Part shown: in pieces, positions 1-64,000 of the stretch | How the letters are laid out: each line of letters starts with the position of its first letter | Position numbering within the stretch: the stretch's first letter is position 1 | Assembly (NCBI GenBank): GCA_019637445.1 | Contig: JAHBVS010000004.1 | Coordinates: 1 to 64,000, forward strand | From: Gemmatimonadaceae bacterium | GTDB taxonomy: Bacteria > Gemmatimonadota > Gemmatimonadetes > Gemmatimonadales > Gemmatimonadaceae | Direction of reading: 5' to 3' | Length of the DNA stretch: 64,000 bases | The notes under the pieces: model-generated | Seen by the model: the letters and a program-made list of their open reading frames with translations, nothing else | The model's database searches: none | Told to the model about the DNA's origin: nothing | Position numbers and translations under genes: made by a program

Positions 1-267
1 ATGTACCACGTACCTTGGGAGACATACAAGACACAGAGGGGGCGGGATGCTTGGACCTCTCGGACTGCTCGTAACCTGCGGCTCGATTCGACATACTTTT
101 CTTGGTGAACGTCAGCGCGCGCCGCTGCTTGCGATACCGAGCCGCGCCATCCCCGCACTCCCTTTGGCAAGGCAGTTGCAGTTGCATTCGCGGTTGCAGT
201 TCTCTGTGCCTCTGTGCCTCTGTGGCAAAGCAGTTCCCATCCAAGTCCCGAAGCCAGCAAGCCACAC
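1..267. other. Upstream non-coding stretch with short repeats
   Basis: I could not assign a gene here. Frame 1 is open from the window edge to a TGA at 106-108 and frame 3 to a TAA at 72-74, so a tail of an upstream gene could be present, but neither peptide is recognisable. Three GTTGCA units lie at 174-200, followed by the 8-mer tandem repeat annotated separately. No convincing promoter was found for tpiA; the transcript may start outside the window. Confidence 0.4.
202..230 (+). repeat. 8-mer tandem repeat (CTCTGTGC x2, CTCTGTGG, CAAA)
   Basis: Three back-to-back 8-nt units, CTCTGTGC, CTCTGTGC and CTCTGTGG, are followed by CAAA. The same design (CTCCGTGT, CTCCGTGT, CTCCGTGG, TAAA) precedes ndk at 52970-52997, and an inverted copy lies at 52803-52832. 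It ends about 38 nt before the tpiA start codon, which has no Shine-Dalgarno. Function unknown. Confidence 0.75.
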
Positions 268-1017
268 ATGAAGTCCCTCGTATTCGCCGCCAATTGGAAG
301 ATGAACCAGGCCCCGGCCGACGCCGAGGCGTTTATGCGCACGTTCACCGCGCAGTACGCGCGGCAGCAGGACCGGCGCGTCATCTTCTTTCCGTCGCCTG
401 TGGCGCTGCACGTTGTCGTCGCCGCGGTGAAGCAGCGCTCGGATCTCTCCGCCGGCGTGCAGAACCTGTATTGGGAGGACAAGGGCGCGTTCACGGGTGA
501 GACCTCGGGGCCGCTCGCGCGAGCCGCCGGCGCGCGCTATGCGCTCGTGGGGCACTCCGAGCGGCGCCACGTCTTTGGCGAGACCGACGCCGAGACCGGC
601 AAGAAGGTCGCGGCCGCCGTGCGCGCTGGCCTCACTCCCGTACTCTGCGTCGGTGAGAAGCTCGAGGAGCGCGAGGCCGGGCAGACTATCGACGTCGTGC
701 TGCGTCAACTGCGCGCCGGCTTCGCCGAGATCGAACCGGGCGCCATCGCCACGTCAATGGTTGCCTACGAGCCCGTGTGGGCCATCGGCACCGGCAAGAC
801 GGCGACCCCGGACGACGCCGCCGAGGTGCACACAAAGATCCGCGCCGAGCTCGTATCGCTCGTCGGAGAGCGGGGCGGGGCGATCCCGATTCTGTATGGC
901 GGCTCCGTGAATCGCTCCAACGTCGAGGCCCTCGTGGCCGTGGACGACGTGGACGGCGTGCTCGTAGGCGGCGCCAGCCTCGACGCGGAGCAATGGCTGA
1001 CGATCGTGAGAAGCTGA
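268..1017 (+). CDS. tpiA: Triosephosphate isomerase
   Basis: Interconverts dihydroxyacetone phosphate and glyceraldehyde 3-phosphate in cytosolic glycolysis and gluconeogenesis. The 249-residue product has the full TIM-barrel length and the catalytic set: Lys11 in ANWKMN, His96 in VGHSERR and Glu168 in AYEPVWAIGTGK; the phosphate loop ILYGGSVN is near the C-terminus. The ATG at 268 was chosen because family proteins begin with a short strand before NWKMN; an in-frame ATG at 214 would add 18 unrelated residues. No Shine-Dalgarno is visible. It is followed 119 nt later by secG, which has its own promoter; tpiA next to secG is a common bacterial order. Confidence 0.97.
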   Translation: MKSLVFAANWKMNQAPADAEAFMRTFTAQYARQQDRRVIFFPSPVALHVVVAAVKQRSDLSAGVQNLYWEDKGAFTGETSGPLARAAGARYALVGHSERRHVFGETDAETGKKVAAAVRAGLTPVLCVGEKLEEREAGQTIDVVLRQLRAGFAEIEPGAIATSMVAYEPVWAIGTGKTATPDDAAEVHTKIRAELVSLVGERGGAIPILYGGSVNRSNVEALVAVDDVDGVLVGGASLDAEQWLTIVRS

Positions 1018-1068
1018 GGCCCGCGGAACGCCGTCGACTGGCCGTTTTGTGGCCGCCACGGCGCGCAG

Positions 1069-1097
1069 TTGACCGAGCGAGCTAACTCCGGTATTCT
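1069..1097 (+). promoter_or_regulatory. Sigma70-type promoter for secG-carA
   Basis: TTGACC (1069-1074), a 17-nt spacer and TATTCT (1092-1097) form a good -35/-10 pair between tpiA and secG. Transcription would start near 1104, about 33 nt before the GTG of secG. The same TTGACC box recurs upstream of the toxin-antitoxin pair and of the DUF177 gene. Confidence 0.65.
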
Positions 1098-1136
1098 TCA
1101 AGGCTTACCTCGTCTGACCATCCCTCGGGACCGTCT

Positions 1137-1523
1137 GTGTATTCGTTTCTTCTCGTCGTTCTGATCATCGATGCGCTGGTGCTCGCCGCGGCCGTGCTGC
1201 TGCAGGCCGGCAAGGGCGGCGGACTGGCCGCGAGCTTTGGTGGCTCGTCCTCCTCGTCCGATTCCTTCCTCGGCACCCGTCAGGCGGGCAACCTCCTGAC
1301 CAAGACCAGCTGGTGGGCCGGCGGCATCTTCATCGGCCTCGCGTTCATCCTGCAGATCATGTCCACGCGCTCGCGCGTGCCGACCTCGATCCTCGACCAG
1401 GCGCTGACGCCCTCGGCGCAGACCGCGCCGGTCGCGCAGCCTGGCGCCCAGCCTGGTGTGCAGTCCGCCGTGCCGCTTGAGGCGGCGCCCACGACCCCGA
1501 CGACCCCTCCGCCGCAGCCGTGA
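1137..1523 (+). CDS. secG: Protein translocase subunit SecG
   Basis: Small inner-membrane subunit of the SecYEG translocon that assists SecA-driven protein export. The 128-residue product has two hydrophobic segments (about 3-23 and 57-77) separated by the family's Gly/Ser-rich cytoplasmic loop ([14 protein letters not shown], then a serine run and FLGTRQA). The C-terminal 35 residues are Pro/Thr/Ala-rich and probably disordered, longer than in E. coli SecG. The start is GTG 1137; alternatives upstream would lie inside the promoter. Its stop overlaps the carA start by 4 nt (GTGA), so the two are probably translationally coupled. Confidence 0.93.
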
Positions 1524-2647
1524 CCGCGACGTACTCGAACCAGTTCGACGAACCTGGGTTCCTCCTCCTCGAGGACGGAACCCTTTTTCTTGGCCGTCTC
1601 CACGCGCCCCTGAAGACCCCCGCCGTGGCCGAGGTGGTGTTCACGACCTCGATGAGCGGCTACCAAGAGACCTTTACCGACCCGTCCTATCGCGGCCAGA
1701 TCGTGGTGATGACGGCGCCGATGATCGGCAACTACGGCGTGAACTCCGAGGACCCCGAGTCCGCGCAGCCGCAGGTGGCTGGCGTGGTGGTTCGCGAGAT
1801 CTCGCAGCCATACTCGAACTGGCGGGCGGAGCAGGGTCTCGGCCCTTGGCTCGCCGAGTCCGATGTGCCTGTGCTGTCGGAAGTTGACACGCGTCGCCTC
1901 ACGCGTCACTTGAGGACGGTTGGTGTCATGCGCGGCCTGATTGGCATGGGCGTTGAGCCAACGGACGCTGACCGCGCGGAGTTGGCGGCCTGTCCGTCCA
2001 TGGCGGGCCAGGATCTGGCCTCCCGGGTGACGACCAAGGAGCGCTACCTCTGGGGAGATCCCAAGGCGCCGCACCACATCGTCGCCTACGACTACGGCAT
2101 CAAGCGCAACATCCTGCGGATGTTCGAGAACCGCGGCTGCCGCATCACCGTGGTGCCCTCGACCACGCCGGCCAAGGACGTGCTGGCGGAGAAGCCCGAC
2201 GGCGTGTTCCTCTCGAATGGCCCGGGTGATCCGGAGGCCGTGGAGTATGCGCCCAAGGCCATCAAGGAGATTGTGGATTCGGGCGTGCCTGTGTTTGGCA
2301 TCTGCCTCGGGCATCAACTCCTGGGCATCACGTTTGGCGGCCGCACCACGAAGCTGCCGTATGGCCACAGGGGCGGGAACCACCCCGTCAAGGACTTGGC
2401 GACGGGCGACGTGCTGATCACCAGCCAGAACCATGGCTTCGCCGTCGAGGGCTCTGCCGATGGCATCCCGGGCGCGCCGGACCTTGAGGTGACACACCTG
2501 AACCTGAACGACGGCACCGTCGAGGGTCTGCGCCACAGGTCCAAGCCCGTGTTCGGGGTTCAGTATCACCCCGAGGCCGCACCCGGTCCGCACGACGCCG
2601 TTCCCCATTTTGACGAGTTTCTGGGGGCCTTGGCCGCAGCCCGTTGA
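1520..2647 (+). CDS. carA: Carbamoyl-phosphate synthase small (glutaminase) subunit
   Basis: Hydrolyses glutamine and channels ammonia to CarB to make carbamoyl phosphate for pyrimidines and arginine. The 375-residue product has the CarA-specific N-terminal domain (MSGYQET, GNYGVN) and a C-terminal class I glutamine amidotransferase domain. Nucleophile Cys262 lies in GICLGHQ; His350 and Glu352 lie in QYHPEA. The start is GTG 1520, overlapping the secG stop. carB is not adjacent: an HU gene with its own promoter follows, so the large subunit must be elsewhere on the chromosome. The length is normal and nothing suggests decay. Confidence 0.97.
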
Positions 2648-2660
2648 GTCGTGCAACCGC

Positions 2661-2689
2661 TTGACACTCAACAGGTAACGTCATAACCT
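2661..2689 (+). promoter_or_regulatory. Promoter for the HU gene
   Basis: A perfect -35 box TTGACA (2661-2666) is followed by 17 nt and TAACCT (2684-2689), in the 83-nt gap between carA and the HU gene. The predicted transcript start near 2696 leaves a leader of about 35 nt. Confidence 0.65.
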
Positions 2690-2730
2690 TTGGGCACTTA
2701 CGGCATTTCGGCCGCCAACCCATCCTCGGT

Positions 2731-3054
2731 ATGTCGATGACAAAAGCGGATCTCGTGGAGCGCGTGACGGAGGCCATCGCCCAGACCTCTGGGCCGATGA
2801 TTTCCAAGAAGGACTGCGCCCGCGTGGTGGATTCCTTCCTCGATGCCATCAAGGACGCGCTCAAGGAGCAGCGGAACATCGAGGTCCGCGGCTTTGGCAC
2901 GTTCAAGATCCGCAACCGGAAGACCCGCATGGCGCGCAATCCGCGCACGGGCGAGCCGGTCGAGGTCTCGGCCCGTCCGGTGCCGGTGTTCAAGCCCAGC
3001 AAGGAGTTGCGGGCCCTGGTCGCCGACCTGGAGATGGTCCCGGACGAGGGCTGA
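2731..3054 (+). CDS. hup: HU/IHF-family DNA-binding protein
   Basis: Nucleoid-associated DNA-bending protein that acts as a dimer in the cytoplasm. The 107-residue product has the helical dimerisation part (TKADLVERVTEAI) and the beta-arm signature GFGTFKIRNR, RNPRTGEPV and VPVFKPSKELR. It is slightly longer than typical 90-residue HU because of an acidic C-terminal tail. A second ATG six nucleotides downstream is also possible. It has its own strong promoter. Whether it behaves as HU or sequence-specific IHF cannot be told from sequence. The moaD gene starts 10 nt after its stop, so the molybdopterin genes may share this transcript. Confidence 0.95.
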   Translation: MSMTKADLVERVTEAIAQTSGPMISKKDCARVVDSFLDAIKDALKEQRNIEVRGFGTFKIRNRKTRMARNPRTGEPVEVSARPVPVFKPSKELRALVADLEMVPDEG

Positions 3055-3064
3055 GGCCCTCTCC

Positions 3065-3346
3065 ATGACCCATACGGTCCTGCTCTTCGCGTCCTGGTCG
3101 GACGCGCTTGGCCCACAGGTGAGCGTTGAGTTGCCCGAGGGGGCCCGCGTCGCGGACCTCCTCGACGCGCTTCTGGCCCGGACTGCTTCCGCTCCCGACT
3201 CATCCGTTGGCGCGACGGGCCCTTCCGGCGCCGCGCGGCCCCTCCCGAAGCCATTGGTCGCCGTGAACCAGCGCTATGCCAAGCCGGATGTCGTGCTGAA
3301 GGCCGGCGACGAGCTGGCCATCATCCCGCCCGTGGCGGGAGGCTAA
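3065..3346 (+). CDS. moaD: Molybdopterin synthase sulfur carrier subunit MoaD
   Basis: Ubiquitin-like sulfur carrier whose C-terminal thiocarboxylate is used by MoaE to insert the dithiolene sulfurs of molybdopterin. The 93-residue product has the MoaD start (VLLFASWSDALG), the VAVNQRYA strand, and ends in GG after AIIPPVAGG, as required for adenylylation. A Ser/Pro/Gly-rich loop of about 20 residues in the middle makes it a little longer than E. coli MoaD (81 residues). GAGG lies about 8 nt upstream of ATG 3065. moaE follows after 4 nt. Confidence 0.94.
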   Translation: MTHTVLLFASWSDALGPQVSVELPEGARVADLLDALLARTASAPDSSVGATGPSGAARPLPKPLVAVNQRYAKPDVVLKAGDELAIIPPVAGG

Positions 3347-3350
3347 GTCC

Positions 3351-3833
3351 GTGCGCGTGGCGATCGTCGACCATCCGCTCGACCCGACGGCACTGCTCGC
3401 CGAGGTCGCGTCGCTGGGCTCCGGGGCGAGCACGCTCTTCGTCGGCACCGTTCGCCGAACGAACCAGGGCCGCGAGGTCACGGGCATCGACTACTCGGCG
3501 TACGGGCCGATGGCGGAGCGCGAGATGCGCACGATGTGCGAGGAAGCTATGGCGCGGTTTGGCAGCGAGCACATCGTGGTTGAGCACCGCGTCGGCACGC
3601 TGGCGCTGGGCGAGGCCAGCATCGTGATCGCGGTGTCGCACGAGCGGCGTGCCAGTGCGATGGATGCCCAGCGCTATCTGATCGAGGAGCTCAAGAAGCG
3701 CGTGCCCGTGTGGAAGCGCGAGCACTACGCCGACGGGGAGCGCGTGTGGGTGGACAATCAGGGCGGGGCCGTGCCGGCTGACGCTGCGCCCGCTGGCACC
3801 ACGGCAGCGGCCGCTGGGGAGGGCGTGAAGTGA
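3351..3833 (+). CDS. moaE: Molybdopterin synthase catalytic subunit MoaE
   Basis: Catalytic half of molybdopterin synthase; converts cyclic pyranopterin monophosphate to molybdopterin with sulfur from MoaD. The 160-residue product carries the conserved FVGTVRRTNQG segment, the EHRVGTLALGE and AVSHERR motifs, and the active-site KKRVPVWKRE lysine motif. The last 20 or so residues are an Ala/Pro/Gly-rich tail not needed by the fold. The start is GTG 3351, 4 nt after moaD. The stop overlaps the moaA GTG by 4 nt, so moaD-E-A form one operon. moaB and moaC are not nearby. Confidence 0.95.
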   Translation: MRVAIVDHPLDPTALLAEVASLGSGASTLFVGTVRRTNQGREVTGIDYSAYGPMAEREMRTMCEEAMARFGSEHIVVEHRVGTLALGEASIVIAVSHERRASAMDAQRYLIEELKKRVPVWKREHYADGERVWVDNQGGAVPADAAPAGTTAAAAGEGVK

Positions 3834-4828
3834 CGGGCGCGGCCCAGTCCCCGGCACTCCGCGACCAGTTCGGCCGCGCGATCGAGTACCTCCGCATCTC
3901 GATCACCGACCGCTGCAACTTCCGCTGCGTCTATTGCATGCCGGAGCAGGGACTGCCGTGGCTGCCGAAGCAGGACATCCTCACCTACGAGGAGATCACG
4001 GGGATTGTCGAGCAGCTCGCGCCCCTGGGCCTGCGCCGGCTGCGCATTACGGGCGGCGAGCCGACCATTCGCCCCGACCTCGTGCGGCTCATCGGGATGC
4101 TGCGCGACGTGCCGGGCATCGAGGACATCGCGCTCTCGACGAACGGCGTGAAGCTCCCGGCCATGGCCCGCGAGTTGAAGTCCGCCGGCCTCGACCGCGT
4201 GAACGTCTCGGCTGACTCCCTGCAGCCCGAGCGTATCGCGCAGATCGCCCGCCGCAACCTCGGCTTCGAGCCGGAGTCGGCCATCGCCGCCGCCGTGGAC
4301 GCAGGCCTCGAGCCCGTGAAGCTCAACATGGTCGTGATGCGCGGCGTGAACGACGACGAGGTCGAGGCCTTCGCCGCGCTCACCCAGCGCCACCCGGTGC
4401 ACGTGCGCTTCATCGAGCTGATGCCGGTCGGAGAGATGGCGCACCTCACCGACGGCCACATCGTGCCGAGCGACGAGGTGCTGGGTCGCATCAGGCGCCT
4501 CGGCGCGCTGGCCCCCAGCGAGGGCCCGGCCCGCGGGAACGGCCCCGCGACCTACTATCGGCTCGACGGCGCCCCGGGCACGGTCGGCGTGATCACCCCG
4601 ATGACGCACACCTACTGCGGCAGCTGCAACCGCGTGCGTCTCACCGCCGATGGTCGCCTCCGCACCTGCCTCTACGGCGACCACGAGGTGAACCTCCGCG
4701 ACCCGCTGCGCGGCGGTTCCGAACTCCGTCCGCTGTTCGTGAAGGCGCTGGAGGAAAAGCCCAAGGAGCACAATCTGCTGCAGCTCAGGGTTGGGGGGCT
4801 GCGGGCCCTATCTCAGATTGGAGGGTAG
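3830..4828 (+). CDS. moaA: GTP 3',8-cyclase MoaA (radical SAM)
   Basis: Radical-SAM enzyme that converts GTP to 3',8-cyclo-GTP, the first step of molybdenum cofactor synthesis. The 332-residue product has the N-terminal CX3CX2C cluster site (Cys29, Cys33, Cys36 in CNFRCVYC), the SAM-binding RITGGEP motif, a C-terminal second cluster site beginning CGSCNRVRLT and closing with RTCLY, and the functionally required C-terminal Gly-Gly. Its start is GTG 3830 within the moaE stop. The usual NVSLDSL reads NVSADSL here, a mild change. A convergent gene begins after a 32-nt gap with no clear terminator. Confidence 0.96.
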   Translation: MTGAAQSPALRDQFGRAIEYLRISITDRCNFRCVYCMPEQGLPWLPKQDILTYEEITGIVEQLAPLGLRRLRITGGEPTIRPDLVRLIGMLRDVPGIEDIALSTNGVKLPAMARELKSAGLDRVNVSADSLQPERIAQIARRNLGFEPESAIAAAVDAGLEPVKLNMVVMRGVNDDEVEAFAALTQRHPVHVRFIELMPVGEMAHLTDGHIVPSDEVLGRIRRLGALAPSEGPARGNGPATYYRLDGAPGTVGVITPMTHTYCGSCNRVRLTADGRLRTCLYGDHEVNLRDPLRGGSELRPLFVKALEEKPKEHNLLQLRVGGLRALSQIGG

Positions 4829-4860
4829 AGCCTGCAGCTTTCGTAGTTGCGCCGAGACGC

Positions 4861-6063
4861 CTACTGGGAGGGAGGTTCGATCGAAGCGATTCTCCAAAGT
4901 CCAACCGACTCAACGTCGTCGTCGTCGCGTAGCAGGCCAATAGCGTAGTCCGAGCCGGCGCGAAGCAGCTCTATCCGCCGCGGCACGCGCACTATGGCGT
5001 GCGTAGATTGGCCATCCGGCGACAGCACAAGCCATTGCGCAACGGGGTCCCGATACTCTTGTGTGGTGCGAACCCAAAGGCGTCCAAGATCGTCGGTCAG
5101 TATCCGGTCGAAGCGCGGCAACAGCATTCGCATCTGGATTTCGGCCAGAACCGCCGGCGCAACTCGACGATACTCCGCGCTGGGCTCGGTCCCAAGATGT
5201 AGCTCGAGAGCGAGTCGCCAGTCCGCGTCAGACACCGGCTGGCGCGGAACCGCGACAATGAACTCCGAGTGCAGCTTTCCGTTTTGATCGAAGCCGATGC
5301 ATCGGCCCGTCGTGGAAATGCACGCGAAACTGCCCACCCGAGATCCCGCGCCCATTGACTTGCTGCCTAGGGGAACCTCGGCGAGAGCGGACACTTTGCT
5401 CGCCACGTAATACTCGTGCCGTCCCACCGTCACGAGAGTGTCCATTTGTGATCCGCTCGTGGCGACAACGACCGCGTCCGAAGCGATGTACTGGCCTGGC
5501 TGAACCGGGTCCCTCAGCTGATTCAGGAGAACGAGTTCACGTCCGCTGCCTGAACACCACATCATGGGATCGAACAGCGCCCCAGCGGGAAGCACTCGGT
5601 CCGCGCGAAGATCGCCCAATGGAGAAAACGTCGAAAGTCTTGCGTTCCCTCCATCCTGCACGAACCAGTCCCCGTTTGCGCATTCACCGAACGCACGGAT
5701 CTGACGAAACTCGCCCGGTCCGCTGCCGCGCCGACCTACGACCTGCGCGACGGTGCCGTCCTGGCGAAATCTCACGAGCCGATGGTTGCCCGCATCTGCA
5801 ACCACGATCTCGCCGCTACGAAGCAGAAGTGCGCCGACGACGCGGTGAAGGTGGGTGGAAGTCGAGTCCGCCGATGCGCCCAAGACCACGGCGGGCTTCG
5901 CCGCAAGCGATATCACTGGCAACGTGCTCGCAGCCGCTGCATTGGCCGACGGCGTTCCGGCGGAGGCCTGAGACCGCTGCGCCTCGCAGGGACTGCCAAG
6001 CAGGCACAGCAACCCAGCTCCCGCCAGAAGTCGTTTCTTCTTGCAACGCTGGCGGGCGATCAC
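4861..6063 (-). CDS. Exported 6-bladed beta-propeller-like protein
   Basis: No assignable function. The 400-residue product starts with a signal peptide (KKKRLLAGAGLLCLLG, probable cleavage after PCEA, residue about 28), then an Ala/Ser linker and an NHL-type repeat: ADAGNHRLVRF and the GSGPGEF turn at about 88-119. Later blades (FVQDGGNARLSTFSP; RILTDDLGRLWVRT) are more diverged. I chose GTG 6063, which places the signal peptide at the N-terminus and has GAGG about 9 nt upstream; longer versions would run into the small peptide gene. It lies 20 nt after that Cys-rich peptide gene and is probably co-transcribed with it. Such folds bind ligands or other proteins; no catalytic motif is visible. 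Confidence 0.7.
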   Translation of the reverse strand: MIARQRCKKKRLLAGAGLLCLLGSPCEAQRSQASAGTPSANAAAASTLPVISLAAKPAVVLGASADSTSTHLHRVVGALLLRSGEIVVADAGNHRLVRFRQDGTVAQVVGRRGSGPGEFRQIRAFGECANGDWFVQDGGNARLSTFSPLGDLRADRVLPAGALFDPMMWCSGSGRELVLLNQLRDPVQPGQYIASDAVVVATSGSQMDTLVTVGRHEYYVASKVSALAEVPLGSKSMGAGSRVGSFACISTTGRCIGFDQNGKLHSEFIVAVPRQPVSDADWRLALELHLGTEPSAEYRRVAPAVLAEIQMRMLLPRFDRILTDDLGRLWVRTTQEYRDPVAQWLVLSPDGQSTHAIVRVPRRIELLRAGSDYAIGLLRDDDDVESVGLWRIASIEPPSQ

Positions 6064-6083
6064 AGAACTGGCCTCAGTACGGT

Positions 6084-6314
6084 CTACTCTTGCGCTTTGG
6101 CCGTGCACGTCTTGTTTGGGTAGACGAACTGACCACGATACGTGCAGGTGATCATGATCGACTCCGTGCACTGGCAGGCGCCGGCCGGTCCGTCAGAGCA
6201 GTCGGAGTTGACGCAATCAACGCAGACGCCGCCGGCGGCCTCTCGCGCTGACCCAGGTGCTGGAGCGAATGTGAGGACGGCTCCCAAGAAAACGACGAGC
6301 AAGCGCTTCTTCAC
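6084..6314 (-). CDS. Small exported seven-cysteine peptide
   Basis: A 76-residue protein with a clear signal peptide (MKKRLLVVFLGAVLTFAPAPGSA, cleavage near residue 23) and a mature part of about 53 residues with seven cysteines at 31, 34, 39, 47, 49, 57 and 70. This Cys density suggests disulfides outside the cytoplasm or metal binding; an odd number leaves one free. The GTG start at 6314 is fixed by a perfect AGGAGG (6320-6325) 5 nt upstream. It leads a two-gene unit with the beta-propeller protein. I do not recognise the family. The layout recalls Bacteroidetes NVEALA-type peptides next to propeller proteins, but no NVEALA motif is present. Confidence 0.75.
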   Translation of the reverse strand: MKKRLLVVFLGAVLTFAPAPGSAREAAGGVCVDCVNSDCSDGPAGACQCTESIMITCTYRGQFVYPNKTCTAKAQE

Positions 6315-6319
6315 TCTTG

Positions 6320-6325
6320 CCTCCT
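6320..6325 (-). promoter_or_regulatory. Perfect Shine-Dalgarno for the Cys-rich peptide
   Basis: AGGAGG on the minus strand, 5 nt before the GTG start at 6314. It is the strongest ribosome binding site in the window and supports the small gene being real. Confidence 0.8.
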
Positions 6326-6352
6326 GAGTTAAGTTTCCTTCGTGGTAAGCTC

Positions 6353-6381
6353 ACAGTGCAGATCGGCTCCCGTGCTGTCAA
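6353..6381 (-). promoter_or_regulatory. Promoter for the Cys-rich peptide/propeller pair
   Basis: On the minus strand a perfect TTGACA (6381-6376) is followed by 17 nt and a weak -10 CACTGT (6358-6353). Transcription would start near 6346, about 32 nt before the GTG. The weak -10 suggests low basal or activated expression. Confidence 0.5.
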
Positions 6382-6513
6382 GCTTCGCGGTGCGCGTTTC
6401 CGATGGAGGTTGTGGCGTCGTAGTCTCCGCGGAGGAGGTCTGCCGTCGATTCAGTTGTAGGTTCCGCACCGAGCAGCACGCGACGAGACTTCCCTTAACC
6501 TCAGGTCTGATAA

Positions 6514-7449
<936 letters not shown>

Positions 7450-7478
7450 CAACTGCACTCCCCCCGCAGAGGACGCTG

Positions 7479-8135
7479 ATGCGCCTGTTGCTGCAGTTCT
7501 GGGACTCGACGATCGGCAAGAAGTGGGTGATGGCGGTGACGGGCATCGGACTGGTGCTCTTCGCCATCGCGCACATGGCCGGGAACCTGCAGGTGTTCCT
7601 CGGTGCCGACGTCTTCAACGACTATGCGCACAAGCTGCAGTCGTTGGGCCCGCTCCTGTGGATCGCCCGGGCCGGCCTGTTCACCATGGCCGTGCTGCAC
7701 ATCATCTCCGCGTACCAGTTGACCATGCGGGCCCGCCAGGCGCGGCCGCAGGGCTACGCGATGCAGACCCCGCAGGTCTCCACGCTGGCTTCGCGCACGA
7801 TGCGCGTGGGCGGCGTGATCCTCGCGCTCTTCCTCATCTACCACATCCTGCACTTCACCACGGGCCAGCTGCACCCCGCCTTCAGCAAGGGCGGCGCATA
7901 CGGCAACGTGGTGCTGGGCTTCCGCGTGTGGTGGGTGGGCCTGTTCTACATCGTCGCGATGTCGTTCTTCGGCCTGCATCTCTACCACGGCGTCTGGGCG
8001 GGATTCCGTACGCTGGGCGTGGCCAAGCCGAACCCGATGCCGCTGGAGCGCAAGCTTGCGCTCGGCGTCGCCATCGTGGTGTGGGCCGGCTTCATCATCG
8101 TGCCGATCGGCGTGATGCTCGGCATCGTCAACTAA
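7479..8135 (+). CDS. sdhC: Succinate dehydrogenase cytochrome b558 membrane anchor
   Basis: Single membrane subunit that anchors SdhAB and passes electrons through haem to (mena)quinone. The 218-residue product has five hydrophobic segments and histidines suited to diheme binding, for example in FAIAHMAGNLQ, AVLHIISAY, YHILHF and GLHLYHGVW. Its single-anchor layout resembles Bacillus SdhC rather than the two-subunit SdhCD of proteobacteria. ATG 7479 was chosen because AGAGGA (7468-7473) lies 5 nt upstream and the first helix follows at once; the open frame extends much further upstream inside mdh, but that is a frame shadow. sdhA follows after 12 nt. Confidence 0.93.
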   Translation: MRLLLQFWDSTIGKKWVMAVTGIGLVLFAIAHMAGNLQVFLGADVFNDYAHKLQSLGPLLWIARAGLFTMAVLHIISAYQLTMRARQARPQGYAMQTPQVSTLASRTMRVGGVILALFLIYHILHFTTGQLHPAFSKGGAYGNVVLGFRVWWVGLFYIVAMSFFGLHLYHGVWAGFRTLGVAKPNPMPLERKLALGVAIVVWAGFIIVPIGVMLGIVN

Positions 8136-8147
8136 GAGCGATCGACA

Positions 8148-10070
8148 ATGACCCTCAAGCTCGACGCCAAGATCCCGTCCGGCCCCATCGCCGAGAAGTG
8201 GGACAAGCACCGCTTCGAGATGAAGCTGGTGAACCCGGCCAACAAGCGGAAGTTCAGCGTCATCGTCGTCGGCTCCGGTCTCGCCGGCGCCTCGGCGGCC
8301 GCCACGCTCAGCGAGCTCGGCTACAACGTGAGCTGCTTCTGCTTCCAGGACTCGCCGCGCCGCGCGCACTCGATCGCTGCGCAGGGTGGCATCAACGCCG
8401 CCAAGAACTATCGCAACGACGGCGACTCGATCTTCCGGCTCTTTTACGACACGGTGAAGGGCGGGGACTTCCGTGCTCGTGAAGCCAACGTGTACCGCCT
8501 TGCGCAGGTGTCGGTGAACATCATCGACCAGTGTGTGGCGCAGGGCGTGCCCTTCGCGCGCGAGTACGGCGGCCTGCTGGCCAACCGCTCGTTCGGTGGC
8601 GCGCAGGTCTCGCGCACCTTCTACGCGCGTGGCCAGACGGGCCAGCAGCTACTGCTTGGCGCCTACCAGGCGCTGGAGAAGGAGATTGCCCGCGGCGGCG
8701 TGACGATGTACTCGCGCCACGAGATGCTCGAGCTGGTCCTCGTGGACGGCAAGGCTCGCGGCATCATCGTGCGCGACATGGTCACGGGTGAGATTGAGTC
8801 GCACGCGGCCGATGTGGTGATCCTCGCCACCGGCGGCTACGGCAACGTCTTCTACCTCTCGACCAACGCCAAGGGCTGCAACGTCACGGCCGCTTACCGG
8901 GCCTACAAGAAGGGTGCGGCCTTCGGGAATCCCTGCTACACGCAGATCCACCCGACCTGCATCCCCGTGGCGGGCGAGCATCAGTCCAAGCTGACGCTGA
9001 TGTCGGAGTCGCTGCGCAATGACGGCCGCGTCTGGGTGCCCAAGCGCGCCGAGGACGCGGGGAAGGAGCCGGGAGATATCCCTGAGGCGGACCGCGACTA
9101 CTACCTCGAGCGGAAGTATCCGAGCTTCGGCAACCTCTCGCCGCGCGACATCGCCTCGCGTGCTGCGAAGGAAGCCTGCGATGACGGCCGCGGCGTGGGC
9201 CCCGGCGGGCGTGGCGTGTACCTCGATTTCGCCGACAGCATCAAGCGACTCGGCCAGCCGGCCATCGAGGAGCGCTACGGCAATCTGTTCGAGATGTACC
9301 AGCGCATCACCGACGAGGACCCCTACAAGCGGCCGATGCGCATCTACCCGGCCGTGCACTACACGATGGGCGGCCTTTGGGTGGACTACAACCTGATGAG
9401 CACCATCCCCGGCCTGCACGTGCTGGGCGAGGCCAACTTCTCGGACCACGGCGCCAACCGCCTCGGCGCCAGCGCGCTGATGCAGGGCCTCGCTGACGGT
9501 TACTTCGTGATCCCGTACACGATTGGTGATTACCTCGCGACCACGAAGCTCGAGAAGGTCACGACGGAGCATCCCGAGTTCAAGGCCGCGAAGACGGCCG
9601 TCGAGGAGCGCACCAAGCGCCTGCTCAACATCAAGGGCAAGCGCACGGTGGACAGCTTCCACCGCGAGCTCGGCAAGATCATGTGGGAGAAGTGCGGGAT
9701 GGCGCGCGACGCGGCGGGGCTCAAGCAGGCCATCGCCGAGATCCCCAAGCTGCGCGAGGAGTTCTGGCAGAACGTCACCGTGCCAGGTAGCGGCACGGAG
9801 CTCAACCAGTCGCTGGAGAAGGCCGGCCGCGTGGCCGACTTCCTAGAGTTCGGCGAGTTGATGTGCATCGACGCGCTGCACCGTGAGGAGAGCTGCGGCG
9901 GGCACTTCCGCAGCGAGCACCAGACGGAAGACGGCGAGGCCAAGCGCAACGACGAACAGTTCGCCTACGTGGCGGCCTGGGAATACGCGGGGGAAGGGAA
10001 GGCGCCAATCCTGAACAAGGAGCCGCTGACCTTCGAAAACGTCCACCTCAGCACGCGGAGCTACAAGTGA
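8148..10070 (+). CDS. sdhA: Succinate dehydrogenase flavoprotein subunit
   Basis: Oxidises succinate to fumarate with covalently bound FAD on the cytoplasmic face of the membrane. The 640-residue product has the dinucleotide fold [15 protein letters not shown], the flavinylation site His74 in [11 protein letters not shown], the substrate-loop segments [10 protein letters not shown] and [12 protein letters not shown], and the C-terminal domain with [10 protein letters not shown]. The length fits the larger SdhA/FrdA family found with b558 anchors. sdhB starts inside its stop codon (GTGA overlap), so subunits are translationally coupled. It could act as a fumarate reductase in reverse, but the mdh neighbour favours the oxidative TCA role. 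Confidence 0.97.
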
Positions 10071-10864
10071 GCGGCGCGGCGACCGGTACGATGAACGTCA
10101 CGCTGCACGTGTGGCGCCAGGCGGGGCCCGAGACGGGTGGGTCGATGGTGACCTACCCGGCCAAGGACATCAGCCCCGACATGAGCTTCCTCGAGATGCT
10201 CGACGTGGTGAACGAGCGGCTGATCGAGCAGGGGCAGGAACCGATTGCCTTCGACCACGACTGTCGTGAGGGCATCTGCGGCAGCTGCGGCATGATGATC
10301 AACGGTTCCGCGCACGGTCCGATGGCGCTGACCACCGCCTGCCAGCTGCACATGCGCAGCTTCAAGGACGGGGACACGATTTACATCGAGCCTTGGCGCG
10401 CGAAGGCCTTCCCGGTGATGAAGGATCTCGTGGTGGACCGCACCGCGTTTGATCGCATCATCCAGGCCGGCGGGTTCATCTCGGCACCCACGGGCACGCC
10501 GCAGGATGCGAACGCGTTGCCGATCGGGAAGCCGGACGCGGACCTCGCGATGGACAATGCGGCCTGTATTGGCTGCGGGGCCTGTGTGGCGGCCTGTCCG
10601 AATGCCTCGGCGTCGTTGTTTACGGCGGCCAAGATCCAGCATCTCGGCGTGTTGCCGCAGGGTCAGCCGGAGCGGCAGAAGCGGGCGCTGGCGATGGTGG
10701 CGCGGATGGATCTCGAAGGGTTCGGCGGCTGCTCGCTGTTTGGCGAGTGTATGGCGGCTTGTCCGAAGGGGATTTCGATTGATGCTATCCAGATGATGAA
10801 TCGGGATTATGCGTTGGCGCTGGCGACGAAGAGTGAAGGGAAGGAGTGGTCGGGGGCGGCTTGA
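10067..10864 (+). CDS. sdhB: Succinate dehydrogenase iron-sulfur subunit
   Basis: Electron relay between the SdhA flavin and the SdhC haem/quinone. The 265-residue product carries the [2Fe-2S] motif [10 protein letters not shown] and a downstream cysteine in TTACQLHM, the [4Fe-4S] motif [12 protein letters not shown] and the [3Fe-4S]-type motif beginning CSLFGEC and ending ACPKGI. The GTG start at 10067 overlaps the sdhA stop by 4 nt. It is the last gene of the mdh-sdhCAB operon, and a strong hairpin follows 78 nt downstream. Confidence 0.97.
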
Positions 10865-10942
10865 GGCCGCTCCAGGCGACGTGGTGCATTCCTGGCCATG
10901 TCGACGCGTCAGGCCTGACCTGTCGAACCCTGCGACACGATG

Positions 10943-10972
10943 CGCGGGCGGAATCCCCGGATTCCGCCCGCG
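10943..10972 (+). terminator. Hairpin terminator after sdhB
   Basis: A perfect 13-bp inverted repeat (CGCGGGCGGAATC, loop CCCG, then its complement) lies 78 nt after the sdhB stop and is followed by TTCGATTGTTT. The T-tract is imperfect, but the stem is very stable and insulates the TCA operon from the toxin-antitoxin genes. Confidence 0.7.
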
Positions 10973-10981
10973 TTCGATTGT

Positions 10982-11011
10982 TTGACCAGTCTGGTCAGAA
11001 TGCGCTAACTT
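10982..11011 (+). promoter_or_regulatory. Promoter and palindromic operator of the toxin-antitoxin pair
   Basis: TTGACC (10982-10987), an 18-nt spacer and TAACTT (11006-11011). The -35 box overlaps a perfect palindrome, TGACCAG-T-CTGGTCA (10983-10997), as expected for antitoxin autorepression. The -10 ends 6 nt before the antitoxin ATG, so the transcript would start at or near the start codon, giving a leaderless mRNA. Confidence 0.65.
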
Positions 11012-11017
11012 GGGGCT

Positions 11018-11305
11018 ATGTCCAAGGAATACTCCCTCTACGAGGCGAAGGCGAAGTTCTCCGAGCTCGTGCGGCGCGTGCGCGAGGGAGGGGAGCCGGT
11101 CACGATTACCGTGCACGGGAAGCCGGCGGTAGAGATTCGGCCGGTGTCGGAGGCAACCGACACGCGCTCAGTCGAGGAAGTCTTCGCGGACCTTGAGGCT
11201 CGCGGCGAGGCGCACTTGGTCGGCGGCAGGCCCTGGACGGGCGCTCTAAGGGTTGGCCGCGCGGCACCAGGCGGGCTGCAGCGGTTCCTGGACGAACGGC
11301 GCTGA
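11018..11305 (+). CDS. Phd/YefM-family antitoxin
   Basis: DNA-binding antitoxin that should neutralise the PIN-domain toxin and repress its own promoter. The 95-residue product has the family N-terminus (YSLYEAKAKFSELVRRVREGGEPVTIT compressed into the beta-alpha fold, followed by HGKPAVEIRP) and a C-terminal toxin-binding tail. The stop overlaps the toxin start by 1 nt (TGATG). There is no usable Shine-Dalgarno; the promoter position suggests leaderless translation. A palindromic operator lies directly upstream. The C-terminal region is longer than in minimal Phd proteins and includes a Gly-rich stretch. Confidence 0.9.
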   Translation: MSKEYSLYEAKAKFSELVRRVREGGEPVTITVHGKPAVEIRPVSEATDTRSVEEVFADLEARGEAHLVGGRPWTGALRVGRAAPGGLQRFLDERR

Positions 11306-11688
11306 TGGTCGTCTACGCCGACACGTCTGTCTTCGTGGCGTCGGCGTTGCGGGAGCCGCAACGCGATGCGGCGCGGAAGCGGTTGAAGTCCGCCGCCCGA
11401 GTGGTGACCTCGGCCCTGACTGAAGCAGAACTGGCTTCGGCGCTCGCGCGCTCGGAAAGGAGTCCCGAGGCTGACGCTTGGCTTGCTGGCGTCTATCTCC
11501 TGATGCCCCCTCGACCACTGCGGCGGGAGATCCGACGGGTGCTGCGCATCGGCTATGCGAAGGGTGCCGACTGCTGGCATCTCGCAAACGCGCTGTGGTT
11601 TCGAGACTCGCACCGCATCGACCTCGCCTTCGTGACGCTGGACGAGCGCCAACGAAGGCTGGCCGACGCGCTTGGCCTCGAGCCGTAG
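11305..11688 (+). CDS. vapC: PIN-domain ribonuclease toxin (VapC family)
   Basis: Probable Mg-dependent ribonuclease toxin that would cut RNA when its antitoxin is lost. The 127-residue product has the PIN-domain acidic set: Asp6 in VYADTSVFV, Glu40/Glu42 in LTEAELASA, Asp89 in KGADCWHLA and Asp113 in VTLDERQ. It pairs with a Phd-type antitoxin, a common combination. The substrate (tRNA or rRNA site) cannot be inferred. Its stop codon lies one nucleotide from the stop of the convergent S9 peptidase gene. Confidence 0.9.
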   Translation: MVVYADTSVFVASALREPQRDAARKRLKSAARVVTSALTEAELASALARSERSPEADAWLAGVYLLMPPRPLRREIRRVLRIGYAKGADCWHLANALWFRDSHRIDLAFVTLDERQRRLADALGLEP

Positions 11689-11689
11689 C

Positions 11690-14600
11690 CTACGGCACCA
11701 CCCGCGGCACCTCCGCCTTCTTATCCGTCATCGGCCGCCGATCCTTCAGATGCGACTCCATCTTCAAACGTGGAATCCCATCCGTCAGCCAAGCCGGCGG
11801 CTCCTGGTCCCGCAGGAACGTATCAAACCACTCCGTCATCCTGAGCGCATAGTCCTTCTGGTTCGCCGGCCGCGACAACCCGTGGTTCTCCCCCACGTAC
11901 TCCAGCAGGATCACTTCCTTGTTCAGCTGCACCAGGTGGTTGTAGTACGTGATCCCCTGATTGAAGTCCACCGCGCCGTCCCGGTCGTTGTGCAGGATCA
12001 TGAACGGAATCTTCAGATTCTGCGCAAACACCTGCGGCGAGTTGCGCATGTAGGCCTCGGGCACCTCGTTCGGCCCGCCCGTGAAACGCCCCTGGCTGGC
12101 GATGAAGATCGAGCCGTCCGTGCTGCCGGTGTTCCAGTACACGGAGCCGAACATCGAGACCATGTCCGTCAGCGGCGCGCCGGCCACGGCAGTCTTGAAG
12201 ACATCCGTCTGCGTGGTGATGAACGTCGTCTGGTAGCCGCCCCAGCTGTGCCCCTGCAGGCCCACGCGCTCGGCGTCGATCATCCCGGTGGCGATGGCGG
12301 CTTTCACGGCCGGCACCACGCACCACACGGCGCTGCGGCCCGGATCGTCCAGGTGATACGTGATGTCCGGCATCAGGTACGCGTAGCCGCGTGAGGTGTA
12401 CACGCCGGCGTTGGCGTAGCGCGTTGCGTTGGGCTGCGGGTACACGTTCGCGTTCTGCGACAGCAGCTCGTAGATGTACGTGAGCATCGGGTAGGTCTTG
12501 CCCTGCTCGTAGCCGGCCGGCAGGAACAACGCCGCCTGCCGACGCGCCGTGCTGTTGTCACAGGTGTACTCGATCAACCGCACGCCCGGCGTCCAGGCCA
12601 CCTCGGCCTGCTGCGGGTTGGCGTCGGTGAGCCGCCGCTCGTTCGTGAGGCCGCGGTCGGTGGCGTGGTAGTCAGGGAACAGCACGGCCGACTGACGACG
12701 CACGGTCCACACCTCGGCGTCGCGCGCCCGCCGATAGTCCACCTTGGCGTCCTCGTCGCTGATCACGCGCACACCGCCGCGGACCACGTCCAGTTGCACG
12801 AGGCCTTCGCGCTTGGTGTACTCGCCGTAGGTCTCCACGTACATCGGGGCCGCAGGGTCGATGCCACGGCGGTCGCGATTGTCCCAGGTGATGGGCTGCG
12901 AGTAGCGGATGTGCTGCGTGCGTCCGTTGGCCGTGAGATTCCGAGCCTGGCCACCGGTCGCCGAGAGACGCCAGATGTCCCAGTTGTCGCGCACGAGGAG
13001 GCTGGCGTTGTCGCGCGTCCAGCCAATCAGCGCGCCGCCCACCGACGGCTTCACCTGATTGTGGTCGTCCTCGTCGTCGTAGAAGTTGTTCGCGACGCCG
13101 GCCGTGACGGTGCGCGTCTGGCCGCTGGCGAAGTCATAGACCTTCCAGTCGCCGGTGTCGTAGTAGGCGAACTTGGAGTTGTCGGGCGAGAACGCGTTGC
13201 CGCCCCCGAAGCCGAAGCCGCCGCCGGGCACCTTGGCCTGGATCAGCTTGCGCTCGCCGGTGGCGAGGTTCACGGCGTAGAGGTCGCGGTACGAGAAGCC
13301 ACGGATATTGGCCTCGCGCTCGTACTGGCGGTTGTCGCTGGCGACGCCCCAGCTGTCGCGCGGGCCGCGCTGCAGGCCACGCAGGGAGTCGTCGGTGAGC
13401 GGCACGACCTTGCGTCCCGCAATCTGGAACGACGCCACGTGCACGAAGTTGCGGTCGTTGTTCTCCTGTACCTGCTGCGAGGACTGCGTGCGCGTGTCCT
13501 TCCAGTGCCACAGCACCAGCGACGGCACGTCGACGCTGGTCTGCGGCGCCGCGGCCTGGCGGCCACCGCTGCCGGCGCCGGGGGCTGGGCTCGAGCTGCC
13601 GCCTGCGCCGCGGGCACCGCCCGTCGGGCGCGGCGGACGCTGTTCACGCAGGCCGAGGTAGAGGGCGGAGCCACTGCGATTGAACGCGATGGCGTAGTCG
13701 TCGCTGAGCACGCGACCAGCGGGTACGCCTGTCGTGCTGGCGTCGACCACGATCGCGACGTCGGCGGAGGTGACGCGCGGCCACACCAGCGCCGCGACAA
13801 TCTCGTCCTGCGTGCGCGTGGAATCGGCATCGACACGCAGGGCGGCGAGCGCACTGAGTGAATCGCCCCAGGTGAGCCGGCGATAGTTGGCCTTGTAGGT
13901 ATCCAGCGCGCGCGTCTCGCCCGTGGCCAGGCGGCGCAGCTGCAGCGAGTTGCCGATCTCATCTGGCAAGGCGATGGCATACGCCATCCACAGGGCCGCA
14001 TCGTCGAACGCGAACTCCGTCACGTTGGCAATCGGCGTGGGTGGCGCGTTTGGCGCATTCAGGTTCACGAGCTCGAGGACCGAACCGCTGCTGCCGCCCG
14101 ACCCGCCACCACCACCGGATCCACCGCCGCTGGAGGGCGGCGTGTGATGAATCGCAATCCAACTTGACGTGTCACCGGCGAACCGGAACGCACGCACGTT
14201 CTCGAACTCCCGCGCGCTGCCGTCCGCCAGGTTCACCACCTTGAGCTTCGCCGTCGAGGCCGCGCTACTGCCGCCTTCGCTCGCCGCGGCACCGCCGCTG
14301 CCGCCGGCAGTGCCCGCGCGGCCACGGTTGCGCGAGGCGTCCTCACCCGGACGCACGAGGAACGCGGCCCACCGGCTGTTCCCGCTCAGCTGCAGCTGCG
14401 AACTGCCGCCAAACCCACCGCCGCCACTCGGCGGCGACCCGACGGGGAACCTTTGCTCGGCCCCATTGGCTGCGGTGCCGCGAATCACCACCTCGGCGTC
14501 GCCCTCGTTCGGCGCGATCTCGTACGCGAACCAGCGGCCGTCGTTCGAGAGCAGATTCGTCCGGATGTTCTTCCAGCCGAGCAGGTCCTCGAGGGTCAGT

Positions 14601-14803
14601 TGACGCCCGACCGATGCCGGCGGCGTCCATCGGGACACCGGCGACGTGTTCGCGGCGCCGTAGGGCAGGCCGAGCTGCGGATTTCCAGTCGGCTCCTGGC
14701 GCTCGGGGCGCGAGTTGTTGTCGGCGCGCTGGGCGTGGGCGGAGTTGCCACCGATGAGCAGCGCGGCGGCCACGAGGGCGGGGACACGGACGCGAGAAAG
14801 CAT
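11690..14803 (-). CDS. Secreted S9-family prolyl oligopeptidase-like peptidase
   Basis: Serine peptidase exported by a Sec signal peptide (LVAAALLIGGNSAHA, cleavage after residue about 24). The 1037-residue product has an N-terminal beta-propeller and a C-terminal alpha/beta-hydrolase domain with Ser853 in QGHSWGGYQ, Asp942 in HNDRDGAVD and His974 in GENHGLS. The propeller carries four Gly/Ser/Ala-rich insertions (about 124-135, 157-184, 222-241, 392-420), unusual for the family. The ATG at 14803 puts the signal peptide at the N-terminus. Substrates are probably peptides in the periplasm or outside the cell; the exact specificity is unknown. It lies 73 nt downstream of the metzincin lipoprotein gene, possibly co-transcribed. 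Confidence 0.92.
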   Translation of the reverse strand: MLSRVRVPALVAAALLIGGNSAHAQRADNNSRPERQEPTGNPQLGLPYGAANTSPVSRWTPPASVGRQLTLEDLLGWKNIRTNLLSNDGRWFAYEIAPNEGDAEVVIRGTAANGAEQRFPVGSPPSGGGGFGGSSQLQLSGNSRWAAFLVRPGEDASRNRGRAGTAGGSGGAAASEGGSSAASTAKLKVVNLADGSAREFENVRAFRFAGDTSSWIAIHHTPPSSGGGSGGGGGSGGSSGSVLELVNLNAPNAPPTPIANVTEFAFDDAALWMAYAIALPDEIGNSLQLRRLATGETRALDTYKANYRRLTWGDSLSALAALRVDADSTRTQDEIVAALVWPRVTSADVAIVVDASTTGVPAGRVLSDDYAIAFNRSGSALYLGLREQRPPRPTGGARGAGGSSSPAPGAGSGGRQAAAPQTSVDVPSLVLWHWKDTRTQSSQQVQENNDRNFVHVASFQIAGRKVVPLTDDSLRGLQRGPRDSWGVASDNRQYEREANIRGFSYRDLYAVNLATGERKLIQAKVPGGGFGFGGGNAFSPDNSKFAYYDTGDWKVYDFASGQTRTVTAGVANNFYDDEDDHNQVKPSVGGALIGWTRDNASLLVRDNWDIWRLSATGGQARNLTANGRTQHIRYSQPITWDNRDRRGIDPAAPMYVETYGEYTKREGLVQLDVVRGGVRVISDEDAKVDYRRARDAEVWTVRRQSAVLFPDYHATDRGLTNERRLTDANPQQAEVAWTPGVRLIEYTCDNSTARRQAALFLPAGYEQGKTYPMLTYIYELLSQNANVYPQPNATRYANAGVYTSRGYAYLMPDITYHLDDPGRSAVWCVVPAVKAAIATGMIDAERVGLQGHSWGGYQTTFITTQTDVFKTAVAGAPLTDMVSMFGSVYWNTGSTDGSIFIASQGRFTGGPNEVPEAYMRNSPQVFAQNLKIPFMILHNDRDGAVDFNQGITYYNHLVQLNKEVILLEYVGENHGLSRPANQKDYALRMTEWFDTFLRDQEPPAWLTDGIPRLKMESHLKDRRPMTDKKAEVPRVVP

Positions 14804-14876
14804 GGCGTTCTGGGAAAAGGGTGCTAGATGCTACGCGCTCGCACGCGGAATCGCTACGCGATGCGGTGTCTGGCGC

Positions 14877-16940
14877 CTAGGGCAAGGTGAGCGATGCGCC
14901 GAGCCCGCCCGGGCCGACCACGCGCAACTCGCGAAGGCGTTCGCGTAGTGTCTCGTCCAGCGGTACACCGACGGCGATAGGCCGCCGCTCCAGCTCGTGG
15001 TCCCAGCGCGCCAACGCGAACGGGAAGCGGAAGAGCTCAGCGCCAGCTGCATCCAGCCCAATCGCCGTCCAGCCGCCGCTGGGATCAGGTGTGGACGGGA
15101 CGCCCATCATTGAGCGCGGAGGCAGGAGGCTGATGCTGCGACCGTCAGTCTCGCCCGTCACGTACAGCAGGTCGCGGCGCGTGCCGCCCGCCATCAGTGT
15201 GACCGTCGCGCTGCCGCGGAACGTGACAATCCCCTCGTAGTTGTACGCACCATACCACTTTGGCGAGCAATAGCCCATCACATCGCCGGTGTTGGGTGCC
15301 ACGGGATAGGCGCGCGCCGTGAGTGCCTGCTGGAACGACCAGGTGTCGTTGCCGCCGTCCCCGATGCGGCCATCCGCGATGGGAAAGCTGGGATCCGGGC
15401 CGGCCGCGCTACCACAAGGCGCGTGGAATCGCCCGAGGTTGTGCCCGAGTTCGTGGATCACCAGCTCACGCGTGCCGGGCTCGTAATTGAACCAACCCAC
15501 CTGCACGACAAGTGCCGTGCGCGTGCCGGCGCCGTAGCTACTGCCGAGCGCGGGGATGTACCCGTAGCCCCCGAAGGCCGTGAAGTTGAAGCCCGAGGGT
15601 GGACGCACCACACCCATCCAGTACCAATCGGAATGCGTGGGACTGGCCACGCGCGCCTGGTCAAGCTGGCTCAGCACCGGAATCCAGAAGCTCCCCTCAC
15701 CGCCACTCGGCGGCGTACCGAACGACGTTGACGTGACGAAGGTGGGGCCAACCTCCACCTCGATCGGGCCGACAGGCGCAATCTGTCGCACGAGGCGCAG
15801 ATACTCCTCGACGTTTCCGGTATCCACGTCGCCGGTTGCGCCACCGTGCGAAGTCAGCGAGATGGGTACGAAGCGGATCCGCAGCGGTGGCGGATCGATG
15901 GCGTCGAGCGGCTGCGGATCCGCCGGATACACATCGGTGTCGGCGTCTGCATCAGCCAAGAGCCCCCGTGGGTCGCGCCGGACTTGCCACGAGCGGTCCA
16001 GCCGGAGCACGGCGCTCGGCACTAGGAACTCGACGTTGGGCGCGAGCATCGACGCGGTGCCCGCCTCGACCCGCGCACTCAAGGTGTCGGCCCAGAGCAC
16101 AGCGCCGAGTCCATCGAGGATGCGCAGTTCGATCTCGTCGTCCACGCTGAGCTCGGACGGGGAACTCAGGGTCACGAGCACGGCCGCATCGCGGCCGCCG
16201 AGGAGCATCGGGATGTTGCCCAACTCGTTCTGCGAGCCCTGCGTCCAACGCACGCTGGCGATGGCGATGTCGAAGCCGTCGGGCAGGTCGTCCGTGGCCG
16301 TCACGGTCACCACCACGCTGTCGGTGGCGCTCTCCACGCTGACCCGCACGATCGCTTCGCCGTTCCCCACGGCGGAGACGACGCCGGCAGCGGAGACTGC
16401 GGCGATGTCCGGTGCCGAGCTTGCCCAGAACACGGGCCTCGGCGCCAGAGCCACCCCAGCGGAATCGCGGAGCTGTACACCGAGCGCAAGGCTTCCCGCG
16501 GCCAGCGGGGAACGCTGCAAGGCGATAGAATCCGCGGCGATGCTGACGGTCCCGACGGGAACTGGGACGACGGTGACCGAGACGGCGCCTTGGGCGCCAC
16601 CGCTGCTGGCCGTGATGCTGGCGCTGCCCAGTGAGAGCGCCGTCACGAGCCCGGTGGGCGAGACGCTCACGATGCTTGGGCTCAGCGACGCCCAGGTGAC
16701 GGTTCGTCCCTCGAGGGCCGCGCCGTTCCCGTCGCGGGGCGTGGCGATCAGCTGGCGGGTCTGGCCGCCGCCGGGACCAATGTACAGGGTGAGCAGCGAG
16801 ACATCGGTGGTCACGGCAGCGACGCGATGCGCGTCTGTGTTCGGAGTGCAGGCGCCAATCAGCCACGCGGCCACGACACTACTGACCGCGATGCGGTGAG
16901 GCGCGGTGCAGGCGCGGGCCAGATGGCGGAGGTGGCGCAC
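14877..16940 (-). CDS. BIG2-domain lipoprotein with metzincin-type zinc protease motif
   Basis: Predicted surface or periplasmic metalloprotease. I chose GTG 16940, which gives a 687-residue protein whose signal peptide ends in a lipobox (AWLIGAC, Cys near residue 27); longer starts such as ATG 17045 would bury it. Two BIG2 Ig-like domains follow (TVTWASLSPSIVSVSPTGL at about 80-100, and PVFWASSAPDIAAVS). The C-terminal half contains HELGHNLGRFH (His496, Glu497, His500, His506), the HEXXHXXGXXH zinc signature, and a candidate Met-turn, DVMGYC. Domain order suggests a tethered enzyme. Substrate and exact family are unknown. Confidence 0.8.
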   Translation of the reverse strand: MRHLRHLARACTAPHRIAVSSVVAAWLIGACTPNTDAHRVAAVTTDVSLLTLYIGPGGGQTRQLIATPRDGNGAALEGRTVTWASLSPSIVSVSPTGLVTALSLGSASITASSGGAQGAVSVTVVPVPVGTVSIAADSIALQRSPLAAGSLALGVQLRDSAGVALAPRPVFWASSAPDIAAVSAAGVVSAVGNGEAIVRVSVESATDSVVVTVTATDDLPDGFDIAIASVRWTQGSQNELGNIPMLLGGRDAAVLVTLSSPSELSVDDEIELRILDGLGAVLWADTLSARVEAGTASMLAPNVEFLVPSAVLRLDRSWQVRRDPRGLLADADADTDVYPADPQPLDAIDPPPLRIRFVPISLTSHGGATGDVDTGNVEEYLRLVRQIAPVGPIEVEVGPTFVTSTSFGTPPSGGEGSFWIPVLSQLDQARVASPTHSDWYWMGVVRPPSGFNFTAFGGYGYIPALGSSYGAGTRTALVVQVGWFNYEPGTRELVIHELGHNLGRFHAPCGSAAGPDPSFPIADGRIGDGGNDTWSFQQALTARAYPVAPNTGDVMGYCSPKWYGAYNYEGIVTFRGSATVTLMAGGTRRDLLYVTGETDGRSISLLPPRSMMGVPSTPDPSGGWTAIGLDAAGAELFRFPFALARWDHELERRPIAVGVPLDETLRERLRELRVVGPGGLGASLTLP

Positions 16941-17070
16941 GGCCACCAAGTTGCTGCGCGGAATTGACGCCCGCCAGCGGAAACCCTTCGGCGCCGGTAC
17001 CGTACTCAACTGGGTGCGGGCGACCTCGCCCGACAGCGCGAACATTTCTTCCACTCCTACACTGGATCCA

Positions 17071-17634
17071 ATGCGCCGAATCCTCTTGCTCGCCACTGCT
17101 GCGCTACTCATCGCGGCGCCCTCCGACACGGCCCGCGCACAGGCCACTTCGCCCGCCGCGCAGACACCACCGCCGTCCGCGCGGCCCGCTGACGTGGAGA
17201 GCATCGATGCGATCATGGCGGCCGTCTACGACGTGATTTCGGGACCAGCGGGACAGAAGCGCGATTGGGACCGCTTTCGCGCGCTCTTCGTGCCCGGGGC
17301 CCGGCTGATCTACACCGGCAAGCGGCCGAACGGCGAAGGCGGAATGCTCGTGTGGAACGTGGACGAGTACATCACACGCAACGGGCCGGGACTCGAGCGT
17401 GGCTTCTTCGAGCGCGAGCTGGGCCGCAAGGTCGAGCGCTACGGCAACATCGTGCACCTGATGAGCGCCTACGACTCCAAGCGCACGCTGGAGGATGCGG
17501 CGCCGTTCGCCCGCGGCATCAACTCCTTCCAGCTCTGGTACGACGGCAAGCGCTGGTGGGTGGTGACGATCTACTGGGAGGCGGAGACGCCGGCGAACCC
17601 GATTCCGGCGGAATACCTGACGGCGAAGCCGTAG
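17071..17634 (+). CDS. Secreted NTF2-like (SnoaL-fold) protein
   Basis: No assignable reaction. The 187-residue product has a Sec signal peptide (MRRILLLATAALLIAAPSDTARA, cleavage near residue 23), a Pro/Ala linker, and a single alpha+beta domain with the typical NTF2-like layout: an N-terminal helix (IDAIMAAVYDVIS), RFRALFVPGARLIY, then strands ending NSFQLWYDGKRWWVVTIYW. Such domains act as small enzymes or ligand-binding modules. ATG 17071 follows a weak GGAT. It is divergent from the metzincin gene and convergent with the AraC gene, with a strong hairpin between. Confidence 0.75.
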   Translation: MRRILLLATAALLIAAPSDTARAQATSPAAQTPPPSARPADVESIDAIMAAVYDVISGPAGQKRDWDRFRALFVPGARLIYTGKRPNGEGGMLVWNVDEYITRNGPGLERGFFERELGRKVERYGNIVHLMSAYDSKRTLEDAAPFARGINSFQLWYDGKRWWVVTIYWEAETPANPIPAEYLTAKP

Positions 17635-17649
17635 GCCCCGCGAGTCATT

Positions 17650-17692
17650 GGTGGCGCGCGCCGCGATTGCACAGGTCGCGGCGCGCGCGACC
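17650..17692. terminator. Bidirectional hairpin between convergent genes
   Basis: Arms 17650-17666 and 17676-17692 pair at 16 of 17 positions around a 9-nt loop, very GC-rich. It sits between the stops of the NTF2-like gene (+) and the AraC gene (-), where a shared terminator is expected. No T-tract on either side. Confidence 0.6.
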
Positions 17693-17694
17693 GC

Positions 17695-18552
17695 TTAGCC
17701 GGTGCTCTCTCGAAAGCGAGCCGGCGAGACGCCCACGCGCCGCTTGAAGAACCGCGCGAAGTAGCTCGGATCGCGGAACCCGAGCGCTGCCGCCACCTGC
17801 GCGGCAGACCGATCCCCATAAAGCAGCTCGCGCCTCGCGAGCACCTCCAGTCGCGCGTCGATCACCTGCTTGGCCGTCGCGCCCAAGTGCTGCCGGCACA
17901 GCCGCGTGAGGTGCGCAGCGCTGATGCCCAGCGTGCGCGTGTAGGCGCGCAGCCCGTGTGCGGCGGTGGCGCGCTCGTCGACGAGGCGACGAAAGGCTGA
18001 CACTTGGCGATGTGGGGTGCGCGTCGCCTCCGTGCCGTGTGCGCGCCCGTAGAGCCGCCCGAGATGCACCAACTGCTCGTAGAGACCGGCACGGAGCAGG
18101 TGGGCGCTGTCATCGCGCCACGCGTGCAGTTCACGGCGCATTGCGCCCCACGACTGCTCAAGACGCCGCCGCTGGGCGGCGGGGATCTCCGCCGCGGCAC
18201 GCCCCGCATCGTGGAAGTAGGGCAGACGCTCCAGGAACGCCGCGTCGCTGAAGAACTGCTCAAGGAACGTGGCGGGAAAGAACAGGCAGAGCCCATCGAG
18301 CTCCCGCACCTCCCAGCGCCGCACCTGACCCGGCGAGGTGAACAACAGTTGTCCCGCCGCCACGCGGTAGCGGTGGCCGTCGAGCCAGAACCAGCCTCGC
18401 CCCTTCGTGATCACCGTGACATCGTAGAACGACAGCCAGTGCGGCTCCTCGTGGATAAACGTCGGCATCTCGTGGATCCACGCGATGTCGATGAGGATCT
18501 CCGGGCCGTACTTGGTGCGATGGAAGTCGATGCGGGTCGGGGACTCGGCCAT
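17695..18552 (-). CDS. AraC-family transcriptional regulator
   Basis: Ligand-responsive DNA-binding regulator. The 285-residue product has an N-terminal cupin-type sensing domain (HEEPHWLSFYDVTVI, YRVAAGQLLFTSPG) and a C-terminal double helix-turn-helix: LGISAAHLTRLCRQHLGA and the second-helix consensus VAAALGFRDPSYFARFFKRRVGVSP. ATG 18552 matches family starts; no Shine-Dalgarno precedes it, and a TACTTT box ends 6 nt upstream, suggesting a leaderless mRNA. It is divergent from the secreted beta-sandwich gene at 18642, its most likely target. The inducer is unknown; a sugar would fit the neighbour. Confidence 0.92.
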   Translation of the reverse strand: MAESPTRIDFHRTKYGPEILIDIAWIHEMPTFIHEEPHWLSFYDVTVITKGRGWFWLDGHRYRVAAGQLLFTSPGQVRRWEVRELDGLCLFFPATFLEQFFSDAAFLERLPYFHDAGRAAAEIPAAQRRRLEQSWGAMRRELHAWRDDSAHLLRAGLYEQLVHLGRLYGRAHGTEATRTPHRQVSAFRRLVDERATAAHGLRAYTRTLGISAAHLTRLCRQHLGATAKQVIDARLEVLARRELLYGDRSAAQVAAALGFRDPSYFARFFKRRVGVSPARFRESTG

Positions 18553-18558
18553 GTGCGA

Positions 18559-18564
18559 AAAGTA
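18559..18564 (-). promoter_or_regulatory. -10 box of the AraC gene, close to the start codon
   Basis: TACTTT on the minus strand, separated by exactly 6 nt from the ATG at 18552. No good -35 is present. The spacing implies transcription starting at or near the A of the start codon. Confidence 0.4.
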
Positions 18565-18641
18565 CCAGTTCTGGTGCGTCTTGCACGAGGGCGGCCACGA
18601 AACACCCGGGTATTCTCCGGCAACCTCACAGGGACCATTCC

Positions 18642-19748
18642 ATGCTCGCCACACTGCTCCTGCTCGTGCAGGCCCAGGCCATCCCCGTCGACGCGGGCTG
18701 GACGCTCGACGGACCCACGATCGGCATCGAACGCCATCGCGACGTCGCAGCCATCCGCGTGGACAACGGACGCGCAACGCGCCGCGACCTGCAACTGATG
18801 GACGGGAGCATCGAGTTCGATGTCGAGATGACCGACGTCCGCTCGTTTGTGTACCTGCAGTTCCGGATGGAATCGGACACGGAGTTCGAGGAGATCTACC
18901 TGCGGCCGCACAAGTCGGAGCTGCCGGACGCGGTGCAATACAACCCCGTGTGGCGCGGGGACTCGTACTGGCAACTCTGGCACGGGCCGGGCGGCACGGC
19001 AGGGCCACGCTTCGAACTCAACAAATGGACACACGTGCGGCTGGATCTGCAGGGCGCGGTGGCGGCGCTGTACCTGGACCGCAGTGCGACGCCCGCGATG
19101 GTGATCCCGCTCGCCCGCGCGCCGCGCAGTGGCTACGTGGCCGTGCGCGCGTCAACGCCCGACACCAGCCTACTGCGGGGCCGGCGCACGGCGTCGTTCG
19201 CCAACTTCCAGGCGCGCCGCGGGGCGCTCGCCCAAGCGTTGCCTGCGCCGCCCGCTGCCCCGGCACGCGAACCCGGCGACATCACGCGATGGCAGGTCTC
19301 GCCGGGTTTCGCCGGTGAACGCGCGGCGATGACCGAACTGCCGGCGGCGGCGCTCGAAGGCCGCGCGAACTGGCCGTCGTACAACGTCGAGCGCAGCGGC
19401 GTGCTGGCCATCGGACGGCACCAGGCACGCCCGCGCCCGGTCGGCGCCGCCATCGCCCGACTTGTCCTCCGCGCCGATCGCGAGCAGCTGCAGCGCCTCT
19501 ACCTCGGCTACTCCGACTACGTGACCGTCTTCGTCAACGGACGTCCCGTGTTCGCCGGCGATGCGCACTACAGCTTTGACGAGCCGCGGCAGGAAGGGCT
19601 GATCGCGCGTAGCCAGGCCACCGTCTGGCTGCCACTGCGTCCTGGCGAGAACGAGATCCTGCTCGCCGTGGTGGACAGCTTCGGCGGTTGGGCGCTGATG
19701 GGCCGGCTGGAGCCGGCGGATGGGGCGCGGTTGCTGCCCGCGCCCTAG
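18642..19748 (+). CDS. Secreted protein with LamG/DUF1080-like beta-sandwich
   Basis: Unknown function, probably carbohydrate-related. The 368-residue product has a short signal peptide (MLATLLLLVQAQA), an N-terminal concanavalin-like region (about 20-190: GSIEFDVEMTDVRSFVYLQFRM, ASFANFQARR) like those found in 3-keto-disaccharide hydrolases and LamG proteins, a Pro/Ala linker, and a C-terminal galactose-binding-like region (about 235-365, VTVFVNGRPVF). No catalytic motif is obvious. AGGGA lies about 7 nt before ATG 18642, and a TATTCT box at 18611-18616 lacks a -35, as expected for an AraC-activated promoter. Its stop codon shares the CTAG tetranucleotide with the convergent korB stop. Confidence 0.65.
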   Translation: MLATLLLLVQAQAIPVDAGWTLDGPTIGIERHRDVAAIRVDNGRATRRDLQLMDGSIEFDVEMTDVRSFVYLQFRMESDTEFEEIYLRPHKSELPDAVQYNPVWRGDSYWQLWHGPGGTAGPRFELNKWTHVRLDLQGAVAALYLDRSATPAMVIPLARAPRSGYVAVRASTPDTSLLRGRRTASFANFQARRGALAQALPAPPAAPAREPGDITRWQVSPGFAGERAAMTELPAAALEGRANWPSYNVERSGVLAIGRHQARPRPVGAAIARLVLRADREQLQRLYLGYSDYVTVFVNGRPVFAGDAHYSFDEPRQEGLIARSQATVWLPLRPGENEILLAVVDSFGGWALMGRLEPADGARLLPAP

Positions 19749-20800
19749 CGGTACCGCTCCATCAACTGCTCCAGCTTCGCACTGCCCGGACACAGCTGCT
19801 CGTACGGCAGGTCCACCAGCGGCGTGTCCACGGTCTTGAGCACGTCGTGCATGTCCTGCGAGGTCTCGGAGACAAACAGCAGCCCAGTCGCGATTTCCCC
19901 GCGCTTCTGGCAGGCCCGCACGTGCGCGTGCGCGGAGTCGCGGTCGGTGGGATCGTAGTCCTTGGTGGTCGCGCGTAGCCGCACGCGGCCTCCATCGTGC
20001 AGGGTCACGGTGCGCACCAGCTCGTCGCTGGGCTCCAGCGTGATCTCCCGCTGCAGCGGCACGAAGTCCGCCGACACGGCCTCCACCTCGTGCTGCCGCG
20101 TGTAGGCGTAGCTCTTGGTGCTGCCCTCGTGGTCGTTGAAGGTCACGCAGGGCGAAATCACGTCCACCAATGCGAAGCCCTTGTGCGCGATGGCGCCCTT
20201 GAGGATGGGCACCAACTGCTGCTTGTCGCCCGAGAACGACCGCGCCACATAGGTCGCGCCGAGCGTGAGCGCGAGCAGCACCGGGTCGATCGGCGCCGAC
20301 ACATTCGCCTCGCCCTTCTTGCTCTTGGAGCCAACGTCGGCGCTGGCCGAGAACTGACCCTTGGTGAGGCCGTACACGCCGTTGTTCTCGATCACATACA
20401 GCATGTTCACGTCGCGACGGATCGCGTGCGCCAACTGTCCAAGCCCGATGGACAGCGAATCGCCGTCGCCGGAGATGCCGATGTACGTGAGCGCGCGGTT
20501 GGCCGCGTTGGCGCCGCTGGTCACCGAGGGCATTCGCCCGTGCACGGAGTTGAAGCCGTGCGACTGCTCCATGAAGTACGCGGTGGTCTTGGACGAACAG
20601 CCGATGCCGCTCATCTTGGCCGCGCGGTGCGGCGGCAATTCGAGCTCCCAGGCGGCCTGCACCAGGGCCGCGGTCACGGAGTCGTGGCCGCATCCGGCGC
20701 AGAGCGTGGACATCACGCCCTCGTAGTCGCGCAGCGTGAGCCCGAGGCCGTTCTTGCGCGCCGTGGGATGCCGAACAGGAGGCTTGGCAATCGAGGTCAC
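19745..20800 (-). CDS. korB: 2-oxoacid:ferredoxin oxidoreductase beta subunit
   Basis: Binds thiamine diphosphate and one [4Fe-4S] cluster; with KorA it decarboxylates a 2-oxoacid to acyl-CoA, passing electrons to ferredoxin. The 351-residue product has cluster cysteines in LCAGCGHDS, MSGIGCSS and ISPCVTFND, and the TPP/Mg motif GISGDGDSLSIG followed by ENNGVYGLTKGQ. The GTG start at 20800 overlaps the korA stop by 4 nt. 2-Oxoglutarate is the likeliest substrate, given the TCA genes nearby (mdh, sdh, suc); pyruvate cannot be excluded. Confidence 0.9.
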   Translation of the reverse strand: MTSIAKPPVRHPTARKNGLGLTLRDYEGVMSTLCAGCGHDSVTAALVQAAWELELPPHRAAKMSGIGCSSKTTAYFMEQSHGFNSVHGRMPSVTSGANAANRALTYIGISGDGDSLSIGLGQLAHAIRRDVNMLYVIENNGVYGLTKGQFSASADVGSKSKKGEANVSAPIDPVLLALTLGATYVARSFSGDKQQLVPILKGAIAHKGFALVDVISPCVTFNDHEGSTKSYAYTRQHEVEAVSADFVPLQREITLEPSDELVRTVTLHDGGRVRLRATTKDYDPTDRDSAHAHVRACQKRGEIATGLLFVSETSQDMHDVLKTVDTPLVDLPYEQLCPGSAKLEQLMERYR

Positions 20801-22596
20801 GCGGGGACTCCGGCAAGGTGTGAGGTCACGGCCTTGACCACGGTGTCGGCCGAGAGCGGCAGGCCGCCGTAGTCCAAGACCGGGATCAGTTCGTTCGGCG
20901 GCACGCCGATCTCCATCGTCAGCAGCGTGCGCAGCTGGCCGTCGCGGTTCTGCTCGATCACGAAAGTGTGCTCGTGCTTGCCGAAGAAGGCACGCACTTC
21001 CGAATGGAACGGGAATCCGCGGATGCGCATCACGTCCACGTGCATCCCGTCGGTCCGCAGGCGCTCTGCAGCCTCGCTCACCGCAGCATCGCAGCCGCCG
21101 ATGGTCACCAGCGCAATCGTCGCCGCGCCCTGATGTTCGATGATCGGGGCGGGGAGGTGGTCCGCCATGCCCTCGATCTTGCGCTTGAGTCGATCCACGA
21201 CGACCTGGTACGCGTCCGAGTCTTCGGTGTAGGCCGCGTGCTCGTCGTGGCCCGAGCCGCGCACGAAGTACGCGCCCTTGCCGCCGATGCCCGGCAACGT
21301 GCGAGCCGCCACTCCGTCGCCGTCCACGTCCTTGTACCGCGAGAACCGCTGGACCTTCTCCAAGTCCTCGGCGCTCAGCACCTTGCCGCGATCAGGACGA
21401 TATGAATCGTCCCACTTCAGCCGCGGCACCATCCAGTCATTCATGCCGATGTCGAGGTCCGATGCCACGAACACCGGCGTCTGGAAGTGCTCGGCCAGGT
21501 CGAAGGCCTGCACCGTCATCTCAAAGCATTCCTTCGGGTTCGCTGGGAAGATGATCGGATGCTTTGTGTCACCGTGCGAGGCGAAGGCCAGCGAGAGCAG
21601 GTCGGCCTGCTGCGTGCGCGTGGGCATGCCGGTGCTGGGCCCGCAGCGCTGCACGTCCACGAAGACCGCCGGGATGTCCGTGTAGTACGCCAGCCCAATG
21701 AACTCCTGCATCAGCGAGATGCCAGGCCCGGACGTGTTGGTGAACGCCCGTGCGCCGGCCCAGCCCGCGCCAATGACGATGCCGGCAGCGGCGAGCTCGT
21801 CCTCGGCCTGCAGGATGGCGAAGCGATGCTTGCCGGTCTCTGGATCCACGCGAAGTTCATCGCAGAAGGCCTTGAAGGCCTCCATCAGAGCCGTTGCCGG
21901 CGTAATCGGATACCAGGCGCCGACCGTGGCACCGGCGTACACGGCGCCCAACGCGCAGGCCGTGTTGCCGTCCATCAGGATCGAGTCGCGTGTCGCGTCC
22001 ATCTTCTCGAGATGGAAGGGCAGCGGGCAAGTGAAGTGCGCCTTGGCGTAGTCGTAGCCGAGCCGGATGGCCAGCTGGTTGAAGTCGAGCAGCCGCTTCT
22101 TCTTGCCGAACTTCTCATTCAGCATCGACGCGATGATGTCCATGTCGATGTTGAGCAGCGCCGCCAGCGAGCCCGCGTACACGATGTTGCGCAGCAGCGT
22201 ACGGTCACGGTCGCGCTCGAAGTTCTCCACGCACATCTGCCCGAAAGGCACACCGAGGATCGTGATGCCCTCGCGCACTAGATCGGGGTCGAGCGGCCAG
22301 CTGGAGTCGTAGAGCAGGTAGCCGCCCGGGCGCACCGAGGCGACGTCCCGCGCGTACGTGGACGGGTTCAGCGCGACCACGAGGTCCACCTCGGAGGGTC
22401 GCGCCGTGTGGCCATCCTTGCTCACACGGATCTCGTACCAGGTCGGCAGGCCCTGGATGTTCGACGGGAAGAGATTCTTGCCCGTGACCGGGATGCCCAT
22501 CCGGAAGATGGCCTGCATCAGCAGGCCGTTGGCGGACGCCGAGCCGGTGCCGTTCACCGTGCCCATCTTGAAGGCGAAGTCGTTCACGCCGCTCAT
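20797..22596 (-). CDS. korA: 2-oxoacid:ferredoxin oxidoreductase, fused gamma-alpha subunit
   Basis: The 599-residue product joins an N-terminal gamma domain (about 1-175; starts NDFAFKMGTVNGTGSASANGL) to the alpha domain (from about 190: GNTACALGAVYAGATVGAWYPITPATALME), the fusion known from mycobacterial KorA and other aerobic-type enzymes. It includes the ordered alpha-subunit motifs NTSGPGISLMQE and RCGPSTGMPTRTQQ, where the Thr-Pro-containing segment contacts substrate carboxylate. ATG 22596 overlaps the upstream FAD/Fe-S oxidoreductase stop by 4 nt, and korB follows with 4-nt overlap. The three genes form one tight operon. Confidence 0.9.
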   Translation of the reverse strand: MSGVNDFAFKMGTVNGTGSASANGLLMQAIFRMGIPVTGKNLFPSNIQGLPTWYEIRVSKDGHTARPSEVDLVVALNPSTYARDVASVRPGGYLLYDSSWPLDPDLVREGITILGVPFGQMCVENFERDRDRTLLRNIVYAGSLAALLNIDMDIIASMLNEKFGKKKRLLDFNQLAIRLGYDYAKAHFTCPLPFHLEKMDATRDSILMDGNTACALGAVYAGATVGAWYPITPATALMEAFKAFCDELRVDPETGKHRFAILQAEDELAAAGIVIGAGWAGARAFTNTSGPGISLMQEFIGLAYYTDIPAVFVDVQRCGPSTGMPTRTQQADLLSLAFASHGDTKHPIIFPANPKECFEMTVQAFDLAEHFQTPVFVASDLDIGMNDWMVPRLKWDDSYRPDRGKVLSAEDLEKVQRFSRYKDVDGDGVAARTLPGIGGKGAYFVRGSGHDEHAAYTEDSDAYQVVVDRLKRKIEGMADHLPAPIIEHQGAATIALVTIGGCDAAVSEAAERLRTDGMHVDVMRIRGFPFHSEVRAFFGKHEHTFVIEQNRDGQLRTLLTMEIGVPPNELIPVLDYGGLPLSADTVVKAVTSHLAGVPA

Positions 22597-24377
22597 ACGG
22601 CCATCCTCGTCGCGTAGGGCAGGCGCAGGTCGAAGGTGCGCATGTCCCAGGCCGCCGTGGGACAGCGTTCGGCGCAGAGGCCGCAGTGCAGGCAGACGTC
22701 CTCGTCCTTCACCATCACGCGCTTGGTCTGTGGAAGCACGTCCGACACATAGATGTCCTGCTGGGGATTGATGGCCGGCGCCGAGAGCCGCGTGCGCAGG
22801 TCATCCTCGCTCGTGCCGTTGGTCGTGATGGTGAGGCAGCGCGTGGGGCAGACGTCGACGCAGGCATCGCACTCGATGCACAGATCTTCCGTGAAGTGCG
22901 TCTGGATGTCGCAGTTGAGACAGCGCCCCACCTCGGCGACGGCCTGCTCGGGCGTGAAGCCCAACTCCACCTCGATGCCGATGTCGGAGACGCGCTTCTG
23001 CAGCTCCTCGTGCTTCATCTTGGCGCGCTTCACTGGGTCGTAGTCGTTGTCGTACGCCCAGCTGTGCATGCCCATCTTGGCGCTGACGAGCGTCATGCCT
23101 TGTGGCGGTCGCTCGCTGATCGGCTGGCCCTGGCAATGCTGATGGATGGAGATGGCCGCCGCGTGTCCGTGCGCCACCGCCCAGATGATGTTCTCCGGGC
23201 CCCAGGCCGCGTCGCCGCCGAAGAAGACGCCGGGCAGCGTGCTCTGGTGCGTGGTCTTGTCCACCACCGGCATGTCCCATTTCGGATCGAACTCGAGGCC
23301 GATGTCGCGCTCGATCCAGGGGAAGGCGTTGTCCTGGCCAATCGCGAGGATCACGTCATCGCAGGGCAGGATCACGGTACCGGTCACCGTGCTCACCTGC
23401 TTGCCCTTGGCGTCCACGCTCCACTCGAGCTGCTCGAACTCCATCCCCACGAGCTTGCCGTTTTCGATCACAAAACGCTTGGGCGCGTGGTTCTCGATGA
23501 TGTCGACTTGCTCTTCCTCGGCGTCCTCCAGCTCCCAAGGCGAGGCCTTGAAGTGCTTGCGACCGCGGCGTGCGACCACCGTGACGTCCGTGGCGCCCAC
23601 GCGCTTGGCGGTGCGGCAGCAGTCCATCGCTGTGTTGCCCACGCCGATGATCAGCACGCGCTTGCCGATCTTCTCCACGTGCCCGAAGTGCACGTTGGCG
23701 AGCCACTCGATGCCGATGTGGATGTTCTCCTTCACGTCCCAGCGGCCGGGGATGTCGAGCTCCTTGCCCTTGGGCGCGCCGCTGCCGACGAAGACGGCGT
23801 CGTAGCCCTCGGCGAGCAGCGCCTTGAGCGAGTCGACGCGCGTGCCGTACTTCATCTCGGCGCCCATGTCGATCACGTAGCCGCATTCCTCGTCGAGGAC
23901 CTGCGCCGGCAGTCGGAAGGCGGGGATGTTGATGCGCATCAAGCCGCCGGGCTTGGCGTGTTGCTCGAGGATCGTGACCTCGTAGCCCAGCGGCAGCAGG
24001 TCGTTCGCTACGGTGAGCGAGGCGGGTCCCGCGCCCACGCAGACGACCTTCTTCCCGTTCTTCTTGTCCGGTGCCTTGGGCAGCCGCGCGGTGATGTCGC
24101 CGCGGCGGTCGGCGGCCACGCGCTTCAGGCGGCAGATGGCGACCGGCTTCTCCTCCACGCGTCCGCGCCGACAGGCCGGTTCGCAGGGGCGGTCGCAGGT
24201 GCGACCGAGGATTCCAGGAAAGACGTTCGACTCGCGGTTGAGCATATACGAGTCATCGTAGCGGCCCAGGGCGATCAGCCGCAGGTAGCCGGGGACGTTC
24301 GTGTGAGCCGGGCAGGCCCACTGGCAGTCCACAACCTTATGGTAGTAGCGCGGGTCGGAGACATTCGTCGCCGCCAT
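22593..24377 (-). CDS. FAD/Fe-S NAD(P)-dependent oxidoreductase (GltD-like, C-terminal ferredoxin domain)
   Basis: Probably exchanges electrons between ferredoxin from KorAB and NAD(P). The 594-residue product has an N-terminal Fe-S helical domain with cysteines in CQWACPAHTNVPGYL and RTCDRPCEPACRRG, an FAD fold (VCVGAGPASLTVAND), an NAD(P) fold (VLIIGVGNTAMDCCRTAKR), the FGGDAAWGPENII flavin motif, and two C-terminal [4Fe-4S] ferredoxin motifs (CIECDACVDVCP; CLHCGLCAERCP). ATG 24377 has GGAGG 8 nt upstream; the in-frame extension upstream is unrelated. It leads the kor operon. It resembles glutamate synthase small subunits, but no large subunit is nearby. Confidence 0.85.
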   Translation of the reverse strand: MAATNVSDPRYYHKVVDCQWACPAHTNVPGYLRLIALGRYDDSYMLNRESNVFPGILGRTCDRPCEPACRRGRVEEKPVAICRLKRVAADRRGDITARLPKAPDKKNGKKVVCVGAGPASLTVANDLLPLGYEVTILEQHAKPGGLMRINIPAFRLPAQVLDEECGYVIDMGAEMKYGTRVDSLKALLAEGYDAVFVGSGAPKGKELDIPGRWDVKENIHIGIEWLANVHFGHVEKIGKRVLIIGVGNTAMDCCRTAKRVGATDVTVVARRGRKHFKASPWELEDAEEEQVDIIENHAPKRFVIENGKLVGMEFEQLEWSVDAKGKQVSTVTGTVILPCDDVILAIGQDNAFPWIERDIGLEFDPKWDMPVVDKTTHQSTLPGVFFGGDAAWGPENIIWAVAHGHAAAISIHQHCQGQPISERPPQGMTLVSAKMGMHSWAYDNDYDPVKRAKMKHEELQKRVSDIGIEVELGFTPEQAVAEVGRCLNCDIQTHFTEDLCIECDACVDVCPTRCLTITTNGTSEDDLRTRLSAPAINPQQDIYVSDVLPQTKRVMVKDEDVCLHCGLCAERCPTAAWDMRTFDLRLPYATRMAV

Positions 24378-24418
24378 CAGGGAATCCTCCGGGGAGTCTG
24401 CGCTGGAGTGTGGCGCAG

Positions 24419-24445
24419 GGAAGCCCGCTCGGCAAGCGGGGTTCC
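24419..24445 (-). promoter_or_regulatory. Hairpin in the leader of the kor operon
   Basis: GGAA-G-CCCGCT, loop CGGCA, AGCGGG-G-TTCC forms a 10-bp stem with one mismatch, 42 nt before the start codon of the first kor operon gene. It could pause or attenuate transcription; no T-tract follows on the minus strand. Confidence 0.3.
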
Positions 24446-24487
24446 GAGGCAAGACTTAGTGAATCCGACTGACACGATTGTGCGGAT

Positions 24488-24510
24488 TTGCCTGTCAGGC
24501 CTTGCCTGTC
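24488..24510 (+). repeat. Direct repeat TTGCCTGTC in a divergent promoter region
   Basis: TTGCCTGTC occurs at 24488-24496 and 24502-24510, starts 14 nt apart, upstream of the 7TM gene and of the kor operon. This could be a tandem binding site; no matching regulator gene is adjacent. Confidence 0.35.
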
Positions 24511-24566
24511 GGGTGGCCTAGACTGTGTGTGACCGACGACGCGCAACGGCAACAGGGAGTCGCTCC

Positions 24567-25415
24567 ATGGACGTTCTCGTTTCTCCCCTACTCAGTTCTA
24601 CCGTCCTGATGGGTGTGTTCGCCCTGATGTGGTGGAAGTACAGGGAGCACTGGCTTGGCTACTGGGCCGTCGCCTTTGCGCTCTTTCTCGTCCGCTATGC
24701 GTACGGGCTGCTGGCCGACGCGGAGTCGTTCGGCGAGTACTACGTCGTCCTGCCGGCCTTGGCGATCGCGCGGGGGTACTTCCTGCTCGCAGGTGCCTTC
24801 GCGCTGGCGCAGCGCCCGATGCCGACCGCTGTCCAGGCGCTCTTCATCGCCGACGGGCTGGTCTTGGCGTGGGAGGCGGTCGCGGCACCCGTCGCCACCT
24901 TCGGTCAGGCCGGGGCCACCCACTATCTGCTGTTCGGGCTCGCGACCGTCGCGAGTGCAGGGATGCTGCTCGCACGACGGCGGGAGTTGGGCCGCGAGTC
25001 CTACCTCGTGGTGTATGCGCTCGTGTGTATAGGACTGGTGAACGCGAGCTTTCCCTGGGTTTCGCGGATGGCGGACCAGTCAGTCGCCACGGCCTACTTC
25101 CTCGTCGCCGATGCGGCCCAGTCATTGGTGGGAATCGGTGCCATGCTCGTGTTTCACCGTCGGGCGACAAACGAGCGCGACGCCGCGCTGCAGCGGATGG
25201 AGGCCGCGTTGGCCAAGGCGCTCAAGGGTTATGTCCCGATCTGTGCGTACTGCAAGTCGGTGCGCGACCGCGACCGCGACGGCGGCTGGGAGAGCCTTGA
25301 GCGCTTTGTGAGCGAGCATACCGACGCGTCGCTGACGCACGGCATCTGCCCGAAGTGCGAGGCGCAGTATTTCGGGATGGACCTTGGCAGCGCCGGTACG
25401 GACGCAGCGACCTGA
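24567..25415 (+). CDS. Seven-TM protein with C-terminal Cys4 (CAYCK...HGICPKC) motif
   Basis: Unknown role, possibly sensory. The 282-residue product has about seven hydrophobic segments (roughly 5-23, 28-47, 58-78, 85-103, 115-135, 146-165, 172-195), then a charged coiled-coil-like helix (RRATNERDAALQRMEAALA) and a cytoplasmic tail with PICAYCKSVRD and LTHGICPKC. That four-cysteine tail is widespread at the C-terminus of PAS-type sensors and response regulators; metal binding is plausible but unproven. ATG 24567 follows AGGGAG by 7 nt. It is divergent from the kor operon and ends in a hairpin shared with the convergent metalloprotease. Confidence 0.75.
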   Translation: MDVLVSPLLSSTVLMGVFALMWWKYREHWLGYWAVAFALFLVRYAYGLLADAESFGEYYVVLPALAIARGYFLLAGAFALAQRPMPTAVQALFIADGLVLAWEAVAAPVATFGQAGATHYLLFGLATVASAGMLLARRRELGRESYLVVYALVCIGLVNASFPWVSRMADQSVATAYFLVADAAQSLVGIGAMLVFHRRATNERDAALQRMEAALAKALKGYVPICAYCKSVRDRDRDGGWESLERFVSEHTDASLTHGICPKCEAQYFGMDLGSAGTDAAT

Positions 25416-25439
25416 CGCCACGGGCGCCAGGTCGCTGCG
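25403..25439. terminator. Bidirectional hairpin between convergent genes
   Basis: CGCAGCGACCTG (25403-25414) and its perfect complement (25428-25439) flank a 13-nt loop. The stem overlaps the stop codon of the 7TM gene and ends 27 nt from the metalloprotease stop, so it can serve both strands. No T-tract. Confidence 0.6.
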
Positions 25440-25466
25440 AGACTCCGTATTGCCTGCCGCCGAATC

Positions 25467-28001
25467 CTACCGGTTGCCGCCCTCCAGGATCCGCGCAATC
25501 TCCGTGCGCAGGTCGCGCAGGTGCAGACGCGTCATGCTGTCGCCGGCCTTGGCCTGCGCCGACGCAATCAAACGGTCGAGGTCCTGCAGTTCGCCGCGCA
25601 GCACGGCCCGCACGTCAGAGTGGGCCGGGTTCGGCGCGGGGTTGTTCGCGCGCGACAGCGCCTCCGGGGACGGATTGAGCCGGCTGTCGGCCGCCGCGAG
25701 GAACGAACGCTGCAGGTTGCGGCGATACGCATTGATGCGCACGCTGCCCGCATTGAGCTCGCCCCAGATGCCGGCCCGCAGGTCGGTCATCAGGTCGGCC
25801 AACGTGTAGGTCGCCGTGCCCGCCGGCGCCAACGCCTCGAACTCGACCAGACGCTCGAGGCGGTTCTGGTTGAGCAGCGAGTTGATGACCGACGCCTGAC
25901 GCGCGCGGAAGCGCTCCACCGCGCCGTCGTTCTCGATGCGCCGCAGCAGGGCGGGGTCGAGGAACATCGCCGGGACCTGGAAGGCCACGCGGTTCAGGTA
26001 CTGCACGGCCTCGCGCTGGCGCGCACGTTCGAGCGGCGTGAAGCGCTCGCCGGTGCCGTACTTCTCCTGCGTGTACGCGCCGCCGACGATGCTCGAGACG
26101 TGGCCCATATAGCGACCCCACTGGCCCACGGCCTGCTCGTACAGCGTCTCCACCTCGTCGTAGCTCTCGCCCGGCTTCTCTGCCGCATTGCGGATGTTGG
26201 CCACCACGCGCTCGAGGTTCCGCATGCCCAGCGTCGTGGCGCGCACCGCGTCGGCGTCACCCACGGCCTCGGTTTGGTTCTCCGGGTCACCGGTGGCGTC
26301 GGGCGTGGTGAAGCGCAGCCAGGGGAAGCGGTCCTGCTCGCGCGCCCACTGGTCAAGCGTCGCCTTCTCCTCGTCCGGCGTGCGCGCACTGGGGATGGGG
26401 CTGTAGCCCCACTTCACGGCGAACACGTCGTACGGACCGACCTGCGGGATCAGCAGGTGCGGCGGGATGTTGTCCTCGGGCTGCGCCACATAGTTGAAGC
26501 GCGAGTAGTCCATCAGCGTCGCCACGTGGCCGTTCATCCGCTCGAGGAAGCTGCGGCTGCGGATGGAGTCCACCGGGTACTGTGCCGAGGACTTCATATT
26601 GTGCGGGAAGCCGATCGAGTGGCCGACCTCGTGCGTGACGACGTACTCGACGAGGCGACCCATCAGCGAGTCCGGCATCGGCAGCGTCTGCGCGCGGGCG
26701 TCGAGCGGCGAAGCCTGGATGAAGTACCAGTTCTTCTGCAGCTCCATGATGTTGTGGTACATGTTGACCTCGCCCTTCAGGATCTCTCCCGAGCGCGGGT
26801 CGACGGTCTGGCCGCCGGTGGCGTTGGCCACGGTGGACGGGCGCCAGTAGATCACCGAGTGGCGCGCGTCAAAGAGCGAGAAGTTCGGATCCTCTTCCGG
26901 CGTCGGCGCGATGCGGCCGAAGATGGCGTTCGAGAAGCCCGCCGCCTCGAAGGCCGACTGCCACTTGTTCACGCCGATGACGATCCAGGGCTTGAGCCAA
27001 TCCGGCGTGGCGGGGTCGATCCAATAGATGATCGGCTCCACCGGGTCGGACACGGCGGCGTTCGGATTCTTCTTGACCAGCTTGAAGCGATGGATGAAGC
27101 GCATCTGCTCCGAGCGATGCACCGGCCGCGACATGTCGTACCAGCGGCTGGAGTTGAAGCCGACGCGCTCGTCGTGCCAGCGGGGCATCATCGGGGTGTC
27201 GGGCAGGGCAAGCATCGAGAAGTGCACGCGCACCGTCTGCGACTGCGGGCGCGGCGTGCCACCGAAGCCGCCCGGGCCACCGGCGGCGGGACGGGCCAGG
27301 CCCGTCTGCGTCACCTCGATGTCCACGTTGCGCTCGAAGGCCCAGGTCTGCTCGACCCAGCTCTTGTTGCGCTGCAGGCCCTCGATCGGCCCCAGTTCGG
27401 CGATGTTCGACAGGAAGAGATCGCTCACGTCGATCACCGCGGCACTGTCCGGGCCGTAGGCGGCCACGGAATAGCTGGCGAGCACGGGACCCTTACGGAA
27501 GCCGGAGACCTGGCGCCAGATCGCCGACGTGCTGTCGGCCATCAGGTCGAACTCCTTCTCGCGCAGGACCACGCGGTTGCCGTCGCGCTCCCACTGCACG
27601 ATCACGCGCACGCCGCCGCCGAAGAAGCCGGCGGGGTTCTGCAGCGTCGACTCCACGGGACGCGAGATGAGCAGCATCTCCTTCATCAGCGCGGCGCGCG
27701 GGATCTCGAAGAACAGCTGCTCGTTGATGCGGTGCACCTTGAACAGGCCGCTCTGCGTCGTGGCGGCCTCGGTGATCACGCTGCGGTAAGGACGGGGGCC
27801 GCCCTGGTTGCCGCCCTGCCGGCCCTGTGCCGCGCCGCCCTGCGGGGCGGCCTGCGCGCCCTGCGGCGGCGTCTGCTGTGCGCCGGCGGCGGGCGTCGTC
27901 GTGGGAGCGGGCCGCGTTGTCGCGGTGGCAGTGGTGCAGGAGACCAGCGCCAAGGCGCCAGCCAACTGCGTGAGACGTGCGAGTGGTCGCATCGGATTCA
28001 T
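25467..28001 (-). CDS. Secreted zinc-dependent metalloprotease (DUF5117/DUF5118 type)
   Basis: Large exported metalloprotease. The 844-residue product (ATG 28001) begins with a lipoprotein-type signal (LAGALALVSC, Cys near residue 20), a Pro/Ala/Gln-rich low-complexity linker, and then conserved regions typical of these proteins: ERDGNRVVLREKEFDL, RWHDERVGFNSSRWYDMSRP and IYWIDPATPDWLKPW. The zinc site is HEVGHSIGFPH (His457, Glu458, His461, His467), with VATLMDYSRFNY supplying a Met-turn. A second ATG at 27992 is possible. No Shine-Dalgarno is visible. The physiological substrate is unknown. A hairpin with a T-run lies just upstream and probably ends the dcd transcript. Confidence 0.87.
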   Translation of the reverse strand: MNPMRPLARLTQLAGALALVSCTTATATTRPAPTTTPAAGAQQTPPQGAQAAPQGGAAQGRQGGNQGGPRPYRSVITEAATTQSGLFKVHRINEQLFFEIPRAALMKEMLLISRPVESTLQNPAGFFGGGVRVIVQWERDGNRVVLREKEFDLMADSTSAIWRQVSGFRKGPVLASYSVAAYGPDSAAVIDVSDLFLSNIAELGPIEGLQRNKSWVEQTWAFERNVDIEVTQTGLARPAAGGPGGFGGTPRPQSQTVRVHFSMLALPDTPMMPRWHDERVGFNSSRWYDMSRPVHRSEQMRFIHRFKLVKKNPNAAVSDPVEPIIYWIDPATPDWLKPWIVIGVNKWQSAFEAAGFSNAIFGRIAPTPEEDPNFSLFDARHSVIYWRPSTVANATGGQTVDPRSGEILKGEVNMYHNIMELQKNWYFIQASPLDARAQTLPMPDSLMGRLVEYVVTHEVGHSIGFPHNMKSSAQYPVDSIRSRSFLERMNGHVATLMDYSRFNYVAQPEDNIPPHLLIPQVGPYDVFAVKWGYSPIPSARTPDEEKATLDQWAREQDRFPWLRFTTPDATGDPENQTEAVGDADAVRATTLGMRNLERVVANIRNAAEKPGESYDEVETLYEQAVGQWGRYMGHVSSIVGGAYTQEKYGTGERFTPLERARQREAVQYLNRVAFQVPAMFLDPALLRRIENDGAVERFRARQASVINSLLNQNRLERLVEFEALAPAGTATYTLADLMTDLRAGIWGELNAGSVRINAYRRNLQRSFLAAADSRLNPSPEALSRANNPAPNPAHSDVRAVLRGELQDLDRLIASAQAKAGDSMTRLHLRDLRTEIARILEGGNR

Positions 28002-28021
28002 CGGGTGATGAGGAAAACGCG

Positions 28022-28047
28022 GCGCGCCCACGAGGTCGCGGGCGCGC
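28022..28047 (-). terminator. Rho-independent terminator after dcd
   Basis: On the minus strand GCGCGCCC, a 10-nt loop and GGGCGCGC are followed by CGCGTTTTCC. It lies 84 nt after the dcd stop and 20 nt before the metalloprotease start, so it could also act as an attenuator for that gene. Confidence 0.65.
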
Positions 28048-28131
28048 GCAAGGGTCGAACCTGTCTACGCGCCACGGCGCGCGAGTGATGACGGCTGGTT
28101 GGCCGGCTCGCCACGATCTCTCGAAGTGGAC

Positions 28132-28686
28132 TCAGATCTTCGGCAACGTCACGCCGACCTGGCCCTGGTACTTGCCCTTCTTGTCCTTGTACGAGACCAG
28201 CGGCCCCTCGTCGCCCTCGAAGAACAACACCTGGGCGATGCCTTCGTTGGAATAGATCTTCGCCGGCAGCGGCGTGGTGTTCGAGATCTCCAGCGTCACA
28301 TAGCCCTCCCACTCCGGCTCGAAGGGCGTGACGTTGGTGATGATGCCGCAGCGCGCGTAGGTGGACTTGCCCACCGTGATCGTCATGACGTTGCGCGGGA
28401 TGCGGAAGTACTCCACCGACCGCGCCAGCGCGAAGCTGTTCGGCGGCACGATGCACACATCGCCCTCGTACTCCACGAAGCTCTTCGGGTCGAAGTGCTT
28501 GGGGTCGACGACCGAGTTGAGCACGTTCGTGAAGATCCGGTACTCGGGGGCCACGCGCATGTCGTAGCCGTAGGCCGAGACGCCGTACGAGACGACGCCC
28601 TCGCGCATCTGGGAGCTCTCAAAGGGCTCGATCATCCCGTGCTTCTCGGACATCTCGATGATCCAGCGGTCGTTCTTGATGGACAC
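28132..28686 (-). CDS. dcd: dCTP deaminase
   Basis: Deaminates dCTP to dUTP for thymidylate synthesis. The 184-residue product has the homotrimer-type fold motifs [38 protein letters not shown] and the active-site segment [25 protein letters not shown] (shown split here as the catalytic Glu in TLEISN), followed by QVLFFEGD. The GTG start at 28686 matches family N-termini (MSIKNDRWI). Length is normal. It may be bifunctional with dUTPase activity in some relatives; the sequence alone does not show which. It is transcribed away from the lipoprotein gene at 28789. Confidence 0.95.
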
Positions 28687-28776
28687 GGCGTGCGGGGTCG
28701 GGGTCAGGGGCGGGCCTGCGCCAGCCCGAATCCTAGTCCCTGCCGTGGCGCTGGGGAACCGCGCAGGCGATGCCGC

Positions 28777-28782
28777 TACATT
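28777..28782 (+). promoter_or_regulatory. -10 box close to a lipoprotein start codon
   Basis: TACATT ends 6 nt before ATG 28789. No Shine-Dalgarno and no clear -35 are present. The spacing matches the leaderless pattern seen at the toxin-antitoxin and AraC genes. Confidence 0.35.
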
Positions 28783-28788
28783 GCGCGG

Positions 28789-29694
28789 ATGCGATCGCCT
28801 GCGGCCTGCCTGTTATTCGCGATGGCCTGCGCCGCGCCAGACCCACCGCCCCGCGCAGACGCACCGTTTGCCGCGGCGATCGAGTCCGCCGCCCTCCGCA
28901 GCGATGTGGTCCGCGAGGCGTCCGGGCTCGTGAGTTCCGCGCGGCACCCAGGCGTGTTCTGGACGCACAATGATTCCGGTGATGAACCGCGCATCTTCGC
29001 CATCGACGCCAGCGGTGCGATCCGCGCGACGCTGCGGATCGCAGGCGCGCGCAACCGCGACTGGGAAGACATCGCGCGCCGCGGCGACACCTTGTTCATC
29101 GCCGACGTCGGGGACAATGCGGCGGTGCATCCGTCCGTTCGTGTCTATGCGGTGCTGGAACCGGCCGCACTCGCAGACGGGTCACTCGCGCTGGTCGCGC
29201 AGTACGAGCTGCACTATCCGGACGGTGCCCGGGACGCCGAGACCTTCATCGTGGACCCGCTGAGCGGCGACTGGTTCATCGTCACCAAGCGCGGGGAGCG
29301 GTCGCGGCTCTACACGCTTGCTGCCGCGTCTCGCGCCGAGACGGGCGCACCGATGGCTGCAGGGTCAGGTGATGTGCCGGGCGCGACTCCGGCTCTCGTC
29401 CTTGCGCGTGTCGAGGGAGTCTTGCCGTTCCGTCTCGCCGTCGCGGGCGATGTGTCCGCCGACGGGACCGAGGTCCTCGTGAAGACCTACACCGAGGTCT
29501 TCTATTGGAAGCGTGGGGCGGGGGAGTCACTCGCCGCCTCGCTTCTGCGCCCACCCCGACGGCTGCCCTACCGCCCCGAACCACAGGGCGAAGCCATCGC
29601 TTTCACGCTGGACGGCGACGCCTACGCCACGCTCTCGGAAGCGGCGGGCGGAGGCGTCGCCCAGCGGTTGTTGCTCTACCGGCGTGCACCCTAG
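28789..29694 (+). CDS. Predicted lipoprotein, beta-propeller-like
   Basis: Unknown function. The 301-residue product begins with a short lipoprotein signal (LLFAMAC, Cys near residue 14) and continues with repeated strands of propeller type: [59 protein letters not shown] and [15 protein letters not shown]. The WTHNDSGD and WEDIA motifs recur in a family of uncharacterised secreted proteins, but I cannot name a reaction. ATG 28789 puts the lipobox at the N-terminus; the open frame extends upstream through the dcd region on the opposite strand, which is a shadow. Confidence 0.72.
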
Positions 29695-29710
29695 CCGCGG
29701 GTGCGCGGCT
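29693..29710. terminator. Short hairpin between convergent genes
   Basis: AGCCGCG-GGTG-CGCGGCT, a perfect 7-bp stem overlapping the stop codon of the lipoprotein gene and ending 8 nt before the stop of the convergent outer-membrane gene. Weak but well placed as a shared terminator. Confidence 0.45.
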
Positions 29711-29717
29711 CCGCGTC

Positions 29718-30389
29718 TTACCGCCGCCCGCCGTAGTTCAAGCTGAAGCCGATGCCGAACACCGGATCGGCACCTTCGAGTCCGATCGGAAAGAGCACGT
29801 TCGGGCGCACCGAGAGCTGGTCGTTCAGCACGAGGCCGAGCGCCAGGCCGGCCGTGCCGTAGGTGTCCGCCTCCTCCACCGAGCCGCCGACACCGTCGAA
29901 GATGTTCGCCGAGTACGCGAAGCCGAGTTGGACGGAGGGCACGATGGCCAATCGTGAGCCGCGCACCAACTCGCCGCCGAGGGCCAGGCCGAAGCCCACG
30001 GCGCGCGAGGTCAGGTCAGTGCCGAACCCGTCGATGTCTTTCGGCCCGAATCCGAACTGGGCACTGAGCAGCGGGCAGATCTGCGCCGTACCCGCGGTCG
30101 CAGGCACTTGGTAGCCGATGTTGGCGCCCGCCAACAGTTGGGTGCCCGTGACACCCTTGAAGGTGGTGCCTCCCGCAAACACACCACCGAAGACGGACTC
30201 CGAGCCGCCGCCCCAGCCGGCGCCGAAACTGGTGGCGTCGTTCCCCGTCATCACGTCACCCGACAGCTGTAGGTGACCTTGGGCGAACGACGGGTTGCCG
30301 AGGCAGGCCTGCGCGGCCAGCGCCGCGGGGAGCAGCACTGCGGCCGCGAGAGCGGTGACGCAATGGCGCAGGGATCGAGACGTGAGCAT
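29718..30389 (-). CDS. Predicted outer-membrane beta-barrel protein
   Basis: The 223-residue product has a Sec signal peptide (LAAAVLLPAALA, cleavage before QACLG) and alternating amphipathic strands rich in Gly, Tyr, Phe and small residues, ending in GFSLNYGGRR, a pattern of small outer-membrane barrels. Cys32 and Cys89 could form a disulfide. ATG 30389 was chosen because the signal peptide starts there and GAGG lies 6 nt upstream; the longer open frame adds 60 residues before the signal. The Shine-Dalgarno lies inside a 12-bp palindrome. Function unknown; it supports a diderm envelope. Confidence 0.7.
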   Translation of the reverse strand: MLTSRSLRHCVTALAAAVLLPAALAAQACLGNPSFAQGHLQLSGDVMTGNDATSFGAGWGGGSESVFGGVFAGGTTFKGVTGTQLLAGANIGYQVPATAGTAQICPLLSAQFGFGPKDIDGFGTDLTSRAVGFGLALGGELVRGSRLAIVPSVQLGFAYSANIFDGVGGSVEEADTYGTAGLALGLVLNDQLSVRPNVLFPIGLEGADPVFGIGFSLNYGGRR

Positions 30390-30394
30390 GGAAT

Positions 30395-30406
30395 GACCTC
30401 GAGGTC
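30395..30406 (-). promoter_or_regulatory. Palindrome over the ribosome binding site
   Basis: GACCTCGAGGTC is a perfect 12-bp palindrome that contains the GAGG used by the outer-membrane gene. It could bind a dimeric regulator or sequester the ribosome site between two mRNAs. Confidence 0.35.
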
Positions 30407-30579
30407 GAGTGAATCGCAGCGGTGCAGGAACAGCGCGTGCTACCCAAGCCTGCGCCGTCGGTTCTTCAGGTTCCATCGCAGTCTGCGCGGCCTCGCACCG
30501 AAACGCGAGCGCGGTTGAATCCCCGACGATGTGATTCGGGATTGCGGCGCACAACACGTTGTCGCGCATCGCGTTCCGG

Positions 30580-30608
30580 TTGCTTCGCTATTGGCGCACG
30601 GCTACTTT
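30580..30608 (+). promoter_or_regulatory. Promoter of the nuo operon
   Basis: TTGCTT (30580-30585), a 17-nt spacer and TACTTT (30603-30608). Predicted start near 30615, leaving a leader of about 58 nt that contains the Rex-like inverted repeat. Confidence 0.6.
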
Positions 30609-30626
30609 CCGCCGAGACAAAAATCG

Positions 30627-30646
30627 TTCGTGAATTTTTTCACGAA
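30627..30646 (+). promoter_or_regulatory. Candidate Rex-type redox operator in the nuo leader
   Basis: Perfect inverted repeat TTCGTGAA-TTTT-TTCACGAA. Counting outward from the centre it agrees with the Rex operator (TTGTGAAAT half-site) at 7 of 9 positions. It lies about 12-31 nt after the predicted transcription start, where a repressor would block elongation. Rex control of complex I operons is known in other phyla; no rex gene is in this window. Confidence 0.5.
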
Positions 30647-30672
30647 TCGCCACGCCCGAGCCTTCCCCCCAA

Positions 30673-31077
30673 ATGGAACGGACGTACCTCCCAGTCCTTC
30701 TGCTCCTTGGATTTGTCGCCGTCAATGCGGTGCTCATCCTTGGGCTGTCGCATTTCCTGACGCGCGCCCGGCCGACGCCGGTGAAGCAAGAGGCCTACGA
30801 GTCGGGCATGCCCGTCCTCGGCGACGCGCGCGAACGCTTCTCCGTCAAGTTCTATATGGTGGCGATGCTGTTCATCGTCTTCGACATCGAGACGGTGTTC
30901 ATGATCCCCTGGGCCGCCTACTACCAGCAGCTCTCGTGCATGGCGCCGCTGGTGAGCGGCATCTGTCCGGGTGGCCAGCTCACCTTCTTCGGGCTCGGTG
31001 AGATGCTGGTCTTCGTTGCCATCCTGCTGGCGGGCTTCATCTACGTCTGGAAGAAGGGAGCGCTGCAATGGGATTGA
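30673..31077 (+). CDS. nuoA: NADH-quinone oxidoreductase subunit A
   Basis: Membrane subunit at the junction of the peripheral and membrane arms of complex I. The 134-residue product has three hydrophobic segments (about 5-27, 62-84, 102-124) and the family motifs [20 protein letters not shown] and [12 protein letters not shown], the acidic residues of which line the quinone/proton path. ATG 30673 has no Shine-Dalgarno; the preceding leader is C-rich. It is the first of 14 nuo genes in canonical A-N order, and its 3' end overlaps nuoB by 10 nt. Confidence 0.96.
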
Positions 31078-31697
31078 CCACGCGGCCGGATCCGGCTTCC
31101 GCCGTCTCCTATAATCCGCAGACGCAGGAAGGCTGGATCACCACCCGCCTCGACTTCCTCGTCAACTGGGGCCGCGCGAACTCGCTGTGGCCGATGCCCT
31201 TTGGCACCGCCTGCTGCGCCATCGAGTTCATGGCCACGGCCGCCTCGAAGTTCGACCTCGCACGCTTCGGCATGGAGCGGATGAGCTTCTCGCCGCGCCA
31301 GAGCGACGTGCTGATCTGTGCGGGCCGCGTGCCGTTCAAGCTCGCGCCGGTCATCCGCCGCATCTACCAACAGATGCACCAGCCGAAGTGGGTCATCTCG
31401 ATGGGCGCCTGCGCCTCGTCGGGTGGCATGTTCGACTCGTATGCCGTGGTGCAGGGCATCGACACGATCATTCCCGTGGACGTCTATGTGCCCGGCTGCC
31501 CGCCGCGTCCCGAAGGCCTCATCTACGGCATCATGATGCTGCAGAAGAAGGTCATGCAGGAGCGGATGTCCAACACTGCGCTGCGCGACGAGTTGATGCC
31601 TGACCCCGAATCGCAGCTCTACATCCCGCCTTCGCGCATCGACGAGCTGTCGGAGCCGTTCGGCAACTCGGTGCACCAGACCCGGTCGGCGCCGTGA
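31068..31697 (+). CDS. nuoB: NADH-quinone oxidoreductase subunit B
   Basis: Carries cluster N2, the last Fe-S centre before quinone. The 209-residue product has the N2 cysteines in [22 protein letters not shown] and [11 protein letters not shown], with the tandem Cys-Cys typical of NuoB. The C-terminal 50 residues ([13 protein letters not shown] onward) are longer than in E. coli. The start overlaps nuoA by 10 nt, and its stop overlaps the nuoC GTG by 4 nt. Confidence 0.97.
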
Positions 31698-32413
31698 GCA
31701 AGTCCATGGAGAAGTACGGCGCGCCCGCCTTCGAGATCGTTTACCCGGCCTCGGCGGACACCCCGGCGACGCCACGAAACATCCCGCATCGCGGCGGCGC
31801 GATGAACCCGACGGTCGAGGCGATGCGCGCCAAGTTCGGCGCGGCCGTCCAGCGCGCCGAGGTGGTCTGGGGCGAGACGACGGTGTTCGTCGAGCGCGCC
31901 AAGGTCGCCGAGATCTGCGCCTGGCTGCAGTCGGACCCGGCGCAGCGCTACGAGTACCTGTCGGATGTGACCGCGGTCGAGTACCGCGACCACGGTCGGC
32001 CGATTGAAGTCGTGTGGCACATCCGCTCCGTACGGAACCGCCGCTTCATCCGCCTCAAGACCGAACTCCCGAAGGACGGCAAGACGCCGCTCGTCGTGCC
32101 CAGCGTCTGGAGCGTGTGGAAGGGCGCCGATTGGTTGGAGCGCGAGTGCTACGACATGTTCGGCATCCGCTTCGAGGGTCACCCCGACCTGCGCCGCATC
32201 CTGATGTGGGAGCAGTACAAGGAAGGCTATCCCCTGCGGAAGGACTTCCCGATGCGCGGCCGCTTCTCGCGCTCGGAGCAGCTGAAGCAGGCGTTGGCTG
32301 CCAATCCCGAGGCCCGGTACTCGATGGAAGAGCTTTCCATCTCCGATGCCTTCGAGGACCTGCCCTCGGACATGCGTGCCCGCCTGAAGGGCGGCGAGCA
32401 GACGGGAGAGTAA
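31694..32413 (+). CDS. nuoC: NADH-quinone oxidoreductase subunit C
   Basis: Peripheral-arm subunit that packs against NuoD; no cofactor. The 239-residue product has the 30-kDa-subunit signature [23 protein letters not shown] and the upstream [12 protein letters not shown] strand. I keep GTG 31694 because it overlaps the nuoB stop; ATG 31803 would remove a 36-residue N-terminal extension with no clear family match. NuoC and NuoD are separate here, unlike the NuoCD fusion of E. coli. Confidence 0.94.
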
Positions 32414-32419
32414 ACCGCA

Positions 32420-33724
32420 ATGCCTACCGCCACCGACAAGCGCACCATCGAGGTCGCGCTTTCCACGACCGGTCTCGGAGCCGACGGCAAGCCGCAGCGC
32501 ATCCCGCTGGGCGCCGAGGGCCTGATGACGCCGCATGACGCGATCGAGCCGGAGCTCGAAGGCGAGCACATGCTCATCAACATCGGGCCGCAGCACCCCG
32601 CCACGCACGGCGTGCTGCGTCTGGTGCTCGAGCTCGACGGCGAGACCGTCGTGCGCTGCATCCCGCACGTGGGTTACCTGCACTGCGGCTTCGAGAAGAT
32701 CGGCGAATACCGCCAGTACAACCAGATCATCCCCTGGACCGACCGCGAGGACTACCTGAACTCGATGGGCAACAACGTTGCCTTCGTGCTCGGGGCGGAG
32801 CGGCTGTTCGGCGTGGAGATCACGCCGCGTTGCACCGTGCTGCGTGTGATCGCGATGGAGCTCTCGCGTATCATTTCGCACCTGGTCTGGCTGGGCACGA
32901 CCTGCATCGACATCGGCGCGTTCACGCCGTTCCTGTGGAGCTTCCAGGAGCGTGAGAACGTCTACAACCTGCTGGAGCGCTGGACCGGCGCGCGGCTCAC
33001 GACCAGCGGAACGCGCATCGGTGGCATGATCGCCGACGTGCCGGAGGGCTGGACCGACCAGCTCAAGCACTTCATCGAGACCTTCCCCAAGACGCTGGAC
33101 CAGGTCGAGGGGATGCTCAACAAGAACGCCATCTGGGTCGGCCGCACGGTTGGACTCGGCGTGATGACGCCGGACGAGGCGCTCAACTATGGATTGAGCG
33201 GCCCGATGCTCCGCGCCTCGGGTGTGGCCTACGACGTCCGCAAGGACTTCCCGTACCTCGACTACGAGACCTACGACTTCGACGTGCCGGTCGGTACCAA
33301 CGGCGACGTTTATGATCGCTTCCTGGTCCGTCAGGAAGAGCTGCGCCAGTCGGTGCGTATCCTCGAGCAGGCGCTGAAGCGTTTGCCCGACGGTCCGGTG
33401 AACGTGGATGACCCGCGGCTCATCCTGCCTCCGAAGTCCAAGGCGACCAGCGAGATGGAATCCATGATCCATCACTTCAAGGTCGTGATGGAAGGCCCGC
33501 GGCCCCCGATCGGCGAGACCTACGTGCCGATCGAGAGCCCGAAGGGCGAGAAGGGCTACTACTTCGTCTCCGACGGCACGGCCAAGCCGGTGCGCTGGCG
33601 CATCCGGCCGCCCAGCTACGTCAACCTTTCGGCGATCCCGAAGATGGTCGAGGGCCACCTGCTCTCCGACGTCATCGCGATCAACGCCTCCATCGACATC
33701 GTGATGGGAGAGATCGACCGGTGA
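32420..33724 (+). CDS. nuoD: NADH-quinone oxidoreductase subunit D
   Basis: 49-kDa-type subunit that forms most of the quinone site with NuoB. The 434-residue product has the quinone-cavity motif GPQHPATHGVLRLVLEL, YLHCGFEKI, MNNNAF-like NSMGNNVAF, ELSRIISHLVWLG and the C-terminal VIAINASIDIVMGEIDR. A 50-residue N-terminal extension precedes the conserved core. GGAGAG lies about 9 nt before ATG 32420. The stop overlaps the nuoE GTG by 4 nt. Confidence 0.97.
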   Translation: MPTATDKRTIEVALSTTGLGADGKPQRIPLGAEGLMTPHDAIEPELEGEHMLINIGPQHPATHGVLRLVLELDGETVVRCIPHVGYLHCGFEKIGEYRQYNQIIPWTDREDYLNSMGNNVAFVLGAERLFGVEITPRCTVLRVIAMELSRIISHLVWLGTTCIDIGAFTPFLWSFQERENVYNLLERWTGARLTTSGTRIGGMIADVPEGWTDQLKHFIETFPKTLDQVEGMLNKNAIWVGRTVGLGVMTPDEALNYGLSGPMLRASGVAYDVRKDFPYLDYETYDFDVPVGTNGDVYDRFLVRQEELRQSVRILEQALKRLPDGPVNVDDPRLILPPKSKATSEMESMIHHFKVVMEGPRPPIGETYVPIESPKGEKGYYFVSDGTAKPVRWRIRPPSYVNLSAIPKMVEGHLLSDVIAINASIDIVMGEIDR

Positions 33725-34268
33725 GCCACGGCCCCTCCGCCCCCTCGGCGGCCCCGAGTGGTCAAAAGAATCACGACCACGCGCCTTATGAGCCGGTGTT
33801 CACGCCGGGCTCGGCGCGCCTGAAGGAGTTGCAGGATCTCATCACGCGCTATCCCGACAAGCGCGCCACGTTGCTGCCTGCGCTGTGGATGGTGCAGCAG
33901 GAACGCGGTTGGATCAGCGACGACGCCATGCGCGAGGTCGGCGACCAACTCGGTTGCACCGCCGCTTATGTGAAGGGTGTGGTGACGTTCTACACGATGT
34001 ACCACCAGCATCCGGTCGGAAAGCATTTCATCCAGGTGTGCACGACCTCGCCCTGCCTCTGCGCCGGTGCCGACAAGGTCGTCGAGGCCTTCCTCGAGCA
34101 CACGGGCTGCAAGGAACTCGGCCTTACCTCGCCGGACGGCAAGTACACCGTGATCGAAGTCGAATGCCTCGGCGCCTGCGGCTTCGCGACGCCGGTGCAG
34201 ATCAATGAGGACTACGTGGAGAACGTGACGCCGGAGAAGGTGCCGGAGATTCTGCGAGGGCTCGCGTA

Positions 34269-34269
<1 letters not shown>
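33721..34269 (+). CDS. nuoE: NADH-quinone oxidoreductase subunit E
   Basis: Thioredoxin-fold [2Fe-2S] subunit (cluster N1a) next to the NuoF flavin. The 182-residue product has CTTSPCLC (first two ligands flanking SP) and ECLGACGFATP (second pair), plus the helical ALWMVQQERGWIS segment. The first 25 residues are Ser/Pro/His-rich and likely disordered. It starts with GTG overlapping nuoD and ends in TAATG, sharing one base with the nuoF start. Confidence 0.96.
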
Positions 34270-35575
<1,306 letters not shown>

Positions 35576-35579
<4 letters not shown>

Positions 35580-37132
35580 GCGGCGTCACGCTGACCATCG
35601 AAGGGCGCCAGGTGACGGTGCCCGCGGGGACGAGCATCCTCGAGGCGGCCAAGGCCGCCGGTGTGCTCATCCCGCACTACTGCTATCACCCCGGGCTTCC
35701 CGTGGCCGGCGTCTGCCGCATGTGCCTCGTGGAAGTCGAGAAGATGCCCAAGCTGGCCCCGTCCTGCGCGACGGCCGTCGGCGAGGGGCAGGTGGTGCAC
35801 GTCTACTCCGAGAAGGCACTCGAGGCCCGCAAGGGCGTGCTCGAGCTGCTGCTCATCAACCATCCGCTCGACTGCCCGATCTGCGACCAGGCCGGTGAGT
35901 GCGAGCTGCAGGACTACACGTTCCAGGAAGGGCGCGCCGACTCGCGCTATCGCGAGCCCAAGCGCTTCAATCCGGTCGAGGACTTCGGTGGCGACGTCCT
36001 CTACGTCACCAACCGCTGCATCCTCTGCACGCGCTGCGTGCGCTTCATGGAGGACGTGCACGAGGCGCCGGTGCTCAACGTCTCCGAGCGTGGTGACCGT
36101 GCCTGCATTGGCAAGGCACCGGATGCGGACCTCACGCAGCCGTGGGCGGCGAACGTCATCGACCTCTGCCCGGTCGGCGCGCTGGTCTCCAAGGACTTCC
36201 TGAACAAGGCCCGCGCCTGGGAGCTCGACCGCACGGCTTCCGTGTGCAGCGGCTGCTCGCAGGGCTGCAACACGATCATCGAGACGCGCGACAACGTCGT
36301 CGTCCGGCAGAAGCCGCGGTCCAACGAGGCCGTGAACCACTTCTATATGTGTGACCAGGGCCGGCTCGACTATCGCTGGATGAACCGCGCCGACCGCATG
36401 GAAGTCCCGAAGGTCAAGATGCACGACGTGCTCTCGCCGGTGGACTGGGACATTGCCTATGGCGAGGCGGCGAAGCTCCTGAAGGGCAAGCGCGCCTACG
36501 TGGTGGCCTCGCCCAAGCTCTCCAACGAGGCGCTCTACCTGCTCAAGCAGATTGTGAAGCAGACGAACGGCGAAGGCGTGTTCCGCTGCGCCACGGGCCC
36601 CGAGGCGCCGCTGCCTGGCGTGAGCGATCTCTCGCTGCGCGCCGACCGCGCGCCGAACGTGCACGGCGCCGAGCTGCTCGGCTTCGGCCGCCGCGACGCC
36701 GACGTGCTCGGCGGGCTGCGCGATGGCGACGTGCTCGTGCTGGCCGACGAGGAACTGCACGGCGTGAACGCCGCCGCCGCGAAGAAGGCCGGCGCCATCA
36801 TCGTGGTCGGGACGTCGCTGCCGGAGGGCATTCCAACGCCTGACGCCGTGCTGCCGATCGCGAACGTGGCCGAGGAGGAGGGGACCTTCACCAACCTGCG
36901 CGGACGCGTGCAGCGCTTCCTGCAGGCCAAGGCGGCGCCCGGTCTCGCGCGCCCCAGCTGGTTCGCGTTGACGGACCTCAACAACGCCTTGGGCATCAAG
37001 GGCGAGCACTTCACGCCGGGCGCCGTGTTCGGCGCGCTGGCTGCCACCGAATCTGCCTTCAACGGCCTCAGCTATGAGAGCCTCGGCTTGATGGGTGCCA
37101 CGGTCGCTGGCGCACAGGCGGGGGCGGCCTAA
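35576..37132 (+). CDS. nuoG: NADH-quinone oxidoreductase subunit G (short form)
   Basis: Carries the Fe-S chain in the peripheral arm. The N-terminal half has ligands for N1b (Cys36, 47, 50, 64), N5 (His96, Cys100, 103, 109) and N4 (Cys148, 151, 154, 198), and an intact N7-type motif CX2CX3CX27C (Cys224, 227, 231, 259). At 518 residues it is much shorter than E. coli (908) or Thermus (783) NuoG: most of the molybdopterin-oxidoreductase-like C-terminal domain is missing. The reading frame is continuous and ends in the normal overlap with nuoH, so this looks like a natural short form, not a truncation. Confidence 0.95.
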
Positions 37133-38385
37133 TGGATCAGTCGCAACTCGCCCTCCCGTTCTGGCCGTTCCTCATCGCCACGGTCATCAAGATGCTGGCG
37201 ATCTTCACGCTCTACATGGTTGGCGTCGCCTACACGACGCTGGCCGAGCGCAAGGTCTCGGCTTGGATCCAGGACCGCCACGGCCCGAACCGCGTCGGAC
37301 CCTGGGGCCTGTTCCAGGTGCTCGCCGACGGCGTGAAGAACATCATGAAGGAAGAGACGATGCCCGGCGGCGTGAACAAGCCGCTGTTCGTCCTCGCGCC
37401 CGCGCTGGCCTTCGTGCCCGCGCTGATGGCCTGGGCGGTGATCCCCTTCGGGGCGCCGCTGCCGACACCCTGGGGCCGCGTGGACCTCGTGGTCGCGGAC
37501 CTGCCGATTGGATTCCTCTTCACGCTGGCCATCACCTCGCTCGGCGTCTACGGCATCGTGCTCGCCGGCTGGGCCTCCAACAATAAGTACTCGCTCTTGG
37601 GCGGCCTGCGCTCCTCGGCTCAGATGGTCAGCTACGAGATCGTGATGGGGATGAGCGCCGTCTGCGTGCTGCTCGTCGCTGGCAACGTCTCGCTGCCTGA
37701 GGTCATCGAGCAGCAGGTGTTCCTCGGCTGGAACGCCAAGGTGCTGGCGGTGGCCTGCTTCCTGTTCCTCGTGGCGGCCTTCGCGGAAACCAATCGCGTG
37801 CCCTTCGACCTGCCCGAGGCGGAGTCGGAACTCATCGCCGGCTACCACAGCGAATACAGCGCGATGAAGTTCTCGATGTTCCCGATCTCCGAGTACGCCA
37901 ACATGGTCACGGCCAGCGCGATGTTCGTGACCTTGTTCCTCGGCGGCTGGGACATCCCGTTCACGCACTGGGACAACTTCGGGCCGTACACGGTCGCCAA
38001 GGCCATTGCGACCTTCGCGATGTTCTTCGCCAAGGTCGGCTTCTTCGTGTTCTTCTATATCTGGATCCGCTGGACGCTGCCGCGTTTCCGCTATGACCAG
38101 CTGATGTCGCTGGGCTGGAAGGTGATGCTGCCGACGGCGCTGGCGTACATCGTCATCGTGGCGTCCACGCTGCTGGGCCTCGACATGGCCGGCGTGGTGC
38201 GCGGCCGGACCTTCGGCTGGATCATGGGCGGCCTCAACGCGGTGCTCCTGGTGATTCTCTTCTTCGTCCTCGACCGCGGCCGGCTCGTCAGCCCCGCGTA
38301 CTCTCGCCTTGAGCGCGCGGAGATGGCGCGGCTGCGCCAGCGCGCCCCGAGCCGTGCGACCCTGCAACCCGGGGAGATCCGCTAG
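37132..38385 (+). CDS. nuoH: NADH-quinone oxidoreductase subunit H
   Basis: Membrane subunit that links the quinone cavity to the proton pumps. The 417-residue product has eight or more membrane segments, LAERKVSAWIQDRHGPNRVGP in the first cytoplasmic loop and FAETNRVPFDLPEAESELIAGYH, the acidic loop lining the quinone entry. The C-terminus carries a 30-residue Arg-rich tail not found in most NuoH. Start shares one base with the nuoG stop; nuoI begins directly after its TAG. Confidence 0.97.
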   Translation: MDQSQLALPFWPFLIATVIKMLAIFTLYMVGVAYTTLAERKVSAWIQDRHGPNRVGPWGLFQVLADGVKNIMKEETMPGGVNKPLFVLAPALAFVPALMAWAVIPFGAPLPTPWGRVDLVVADLPIGFLFTLAITSLGVYGIVLAGWASNNKYSLLGGLRSSAQMVSYEIVMGMSAVCVLLVAGNVSLPEVIEQQVFLGWNAKVLAVACFLFLVAAFAETNRVPFDLPEAESELIAGYHSEYSAMKFSMFPISEYANMVTASAMFVTLFLGGWDIPFTHWDNFGPYTVAKAIATFAMFFAKVGFFVFFYIWIRWTLPRFRYDQLMSLGWKVMLPTALAYIVIVASTLLGLDMAGVVRGRTFGWIMGGLNAVLLVILFFVLDRGRLVSPAYSRLERAEMARLRQRAPSRATLQPGEIR

Positions 38386-38883
38386 ATGGCCATCAACGTG
38401 AAGGTGATGGAGCGGCCCATCCGCGACGTCAGCTATGTGCGCGCGACGCTCAGCGGCCTCGGGCTTACGCTCAAGCACCTGGTGAACCCGCACAAGGTCA
38501 CCATCCAGTATCCCGACCAGAAGTGGGACATCGGCCCGCGCTGGCGTGGCACGCATCGCATGCTGACCACCGAGGACGGCAAGGCGAAGTGCGTGGCCTG
38601 CGGCCTGTGTCCGACGGTCTGCCCGGCGAACTGCATCAAGCTCGTGCCCGGCGAGGACGAGGCGGGGAACCGCTACCCGCTGGTGTTCGAGATCGACGAG
38701 TTCCGCTGCATCTTCTGCGGTTACTGCCAGGAAGTCTGCCCGGAGGAGGCCATCCATCTCGGGCGGCACTACGAGAACGCCGAGTTCAACCGCGAGCGCT
38801 TCGTCTATGACCTCGAGCGTCTCACGGCGCAGACGCACCCCGTGAGCGAGTTGTGGGACCCCGCCGACCCGCGGGGGGAGTGA
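38386..38883 (+). CDS. nuoI: NADH-quinone oxidoreductase subunit I
   Basis: Ferredoxin-like subunit holding clusters N6a and N6b. The 165-residue product has two CX2CX2CX3CP motifs: [12 protein letters not shown] and [12 protein letters not shown]. The N-terminal [15 protein letters not shown] segment anchors the subunit to the membrane arm. It starts immediately after the nuoH stop codon with no gap. Confidence 0.96.
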
Positions 38884-38885
38884 CG

Positions 38886-39431
38886 ATGGGCAACGAGTTC
38901 TTCCCGCTCTTCTACGGGTTCCACTTCTATCTTTTCGGCCTGCTGGCGCTGGCGTCGGCAATCCTCTTCGTCACGCGCAAGAGCCCGGTGGCTGCTGCGC
39001 TGTGGCTGGTGAACGTGATGTTCTGCCTGGCCGCGCTCTACGTGCTGCTCGACGCGCAGTTCATCGGCGCCATCCAGGTGTTGGTCTACGCCGGCGCCAT
39101 CATGGTCGTGTTCCTGTTCGTGGTGATGCTGCTCAACCTCGGGCATCCCGACGAGCTCAGCGACATCCGCGGCAAGGCGGGTCGCCTCACCGCCGGCGCG
39201 GTGGGCCTCGCGCTGCTGGCCGAGGTGATGGTGTTGGCGCGCTCGCGCTTCCCGCTGCGCCTCGAGATGCCGGTGCCGCCGGCCGAGGTCGCGGTGCAGG
39301 GACCGGGCGGCATCATCGGGCCGCTCGCGGGGCCGCTGTTCCGCGAGTACCTGCTCGCCTTCGAACTCACGTCGATGCTGCTCCTGGCAGCCATCGTCGG
39401 CGCGGTCGTGATCGGCCGCAAGCGAGGCTGA
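38886..39431 (+). CDS. nuoJ: NADH-quinone oxidoreductase subunit J
   Basis: Membrane subunit with the TM3 pi-bulge that gates proton pumping. The 181-residue product has five hydrophobic segments and the signature [24 protein letters not shown] 38886 follows GGGGGGAG by 5-6 nt; an upstream in-frame codon at 38853 would add 11 residues inside nuoI and is unlikely. The loop between the last two helices is Pro/Gly-rich ([17 protein letters not shown]). nuoK starts 8 nt later. Confidence 0.94.
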
Positions 39432-39439
39432 TCCAGACA

Positions 39440-39733
39440 ATGCTTGCCGAATCCCTCGCGCTGTCGGCCGCGCTCTTCACGATCGGTGTCATCGGCGTGC
39501 TCACGCGCCGCAACGCCATCATCATCTTCATGTGCGTCGAGCTGATGCTCAACGCCGTGAACCTGTCCTTCGTCTCGCTGAGCCAGCTCTACGGCGCCGC
39601 CGGCCAGGTGTTCGTGATCTTTACGATGACCGTCGCCGCCGCCGAGGCGGCCGTCGGGCTCGCGATCATCATCGCCATCTTCCGTCACCGCCAGTCGGTG
39701 AATCTTGAAGACATCAACCTGCTGAAGGGCTGA
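39440..39733 (+). CDS. nuoK: NADH-quinone oxidoreductase subunit K
   Basis: Small membrane subunit (97 residues, normal length) with three transmembrane helices and the conserved buried glutamates in [13 protein letters not shown] and [14 protein letters not shown] 39440 is the only start giving the family N-terminus. Its TGA shares a base with the nuoL ATG (TGATG). Confidence 0.95.
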
Positions 39734-41943
39734 TGGTCACCCAGTCCGAGCTCCCCTCGATGGGGCACCCCCTCGCGGACACCGTCGCGCGCTTCGCCTG
39801 GCTGCTGCTGGCGTTGCCGCTGCTGGGCTTTCTCGCCAACGGCTTCCTGTCGCTGCGCGCCGCGGCCAAGCCCGGCCCGGCCGATCCCACCAAGGCCTCC
39901 GAGCACCACGGCGACGATGCGCACGCGCACGACGCAGCCGGTGACCACGGCCACGATGCCCACGGCCACGACGACGGCCACCACGCGGTGCGCCATCCGG
40001 CCGCTGGCCTCGTCTCGCTGATCGGCCCCGGCGTGCTGCTGCTCTCGTTCGCCGTCGCCGTCGCGACGTTCCTGGCGATGAGCGGTGCGCACGCCGAGTC
40101 GCCCTACGTGCTCACGCTGTTCCAGTGGATGCCCACGGGAAAGCTGAACATCGACGTGGCGCTGCAGCTCGACCAGCTCTCGATGGTGATGGTCATGACC
40201 ATCACCGGCGTCGGCTCGCTGATCCACATCTTCAGCGTCGGCTACATGCAGGACGATCCTGGGTACCCGCGCTACTTCGCGTACCTGAACCTGTTCGTCT
40301 TCTTCATGCTGCTGCTGGTGCTCGGCGCCTCCTACCCGCTGATGTTCGTCGGCTGGGAGGGCGTGGGGCTCTGCTCGTATCTGCTGATCGGGTTCTGGTT
40401 CCACGAGAAGGCCAACGCCGACGCCGGCAAGAAGGCCTTCATCGTGAACCGCATCGGCGACTTCGGCATGCTGGTCGCGATGTTCCTGATGTTCGCCAAC
40501 TTCGGCACACTGTCGTTCGTGGGTGTCGAGGGCGCGGCGGCCCAGCTGGAGATGGGCTCGCTGGTGGCCACGGCCATCTGCCTCTTCCTCTTCCTCGGCG
40601 CCGCCGGCAAGAGCGCCCAGATGCCGCTCTACGTCTGGCTGCCCGATGCCATGGCCGGCCCGACGCCGGTCTCGGCGCTGATCCACGCCGCCACGATGGT
40701 GACGGCGGGCGTGTACCTCGTGGCGCGCAGCGGCACGCTGTTCTCGATGGCGCCGACCGCGCAGCTCACGGTGGCCTTCGTCGGTGCGCTGACGGCCGTG
40801 TTCGCCGCGACGATCGGCCTCAAGCAGTGGGACATCAAGAAGGTCCTCGCGTACTCCACCGTCTCGCAGCTCGGCTACATGTTCGTCGGCGTGGGCGTGG
40901 GCGCGTACACCGCGGGCGTCTTCCACCTGATGACGCACGCCTTCTTTAAGGCGCTGCTGTTCCTCGGCTCGGGCTCCGTGATCTACGCCATGCACCAGGC
41001 GTACCACGCGACGCACAACCACGAGGACGCGCAGGACATGCGCAACATGGGTGGGCTGCGGCATCACATGCCCATCACGTTCTATTTGATGTGGATCGCC
41101 ACGTTGGCCATCGCGGGAATCCCGGTGTTCTCGGGCTTCTTCTCCAAGGACGAGATCCTCGCCTCGGTGTTCGCCCGCACGCACGGCTCCACGCTGGCCG
41201 AGGCCAGCTGGCTTGGCGTTCCTGGCAGCACGCTGCTCTACGTGATTTATGGGCTCGGCCTCGCGGCCGCGCTGATGACCGCGATCTACATGACGCGGAT
41301 GATGCTCTACACCTTCCACGGCCCGAACCGGACGGGTGAGGCCGAGCGGCCGCACCTCAAGGAAGCGCCCTGGGTGATGACGGGCCCGCTGGTCGTGCTC
41401 GGCGTGCTGTCGTTGGCGGGCGGCTGGTTCAACCTGCCAATCATCACCGGCGGGGCGCTGGGCCCGGTCGAGGTGCTGCACCACTGGCTGGAGCCGGTGA
41501 TCGGCCGCGCCGCGATGATTGTGACGATGGGCGAGGCGCCGCATCTCTCGCACTCCACGGAGTACGCGCTGATCGGTACGGCGGTGGCCATCGCCGTGAT
41601 CGGCATTGCCTTCGCGGTGCTGCGCCTCAAGCCGGCCGCGCTGGTGCCGGCCAAGCAGGCGCCCGCCGAGGAAGGCATCGGCAAGGTGCTGAACAACAAG
41701 TGGTACGTGGACGAGGCCTACGACAAGGTCGTTGTCCAGCCGACGGTGGGCGTCTCGCGCACGCTGCTGTGGAAGGGCGTGGACACGGGCATCATCGACG
41801 GCTTGCTCGTGAATGGCAGTGCGCTGTTCGCCCGTGCGCTCGGCTGGTTCGGCGCGCAGGCGCAGTCCGGCCGCGTCGGCACCTACGCCTGGGTGCTGGT
41901 GCTCGGCGCGGTGATGGTCCTCAGCGCCTTCTCCTTCCTCTGA
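39733..41943 (+). CDS. nuoL: NADH-quinone oxidoreductase subunit L with His-rich insert
   Basis: Antiporter-like proton-pumping subunit at the distal end of the membrane arm, with the long lateral helix at its C-terminus. The 736-residue product has the family core GWEGVGLCSYLLIGFW, LPDAMAGPTPVSALIHAATMVTAGVYL (pump lysine/histidine region) and KKVLAYSTVSQLGYM. An unusual segment between the first two helices (about residues 57-88) contains eleven histidines among Asp, Gly and Ala, probably exposed at the membrane surface. Starts within the nuoK stop; nuoM follows after 7 nt. Confidence 0.96.
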   Translation: MVTQSELPSMGHPLADTVARFAWLLLALPLLGFLANGFLSLRAAAKPGPADPTKASEHHGDDAHAHDAAGDHGHDAHGHDDGHHAVRHPAAGLVSLIGPGVLLLSFAVAVATFLAMSGAHAESPYVLTLFQWMPTGKLNIDVALQLDQLSMVMVMTITGVGSLIHIFSVGYMQDDPGYPRYFAYLNLFVFFMLLLVLGASYPLMFVGWEGVGLCSYLLIGFWFHEKANADAGKKAFIVNRIGDFGMLVAMFLMFANFGTLSFVGVEGAAAQLEMGSLVATAICLFLFLGAAGKSAQMPLYVWLPDAMAGPTPVSALIHAATMVTAGVYLVARSGTLFSMAPTAQLTVAFVGALTAVFAATIGLKQWDIKKVLAYSTVSQLGYMFVGVGVGAYTAGVFHLMTHAFFKALLFLGSGSVIYAMHQAYHATHNHEDAQDMRNMGGLRHHMPITFYLMWIATLAIAGIPVFSGFFSKDEILASVFARTHGSTLAEASWLGVPGSTLLYVIYGLGLAAALMTAIYMTRMMLYTFHGPNRTGEAERPHLKEAPWVMTGPLVVLGVLSLAGGWFNLPIITGGALGPVEVLHHWLEPVIGRAAMIVTMGEAPHLSHSTEYALIGTAVAIAVIGIAFAVLRLKPAALVPAKQAPAEEGIGKVLNNKWYVDEAYDKVVVQPTVGVSRTLLWKGVDTGIIDGLLVNGSALFARALGWFGAQAQSGRVGTYAWVLVLGAVMVLSAFSFL

Positions 41944-41950
41944 TCCGACC

Positions 41951-43537
41951 GTGACCGCGCTTCTTGATTCCATCGGCTACAACGGCTGGATCCTCCCGGT
42001 CCTCCTCGGCCTTCCGCTCGCCGGCGCGCTGCTGCTGTTCGCGCGCGGCGGGAAGGGAACGCCCGAGGAGCGGATGGCCGCCGACCGTTCGCTGGCGCTC
42101 TGGCTGTTCATCGCCGAGGCCGTGCTCTCGCTGGGACTCTGGTGGTCCGTCGATGCGACGAGCCCTGACTGGCAGGCCGCGGTGAAGCTGCCTTGGATCC
42201 CACAGTGGGGCGTGACCTTCCACGTGGGGCTCGACGGCATCTCGATGATGCTGGTCCTGCTGACGACGCTGTTGATGCCGCTGGCAGTGCTAGGCGGCTG
42301 GACGTCCATTCGTGAGAAGACCAGCGCCTACTACGCGCTCCTGCTGATCCTCACCACGGGCATGCTCGGCGTCTTCATGGCGCTGGACCTCGTGCTCTTC
42401 TACGTGATGTGGGAAGTGATGCTGGTGCCGATGTACCTGATCATCGGTGTGTGGGGCGGGGCACGGCGGCTCTACGCCAGCCTCAAGTTCTTCCTCTACA
42501 CGATGGTCGGCTCGCTGCTGATGCTCGTCGCGGTGATCTGGCTCGGCCTTGCCGCGCAGCGCGCGGGCGTGCCGAACTTCAGTTACGACGCCTTGCTCGA
42601 GCTCTCGCGCAACGGCAACTGGAACGGCTCGCTGTGGCTGTTCGGGGCCTTCGCCGTGGCCTTCGCCGTGAAGGTGCCGATGTTCCCCTTCCACACGTGG
42701 CTGCCGGACGCCCACGTGGAGGCGCCGACCGCCGGCTCGGTGATCCTGGCGGCGATCATGCTCAAGATGGGCACCTTCGGTTTCGTCCGATTCGCGCTCC
42801 CGCTGTTCCCGATGGCGGCGATGCACCCGACGGTACGCACGGTGATGCTGGTGCTGGCCGTCGTCGGCATCGTCTACGGCGCGCTGGTGGCGCTGGTGCA
42901 ACCCGACTTCAAGAAGCTCGTGGCCTACTCGTCGGTGAGCCACCTGGGCTTCGTGATGCTCGGGCTCTTCGCGATGACCATCGAGAGCGTGCAGGGCGCG
43001 CTGGTGGTGACGATTTCGCACGGCGTGTCCACGGGCGCGCTGTTCCTCCTCATCGGCATGATCTATGAGCGGCGGCACACGCGGCTGGTGGATGACTTCG
43101 GCGGCATCGCCAAGGTGATGCCGGTGTTCGCCGTGTTCCTGACCATCGTCGCGCTCTCGAGCATCGGCGTGCCGGGCACCAACGGATTCGTGGGCGAGTT
43201 CCTCGTCCTCATCGGGTCCTTCCCGACGCAGCCGTACTACGCGTTCATCGCGGCCACCAGCGTGATCATCGCCGCGGCGTACCTGCTCTGGGCCGTGCAG
43301 CGCATCATCTACAACCCGCTGGTGAAGCCCGAGAACGAGAAGCTGCGCGGCATGGACCTCAACTGGCGCGAGATTGGGCTGCTGGTGCCGCTCGTCGCCG
43401 CGATCCTCTGGATTGGTGTGTATCCGAAGCCGATGCTGAACAAGACCGAGGCTGCCGCCGGCCGCCTCGTGCGGATGGTGGAGTCGGTGCGCACGGGCCC
43501 GGGCGGCGCGGACATTGCGAACCAGGGAGGGAACTGA
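41951..43537 (+). CDS. nuoM: NADH-quinone oxidoreductase subunit M
   Basis: Second antiporter-like proton pump of complex I. The 528-residue product has FYVMWEVMLVPMYLIIGVWG (with the key Glu of the pump), FPFHTWLPDAHVEAPTAGSV and KKLVAYSSVSHLGFVMLG, all typical of NuoM. Fourteen hydrophobic segments are expected and visible by eye. The GTG start at 41951 follows nuoL by 7 nt; no better start is present. Its TGA overlaps the start region of nuoN (next ATG 1 nt away). Confidence 0.96.
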   Translation: MTALLDSIGYNGWILPVLLGLPLAGALLLFARGGKGTPEERMAADRSLALWLFIAEAVLSLGLWWSVDATSPDWQAAVKLPWIPQWGVTFHVGLDGISMMLVLLTTLLMPLAVLGGWTSIREKTSAYYALLLILTTGMLGVFMALDLVLFYVMWEVMLVPMYLIIGVWGGARRLYASLKFFLYTMVGSLLMLVAVIWLGLAAQRAGVPNFSYDALLELSRNGNWNGSLWLFGAFAVAFAVKVPMFPFHTWLPDAHVEAPTAGSVILAAIMLKMGTFGFVRFALPLFPMAAMHPTVRTVMLVLAVVGIVYGALVALVQPDFKKLVAYSSVSHLGFVMLGLFAMTIESVQGALVVTISHGVSTGALFLLIGMIYERRHTRLVDDFGGIAKVMPVFAVFLTIVALSSIGVPGTNGFVGEFLVLIGSFPTQPYYAFIAATSVIIAAAYLLWAVQRIIYNPLVKPENEKLRGMDLNWREIGLLVPLVAAILWIGVYPKPMLNKTEAAAGRLVRMVESVRTGPGGADIANQGGN

Positions 43538-43538
43538 G

Positions 43539-45071
43539 ATGAGCTACGATCTCAGCGTGCCCGCCCAACTGCTCGCCGCGCTGCTGCCTGACCTGGTGCT
43601 GATGGTCGGCGCGATGGGCGTGATGCTCTTCGCCGCCATGCGGCACGACAGCGCCGCGCATCAGCGCTCGGTGGGCATCGCGTCCATGGGCCTGGTCGTC
43701 GCGACCATCGTCGCCGTGATCTACATGGCCCTGCGTGGCGATAGCGCCGGCGCTGGCGTCATTGCCGTCGATGGCTTCCGCTGGGCCGTCGACCTCGTGG
43801 TGCTGGTCGCCGCGCTGGGCACGATCGCCCTCGGCATTGAGTACAACGACCGGGAGGGCATCACGCACGGCGAGTTCCACGTGCTCGTGCTCTTTGCGGC
43901 CGCCGGCATGATGGTACTCGGCGCCGCCCGTGACCTGATGGTGCTCTTCCTGGGCATCGAGATCATGTCGGTGGCGGTGTACGTGCTCGCCGGCCTCAAC
44001 CGCCGCAGCCCGCGTTCGGCCGAGGCGGCGCTCAAGTACTTCCTGCTCGGCGCCTTTGCGACGGGCTTCATGCTCTACGGCATCGCCCTCGTGTATGGCG
44101 CGACCGGCGCGACGCAGTTCGCGGCCATCGGCTCACGGATCGCCGGCTACGGCCTGCTCGGGCATCCGATGCTGCTGGTTGGCATCGGCCTGCTGACGGT
44201 TGGTCTGGGCTTCAAGGTCGCGGCCGTGCCGTTCCATATGTGGGCTCCGGACGTCTACGACGGCGCGCCGACGCCGATCACCGCGTTCATGGCCGCGGCG
44301 GTGAAGGCTGCGGCCTTCGCGGCCTTCGCGCGCATCTGGTACGAGTGCTTCCAGATGCCGGTCGAGGCCTGGGCGCCGGCGCTGTGGTGGATCGCCGTCG
44401 TGACGATGGTCGTGGGCAACGTGGTGGCCCTGCAGCAGCAGAACCTCAAGCGGATGCTCGCCTACTCGAGCATCGTGCACTCGGGCTATCTCATCGTGGC
44501 CGTGCTCGCCAACTCGGCGCTCGGCTCCTCCGCTTTCGTGTTCTACGTGCTGGCGTACACGCTCGCGACCTTTGGGGCCTTTGGCGTGTTGAGCGCGGTG
44601 CAGCGTGGTGGTGATCGTCCGCCGATGATGGCGGATGTCGCCGGCCTCTGGCACGTGCGTCCCTGGCTCGCCGTGGGAATGGGTGTGTTCCTGCTTGCGC
44701 TGCTTGGCTTCCCGGTCTTCGGTGGGCTTGGCTTCTTCGCGAAGTGGTATCTGGTCCGTGCCGCGCTCAGTTCCACGCTCGACCTCAATGCATTGGCCGT
44801 GATTCTCGTGGTCACCTCGGTGATTTCCGCGGGCTACTATCTCCAGGTCGTGCGCGTGATGTTCATGCAGCCGCGTGCGGAAGACGCACCGGAGGTGCCG
44901 GTGGCCGGAGCATTCACGCGCGCGGTGCTGGTCGCCGCCGCGGCCGTGATCCTGTTCTTTGGGCTGTATCCGACGCCGCTCGCCACCTGGAGCCAGTCGG
45001 CGGCCTTCCCGACGTATGCTGAATCCGCGCGCGCGGCCGCCATGGTGGACGGCGGCGGCGCCTCGCGCTAG
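43539..45071 (+). CDS. nuoN: NADH-quinone oxidoreductase subunit N
   Basis: Third antiporter-like pump. The 510-residue product has GIEIMSVAVYVLAGLNRRSPRSAEAALKYFLLGAFATGFMLYG-type core (seen as IEIMSVAVYVLAG and AALKYFLLGAFATGF), PFHMWAPDVYDGAPTPITAFMA and KRMLAYSSIVHSGYL. ATG 43539 follows AGGGAGGGA, a strong ribosome site; the longer frame from 43515 lies inside nuoM. It is the last nuo gene; the phosphohexomutase gene starts 15 nt later without a terminator. Confidence 0.95.
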   Translation: MSYDLSVPAQLLAALLPDLVLMVGAMGVMLFAAMRHDSAAHQRSVGIASMGLVVATIVAVIYMALRGDSAGAGVIAVDGFRWAVDLVVLVAALGTIALGIEYNDREGITHGEFHVLVLFAAAGMMVLGAARDLMVLFLGIEIMSVAVYVLAGLNRRSPRSAEAALKYFLLGAFATGFMLYGIALVYGATGATQFAAIGSRIAGYGLLGHPMLLVGIGLLTVGLGFKVAAVPFHMWAPDVYDGAPTPITAFMAAAVKAAAFAAFARIWYECFQMPVEAWAPALWWIAVVTMVVGNVVALQQQNLKRMLAYSSIVHSGYLIVAVLANSALGSSAFVFYVLAYTLATFGAFGVLSAVQRGGDRPPMMADVAGLWHVRPWLAVGMGVFLLALLGFPVFGGLGFFAKWYLVRAALSSTLDLNALAVILVVTSVISAGYYLQVVRVMFMQPRAEDAPEVPVAGAFTRAVLVAAAAVILFFGLYPTPLATWSQSAAFPTYAESARAAAMVDGGGASR

Positions 45072-45086
45072 GCGCAGGACTCGTCA

Positions 45087-46469
45087 ATGATCGCGGCCGG
45101 AATTTTTCGCCAGTACGACATTCGTGGCGTCGTCGGCAAGGACCTAACGACCGAGGCAGCCGAGGCCATCGGCCGCGCCTACGCGGTGATCCTCGCGGAG
45201 CGGGGCATTTCGGGCGCCGTCGCCGTGGGCCGCGACAACCGTCCGAGCGGTGTGGCGCTGCGTGATGCCCTCGTGAAGGGGATGACCGAGAGCGGACTCG
45301 ATGTCATTGACGTCGGTGTCGTGCCGACACCGCTGCTCTACTGGTCGCTGCATCATCTCCCGGTCGTGGCGGGCATCCAGATCACGGGCTCGCACAACCC
45401 GCCTGAGTACAACGGCTTCAAGTGCTGCATCGGCCACGGCTCGCTGCACGGGGAGGGCATCCAGCGCTTGAGGGCCATTATCGAAGGCGGCAAGTTCCGC
45501 AGCGGCCGCGGCCAGGTCTCCAGTGAGCAGGTCGTTGAGCGCTACGTGGCCGACATCGTCGCCCGCATCGGCCCGCTGCCGAAGGATCTCAAGGTCGTGA
45601 TCGACTGTGGGAATGGTGTCGGGGCCGTGGTGGCACCCACGCTGTTTCCCGCGCTGGGCATCACGCCCACCTGGCTGTTCGAGGAGAGCGATGGCAGCTT
45701 CCCGAACCACCATCCCGATCCCACTGTCGTCGAGAACCTGCAGGACCTGATCCGCACGGTGCGCGAGACGGGCAGCGAGCTCGGCATCGGCTTCGACGGC
45801 GACGCCGACCGCATCGGCATCGTGGATGGCGAAGGCACGATCATCTGGGGCGATTACCTGCTGCTGCTCTACGCCCGCGACGTGCTCGCGCGCACCGGCA
45901 AGGGCCAGTCGATCATCTTCGACGTGAAGTGCTCGCAGGCGTTGCCCGACGGCATCGAGAAGGCCGGTGGCAAGCCCGTGATGTGGAAGACGGGACACTC
46001 CCTCATCAAGGAGAAGATGAAGGAGCTCAAGGCTCCCATCGCCGGCGAGATGTCGGGCCACATGTTCTTCACGGAAGGCTTCTATGGCCACGACGACGCG
46101 CTCTACGCGGCTGCGCGGCTGCTGCGCATCGTGGCGGACGCCAAGAAGCCGGTCGCCGAGCTCCTCGCCGACGTGCCCCGTTTCGTCTCCACGCCGGAGA
46201 TGCGCGTGGACTGCCCCGACGACCGCAAGGAGATCGTGACGCAGTTGGCGCTGGAGCACTTCCGGCAGAAGTATCCCGTGAGCGACGTCGACGGCGTCCG
46301 CATCCTGTTCGACGGCGGCTGGGGCCTGATCCGCAGTTCCAACACGCAGCCGATCCTGGTGATGCGTTTCGAGGCCTCGAGCGAGGCCCGGCTTGCCGAG
46401 CTGCGCGCCGAGGTCGAGGGCTGGCTGGCGACGCAGGGCGTCACGGTCGGAGCCTCGTCGGGCCACTGA
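45087..46469 (+). CDS. Phosphomannomutase/phosphoglucomutase
   Basis: Interconverts hexose 1- and 6-phosphates for sugar nucleotide and polysaccharide synthesis. The 460-residue product has the phosphoserine site Ser102 in QITGSHNPPEYNG, the metal loop GFDGDADRIG, the sugar-specificity loop GEMSGHMFF (GEMSGH is typical of the dual PMM/PGM enzymes) and the phosphate-binding RSSNTQP near the C-terminus. It lies 15 nt after nuoN and 1 nt before the UPF0182 gene, so it may be transcribed with the nuo operon. Mannose or glucose preference cannot be decided here. Confidence 0.94.
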   Translation: MIAAGIFRQYDIRGVVGKDLTTEAAEAIGRAYAVILAERGISGAVAVGRDNRPSGVALRDALVKGMTESGLDVIDVGVVPTPLLYWSLHHLPVVAGIQITGSHNPPEYNGFKCCIGHGSLHGEGIQRLRAIIEGGKFRSGRGQVSSEQVVERYVADIVARIGPLPKDLKVVIDCGNGVGAVVAPTLFPALGITPTWLFEESDGSFPNHHPDPTVVENLQDLIRTVRETGSELGIGFDGDADRIGIVDGEGTIIWGDYLLLLYARDVLARTGKGQSIIFDVKCSQALPDGIEKAGGKPVMWKTGHSLIKEKMKELKAPIAGEMSGHMFFTEGFYGHDDALYAAARLLRIVADAKKPVAELLADVPRFVSTPEMRVDCPDDRKEIVTQLALEHFRQKYPVSDVDGVRILFDGGWGLIRSSNTQPILVMRFEASSEARLAELRAEVEGWLATQGVTVGASSGH

Positions 46470-46470
46470 G

Positions 46471-48921
46471 ATGAGCGGCCGCTCCCGGCGCGGCCTGCTC
46501 GCATTTGTGCTCGGGGGCGCCCTGGCGCTCCTTGCCGGCCGCTGGGCCGCCGGCCTCTACGCCGAACGCGCGTTCTTTCATGCGCTGGGTCTCCACGGCA
46601 TCTGGCACGCCAAGGTGACCACACTCACCGTGCTCGGCTTCGGCACGTTCCTCGTCGCGGGGCTGTTCGCCTTCGCCAATCTCTACGCGGTTCGGCAATC
46701 CATCGTGTCGCTGGTGCTCCCGCGACAGGTGGGTGACCTCGAACTCGCCGAGGCCATCCCCACCGCGCGCCTGACGATCGTCGCCATCGTGCTCTCCGTG
46801 GCCATCGCGGCGCTGTTTGCCTTGTTGCCGCACGACTGGCATCGCGCACTGCTGGCCTGGGATGGCGTGTCGTTCGGGGAGCGCGAGCCATATCTCGAGC
46901 GCGACCTGGGCTTCTATGTGGCTTGGCTGCCGTTCGAGCGCGCCGTGCAGGAGCGGGTGCTGCTGGCGAGCGTGGGCGTGGGGATGCTGGCCTGCGTGCT
47001 GTATGCGCTGACGCCGAGCGTGCGCTGGGGACCGAGTGGCCTCTACGTCTCCACCTGGGTGCGGCGCCATCTTTCCGCGCTGGCGGGGCTGCTCGTGCTG
47101 CTCGTCGGCTGGGACTGGCGCCTGGATCGCTACGAGCGTCTTGCGGATGGTTCGGGCGTCACGCAGTTGGCAGAGGCGGCGGGATTGTTCACGCTCTTCG
47201 ACCACCGTATCGCGCAGCCGTATCTGGCGGTGGCGTCGTTTGCGAGCATCCCGGTGGCGGCGGTGCTCGTCTGGGCGGGCTGGCGCGGCTACCTGCGCCT
47301 GGGCCTCGCGCTGCTCTCGGCGCTGATCCTGGGCGGCCCGATGGCCTCGGCGCTGCTGCCTGCGGTGGCTAAGCGCACGCTCGCACGCCCGGCCTCGCAG
47401 CGCTTGGAGCGTTCGTACGTCACCACCTCCGCGCTGTTCACGCGGCGCGCCTTTGGTGTGGATGCGATTGCCGGTGGCGACACCGTCGTGGTGCCGAGCC
47501 TGGCGCTGCGCGATCTGGCCACGCAGGTCAGCGCGTGGGACCCCGCGGCGTTGGCTGCGCTGGACGAGCGCGCGGGTGCTCCTGCCATCATCTCCTGGCG
47601 TGCGGCCGCTGCGGGGCTAGAGGCCCTACGGCTCACGCCGGGATCCCCGGCGGGAGTGGCGGCTCAGGACTGGAGCGGCGATGCCTGGACGGCCGCTGCG
47701 GCTGACGAGGCCGGACGTCCGTATCTCGCGCCCGGCATCGTGGGCGCGCGACTGCGCCACGTGGTGGTGTCTCCGGGTGCCGGTGCCTTTGCCGTCGTGC
47801 CCGACTCGAGCAGCGTGATCCGCGCGCCCGCGTTCGCGTCCACGCTCGACCGACTCGCGCTGGCCTGGGACCTCCAGGATCCGCGTCTACTGTTCCGGGA
47901 CCTTCCGTCGCCGCGCCCAGTGCTGGTCACGCCGCGCGATGTCCGTGCTCGCCTTCGACGGGCGCTTCCGTTCCTCGCCGCCGGTCCGACCATCACGCCG
48001 CTGGTGCGGGGCGACTCGCTGTACTGGGTCGTGGATCTGTTCGTCGCAGCGAGGCGCTACCCGCTCAGCCAGCCGGTCACGGCGGATGGTGCCGCCGTGC
48101 ACTACGCCCAGTTGGCGGCCACGGCCTTCGTGCACGCGCAGACCGGCGGTATCACCACGGTCCCGGTCGACGCGCCCGACCCCGTGCTCCGGCAGTGGAT
48201 GCAGCGCTTTCCGGACGCCTTCACGCCGCTCGCCGGAGCGCCGGGTTGGATGCGAACGCAGCGGCCACCCTCGGTGGACCGCACGCGGATCCAGGGCGCG
48301 GCCCTGGCGCGCGTGGGTTTCCAGCGCGACAGCGTCGCGACGCGCCGCCTCGCGCGCCCCGATGACGCCGACGTCGACCTGGCCGAAGGCGCACCCAGCT
48401 TCTTCCAGTATGACAGTGTTGGCACGCTGGGCTGGGCCGTGCCGCTGGACCTCCCGCGTGACGGGCGCACCTTGGGGCTGCTAATCTCGCGAGGTGGGCC
48501 AGAGCGCCGCACGGAGTATCTCGCGTCGCCAGGTCCGAGCTGGACGGCAATGCTCGAACGCCTGCAGCGTGCGGCGGACGAGGCCGGGTTCGGCCGTACG
48601 CTGCCGGCGATGCGCCGAGGGCGTGTGCAGGCGATCCCGGTCGACGGCAGCCTGGCGCTGGTGCAGTCGTACTACGCGTGGCCGGATGACGATGAGCCGC
48701 GGTTGGCAGGTGTCGTGGTTTTGGTCGGCGATAGCGTGCGTGCGGGTCGCACGCTCGCCGAAACACTGGGGATGCGCGTGACCGGTCGGCCAATGGCGCC
48801 GGACGCGTTCCGCGAGCGCGTCGCACGCCTCTACGACGCCATGCAGTCCGCCTTGCGGGCCGGAGACTGGCGCGCGTACGGTGATGCCTGGGCTGCCCTA
48901 GGCTCGCTGCTGCGACGCTAG
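46471..48921 (+). CDS. UPF0182 family membrane protein
   Basis: Uncharacterised large membrane protein. The 816-residue product has about seven transmembrane segments in its first 310 residues, including the UPF0182 hallmark ERDLGFYVAWLPFERAVQER, and a long exported or periplasmic region with ERSYVTTSALFTRRAFGVDAI and the conserved LYWVVDLFVAARRYPLSQP. It is shorter than actinobacterial members (about 900-1000 residues). ATG 46471 begins 1 nt after the mutase stop. No function is established for the family; envelope biogenesis has been suggested only by context. Confidence 0.8.
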   Translation: MSGRSRRGLLAFVLGGALALLAGRWAAGLYAERAFFHALGLHGIWHAKVTTLTVLGFGTFLVAGLFAFANLYAVRQSIVSLVLPRQVGDLELAEAIPTARLTIVAIVLSVAIAALFALLPHDWHRALLAWDGVSFGEREPYLERDLGFYVAWLPFERAVQERVLLASVGVGMLACVLYALTPSVRWGPSGLYVSTWVRRHLSALAGLLVLLVGWDWRLDRYERLADGSGVTQLAEAAGLFTLFDHRIAQPYLAVASFASIPVAAVLVWAGWRGYLRLGLALLSALILGGPMASALLPAVAKRTLARPASQRLERSYVTTSALFTRRAFGVDAIAGGDTVVVPSLALRDLATQVSAWDPAALAALDERAGAPAIISWRAAAAGLEALRLTPGSPAGVAAQDWSGDAWTAAAADEAGRPYLAPGIVGARLRHVVVSPGAGAFAVVPDSSSVIRAPAFASTLDRLALAWDLQDPRLLFRDLPSPRPVLVTPRDVRARLRRALPFLAAGPTITPLVRGDSLYWVVDLFVAARRYPLSQPVTADGAAVHYAQLAATAFVHAQTGGITTVPVDAPDPVLRQWMQRFPDAFTPLAGAPGWMRTQRPPSVDRTRIQGAALARVGFQRDSVATRRLARPDDADVDLAEGAPSFFQYDSVGTLGWAVPLDLPRDGRTLGLLISRGGPERRTEYLASPGPSWTAMLERLQRAADEAGFGRTLPAMRRGRVQAIPVDGSLALVQSYYAWPDDDEPRLAGVVVLVGDSVRAGRTLAETLGMRVTGRPMAPDAFRERVARLYDAMQSALRAGDWRAYGDAWAALGSLLRR

Positions 48922-48944
48922 CTCAGAACTGAGCGAACGCTTTT
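48921..48944 (+). terminator. Small hairpin with T-run after UPF0182
   Basis: GCTCAG-AA-CTGAGC followed after GAACGC by TTTT, starting at the stop codon. The 6-bp stem is weak, but the position fits the end of the nuo-mutase-UPF0182 transcription unit. Confidence 0.4.
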
Positions 48945-49004
48945 GGGTTTGGAGCGTATGCATGTCGTCTCCCAGGTGATTGGTGGACGCTTGCATACAA
49001 ACCC
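48945..49004 (+). promoter_or_regulatory. Inverted repeat upstream of the amidase gene
   Basis: GGGTTTG (48945-48951) and TATGCA (48957-48962) pair with TGCATACAAACCC (48992-49004) with a 5-nt bulge, ending 11 nt before ATG 49016. It could be a leader hairpin or a regulator site. I see no good promoter around it. Confidence 0.3.
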
Positions 49005-49015
49005 TGACCCCGTTC

Positions 49016-50668
49016 ATGCCGCGCCGCAGCACCGGCTCGACTTCACGCCGTTCATTTCTGCAGCAGGCCACGGCCTCCGCCGCGGCCTTTGCCCTCGCGC
49101 CCTCATTGGGCCAGGGTGGTGACGCGCCTGCGCCCGTGCGCGTATCCGCCGCCGCAAGCCTCGACAACGAACTGCACGAAGTCACGCTGAGCACGCTGTC
49201 GGAGGCGATGTCCACGGGCCGGAAGACGTCGCGCAGCATCACCGAGCTGTACCTCAAGGCCATTCGGGAAATTGATCGCGACGGACCGCGCCTCAATTCC
49301 GTCATCGAGCTCAACCCCGACGCGCTGGCCGAAGCCACGCGGCTGGACGAGGAACGCGAGGGACGGGGGGCGCGCAGCAAGCTGCACGGTATCCCGATCC
49401 TGCTGAAGGACAACATCGGGACGGCCGACCGCATGCGCACCAGCGCCGGCTCGCTGGCCCTCGCGGACTATCACCCCTCCGAGGATGCGCACGTCGTGCA
49501 GCGGCTGCGCGACGCCGGCTGCGTGCTGATCGGCAAGGCGAACATGAGCGAGTGGGCGGGCGCGCGCGGCTCGAGTGCCATCGTCGGCTGGAGCGGGCGC
49601 GGCGGACAGACCTGTAACCCCTACGCCCTGGACCGGAGCCCGGGAGGATCCAGCTCCGGCACGGCAGCCGCCGTGTCGGCGAGCTTCGCCGCGGCCGCGG
49701 TCGGGACGGAAACGATGGGGTCCATCGTCAGCCCATCGTCGCTGTGCGGTATCGTGGGGATGAAGCCGACGGTTGGACTGGTGAGTCGCAGCGGAATCAT
49801 TCCCGTCTCGTTCACGCAGGACACGGCCGGGCCGATGGCGCGCACGGTGCGGGATGCCGCGATGCTTCTGACGGTGATGGCGGGGCCGGATCCGGCGGAT
49901 GCCTCGACCGTTGAGGCCGGTGAGCGCCGGCAGGACTACACCGCGGTCCTCGACCCCGACGGATTGCGTGGCGCGCGCATCGGCGTCGCGCGCAACCTCT
50001 TTGGTCTCAGTGCGCACGCGGACCGCGCCGCGAACCTCGCGTTGGCGCACCTGCGGGCCGGCGGGGCGACGTTGGTCGACCCCGTGGAGATCGCCACGGC
50101 CCCCGGCATCTGGACCTTCGACGCCGAAGTGCTGTCATACGAGCTCAAGGCCTCGCTGGACGCCTACCTCAAATCGGCGGACCCGAGTGCGCCGGTCCGC
50201 TCACTGGCGGATGTGATCGCGTTCAATACGCGCAACCGCGACCGCGAGATGATGTGGTTCGCGCAGGAGACCTTCGAGTACGCGCAGACCAAGGGCCCGC
50301 TGACGGACCCCGAGTACCAGCACGCGCTGGCGCTGGTGCGGAAGATGTCGCGCACGGATGGAATCGACGCCACGCTGCGCCGGCACCGGCTCGACGCCAT
50401 CGTCGCGCCGACGCAGTCGCCGGCTTGGCTCACGGACAACCTGCTCGGCGACAATACGATGCTTGGTAGCTTCGTGACGCCGGCGGCGGCCGGGTACCCG
50501 AGTCTGACCGTTCCCTGCGGCGACGTCTCGGGCCTGCCGGTGGGCCTGCTCTTCATTGGGACGGCGTTCAGCGAGGCGACATTGCTACGCCTCGGTTTTG
50601 CGTTCGAGCAGCGGGCGCAGGCGCGCCGCGCGCCGACGTTCCTCGAGACGATTCAGCTGCGGGGCTAG
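49016..50668 (+). CDS. Tat-exported amidase-signature enzyme
   Basis: Serine amidase of the amidase-signature family, exported folded by the Tat pathway: STSRRSFLQQATASAAAFALA carries the twin Arg11-Arg12 (split here as SRRSFLQ). The 550-residue product has the catalytic Lys in GIPILLKDNIGT, the Gly/Ser-rich core SPGGSSSGTAAAVSA with the cis-Ser, and the nucleophile Ser in GSIVSPSSLCG. The usual ETDGSI reads ETMGSI here, replacing an Asp near the active site. The natural amide substrate is unknown. ATG 49016 gives the expected Tat start. Confidence 0.9.
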   Translation: MPRRSTGSTSRRSFLQQATASAAAFALAPSLGQGGDAPAPVRVSAAASLDNELHEVTLSTLSEAMSTGRKTSRSITELYLKAIREIDRDGPRLNSVIELNPDALAEATRLDEEREGRGARSKLHGIPILLKDNIGTADRMRTSAGSLALADYHPSEDAHVVQRLRDAGCVLIGKANMSEWAGARGSSAIVGWSGRGGQTCNPYALDRSPGGSSSGTAAAVSASFAAAAVGTETMGSIVSPSSLCGIVGMKPTVGLVSRSGIIPVSFTQDTAGPMARTVRDAAMLLTVMAGPDPADASTVEAGERRQDYTAVLDPDGLRGARIGVARNLFGLSAHADRAANLALAHLRAGGATLVDPVEIATAPGIWTFDAEVLSYELKASLDAYLKSADPSAPVRSLADVIAFNTRNRDREMMWFAQETFEYAQTKGPLTDPEYQHALALVRKMSRTDGIDATLRRHRLDAIVAPTQSPAWLTDNLLGDNTMLGSFVTPAAAGYPSLTVPCGDVSGLPVGLLFIGTAFSEATLLRLGFAFEQRAQARRAPTFLETIQLRG

Positions 50669-50702
50669 GGCGGGAAATCGCCGGGCGCGGCTACCAGAGG
50701 GC

Positions 50703-50744
50703 GGGGGGAAGAACGTATCTTTCACGGCTGTCCCCCCTCTTTTG
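50703..50744 (+). terminator. Hairpin with T-run just before sucC (terminator or attenuator)
   Basis: GGGGGGA (50703-50709) pairs with TCCCCCC (50731-50737), followed by TCTTTT. The loop contains TATCTT (50716-50721), a possible -10 box. It may end the amidase transcript or attenuate sucC; the sucC ribosome site GGAG (50744-50747) follows at once. Confidence 0.4.
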
Positions 50745-50752
50745 GAGACGTA

Positions 50753-51898
50753 GTGAACATTCACGAATACCAAGCGAAGGAGATCCTCCGCGGCTACGGC
50801 GTCCCGATTCCCCCCGGGGAAGTGGCGACCACGCCGGCCGATGCCGAGGCAATCGCGACCAAGTACGGCACGGCCGTGATGGTCAAGGCGCAGGTCCACG
50901 CCGGCGGCCGCGGCAAGGCGGGCGGCGTGAAGTTCTGCAAGACGCCGGCTGATGCGAAGGCCAAGGCCACCGACATCCTCGGGATGCAGATCAAGGGCCT
51001 CACCGTCGAGAAGGTGCTGGTGACGGTCGCCGCCGACATCGGCAGCGAGGCGTATGTGGGCATCATCGTCGACCGCGCGACCAAGAAGCCGGTGTTCATG
51101 GTGTCCGCTGCGGGCGGCATCGACATCGAGGAAGTCGCCGCCAAGACGCCCGAGAAGATCCTCTACGTGCCCGTGGACGTGCGCTATGGCCTGCCGAACT
51201 ATGACGCCATGCGCATGGGCTTCTTCCTCTACGAGGACGTGAAGCAGGCCCGCGCCGCGGCCAAGATCATGCAGCAGCTCTATGCCGCCTTCATGGCCGC
51301 TGGCTGCTCGCTGGCTGAGATCAACCCGCTGGTCGTCACGCCGCAGGGCGAGCTGATCGCCGTGGACGGCAAGATGGTGATCGACGACAACGAGCTCGAC
51401 CGCAGGCCGGAGATCGAGAAGCTGCGCGACGTGAGCTCCGAGGAGCCCTCCGAGGTGGATGCGCGCAACTCGAACCTCACCTTCATCAAGCTCGACGGCG
51501 ACGTCGGCTGCGTGGTGAACGGCGCCGGCCTCGCCATGGCCACGATGGACCTGGTGAAGTACTACGGCGGCGAGCCGGCCAACTTCCTCGACATCGGTGG
51601 GTCGTCGAACCCGGAGAAGGTCGTGAACGCGCTGCGCATCATCACGGCCGACCCGAACGTGAAGGCAATCCTGTTCAACATCTTCGGCGGCATCACACGC
51701 ACCGATGACGTGGCCAACGGCATCGTCACGGCGACCAAGGCGAACCCGCTCAAGGTGCCGATCGTGATCCGCCTGACGGGCACCAACGAGGAAATCGCGA
51801 TGCAGATCCTGAAGGACAACGGCTTCTCCGCGTCCAGCGACATGGACGAGGCGGTGCAGGCGGCCGTGAAGCTCGCGAAGGGAGGAAAGGCCGCGTGA
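50753..51898 (+). CDS. sucC: Succinyl-CoA synthetase beta subunit
   Basis: ATP-grasp subunit that makes ATP or GTP from succinyl-CoA in the TCA cycle. The 381-residue product has the N-terminal [18 protein letters not shown] motif, [17 protein letters not shown] nucleotide loop, [20 protein letters not shown] and the C-terminal [13 protein letters not shown] and [14 protein letters not shown] phosphate-binding region. The GTG start is set by GGAG 5 nt upstream. The stop overlaps the sucD GTG by 4 nt. Nucleotide preference cannot be read off with confidence. Confidence 0.97.
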
Positions 51899-52767
51899 GC
51901 GTCTTCATCGACAAGAACACCAAGCTGGTGGTGCAGGGCATCACGGGCCGCGACGGCTCGTTCCACGCCAAGCAGATGATGGAGTACGGCACCCAGGTCG
52001 TCGCCGGCGTGACGCCGGGCAAGGGCGGCCAGAAGTTCGAGGGCACGGTGCCGATCTTCAACACGGTCGCCGACGCCGTGAAGGAGACGGGCGCGAACAC
52101 CAGCGTCATCTACGTGCCGCCGCCGTTCGCCGCCGACGCGATCATGGAAGCTGCCGCCTCCGGCGTCAGCCTGGTCGTCTGCATCACGGAAGGCGTGCCG
52201 GTGCTCGACATGACGAAGGTCTATCCCTTCGTGAAGGAGCGCGGCGTCCGCCTCATCGGTCCGAACTGCCCTGGCCTCATCACGCCGGGCGCCAGCAAGG
52301 TCGGCATCATCCCCGGCCGCATCTGCACCCCGGGCCCGGTGGGCGTGGTCTCGCGCTCAGGCACGTTGACCTACGAAGTGGTCTACCAGCTCACCCGCGC
52401 GGGCATCGGCCAGACGACCTGCGTCGGCATCGGCGGCGACCCGATCAACGGCACGAACTTCATCGATTGCCTCGAGGCCTTCGAGAAGGACCCGGCCACC
52501 AAGGCCGTGGCGATGATGGGCGAGATCGGCGGCACGGACGAGCAGGAGGCTGCCGAGTTCGTCAAGAAGCACATGAAGAAGCCGGTCGTGGGCTTCATCG
52601 CGGGCCAGACCGCTCCCCCGGGCCGTCGCATGGGCCACGCGGGTGCGATCATCTCCGGTTCGTCGGGCACGGCTGCCGAGAAGCTCGAGGCGTTCGCTGC
52701 CGCTGGCATGGGTGTGGCGAAGCGGCCGATGGACTTCGTGGAGCTGATCAAGGCGCGGCTGAAGTAG
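51895..52767 (+). CDS. sucD: Succinyl-CoA synthetase alpha subunit
   Basis: CoA-binding subunit carrying the phosphohistidine intermediate. The 290-residue product has [15 protein letters not shown] (CoA site), [21 protein letters not shown], and the active-site His in [17 protein letters not shown]. Length and motifs are normal. It is translationally coupled to sucC. Downstream begins a 315-nt stretch without a gene, holding two repeats and a long hairpin. Confidence 0.97.
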
Positions 52768-52802
52768 GGCTTCAGGCTTCGTGGAAGGGCTGGGAACGGC
52801 TG

Positions 52803-52832
52803 TTTACCACGGAGACACGGAGACCACGGAGA
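52803..52832 (-). repeat. 8-mer tandem repeat, inverted copy after sucD
   Basis: TTTACCACGGAGACACGGAG followed by ACCACGGAGA is the reverse complement of the array upstream of ndk, with one extra base between the last units. It ends the family of three copies in this window (with 202-230 and 52970-52997). Confidence 0.7.
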
Positions 52833-52876
52833 ACTGCGGGCGCGCGATGTGCTCCGTGTCTTCTTCAAGTGATTTC

Positions 52877-52920
52877 TTAAGGGGGCGCGGCGGACAAATC
52901 TGTCCGCCGCGTCCCCTTAG
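52877..52920. terminator. 20-bp hairpin between sucD and ndk
   Basis: Arms 52877-52896 and 52901-52920 (core GGCGCGGCGGACA / TGTCCGCCGCGTCC) flank the loop AATC. On the plus-strand RNA all 20 positions pair if two G-U wobbles are allowed. There is no T-tract, so it may be a factor-assisted terminator, an RNA-processing signal or part of a repeat element. Confidence 0.5.
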
Positions 52921-52969
52921 AAGTTGCTGTTGGGAGTAGGCACTGAGGCCTCCGACCCGTCCCGACAAC

Positions 52970-52997
52970 CTCCGTGTCTCCGTGTCTCCGTGGTAAA
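52970..52997 (+). repeat. 8-mer tandem repeat upstream of ndk
   Basis: CTCCGTGT, CTCCGTGT, CTCCGTGG and TAAA in a row, ending 85 nt before the ndk start codon. Same design as the array before tpiA. Confidence 0.75.
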
Positions 52998-53082
52998 AAA
53001 CTTCGCCACCCCGAACCCTGCCTTAGGTCAGTTATCCAACTATCTTTACAGGCTAAGTCAGACCCAAACCGAGAAGAGACAA

Positions 53083-53502
53083 GTGCCCCTGAACTACACC
53101 TTCAGCATCATCAAGCCCGACGCCTTCAACACGGGCAAGGCCGGCAAGATCATCGCCCACCTCGAAGGCCAAGGCTTCAAGCTCAAGGCCGCGCGCGTGA
53201 TGCAGCTCTCCAAGAAGCAGGCCGAGGAGTTCTACGCCGTGCACCGCGGCCGGCCGTTCTACGCCGAGCTCGTCGAGTTCATGAGCTCCGCCCCCTGCAT
53301 GCCGTTCGTCGTCGAGCGCGAGAATGCCGTCCACGCCCTGCGTGAGGCCATTGGCGCCACCGACCCGGCCGAGGCCGCTGCCGGGACCGTCCGGAAGCTC
53401 TACGCCGAGTCCAAGGGCAAGAACGCCATCCACGCCTCGGACTCCGACGAGAACGCCGTGCGTGAGGCCCGCTTCTTCTTCGCCGAAGCCGACGCCCTCT
53501 AA
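53083..53502 (+). CDS. ndk: Nucleoside diphosphate kinase
   Basis: Balances nucleoside triphosphate pools by phosphotransfer through an active-site histidine. The 139-residue product has FSIIKPDAFNTGKAGKII at the N-terminus, FVVERENAVHALREAIGATDPAEA and the catalytic His in KNAIHASDSDENA. GTG 53083 gives the standard family length and has AGAAGAGA upstream; longer in-frame starts read through the repeat region and are rejected. DUF177 follows after 65 nt with its own promoter. Confidence 0.96.
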   Translation: MPLNYTFSIIKPDAFNTGKAGKIIAHLEGQGFKLKAARVMQLSKKQAEEFYAVHRGRPFYAELVEFMSSAPCMPFVVERENAVHALREAIGATDPAEAAAGTVRKLYAESKGKNAIHASDSDENAVREARFFFAEADAL

Positions 53503-53529
53503 GTGCGCTGACCACAGCGAGTTGCCCAG

Positions 53530-53559
53530 TTGACCCTAGGGCCTCGTTTCAGTTAGCTT
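53530..53559 (+). promoter_or_regulatory. Promoter of the DUF177-rpmF-plsX-fabH-fabD operon
   Basis: TTGACC (53530-53535), an 18-nt spacer and TAGCTT (53554-53559). The -10 ends 8 nt before ATG 53568 and no Shine-Dalgarno is present, so this operon probably begins with a leaderless mRNA. Confidence 0.6.
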
Positions 53560-53567
53560 TCAACGTT

Positions 53568-54047
53568 ATGCTCGCGTTCTCCATTCGCACCCTCGCCGAG
53601 GGGGCGGTCCACGTTGATGCGGACCTTCCTGCCGACGATTCCGTGTGGATGGCGGGCGATGTCCGCCCCGTAAAGGGCGTCCGCGTCACGGGGCGTCTGA
53701 GCGGTGCGGGGCAGGGTCGGTACTACTTCAGCGGCACGTTCCACGGGACGGCCGCCGGCGAGTGCAGACGCTGCCTGGTGCCGGTGGAGTTCGAGGTGCG
53801 GAACGAGGCGCACCTGATCTACGCCGACGCCGACGATGAGAACGCCGACGAGCCCGATGTCTACCCGATTGGGGAGCACGGGACCGAAGTCGATCTCCGC
53901 GCTGCGATCCGCGAGCAGTGGTTGTTGGATGCGTCCGGCCTTCCGTTGTGCCGCCCCGACTGCAAGGGGCTCTGTCCGACCTGTGGGGCCGAACTCAATG
54001 CTGGACCCTGCGCCTGCCAGCCGGCGGCCGTGGGCACGAAGTCCTGA
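53568..54047 (+). CDS. DUF177 (YceD-like) protein with zinc-ribbon cysteines
   Basis: Member of the DUF177/YceD family that is almost always next to rpmF; in E. coli YceD is implicated in 23S rRNA accumulation or ribosome assembly. The 159-residue product has Cys66 and Cys69 (GECRRCL) in the conserved strand and a C-terminal cluster (Cys128, 132, 136, 139, 148, 150; CRPDCKGLCPTCG) suited to zinc. rpmF follows after 42 nt, then plsX and fab genes, the classic order. Confidence 0.88.
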   Translation: MLAFSIRTLAEGAVHVDADLPADDSVWMAGDVRPVKGVRVTGRLSGAGQGRYYFSGTFHGTAAGECRRCLVPVEFEVRNEAHLIYADADDENADEPDVYPIGEHGTEVDLRAAIREQWLLDASGLPLCRPDCKGLCPTCGAELNAGPCACQPAAVGTKS

Positions 54048-54089
54048 TTCCGATTCTTCGCATTTTCCACTAGCAGACCCGAGACTCCG

Positions 54090-54272
54090 ATGGCCGTCCC
54101 GAAGCGCCGTACCTCCAAGCGCAAGAAGCGCGCGCGCAACACCCACAAGGTGGCGCCCAAGATCAACATCCAGGCCTGCCCGAAGTGCGGCGCCTCCAAG
54201 CGCCCGCACCACGTGTGTGAGGAGTGCGGGTTCTATGCTGGTGAGCAGCGGGTCGCGGCGCGCGAAGCGTAA
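54090..54272 (+). CDS. rpmF: 50S ribosomal protein L32
   Basis: Small large-subunit ribosomal protein. The 60-residue product starts MAVPKRRTSKRKKRARNTH and has the zinc-binding C+ form with CPKC and CEEC pairs. Zinc-dependent L32 is common in bacteria that keep a C- paralogue elsewhere; only this copy is in the window. Its TAA overlaps the plsX ATG by one base, coupling translation to the fatty acid operon. Confidence 0.96.
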   Translation: MAVPKRRTSKRKKRARNTHKVAPKINIQACPKCGASKRPHHVCEECGFYAGEQRVAAREA

Positions 54273-55279
54273 TGGCTCGCATCGCGCTGGACGCGATGGG
54301 GGGCGATCACGCGCCCCAGGCACCCATCGCGGCGGCACTGCTCGCCGCCGCTGAACTCGGCGCGCAGCACACAATCCAACTCGTCGGCCAGGAGTCCGTC
54401 GTTCGCGACGAACTGGCCAAGCAACTCGCCGGCGCCTCGCCCTTGATGGTCGAGGCGGCGGCGCGTTTCGAGTTTGTGGACGCGCCCGAGGTCATTCTCA
54501 TGACCGACAAGCCGTCCGTCGCCATCCGCGGCAAGCCCAAGTCCTCGATGGCCCTCGGCCTGCGCCTGCAGACCGAAGGAAAGAGCGACGCCTTTGTCTC
54601 GGCCGGCAACACCGGCGCGCAGATGGCCGCCTCGGTGTTCATCCTGCGCCTGCACGAGGGGCTCGAGCGTCCGGCTATCGGCACCGTGTTCCCCACGGCC
54701 AAGAATCCCGTGGTCGTGCTGGACTCCGGCGCCAACGTCGACTGCTCGCCCGAGGAACTGGTGAACTTCGCCAACCTTGGGCACGTCTACGCCAAGGACA
54801 TCCTGCGGCGCGAGAACCCCGCCATCGGACTGCTGTCGATTGGCGAGGAGGCGGAGAAGGGCAACGCCGCCGTCAAGGAGGCGCACCAGTTGCTGCTCAA
54901 GAGCGGCCTCAACTTCCTCGGCAACATCGAGGGTCGCGACATCCCGATGGGTGCCTGCGACCGCGGCCCCATCGACGTCGTTGTCTGCGATGGATTCACC
55001 GGAAACGTGCTGCTCAAGTTCTACGAGTCGGTCGCCCCGATGCTCTTCGGCATGCTGATGAAGGCTGGCGTGACCAAGGAACAGGTCGCCGGCGCTGCGT
55101 CGATGCTCGACTACGCCAAGTACGGCGGTGCGCCGCTGCTCGGCGTGAAGGGCGTGAGCATCATTTGCCACGGCAAGTCCAGCCCCGAGGCCATCAAGAA
55201 CGGCATCCTCGCCGGCTTGCGGGCCCACGAGTCCAAGATGAGCTCGCATATCGGCGAGCGCGTGCAGGGGGCCGAATGA
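54272..55279 (+). CDS. plsX: Phosphate acyltransferase PlsX
   Basis: Makes acyl-phosphate from acyl-ACP, the first committed step of phospholipid synthesis in the PlsX/Y route. The 335-residue product has IALDAMGGDHAP at the N-terminus, VSAGNTGAQMA and LLSIGEEAEKGNAA typical of the family, and GFTGNVLLKF. Length normal. fabH starts inside its stop (ATGA). Confidence 0.95.
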   Translation: MARIALDAMGGDHAPQAPIAAALLAAAELGAQHTIQLVGQESVVRDELAKQLAGASPLMVEAAARFEFVDAPEVILMTDKPSVAIRGKPKSSMALGLRLQTEGKSDAFVSAGNTGAQMAASVFILRLHEGLERPAIGTVFPTAKNPVVVLDSGANVDCSPEELVNFANLGHVYAKDILRRENPAIGLLSIGEEAEKGNAAVKEAHQLLLKSGLNFLGNIEGRDIPMGACDRGPIDVVVCDGFTGNVLLKFYESVAPMLFGMLMKAGVTKEQVAGAASMLDYAKYGGAPLLGVKGVSIICHGKSSPEAIKNGILAGLRAHESKMSSHIGERVQGAE

Positions 55280-56265
55280 AGCGTCCATACGCCATGCTGA
55301 CGGCCACCGCGCACGCGGTGCCGAAGCGCGCGTTCCACAACGACGACTTCGCGTCGATCGGCGTGGAGACGAACGACGAGTGGATCCGCGAACGCACGGG
55401 CATCCGTCAGCGCTACGTGGCGGGTGAGGGCGAGAGCCTCACTTCGCTGTCCACCGCGGCGGCGCGCGAGGCCATGGAGGCCGCGGGCGTCACCGCCGCC
55501 GAGCTGGATGCGATCATCCTCGGCACCGCGAGCCCCGACCGCCTGCTGCCGGCCACCGCAGTCGAGGTGCAGGCCGCACTCGGCGCCACCCGCGCGGTCG
55601 CCTTCGACATCGACTCCGCCTGCTCTGGTTGGCTCTACGGCGTGCAGGTCGCCGAGGGTTTGATCGCCACGGGCGGCTACGAGACGATCCTGGTCATCGG
55701 TGGCGAGGTGCTGAGCCGCATCATCAACTGGAAGGACCGCAACACCTGCGTGCTCTTCGGCGACGGCTCGGGTGCGACCATCGTCAAGAAGGCCACGAAG
55801 GGTCGCGGCATCCTCTCGGCGTATATGCGCTCTGACGGCACGCTGGCCGACCTGCTGCAGCGCCCGAAGGGTGCCGGCTACGCCCCGATGACGGCCGAGA
55901 TCCTCGCCGAGGGCTCGCACTTCATCACGATGGCCGGACGCGAGGTGTTCAAGAACGCCGTGCGTTCGATGGCCGACGCGGCGGACCGCGCGCTGGATGG
56001 CGCCAAGCTCTCGGCGAACGACATCGACATCATGATCCCGCACCAGGCGAACATCCGGATCATCGAGGCGACGGCGAAGCACGCCAGCATCCCGATGGAG
56101 AAGGTGTTCGTGAACGTCGACAAGTACGGCAATACGTCGGCGGCGTCGATCCCCATCGCGCTCAGCGAGGCCATGAAGCAGGGGGTGGTGAAGGAGGGCA
56201 CGACGGTGATGTTCGTGGCCTTCGGCGCCGGATTCACCTGGGGTTCGATGGTGGTGCGCTTCTGA
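55276..56265 (+). CDS. fabH: 3-oxoacyl-[ACP] synthase III
   Basis: Condenses an acyl-CoA primer with malonyl-ACP to start fatty acid chains. The 329-residue product has the catalytic Cys in DSACSGWLYG, His in IPHQANIRI and Asn in YGNTSAASIP. Substrate choice (acetyl or branched primer) is unknown. The start overlaps the plsX stop, and its TGA shares a base with the fabD ATG. Confidence 0.96.
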   Translation: MKRPYAMLTATAHAVPKRAFHNDDFASIGVETNDEWIRERTGIRQRYVAGEGESLTSLSTAAAREAMEAAGVTAAELDAIILGTASPDRLLPATAVEVQAALGATRAVAFDIDSACSGWLYGVQVAEGLIATGGYETILVIGGEVLSRIINWKDRNTCVLFGDGSGATIVKKATKGRGILSAYMRSDGTLADLLQRPKGAGYAPMTAEILAEGSHFITMAGREVFKNAVRSMADAADRALDGAKLSANDIDIMIPHQANIRIIEATAKHASIPMEKVFVNVDKYGNTSAASIPIALSEAMKQGVVKEGTTVMFVAFGAGFTWGSMVVRF

Positions 56266-57188
56266 TGATCCTCCTCTTTCCGGGGCAGGGATCGCAGAAG
56301 CCGGGGATGGCCAAGGACCTGGCCGCCGCATTTCCCGCGGCCAAGGATGTCTTCGAACGCGCCAACGCGGCGCTTGGCGTGGACCTCGCGACCTTGGCCT
56401 TCGAGGGCCCGGCCGACGAGCTGACGCTCACGCACAACGCACAGCCGGCGCTGCTGGCGCACGGCGCGGCGGTCTGGGCGGTGGTGAAGGACAAGGTCGC
56501 GACCACGACGCAGGGCGCCGCCGGCCACTCGCTGGGCGAGTTCTCGGCGTACCACGCGGCGGGCGCGCTCTCGCTGGAGGATGCGCTCAAGCTCGTGCGG
56601 CGTCGCGGTGAGCTGATGCTGGCGACGGGGCGCGACGTGCCGGGCGCGATGGCCGCCATCCTTGGCGAGACCTCGCGCACGATCGAGGAGATCTGCCGTG
56701 ATGCGTCTGACGCGGGAGCGGTGGTGCCCGCGAACTACAACGCGCTCGAGCAGATCGTGATCTCGGGTGAGGTCGCGGCCGTGGAGAAGGCGATGGAACT
56801 CGCCAAGGCCGCTGGTGCCAAGCGTGCGGTGCGCTTGCCCGTGAGCGGCGCCTTCCACAGCCCGTTGATGCAGCCTGCCGCCGCCGGCCTCAAGGAAGCA
56901 CTGGACGCCGCCAAGTGGCGCGACCCATCGGTTCCCGTCTGGAGCAACGTCACGGCGGAAGCCATTGGCGATAGCGCGACGGCGCGCCAACTGTTGCATC
57001 AGCAGCTGACCTCGCCTGTGCGCTGGGTCGAGGTCGTGCGCAACATGGCCGCCCGTAACCCTGGCACCACATTCGTGGAGATGGGCCCCGGCGCCGTGCT
57101 GAGCGGTCTGGTGAAGCGCCTGGCGCCGGACTGCAAGACAATGACCTGCGGCACCGTGGCCGAGGTCGAGGCCCTGCTGGCTATGTAG
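56265..57188 (+). CDS. fabD: Malonyl-CoA:ACP transacylase
   Basis: Loads malonyl groups on acyl carrier protein. The 307-residue product begins FPGQGSQKPGMA, has the nucleophile Ser in AGHSLGEFSAY and the catalytic His in GAFHSPLMQPA. Length normal. It is the last gene of the overlapping plsX-fabH-fabD block; an 87-nt gap with a heptamer repeat precedes fabG. Confidence 0.96.
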   Translation: MILLFPGQGSQKPGMAKDLAAAFPAAKDVFERANAALGVDLATLAFEGPADELTLTHNAQPALLAHGAAVWAVVKDKVATTTQGAAGHSLGEFSAYHAAGALSLEDALKLVRRRGELMLATGRDVPGAMAAILGETSRTIEEICRDASDAGAVVPANYNALEQIVISGEVAAVEKAMELAKAAGAKRAVRLPVSGAFHSPLMQPAAAGLKEALDAAKWRDPSVPVWSNVTAEAIGDSATARQLLHQQLTSPVRWVEVVRNMAARNPGTTFVEMGPGAVLSGLVKRLAPDCKTMTCGTVAEVEALLAM

Positions 57189-57240
57189 GGCGGCCTGACG
57201 AAGGCCGCGGCGTGAAGGAGTCCCGCATCGCCGTCCGCTT

Positions 57241-57275
57241 CCGTCCTCCGTCCTCCGTCCTCTGTCCCTGTCCCC
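57241..57275 (+). repeat. 7-mer tandem repeat abutting the fabG start codon
   Basis: CCGTCCT three times (57241-57261), then CTGTCCC and TGTCCCC, ending at the base before ATG 57276. It occupies the place of the ribosome binding site; no GGAG-like motif is within 35 nt of the start. An isolated AAGGAG at 57215-57220 is too far upstream. Confidence 0.75.
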
Positions 57276-58016
57276 ATGCAAATCTCTCTCAAGGACAAAG
57301 TCGCCCTCGTCACCGGCTCCACGCGCGGCATCGGCCGGGCGATCGCCGAGTCGTTGGCCCAGTGCGGCGCGAAGCTGGCCATCGTCGGTCGCGACCAGGC
57401 CAAGGCGGACGCTGTGGCCGCCGAGATCGGCCCCGAACACAAGGGCTTCGCCTGCGACATCGGGGACCCGGCGCAGGTGAGCGCACTCGTCGAGGCCGTG
57501 GAGAAGCACTTCGGCCAGCTCGACATCCTGGTCAACAACGCCGGCATCACCAAGGACAACCTCATCCTCCGCATGAAGGACGAGGATTGGAACGCGGTGC
57601 TGGAGACCAACCTGCGCTCGGCCTTCATCGCCATCCGCAGCGCGCAGCGCGGGATGATGAAGCGCCGCTTCGGCCGCATCATCAACATCGCCAGCGTTGT
57701 GGGACTGATCGGCAACCCGGGGCAGGCGAACTACGCGGCGAGCAAGGCGGGGCTCATCGGGCTCAGCAAGTCGGTGGCGAAGGAACTGGCCAGCCGCAAC
57801 ATCCTCTGCAACGTCGTGGCACCGGGCTTCATCAAGACCGACATGACGGACGCGATGACGCCGGAGGCCGTGAAGGCGCTGCAGGATCAGATTCCGCTGC
57901 AGCGCTTCGGCAGTGTGCAGGACGTCGCGGGCGCGGTGGCATTCCTCGCCTCCGATTATGCGTCGTACATCACGGGCCAAGTGCTCACGGTGGATGGCGG
58001 CATGGTGATGTCGTAA
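57276..58016 (+). CDS. fabG: 3-oxoacyl-[ACP] reductase
   Basis: NADPH-dependent reduction of 3-oxoacyl-ACP in fatty acid elongation. The 246-residue product is a short-chain dehydrogenase with VTGSTRGIGRAIAESL (cofactor), LVNNAGITKDNLILRM, the catalytic set in NIASVVGLIGNPGQANYAASKAGL (Ser, Tyr, Lys) and SDYASYITGQVLTVDGGM. ATG 57276 gives the exact family N-terminus (ISLKDKVALVTG). The start follows a heptamer repeat directly with no Shine-Dalgarno. Confidence 0.96.
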   Translation: MQISLKDKVALVTGSTRGIGRAIAESLAQCGAKLAIVGRDQAKADAVAAEIGPEHKGFACDIGDPAQVSALVEAVEKHFGQLDILVNNAGITKDNLILRMKDEDWNAVLETNLRSAFIAIRSAQRGMMKRRFGRIINIASVVGLIGNPGQANYAASKAGLIGLSKSVAKELASRNILCNVVAPGFIKTDMTDAMTPEAVKALQDQIPLQRFGSVQDVAGAVAFLASDYASYITGQVLTVDGGMVMS

Positions 58017-58030
58017 TCGCGGATTCCCTC

Positions 58031-58059
58031 CTGTGAGACGGGAACCCAGCGTGTATATT
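58031..58059 (+). promoter_or_regulatory. Promoter of acpP-fabF
   Basis: TATATT (58054-58059), the best -10 box in the window, with a weak CTGTGA at -35 (58031-58036, 17-nt spacer). The predicted leader of about 38 nt ends with ACGGAG before the acpP ATG. Confidence 0.5.
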
Positions 58060-58103
58060 TCCCGATTGTTCCAGTGATCCCACCCCTACGGAGTCCAGAT
58101 TCA

Positions 58104-58340
58104 ATGGCCGACCATTCCGCGAAGGTCAAGGACATCATCGAGAAGGAGCTCGGAGTCGAGCGCGAGAAGCTCACGGACGGCGCGAGCTTCATCGAGGATC
58201 TCGGTGCCGACTCGCTCGACATCGTCGAGCTGGTGATGGAGTTCGAGAAGGAGTTCAACATCGACATCCCCGACGAGGATGCCGAGAAGCTTCGCACGGT
58301 TGGCGACGCGATCGGCTACCTCAACGGCAAGCTCGGTTAA
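58104..58340 (+). CDS. acpP: Acyl carrier protein
   Basis: Carries growing acyl chains on a phosphopantetheine arm. The 78-residue acidic product has the modified Ser in [19 protein letters not shown] and the usual [16 protein letters not shown] helix. ATG 58104 follows ACGGAG. Expected high expression fits its own good -10 box. fabF starts 3 nt after the stop. Confidence 0.97.
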
Positions 58341-58343
58341 GCC

Positions 58344-59594
58344 GTGGGTTCGTTGCGGCGCCGGGTCGTGGTCACCGGCCTGGGGTGTGTCACCCCGGTC
58401 GGGAACGACCTCCAATCCGCGTGGGACGGGGTCCTCGCGGGCAAGTCGGGCGGCGGGCCCATCACCAAGTTCGACGCGGCGGCCTTCAAGGTCCGCTTCG
58501 CCTGCGAGGTGAAGGGCTTCGACGCGGCGCTGTACATGGACCGCAAGGAGCTCAAGCGCTCCGACCTGTACACGCAGTACGCGATGGCTGCCGCCGTGCA
58601 GGCCATGGCCGACGCCAAGCTGGAGTCGGGCGGCTTCGACCCCAACCGCCTCGGCGTCATCATCGGCTCGGGCATCGGCGGCATCGCGACCTTCGAGGAG
58701 CAGTGCCACACGTACTTCACCTCGGGGCCGAACCGCATCTCGCCGTTCTTCGTCCCGATGTTCATCGGCGACATCGCGGCCGGCGTGGTCTCCATGCGCT
58801 TCGGCGCCAAGGGACCCAACTACGCCACGCAGTCGGCCTGCGCCACCAGTGCGCACGCCATCGGTGATGCCTTCCGCATCATCAGCTATGGCGACGCCGA
58901 CGCAATCATCGCCGGCGGCTCGGAGGCCGCCGTGGCCCCGATGGCCATCGGTGGCTTCGGCAACATGCAGGCGCTGTCCACGCGCAACGATTCGCCGGAG
59001 ACGGCCTCGCGCCCCTTCGACGCCACGCGCGACGGCTTCGTGCTCGGCGAGGGCTCGGGCGTGGTCATCCTCGAGGAGCTGGAGCACGCCAAGAAGCGCG
59101 GTGCGCGCATCTACGCCGAGATCGTCGGCTACGGCGCCACGGGCGATGCCTACCACCTCACCGGACAGCCCGAGGACCACGAGGGCCTGCAGCGCGCCAT
59201 GCGCCGCGCCCTCGAGGACGGCGGTCTCAGGCCCGAGGATGTGCAGTACATCAACGCCCACGGCACCTCGACGCCGCTCAATGACCCGAACGAGATCCGG
59301 GCCATCAAGAAGGTGTTCGGGACGCACGCCACGGCGCTGAACGTGAGCTCGACCAAGTCGGCCACCGGCCACACGCTGGGCGCCGCCGGCGCCATCGAGG
59401 CCGTCTTCACGACGCTGGCCATGACGCACGGCATCATTCCGCCGACGATCAACCTGTCGTCGCCGGACCCCGAGTGCGACCTCGACTGCACGGCCAACAC
59501 GGCCGTCAAGCGCGAGGTGCACGCGGCGCTCTCCAACTCCTCCGGATTCGGCGGCCACAACGTGAGCATCGCCCTCCGGAAGCTCACGGACTAA
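58344..59594 (+). CDS. fabF: 3-oxoacyl-[ACP] synthase II
   Basis: Main elongating condensing enzyme. The 416-residue product has VVTGLGCVTPVGND at the N-terminus, the catalytic Cys in QSACATSAHAIGDA, His in NAHGTSTPLND and His in SATGHTLGAAG. GTG 58344 is 3 nt after acpP. mqnE begins 4 nt after its stop, so menaquinone and fatty acid genes may share this transcript. Confidence 0.96.
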   Translation: MGSLRRRVVVTGLGCVTPVGNDLQSAWDGVLAGKSGGGPITKFDAAAFKVRFACEVKGFDAALYMDRKELKRSDLYTQYAMAAAVQAMADAKLESGGFDPNRLGVIIGSGIGGIATFEEQCHTYFTSGPNRISPFFVPMFIGDIAAGVVSMRFGAKGPNYATQSACATSAHAIGDAFRIISYGDADAIIAGGSEAAVAPMAIGGFGNMQALSTRNDSPETASRPFDATRDGFVLGEGSGVVILEELEHAKKRGARIYAEIVGYGATGDAYHLTGQPEDHEGLQRAMRRALEDGGLRPEDVQYINAHGTSTPLNDPNEIRAIKKVFGTHATALNVSSTKSATGHTLGAAGAIEAVFTTLAMTHGIIPPTINLSSPDPECDLDCTANTAVKREVHAALSNSSGFGGHNVSIALRKLTD

Positions 59595-59598
59595 GCGC

Positions 59599-60834
59599 AT
59601 GCCGGACGCGCTGAACATCCCGTTCGCGCGCATCACGGACCCGGTGGTGCGCGGCATCGCCGAGAAGGTCGCCGCGGGCACGCGCCTCACGCAGGAAGAC
59701 GGCGTCGCGCTGTTCGACTCGCCCGACCTCACGGGCATCGGCCTGCTCGCCGACGCGGTGAACCGCGCCAAGCACGGTGACGTCGTGACCTTCGCGGCCA
59801 ACCAGCATATCAACCCCACCAACGTCTGCACCCTGCGCACCACCTGCGTGTTCTGCGGGTACGCGCGGCTGCCGAAGGAGGAGGGGGCCTACCGCTACAC
59901 GCTGGACCAGGTGATGGCGGAGGCGCGGCAGGCCAAGAACGGCCTCACGCGAGAGTTCCACATCGTGGGCGGGCTCGATATGCAGGCCGGGCTCGCCTAC
60001 TACCAAGCGATGTTCCGGGCGCTCAAGGCCGAGCTGCCGCATGTGCACATCAAGGCGCTCACCGCGGTCGAGATCGCGCATATCGCGCGCATCGAGAAGA
60101 TGTCCTGGAAGGACGTGCTCTCTGCGCTGCGAGAGGCCGGCCTCGACACGATGCCGGGTGGCGGCGCCGAGACCTTCTCGGCCGCCGTGCGCGAGGAGAT
60201 TGCCAAGAAGAAGCTCGGCGCGGCCGACTACGTTGGCGTGCACCGCGCCGCGCACGAGCTGGGCATCCGCACCAACTGCACCATGCTCTATGGCCACGTG
60301 GAGACCCACGCGGACCGCATGGAGCACCTGCAGATGCTGCGCGACCTGCAGGATGAGACCGGCGGCTTCCTGGCCTACATCCCGTTGGCGTATCACCCGG
60401 ACGACAACGTCCTGGGCGAGAAGCTCGGGCGTCGCGGCATCGCGTCCAGCGGCGTGGACGACCTCAAGAACCTCGCCGTGGGGCGGCTCTTTCTCGACAA
60501 CTTCGCGCACATCAAGAGCCACTGGATCATGGTGACGCCCTTCCTGAGCCAGATCGCGCTGCACTACGGCGTGAACGACCTCGAGGGCACGGTGGTCCGC
60601 GAGAAGATCTACCACGCCGTGGGCGCGCGGACCTCACAGGCGATGTCGCTGCCGGAGATCCTCAAGCTGATTCGTGGGGCGGGGAAGCAGCCCGCCGAGC
60701 GCGACAGCTTCTACAACATCCTGCGCACGGACTTCTCTGAGGTGGAGGCGCAGGCAGAAGCGGCAGCTGCCGAGGCCGCCGCGCGTGCCGCCGCCCAGTC
60801 CGGACGCGAGCTCCCCACACTCGGCGCCGCCTGA
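59599..60834 (+). CDS. mqnE: Aminofutalosine synthase MqnE (radical SAM), unusual cysteine spacing
   Basis: Radical-SAM enzyme that joins the chorismate-derived enolpyruvyl benzoate to SAM in the futalosine route to menaquinone. The 411-residue product has NQHINPTNVCTLRTTCVFCGYARLP-like N-terminal core (cluster Cys77, Cys83, Cys86), EFHIVGGLDMQAG, the PGGGAE motif and TNCTMLYGHVETHADRMEHL. The usual CX3CX2C reads CX5CX2C because of two extra residues. The C-terminal 40 residues are Ala-rich. mqnA starts in its stop codon, confirming the pathway. Confidence in the family is high; activity of the altered site is not shown. Confidence 0.88.
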   Translation: MPDALNIPFARITDPVVRGIAEKVAAGTRLTQEDGVALFDSPDLTGIGLLADAVNRAKHGDVVTFAANQHINPTNVCTLRTTCVFCGYARLPKEEGAYRYTLDQVMAEARQAKNGLTREFHIVGGLDMQAGLAYYQAMFRALKAELPHVHIKALTAVEIAHIARIEKMSWKDVLSALREAGLDTMPGGGAETFSAAVREEIAKKKLGAADYVGVHRAAHELGIRTNCTMLYGHVETHADRMEHLQMLRDLQDETGGFLAYIPLAYHPDDNVLGEKLGRRGIASSGVDDLKNLAVGRLFLDNFAHIKSHWIMVTPFLSQIALHYGVNDLEGTVVREKIYHAVGARTSQAMSLPEILKLIRGAGKQPAERDSFYNILRTDFSEVEAQAEAAAAEAAARAAAQSGRELPTLGAA

Positions 60835-61697
60835 TGCGCGTCGGGCGCATTCCCTACATCAACTGCTTCCCGGTCTACGGGGGCGTGGATCGGGGAATCG
60901 TCCCGCTGGACGCCACGCTGGTGGACGGCGTGCCCACAGCGCTCAACAAGATGATGGCCGAGGGCGCACTCGACGTGAGCGTCGTCTCGGCCGTGGAGTA
61001 CGCCCGCGATTGGGAGCGCTACCTGCTGCTCCCCGACCTCGCGATTTCCTGCGATGGCCCCGTGCGCAGCGTAATGCTGTTCTCCACGCGTCCGGCCCGC
61101 GAGCTCGACGGCCAGCGCGTGATGGTGAGCCGCAGCTCGATGACCAGCGTGCACCTGCTCGAACTGCTATTCGAGCACGTGTGGAAGGCGCGACCGATCT
61201 TCGTGCCCGGTGACGCCGAGGCCGAGGCCATTGCCCGCGCGGAGCGCGACCCGGACATCGCCGCGCGCCTGGTCATTGGCGACGCCGCCCTGATGCTGCA
61301 GAGCGCAGACCACCCGGTCGCGGCGGCCCACGGAGAGGCCTATGAGTTCGTCTACGACCTTGGCGCCGAGTGGAAGTCCTGGACCGGCCTGCCGTTCGTG
61401 TTCGCCGTCTGGGTAGCCCAGCGCACGACGCCCGTGGCCGAGGCGCTCAAGGTGCACGCCAGCCTGATTGCCTCGCGCGAGTGGGGGCTGAAGCACTTGG
61501 ACGAACTCGCCGCGCAGGCCGCGCGGGCCACCGGTGTGAGCCAGTCTGACTGCCGGCACTATTTCGACGGCCTCGACTGGCGCCTGACCCTGCCGGATCT
61601 CGAGGGCCTCACCGAGTTCATTCGCCGGTTGGAACTCGCTGGACGCGTTCCGAAGGGGAAACTCGCCTTCCTCCCCGCATCAGCGGGCAAGGGATGA
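60834..61697 (+). CDS. mqnA: Chorismate dehydratase MqnA
   Basis: First step of the futalosine pathway: chorismate to 3-enolpyruvylbenzoate. The 287-residue product has the family start MRVGRIPYINCFPVYGG, the SVVSAVEYARDWERYLLLPDLAIS segment and SRSSMTSVHLLELLF in a periplasmic-binding-protein-like fold. It starts within the mqnE stop (TGATG). mqnC follows after a 64-nt gap containing a heptamer repeat. Confidence 0.92.
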   Translation: MRVGRIPYINCFPVYGGVDRGIVPLDATLVDGVPTALNKMMAEGALDVSVVSAVEYARDWERYLLLPDLAISCDGPVRSVMLFSTRPARELDGQRVMVSRSSMTSVHLLELLFEHVWKARPIFVPGDAEAEAIARAERDPDIAARLVIGDAALMLQSADHPVAAAHGEAYEFVYDLGAEWKSWTGLPFVFAVWVAQRTTPVAEALKVHASLIASREWGLKHLDELAAQAARATGVSQSDCRHYFDGLDWRLTLPDLEGLTEFIRRLELAGRVPKGKLAFLPASAGKG

Positions 61698-61707
61698 CCG
61701 CGCGCGC

Positions 61708-61757
61708 AAGGATGAAGGCCGGTATCTTTCATCCTCCATCCTTCATCCTCCATCAGC
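61708..61757 (+). repeat. 7-mer tandem repeat with inverted copy before mqnC
   Basis: CATCCTC, CATCCTT, CATCCTC and CATCAGC run from 61730 to 61757, ending 4 nt before the mqnC ATG. AAGGATGAAGG at 61708-61718 is complementary to 61740-61750 at 10 of 11 positions, so the leader can fold back. No Shine-Dalgarno is present. Confidence 0.75.
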
Positions 61758-61761
61758 AGTA

Positions 61762-62808
61762 ATGTCCGAAGCCACCGACCTCCTCGAGTACTACGAACAG
61801 TCGAGCCTCCTCGACTTGGGCGCCGCGGCCGACGCCGTGCGCCGCAAGCTCCACCCGGAGCCGATCGTCACGTACATCGTGGACCGCAACATCAACTACA
61901 CGAACGTCTGTGTGGCCGACTGCGGCTTCTGCGCCTTCTATCGGCGCCCCAAGGACGGCGAGGGCTGGACGCTGAGCTACGAGGAGATCGGGGCCAAGAT
62001 CGACGAAGTGAAAGCCTTGGGCGGCGTGCAGATCCTGATCCAGGGCGGGCACAATCCGTACATCCCGTTCGAGTGGTATCTCGAACTGCTCAAGTACATC
62101 AAGCGCAACCACCCCATCCACGTGCACGGCTTCTCGCCCTCCGAGGTGGACTTCTGGTCCACGCTGTACCGGATGGACGCGCGCACGGTGATCCAGGAGC
62201 TGGTCAAGGCCGGCCTGGATTCGATCCCCGGCGGCGGTGGTGAGATCCTTGTCCAGCGCGTGCGCGACAACGTCGCCAAGAAGAAGGCTGGCGCCGACCG
62301 ATGGCTCGAGGTGATGGAGATCGCCCATCAGGAGGGCCTCAAGACCTCCTGCACGATGATGTACGGCATTGGCGAGACCAAGGCCGAGCGCGTGGAGCAC
62401 CTGCTGCGCCTCAAGGAAGTCCAGAAGCGCACCAACGGCTTCACGGCCTTCATCTGCTGGCCGCTGCAGCCGGAGAACACGCCGACCATGAGCCACATGC
62501 CGAAGACCGACGCGGTGGAGTATCTCCGCACCACGGCCTTCGCGCGCACGGTGCTCGACAACATCCCGAACATTCAGGCCTCCTGGGTGACGATGGGGAT
62601 GAAGGTCGGGCAGACGGCGCTGCACTATGGCTGCAACGACTTCGGCTCGCTGATGCTGGAGGAGAACGTCGTCTCGGCCGCGAACACCACGCACCGCACC
62701 AGCATCGAGGAGATGGAGCTGCTGATCCGCGAGGCGGGCTTCGAGCCTCGCAAGCGCAAGCAGGACTACACGCTGCTCGAGCCATCGCCCGCACACGCGG
62801 CCGCCTAA
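61762..62808 (+). CDS. mqnC: Cyclic dehypoxanthinyl futalosine synthase MqnC
   Basis: Radical-SAM cyclase of the futalosine menaquinone route. The 348-residue product has the canonical CX3CX2C site (Cys50, 54, 57 in NVCVADCGFCAFY), QILIQGGHNPYIP, DSIPGGGGEILV and TSCTMMYGIGETKAERVEHL. Length normal. ATG 61762 lies directly after a heptamer repeat. It contrasts with MqnE next door, where the cysteine spacing differs. MqnB and MqnD are not in the window. Confidence 0.95.
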   Translation: MSEATDLLEYYEQSSLLDLGAAADAVRRKLHPEPIVTYIVDRNINYTNVCVADCGFCAFYRRPKDGEGWTLSYEEIGAKIDEVKALGGVQILIQGGHNPYIPFEWYLELLKYIKRNHPIHVHGFSPSEVDFWSTLYRMDARTVIQELVKAGLDSIPGGGGEILVQRVRDNVAKKKAGADRWLEVMEIAHQEGLKTSCTMMYGIGETKAERVEHLLRLKEVQKRTNGFTAFICWPLQPENTPTMSHMPKTDAVEYLRTTAFARTVLDNIPNIQASWVTMGMKVGQTALHYGCNDFGSLMLEENVVSAANTTHRTSIEEMELLIREAGFEPRKRKQDYTLLEPSPAHAAA

Positions 62809-62844
62809 CCTGACCACCTCTCTTCGCACCGCAGGCGGCTCGCC

Positions 62845-63342
62845 GTGAGCAAGGCATCAGGACCACAGATCCGCGTTGGTATTGGCTACGACTCGCATCG
62901 TTTCGTCGAAGGCCACGGTGTGCTGCTCGGCGGCGTGATGATCCCCGCCGCGGTGCGTTGCACCGGCCACAGCGATGCCGACGCTGTGTGCCACGCCCTC
63001 ACGGATGCCATCCTCGGCGGGGCAGGTGTCGGGGACATCGGCGAGATGTTTCCGGATACCAGCGCCGAGAACGCAGGGCGCGACAGCATCGAGATGCTCA
63101 GGCTCGCCCTCGCACGGGTGCAGAAGGCCGGCTGGACGCCGACGCAGTGCGACATCACGGTGATTGCCGAGACGCCCAAGCTGGGGCCGCATCGAGCGCA
63201 GATCCGTGAGAAGCTCGGTGCCGCGCTGGGCATCCCCGCCCAGGACGTGATGGTGAAGGGGAAGACGAACGAGCGGATGGGCTGGATCGGCCGAGGCGAG
63301 GGCATCGCGTGCATCGCGGTGGCCACGCTCGTCCGTGGCTGA
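62845..63342 (+). CDS. ispF: 2-C-methyl-D-erythritol 2,4-cyclodiphosphate synthase
   Basis: MEP-pathway enzyme that cyclises CDP-methylerythritol phosphate, giving isoprenoid precursors, among them the menaquinone tail. The 165-residue product has the metal and substrate motifs GIGYDSHRFVEG, TGHSDADAVCHALTDAILGG and GEMFPDT, and TNERMGWIGRGEGIACIAV. GTG 62845 gives the family start. The DedA gene overlaps its end by 8 nt. Confidence 0.95.
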   Translation: MSKASGPQIRVGIGYDSHRFVEGHGVLLGGVMIPAAVRCTGHSDADAVCHALTDAILGGAGVGDIGEMFPDTSAENAGRDSIEMLRLALARVQKAGWTPTQCDITVIAETPKLGPHRAQIREKLGAALGIPAQDVMVKGKTNERMGWIGRGEGIACIAVATLVRG

Positions 63343-64000
63343 TCTCGTCACGCTCCAGCCACTCGTCGACCGCCTCGCCGGGCAGCCAGTCGAAACGCTC
63401 TATGCGCTGATCTTTGGCGCGAGCTTTGCCGAAGGTGTGCTGCCGCCGGTGCCCGGTGATCTCGCGGCCGCCTTCCTCGCGTTCCTGTCCGCGCGTGCGG
63501 GCGGAAACTGGATCCCCACCACCCTCGCCGTCGTCTGCGGAAGCGTGGCCGGCAATTCGGTGGTCTGGTGGATGGGGCGTCGGTTCGGCGCCAACTGGCT
63601 CGCGCACCAGATGGCGCGCTTCAAGCTGATTAAGAGTGAGGCGCAGACCGAGCGCGCCGAGCACCGGGTTGAGGAGGCCTACCGCGAGTACGGCTGGGTG
63701 GCGCTGTTCATCTCGCGCTTTGTCCCCGGCTTGCGGGCGATGGCGCCGGCGGCGGCAGGCGCCGTGGGGGTGCCGCTCTGGGAGACGGCGGCCATTCTCT
63801 TCGCCGCGTCGACCATCTGGTACAGCGTGGTCACCTGGTTCGCGTTCCGCGTGGGCAGCGACTGGGAGGCGGTGAAGGCGGCGCTGCTGGCGCTGGGGCG
63901 CGACGTTGGTATCGGAGCCACCGGCGTGGCCGTGGCCGCGGTGCTCGTGGGCTGGTGGATCTGGCGGCGCAGGCGGCAACGGGCCGCTGCTGCTGCCTCG
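63335..64000 (+). CDS. DedA-family membrane protein (partial, runs off window)
   Basis: Inner-membrane protein of the DedA family, linked in other bacteria to lipid flipping and envelope homeostasis. At least 222 residues are encoded from GTG 63335 (8-nt overlap with ispF) to the window edge with no stop. Features seen are EGVLPPVPGDLAAAFLAFLSA, GSVAGNSVVWWMGRRFG, and the family hallmark ISRFVPGLRAMAPAAAGAVGVPLW, followed by two more hydrophobic helices and an Arg-rich end. The 3' end is outside the window. Confidence 0.88.
   Translation, partial: MADLVTLQPLVDRLAGQPVETLYALIFGASFAEGVLPPVPGDLAAAFLAFLSARAGGNWIPTTLAVVCGSVAGNSVVWWMGRRFGANWLAHQMARFKLIKSEAQTERAEHRVEEAYREYGWVALFISRFVPGLRAMAPAAAGAVGVPLWETAAILFAASTIWYSVVTWFAFRVGSDWEAVKAALLALGRDVGIGATGVAVAAVLVGWWIWRRRRQRAAAAAS

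What the first reader, a model, noticed from the sequence alone, without database searches (positions are those of the whole stretch)
30627..30646. Rex-like redox operator in the leader of the complete nuo operon
The perfect repeat TTCGTGAA-TTTT-TTCACGAA sits 12-31 nt after the predicted start of a TTGCTT-N17-TACTTT promoter. From the centre outward it agrees with the Rex half-site (TTGTGAAAT) at 7 of 9 positions. Rex senses NADH/NAD+ and controls complex I genes in some phyla, so this would link NADH level to its main oxidase. The alternative is a plain RNA hairpin.
Basis: partly seen in the sequence, partly recalled or inferred. Interest (0 to 1): 0.62.

Follow-up and report, generated by a model that had tools for sequence, protein, structure and literature searches.

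The report
Rex operator before gemmatimonad complex I
The perfect repeat just before the complex I genes of this Gemmatimonas-like bacterium is very probably a docking site for Rex, a known NADH-sensing repressor that the genome encodes, so NADH level probably controls the respiratory chain here as it does in Streptomyces.

Summary
TTCGTGAA-TTTT-TTCACGAA lies at 30627-30646, 26 nt before nuoA. It is the only exact copy in the 3.35-Mb genome. The Rex reading is supported in silico; binding was not tested. (1) The genome has one bona fide rex gene. (2) Only four perfect TnGTGAA-N4-TTCACnA sites exist in the genome: directly before rex itself, before nuoA, before actA (alternative complex III), and between clpP and clpX. 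(3) Across 61 related genomes there are 183 such sites against 0 for the reversed-pattern control. (4) The nuo site is intact in 74 of 80 named gemmatimonad nuoA leaders. (5) Of two well-assembled genomes without detectable rex, one has no nuo site and the other a mutated one. (6) An RNA hairpin is disfavoured (outer pairs do not covary) and so is a CRP-type site (inner A/T required). Rex control of nuo, atp and rex is already proven in Streptomyces avermitilis, so this is a new member of a known kind. Less expected: an off-consensus third base kept at the nuo operator (fewer consensus T than at rex in 32 of 35 genomes), suggesting tuned affinity, and operators at alternative complex III, a cupredoxin gene and clpX.

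The parts
30627..30646 (.). Rex operator, TTCGTGAA-TTTT-TTCACGAA
30580..30585 (+). putative -35 element TTGCTT (same register in same-genus nuo leaders; TTGACA-like in the rest of the family)
   Evidence: inferred, not measured
30603..30608 (+). putative -10 element TACTTT (TACTTT/TAGCTT/TACCTT in the genus)
   Evidence: inferred, not measured
30673..31077 (+). nuoA, first gene of the operon
   Evidence: PF00507
31068..45071 (+). nuoB to nuoN, complete complex I operon

Best explanation
The repeat is the operator of the NADH/NAD+-sensing repressor Rex. Inferred mechanism: when NADH is low, a Rex dimer (apo or NAD+-bound) sits on the two GTGAA half-sites just downstream of the nuo promoter and blocks RNA polymerase entry or escape. 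When NADH rises, NADH-bound Rex lets go and complex I is made, which re-oxidises NADH. Rex also represses its own gene and, through sites of the same kind, alternative complex III and probably ATP synthase. Shown here: the sequence, its conservation, the presence of rex and the other sites. Inferred: binding, direction of control, NADH response. A further inference: the conserved off-consensus third base at nuo makes it a weaker operator that is released before rex and act.
For: One rex gene, over the NCBIfam equivalog cut-off. The DNA-reading residues of T. maritima Rex (Arg48, Lys49, Arg60, Gly61; PMC8836258) are conserved in the VRKDLSFFGSFGKRG segment of the own and almost all aligned relatives' proteins. 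Exactly four perfect sites in 3.35 Mb, one ending 4 bp before the rex ATG. 27 of 30 rex leaders carry a perfect site. Sites in 61 genomes: 116 + 67 against 0 control. The nuo site is conserved across the family and most of a second family. Other sites precede actA (14 of 14 same-genus loci), the atp operon, a cupredoxin gene, an NDH-2-like gene, cydA and etfB. Of two good assemblies without a detectable rex, G059 has no site in the genome and none at nuo, and G028 has a mutated nuo arm. S. avermitilis Rex is proven by EMSA, ChIP and footprint on nuoA1-N1, atp, cyd and rex, including a site with the same TTCACGA arm (PMC5355995).
Against: No binding or expression data for any gemmatimonad Rex. 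The half-site has C where the consensus has T. G011 and G047 have rex but no nuo site, and four tested nuo leaders of a third family (f3) lack it although rex was found in all four, so the nuo link is not universal. Only two complete-looking rex-less genomes are available.
Confidence: 0.93

Rival explanations
1. The repeat is a plain RNA hairpin in the 5' leader that acts on stability, translation or attenuation of nuo mRNA.
For: The + strand folds with a 9-pair stem, z-score -2.64, and the repeat lies in the presumed transcript.
Against: On 32 distinct nuo sites the three outer pairs are unpaired in 17, 10 and 14 sequences, no measure of covariation clearly exceeds the shuffles, and the inner five pairs do not vary in sequence apart from two disruptions. 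41 of 74 named loci break the third pair. The same DNA motif stands before many unrelated genes and, at atp, overlaps the presumed -35.
Confidence: 0.03
2. The site is bound by a CRP/FNR-family regulator, whose TGTGA-N6-TCACA consensus shares GTGA-N6-TCAC.
For: The core fits that consensus by sequence.
Against: The inner A and T outside the CRP core (columns 8 and 13) are present in 43 and 44 of 44 nuo sites and in all rex and act sites. TTGTGA-N6-TCACAA with other inner bases occurs three times in 37 genomes although nine times as many sequences would qualify, against dozens for the Rex form. The site is downstream of the promoter and is shared with rex.
Confidence: 0.03
3. A second, unknown repressor with Rex-like specificity reads the TCGTGAA variant at nuo, while Rex reads TTGTGAA at rex and act.
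For: The third base differs consistently between nuo and rex or act sites.
Against: Only one Rex is found per genome (other hits are weak or contig-edge pieces). Mixed sites occur: rex leaders with TCGTGAA in G041, G043 and G046. A footprinted S. avermitilis Rex site carries TTCACGA. The nuo site is absent or mutated in the two rex-less genomes.
Confidence: 0.05

Closest known systems
Rex regulon of Streptomyces avermitilis (nuoA1-N1, atpIBEFHAGDC, cydA1B1CD, rex-hemAC1DB, ndh2; PMC5355995)
   Same: Rex operator of the TTGTGAAN4TTCACAA type before complex I, ATP synthase and rex itself; whole-chain respiratory control
   Different: There nuo and atp sites overlap the -35 region; here the nuo site lies downstream of the presumed start. 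Here alternative complex III, a cupredoxin and clpX carry sites; cyd was seen with a site in one relative only.
Rex operator of Staphylococcus aureus (TTGTGAAW4TTCACAA; PMC2883068)
   Same: Same core, same 4-bp AT-rich spacer, same 18-bp length
   Different: There Rex controls anaerobically induced genes; here aerobic respiratory chain genes. The nuo site here has C or A at half-site position 2.
T. maritima Rex-NAD+-operator complex (PDB 7WB3; PMC8836258)
   Same: Same family by sequence; Arg and Lys of the recognition helix and Arg-Gly of the wing conserved
   Different: Asn in place of T. maritima Asp191 in nearly all gemmatimonad Rex proteins aligned

Membership tests
Rex operator (ROP) | Inverted repeat GTGAA-N4-TTCAC with T-rich outer positions and 4-bp spacer | tested here: met
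   Core and spacer exact; outer half-site base C instead of T on both arms
Rex operator (ROP) | A rex gene in the same genome | tested here: met
   C1:200588-201223, NF003992 254.5 bits > 226
Rex operator (ROP) | Same motif in the rex leader (autoregulation) and before other NADH/respiratory genes | tested here: met
   rex 27 of 30 leaders, actA 14 of 14 in the genus, atp operon with a degenerate site
Rex operator (ROP) | Conservation at orthologous nuo leaders | tested here: met
   28 of 30 loci intact; 74 of 80 named loci, control windows 0
Rex operator (ROP) | Lost or decayed where rex is lost | tested here: inconclusive
   G059: no site; G028: mutated nuo arm and one unrelated site; only two genomes, both draft assemblies
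Rex operator (ROP) | NADH-sensitive binding by Rex | not testable with these tools
   needs EMSA or footprint
CRP/FNR operator | TGTGA-N6-TCACA with free inner N6 | tested here: not met
   Inner A/T nearly invariant; non-A/T versions with TTGTGA..TCACAA rare
Structured RNA leader | Compensatory changes keep the stem | tested here: not met

The most novel reading that the evidence does not exclude
Gemmatimonad Rex is a respiration-wide regulator with graded operators. A conserved third-base change (T to C or A) keeps the nuo operator weaker than those of rex and alternative complex III, so complex I is released at a lower NADH/NAD+ ratio than the rest. Rex also reaches into proteolysis through a conserved operator between clpP and clpX.
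Probability: 0.35. Interest if true: 0.5.

Novelty: new member of a known kind. Interest (0 to 1): 0.4.

Why it matters
It places the control of complex I, alternative complex III and ATP synthase of a widespread but little-studied phylum under a well-understood NADH sensor, and gives a concrete regulon to test. No held paper that mentions Gemmatimonas, Gemmatimonadetes or Gemmatimonadota together with Rex in this sense was found. The operon-specific base in the operator is a natural test of whether operator strength sets the order in which respiratory modules are switched on.

Tried and rejected
RNA hairpin: rejected on pair counts, although the own sequence folds well. Terminator on the minus strand: the scan flags one because of the ATTTTTG that follows on that strand; the A-run that produces it is not seen in the relatives' leaders, so rejected. 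CRP-type site: rejected. Strict sigma-70 scan found no promoter; the promoter rests on comparative spacing only. The key regulon survey (Ravcheev 2012) is not held. An ORF reference for the atpZ-like gene was first given with wrong coordinates, then corrected. A first leader scan read minus-strand loci in the wrong orientation and was redone.

Full report
What is there. The 20-bp perfect inverted repeat is at 30627-30646 as stated, 26 nt before the ATG of nuoA, which heads a complete nuoA-N operon. The 12-base motif TNGTGAAN4TTCACNA occurs once in the window and never in 100 shuffles. The exact 20-mer pattern occurs once in the genome.

A rex gene exists. A single rex (C1:200588-201223) passes the NCBIfam equivalog cut-off and Pfam PF06971/PF02629; its closest solved relatives are Rex proteins. 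The recognition-helix and wing residues that touch DNA in T. maritima Rex (PMC8836258) are conserved.

The genome points to Rex by itself. Only four perfect sites exist. C1:200566-200583 ends 4 bp before the rex ATG. C1:381346-381363 lies 45 bp before a multihaem cytochrome gene, which I read as actA of alternative complex III; that reading rests on sequence features and my own knowledge, since NCBIfam gives QrcA as nearest, below its cut-off. The third is C1:662715-662732, between clpP and clpX, and the fourth is the nuo site. One-mismatch sites lie before atpZ of the atp operon, before atpA, and before a plastocyanin-like gene.

Relatives. In 61 genomes the perfect motif occurs 183 times and its reversed control never. 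The rex leader carries it in 27 of 30 loci; of the three misses, G022 has a listed site at its rex start, and the G001 rex match is truncated. The actA leader carries it in 14 of 14 same-genus loci. The nuoA leader keeps an intact core in 28 of 30 family loci (G028 mutated, G011 absent), in 14 of 20 loci of other families at 11-12 of 12 positions, and in 74 of 80 named gemmatimonad loci with 0 in control windows (these 80 overlap with the other genomes). The f3 family keeps rex but shows no nuo site in four loci tested.

Rex loss. G059 (93% complete) has no rex by two searches, no nuo site and no site anywhere. G028 (98% complete) has no rex, and its nuo right arm reads TTGCACGAA; one other site remains.

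Rivals. A hairpin should covary; it does not, and many loci break the third pair. A CRP-type site should leave the inner six bases free; here the innermost A and T are nearly invariant, and TTGTGA..TCACAA with other inner bases is rare.

Mechanism. By analogy with S. avermitilis, where Rex bound in or downstream of promoters represses nuo, atp, cyd and rex and is released by NADH (PMC5355995), Rex here should block the nuo promoter at low NADH and release it at high NADH. Presumed -35 and -10 elements recur upstream of the operator in relatives, which places the operator at or just after the start.

What is less expected. The third base of the 20-mer half-site (TTCGTGAA) is C or A at nuo and T at rex and act: nuo left C24 A17 T3, right C41 T2 A1; rex T25 C3 and T27 C1; act T28 and T28. 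Within the same genome nuo has fewer consensus T than rex in 32 of 35 genomes, equal in 3, never more. In S. aureus, sites with mismatches bind more weakly, though this position (position 2 there) is not among those listed as reducing binding (PMC2883068). T. maritima Rex contacts the bases just outside the G through the minor groove. A weaker nuo operator is therefore plausible but unproven.

Placement. The named nuoA relatives are nearly all Gemmatimonadaceae, Gemmatimonas or Gemmatimonadetes MAGs. Rex control of complex I is established elsewhere, so this is a new member of a known kind in a phylum for which no Rex paper was found in the held library.

Noticed in passing
L045:7716-7733 (own genome C1:662715); L149:2535; L148:2544; L146:2557; L141:2614; L194:2448; L197:2463: A Rex-type operator is conserved between clpP and clpX in at least seven genomes, roughly 50-250 nt before the predicted clpX start; no held paper joins the Rex repressor with ClpX and ClpP.
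   Followed up: partly
rex protein, L044:10589-11224 and relatives L060-L088: Nearly all gemmatimonad Rex proteins aligned have Asn where T. maritima Rex has Asp191 (the alpha9 residue that pairs with Tyr100' in the NADH form); G022 keeps Asp.
   Followed up: no
L053:1501-1518 and L159-L180 (atp operon leaders): The atp operon leader keeps TTGCGAAANNTTTCACAA overlapping the presumed -35; in several same-genus members only the right half (TTTCACAA) remains beside a conserved TTGCGC.
   Followed up: partly
L055, L139, L140, L142, L192, L206: Perfect or one-mismatch sites before a plastocyanin-like cupredoxin gene in several genomes, a possible electron carrier co-regulated with alternative complex III.
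   Followed up: partly
L156:2494-2511, L205:2535-2552, L207:2535-2552: In single relatives perfect sites precede an NDH-2-like oxidoreductase gene, cydA and etfB, genes of the kind Rex controls elsewhere.
   Followed up: partly
L054 (C1:1420943) and L145: A near-perfect or perfect site overlaps the start region of a TetR-family gene next to a methionine sulfoxide reductase gene in two genomes.
   Followed up: no
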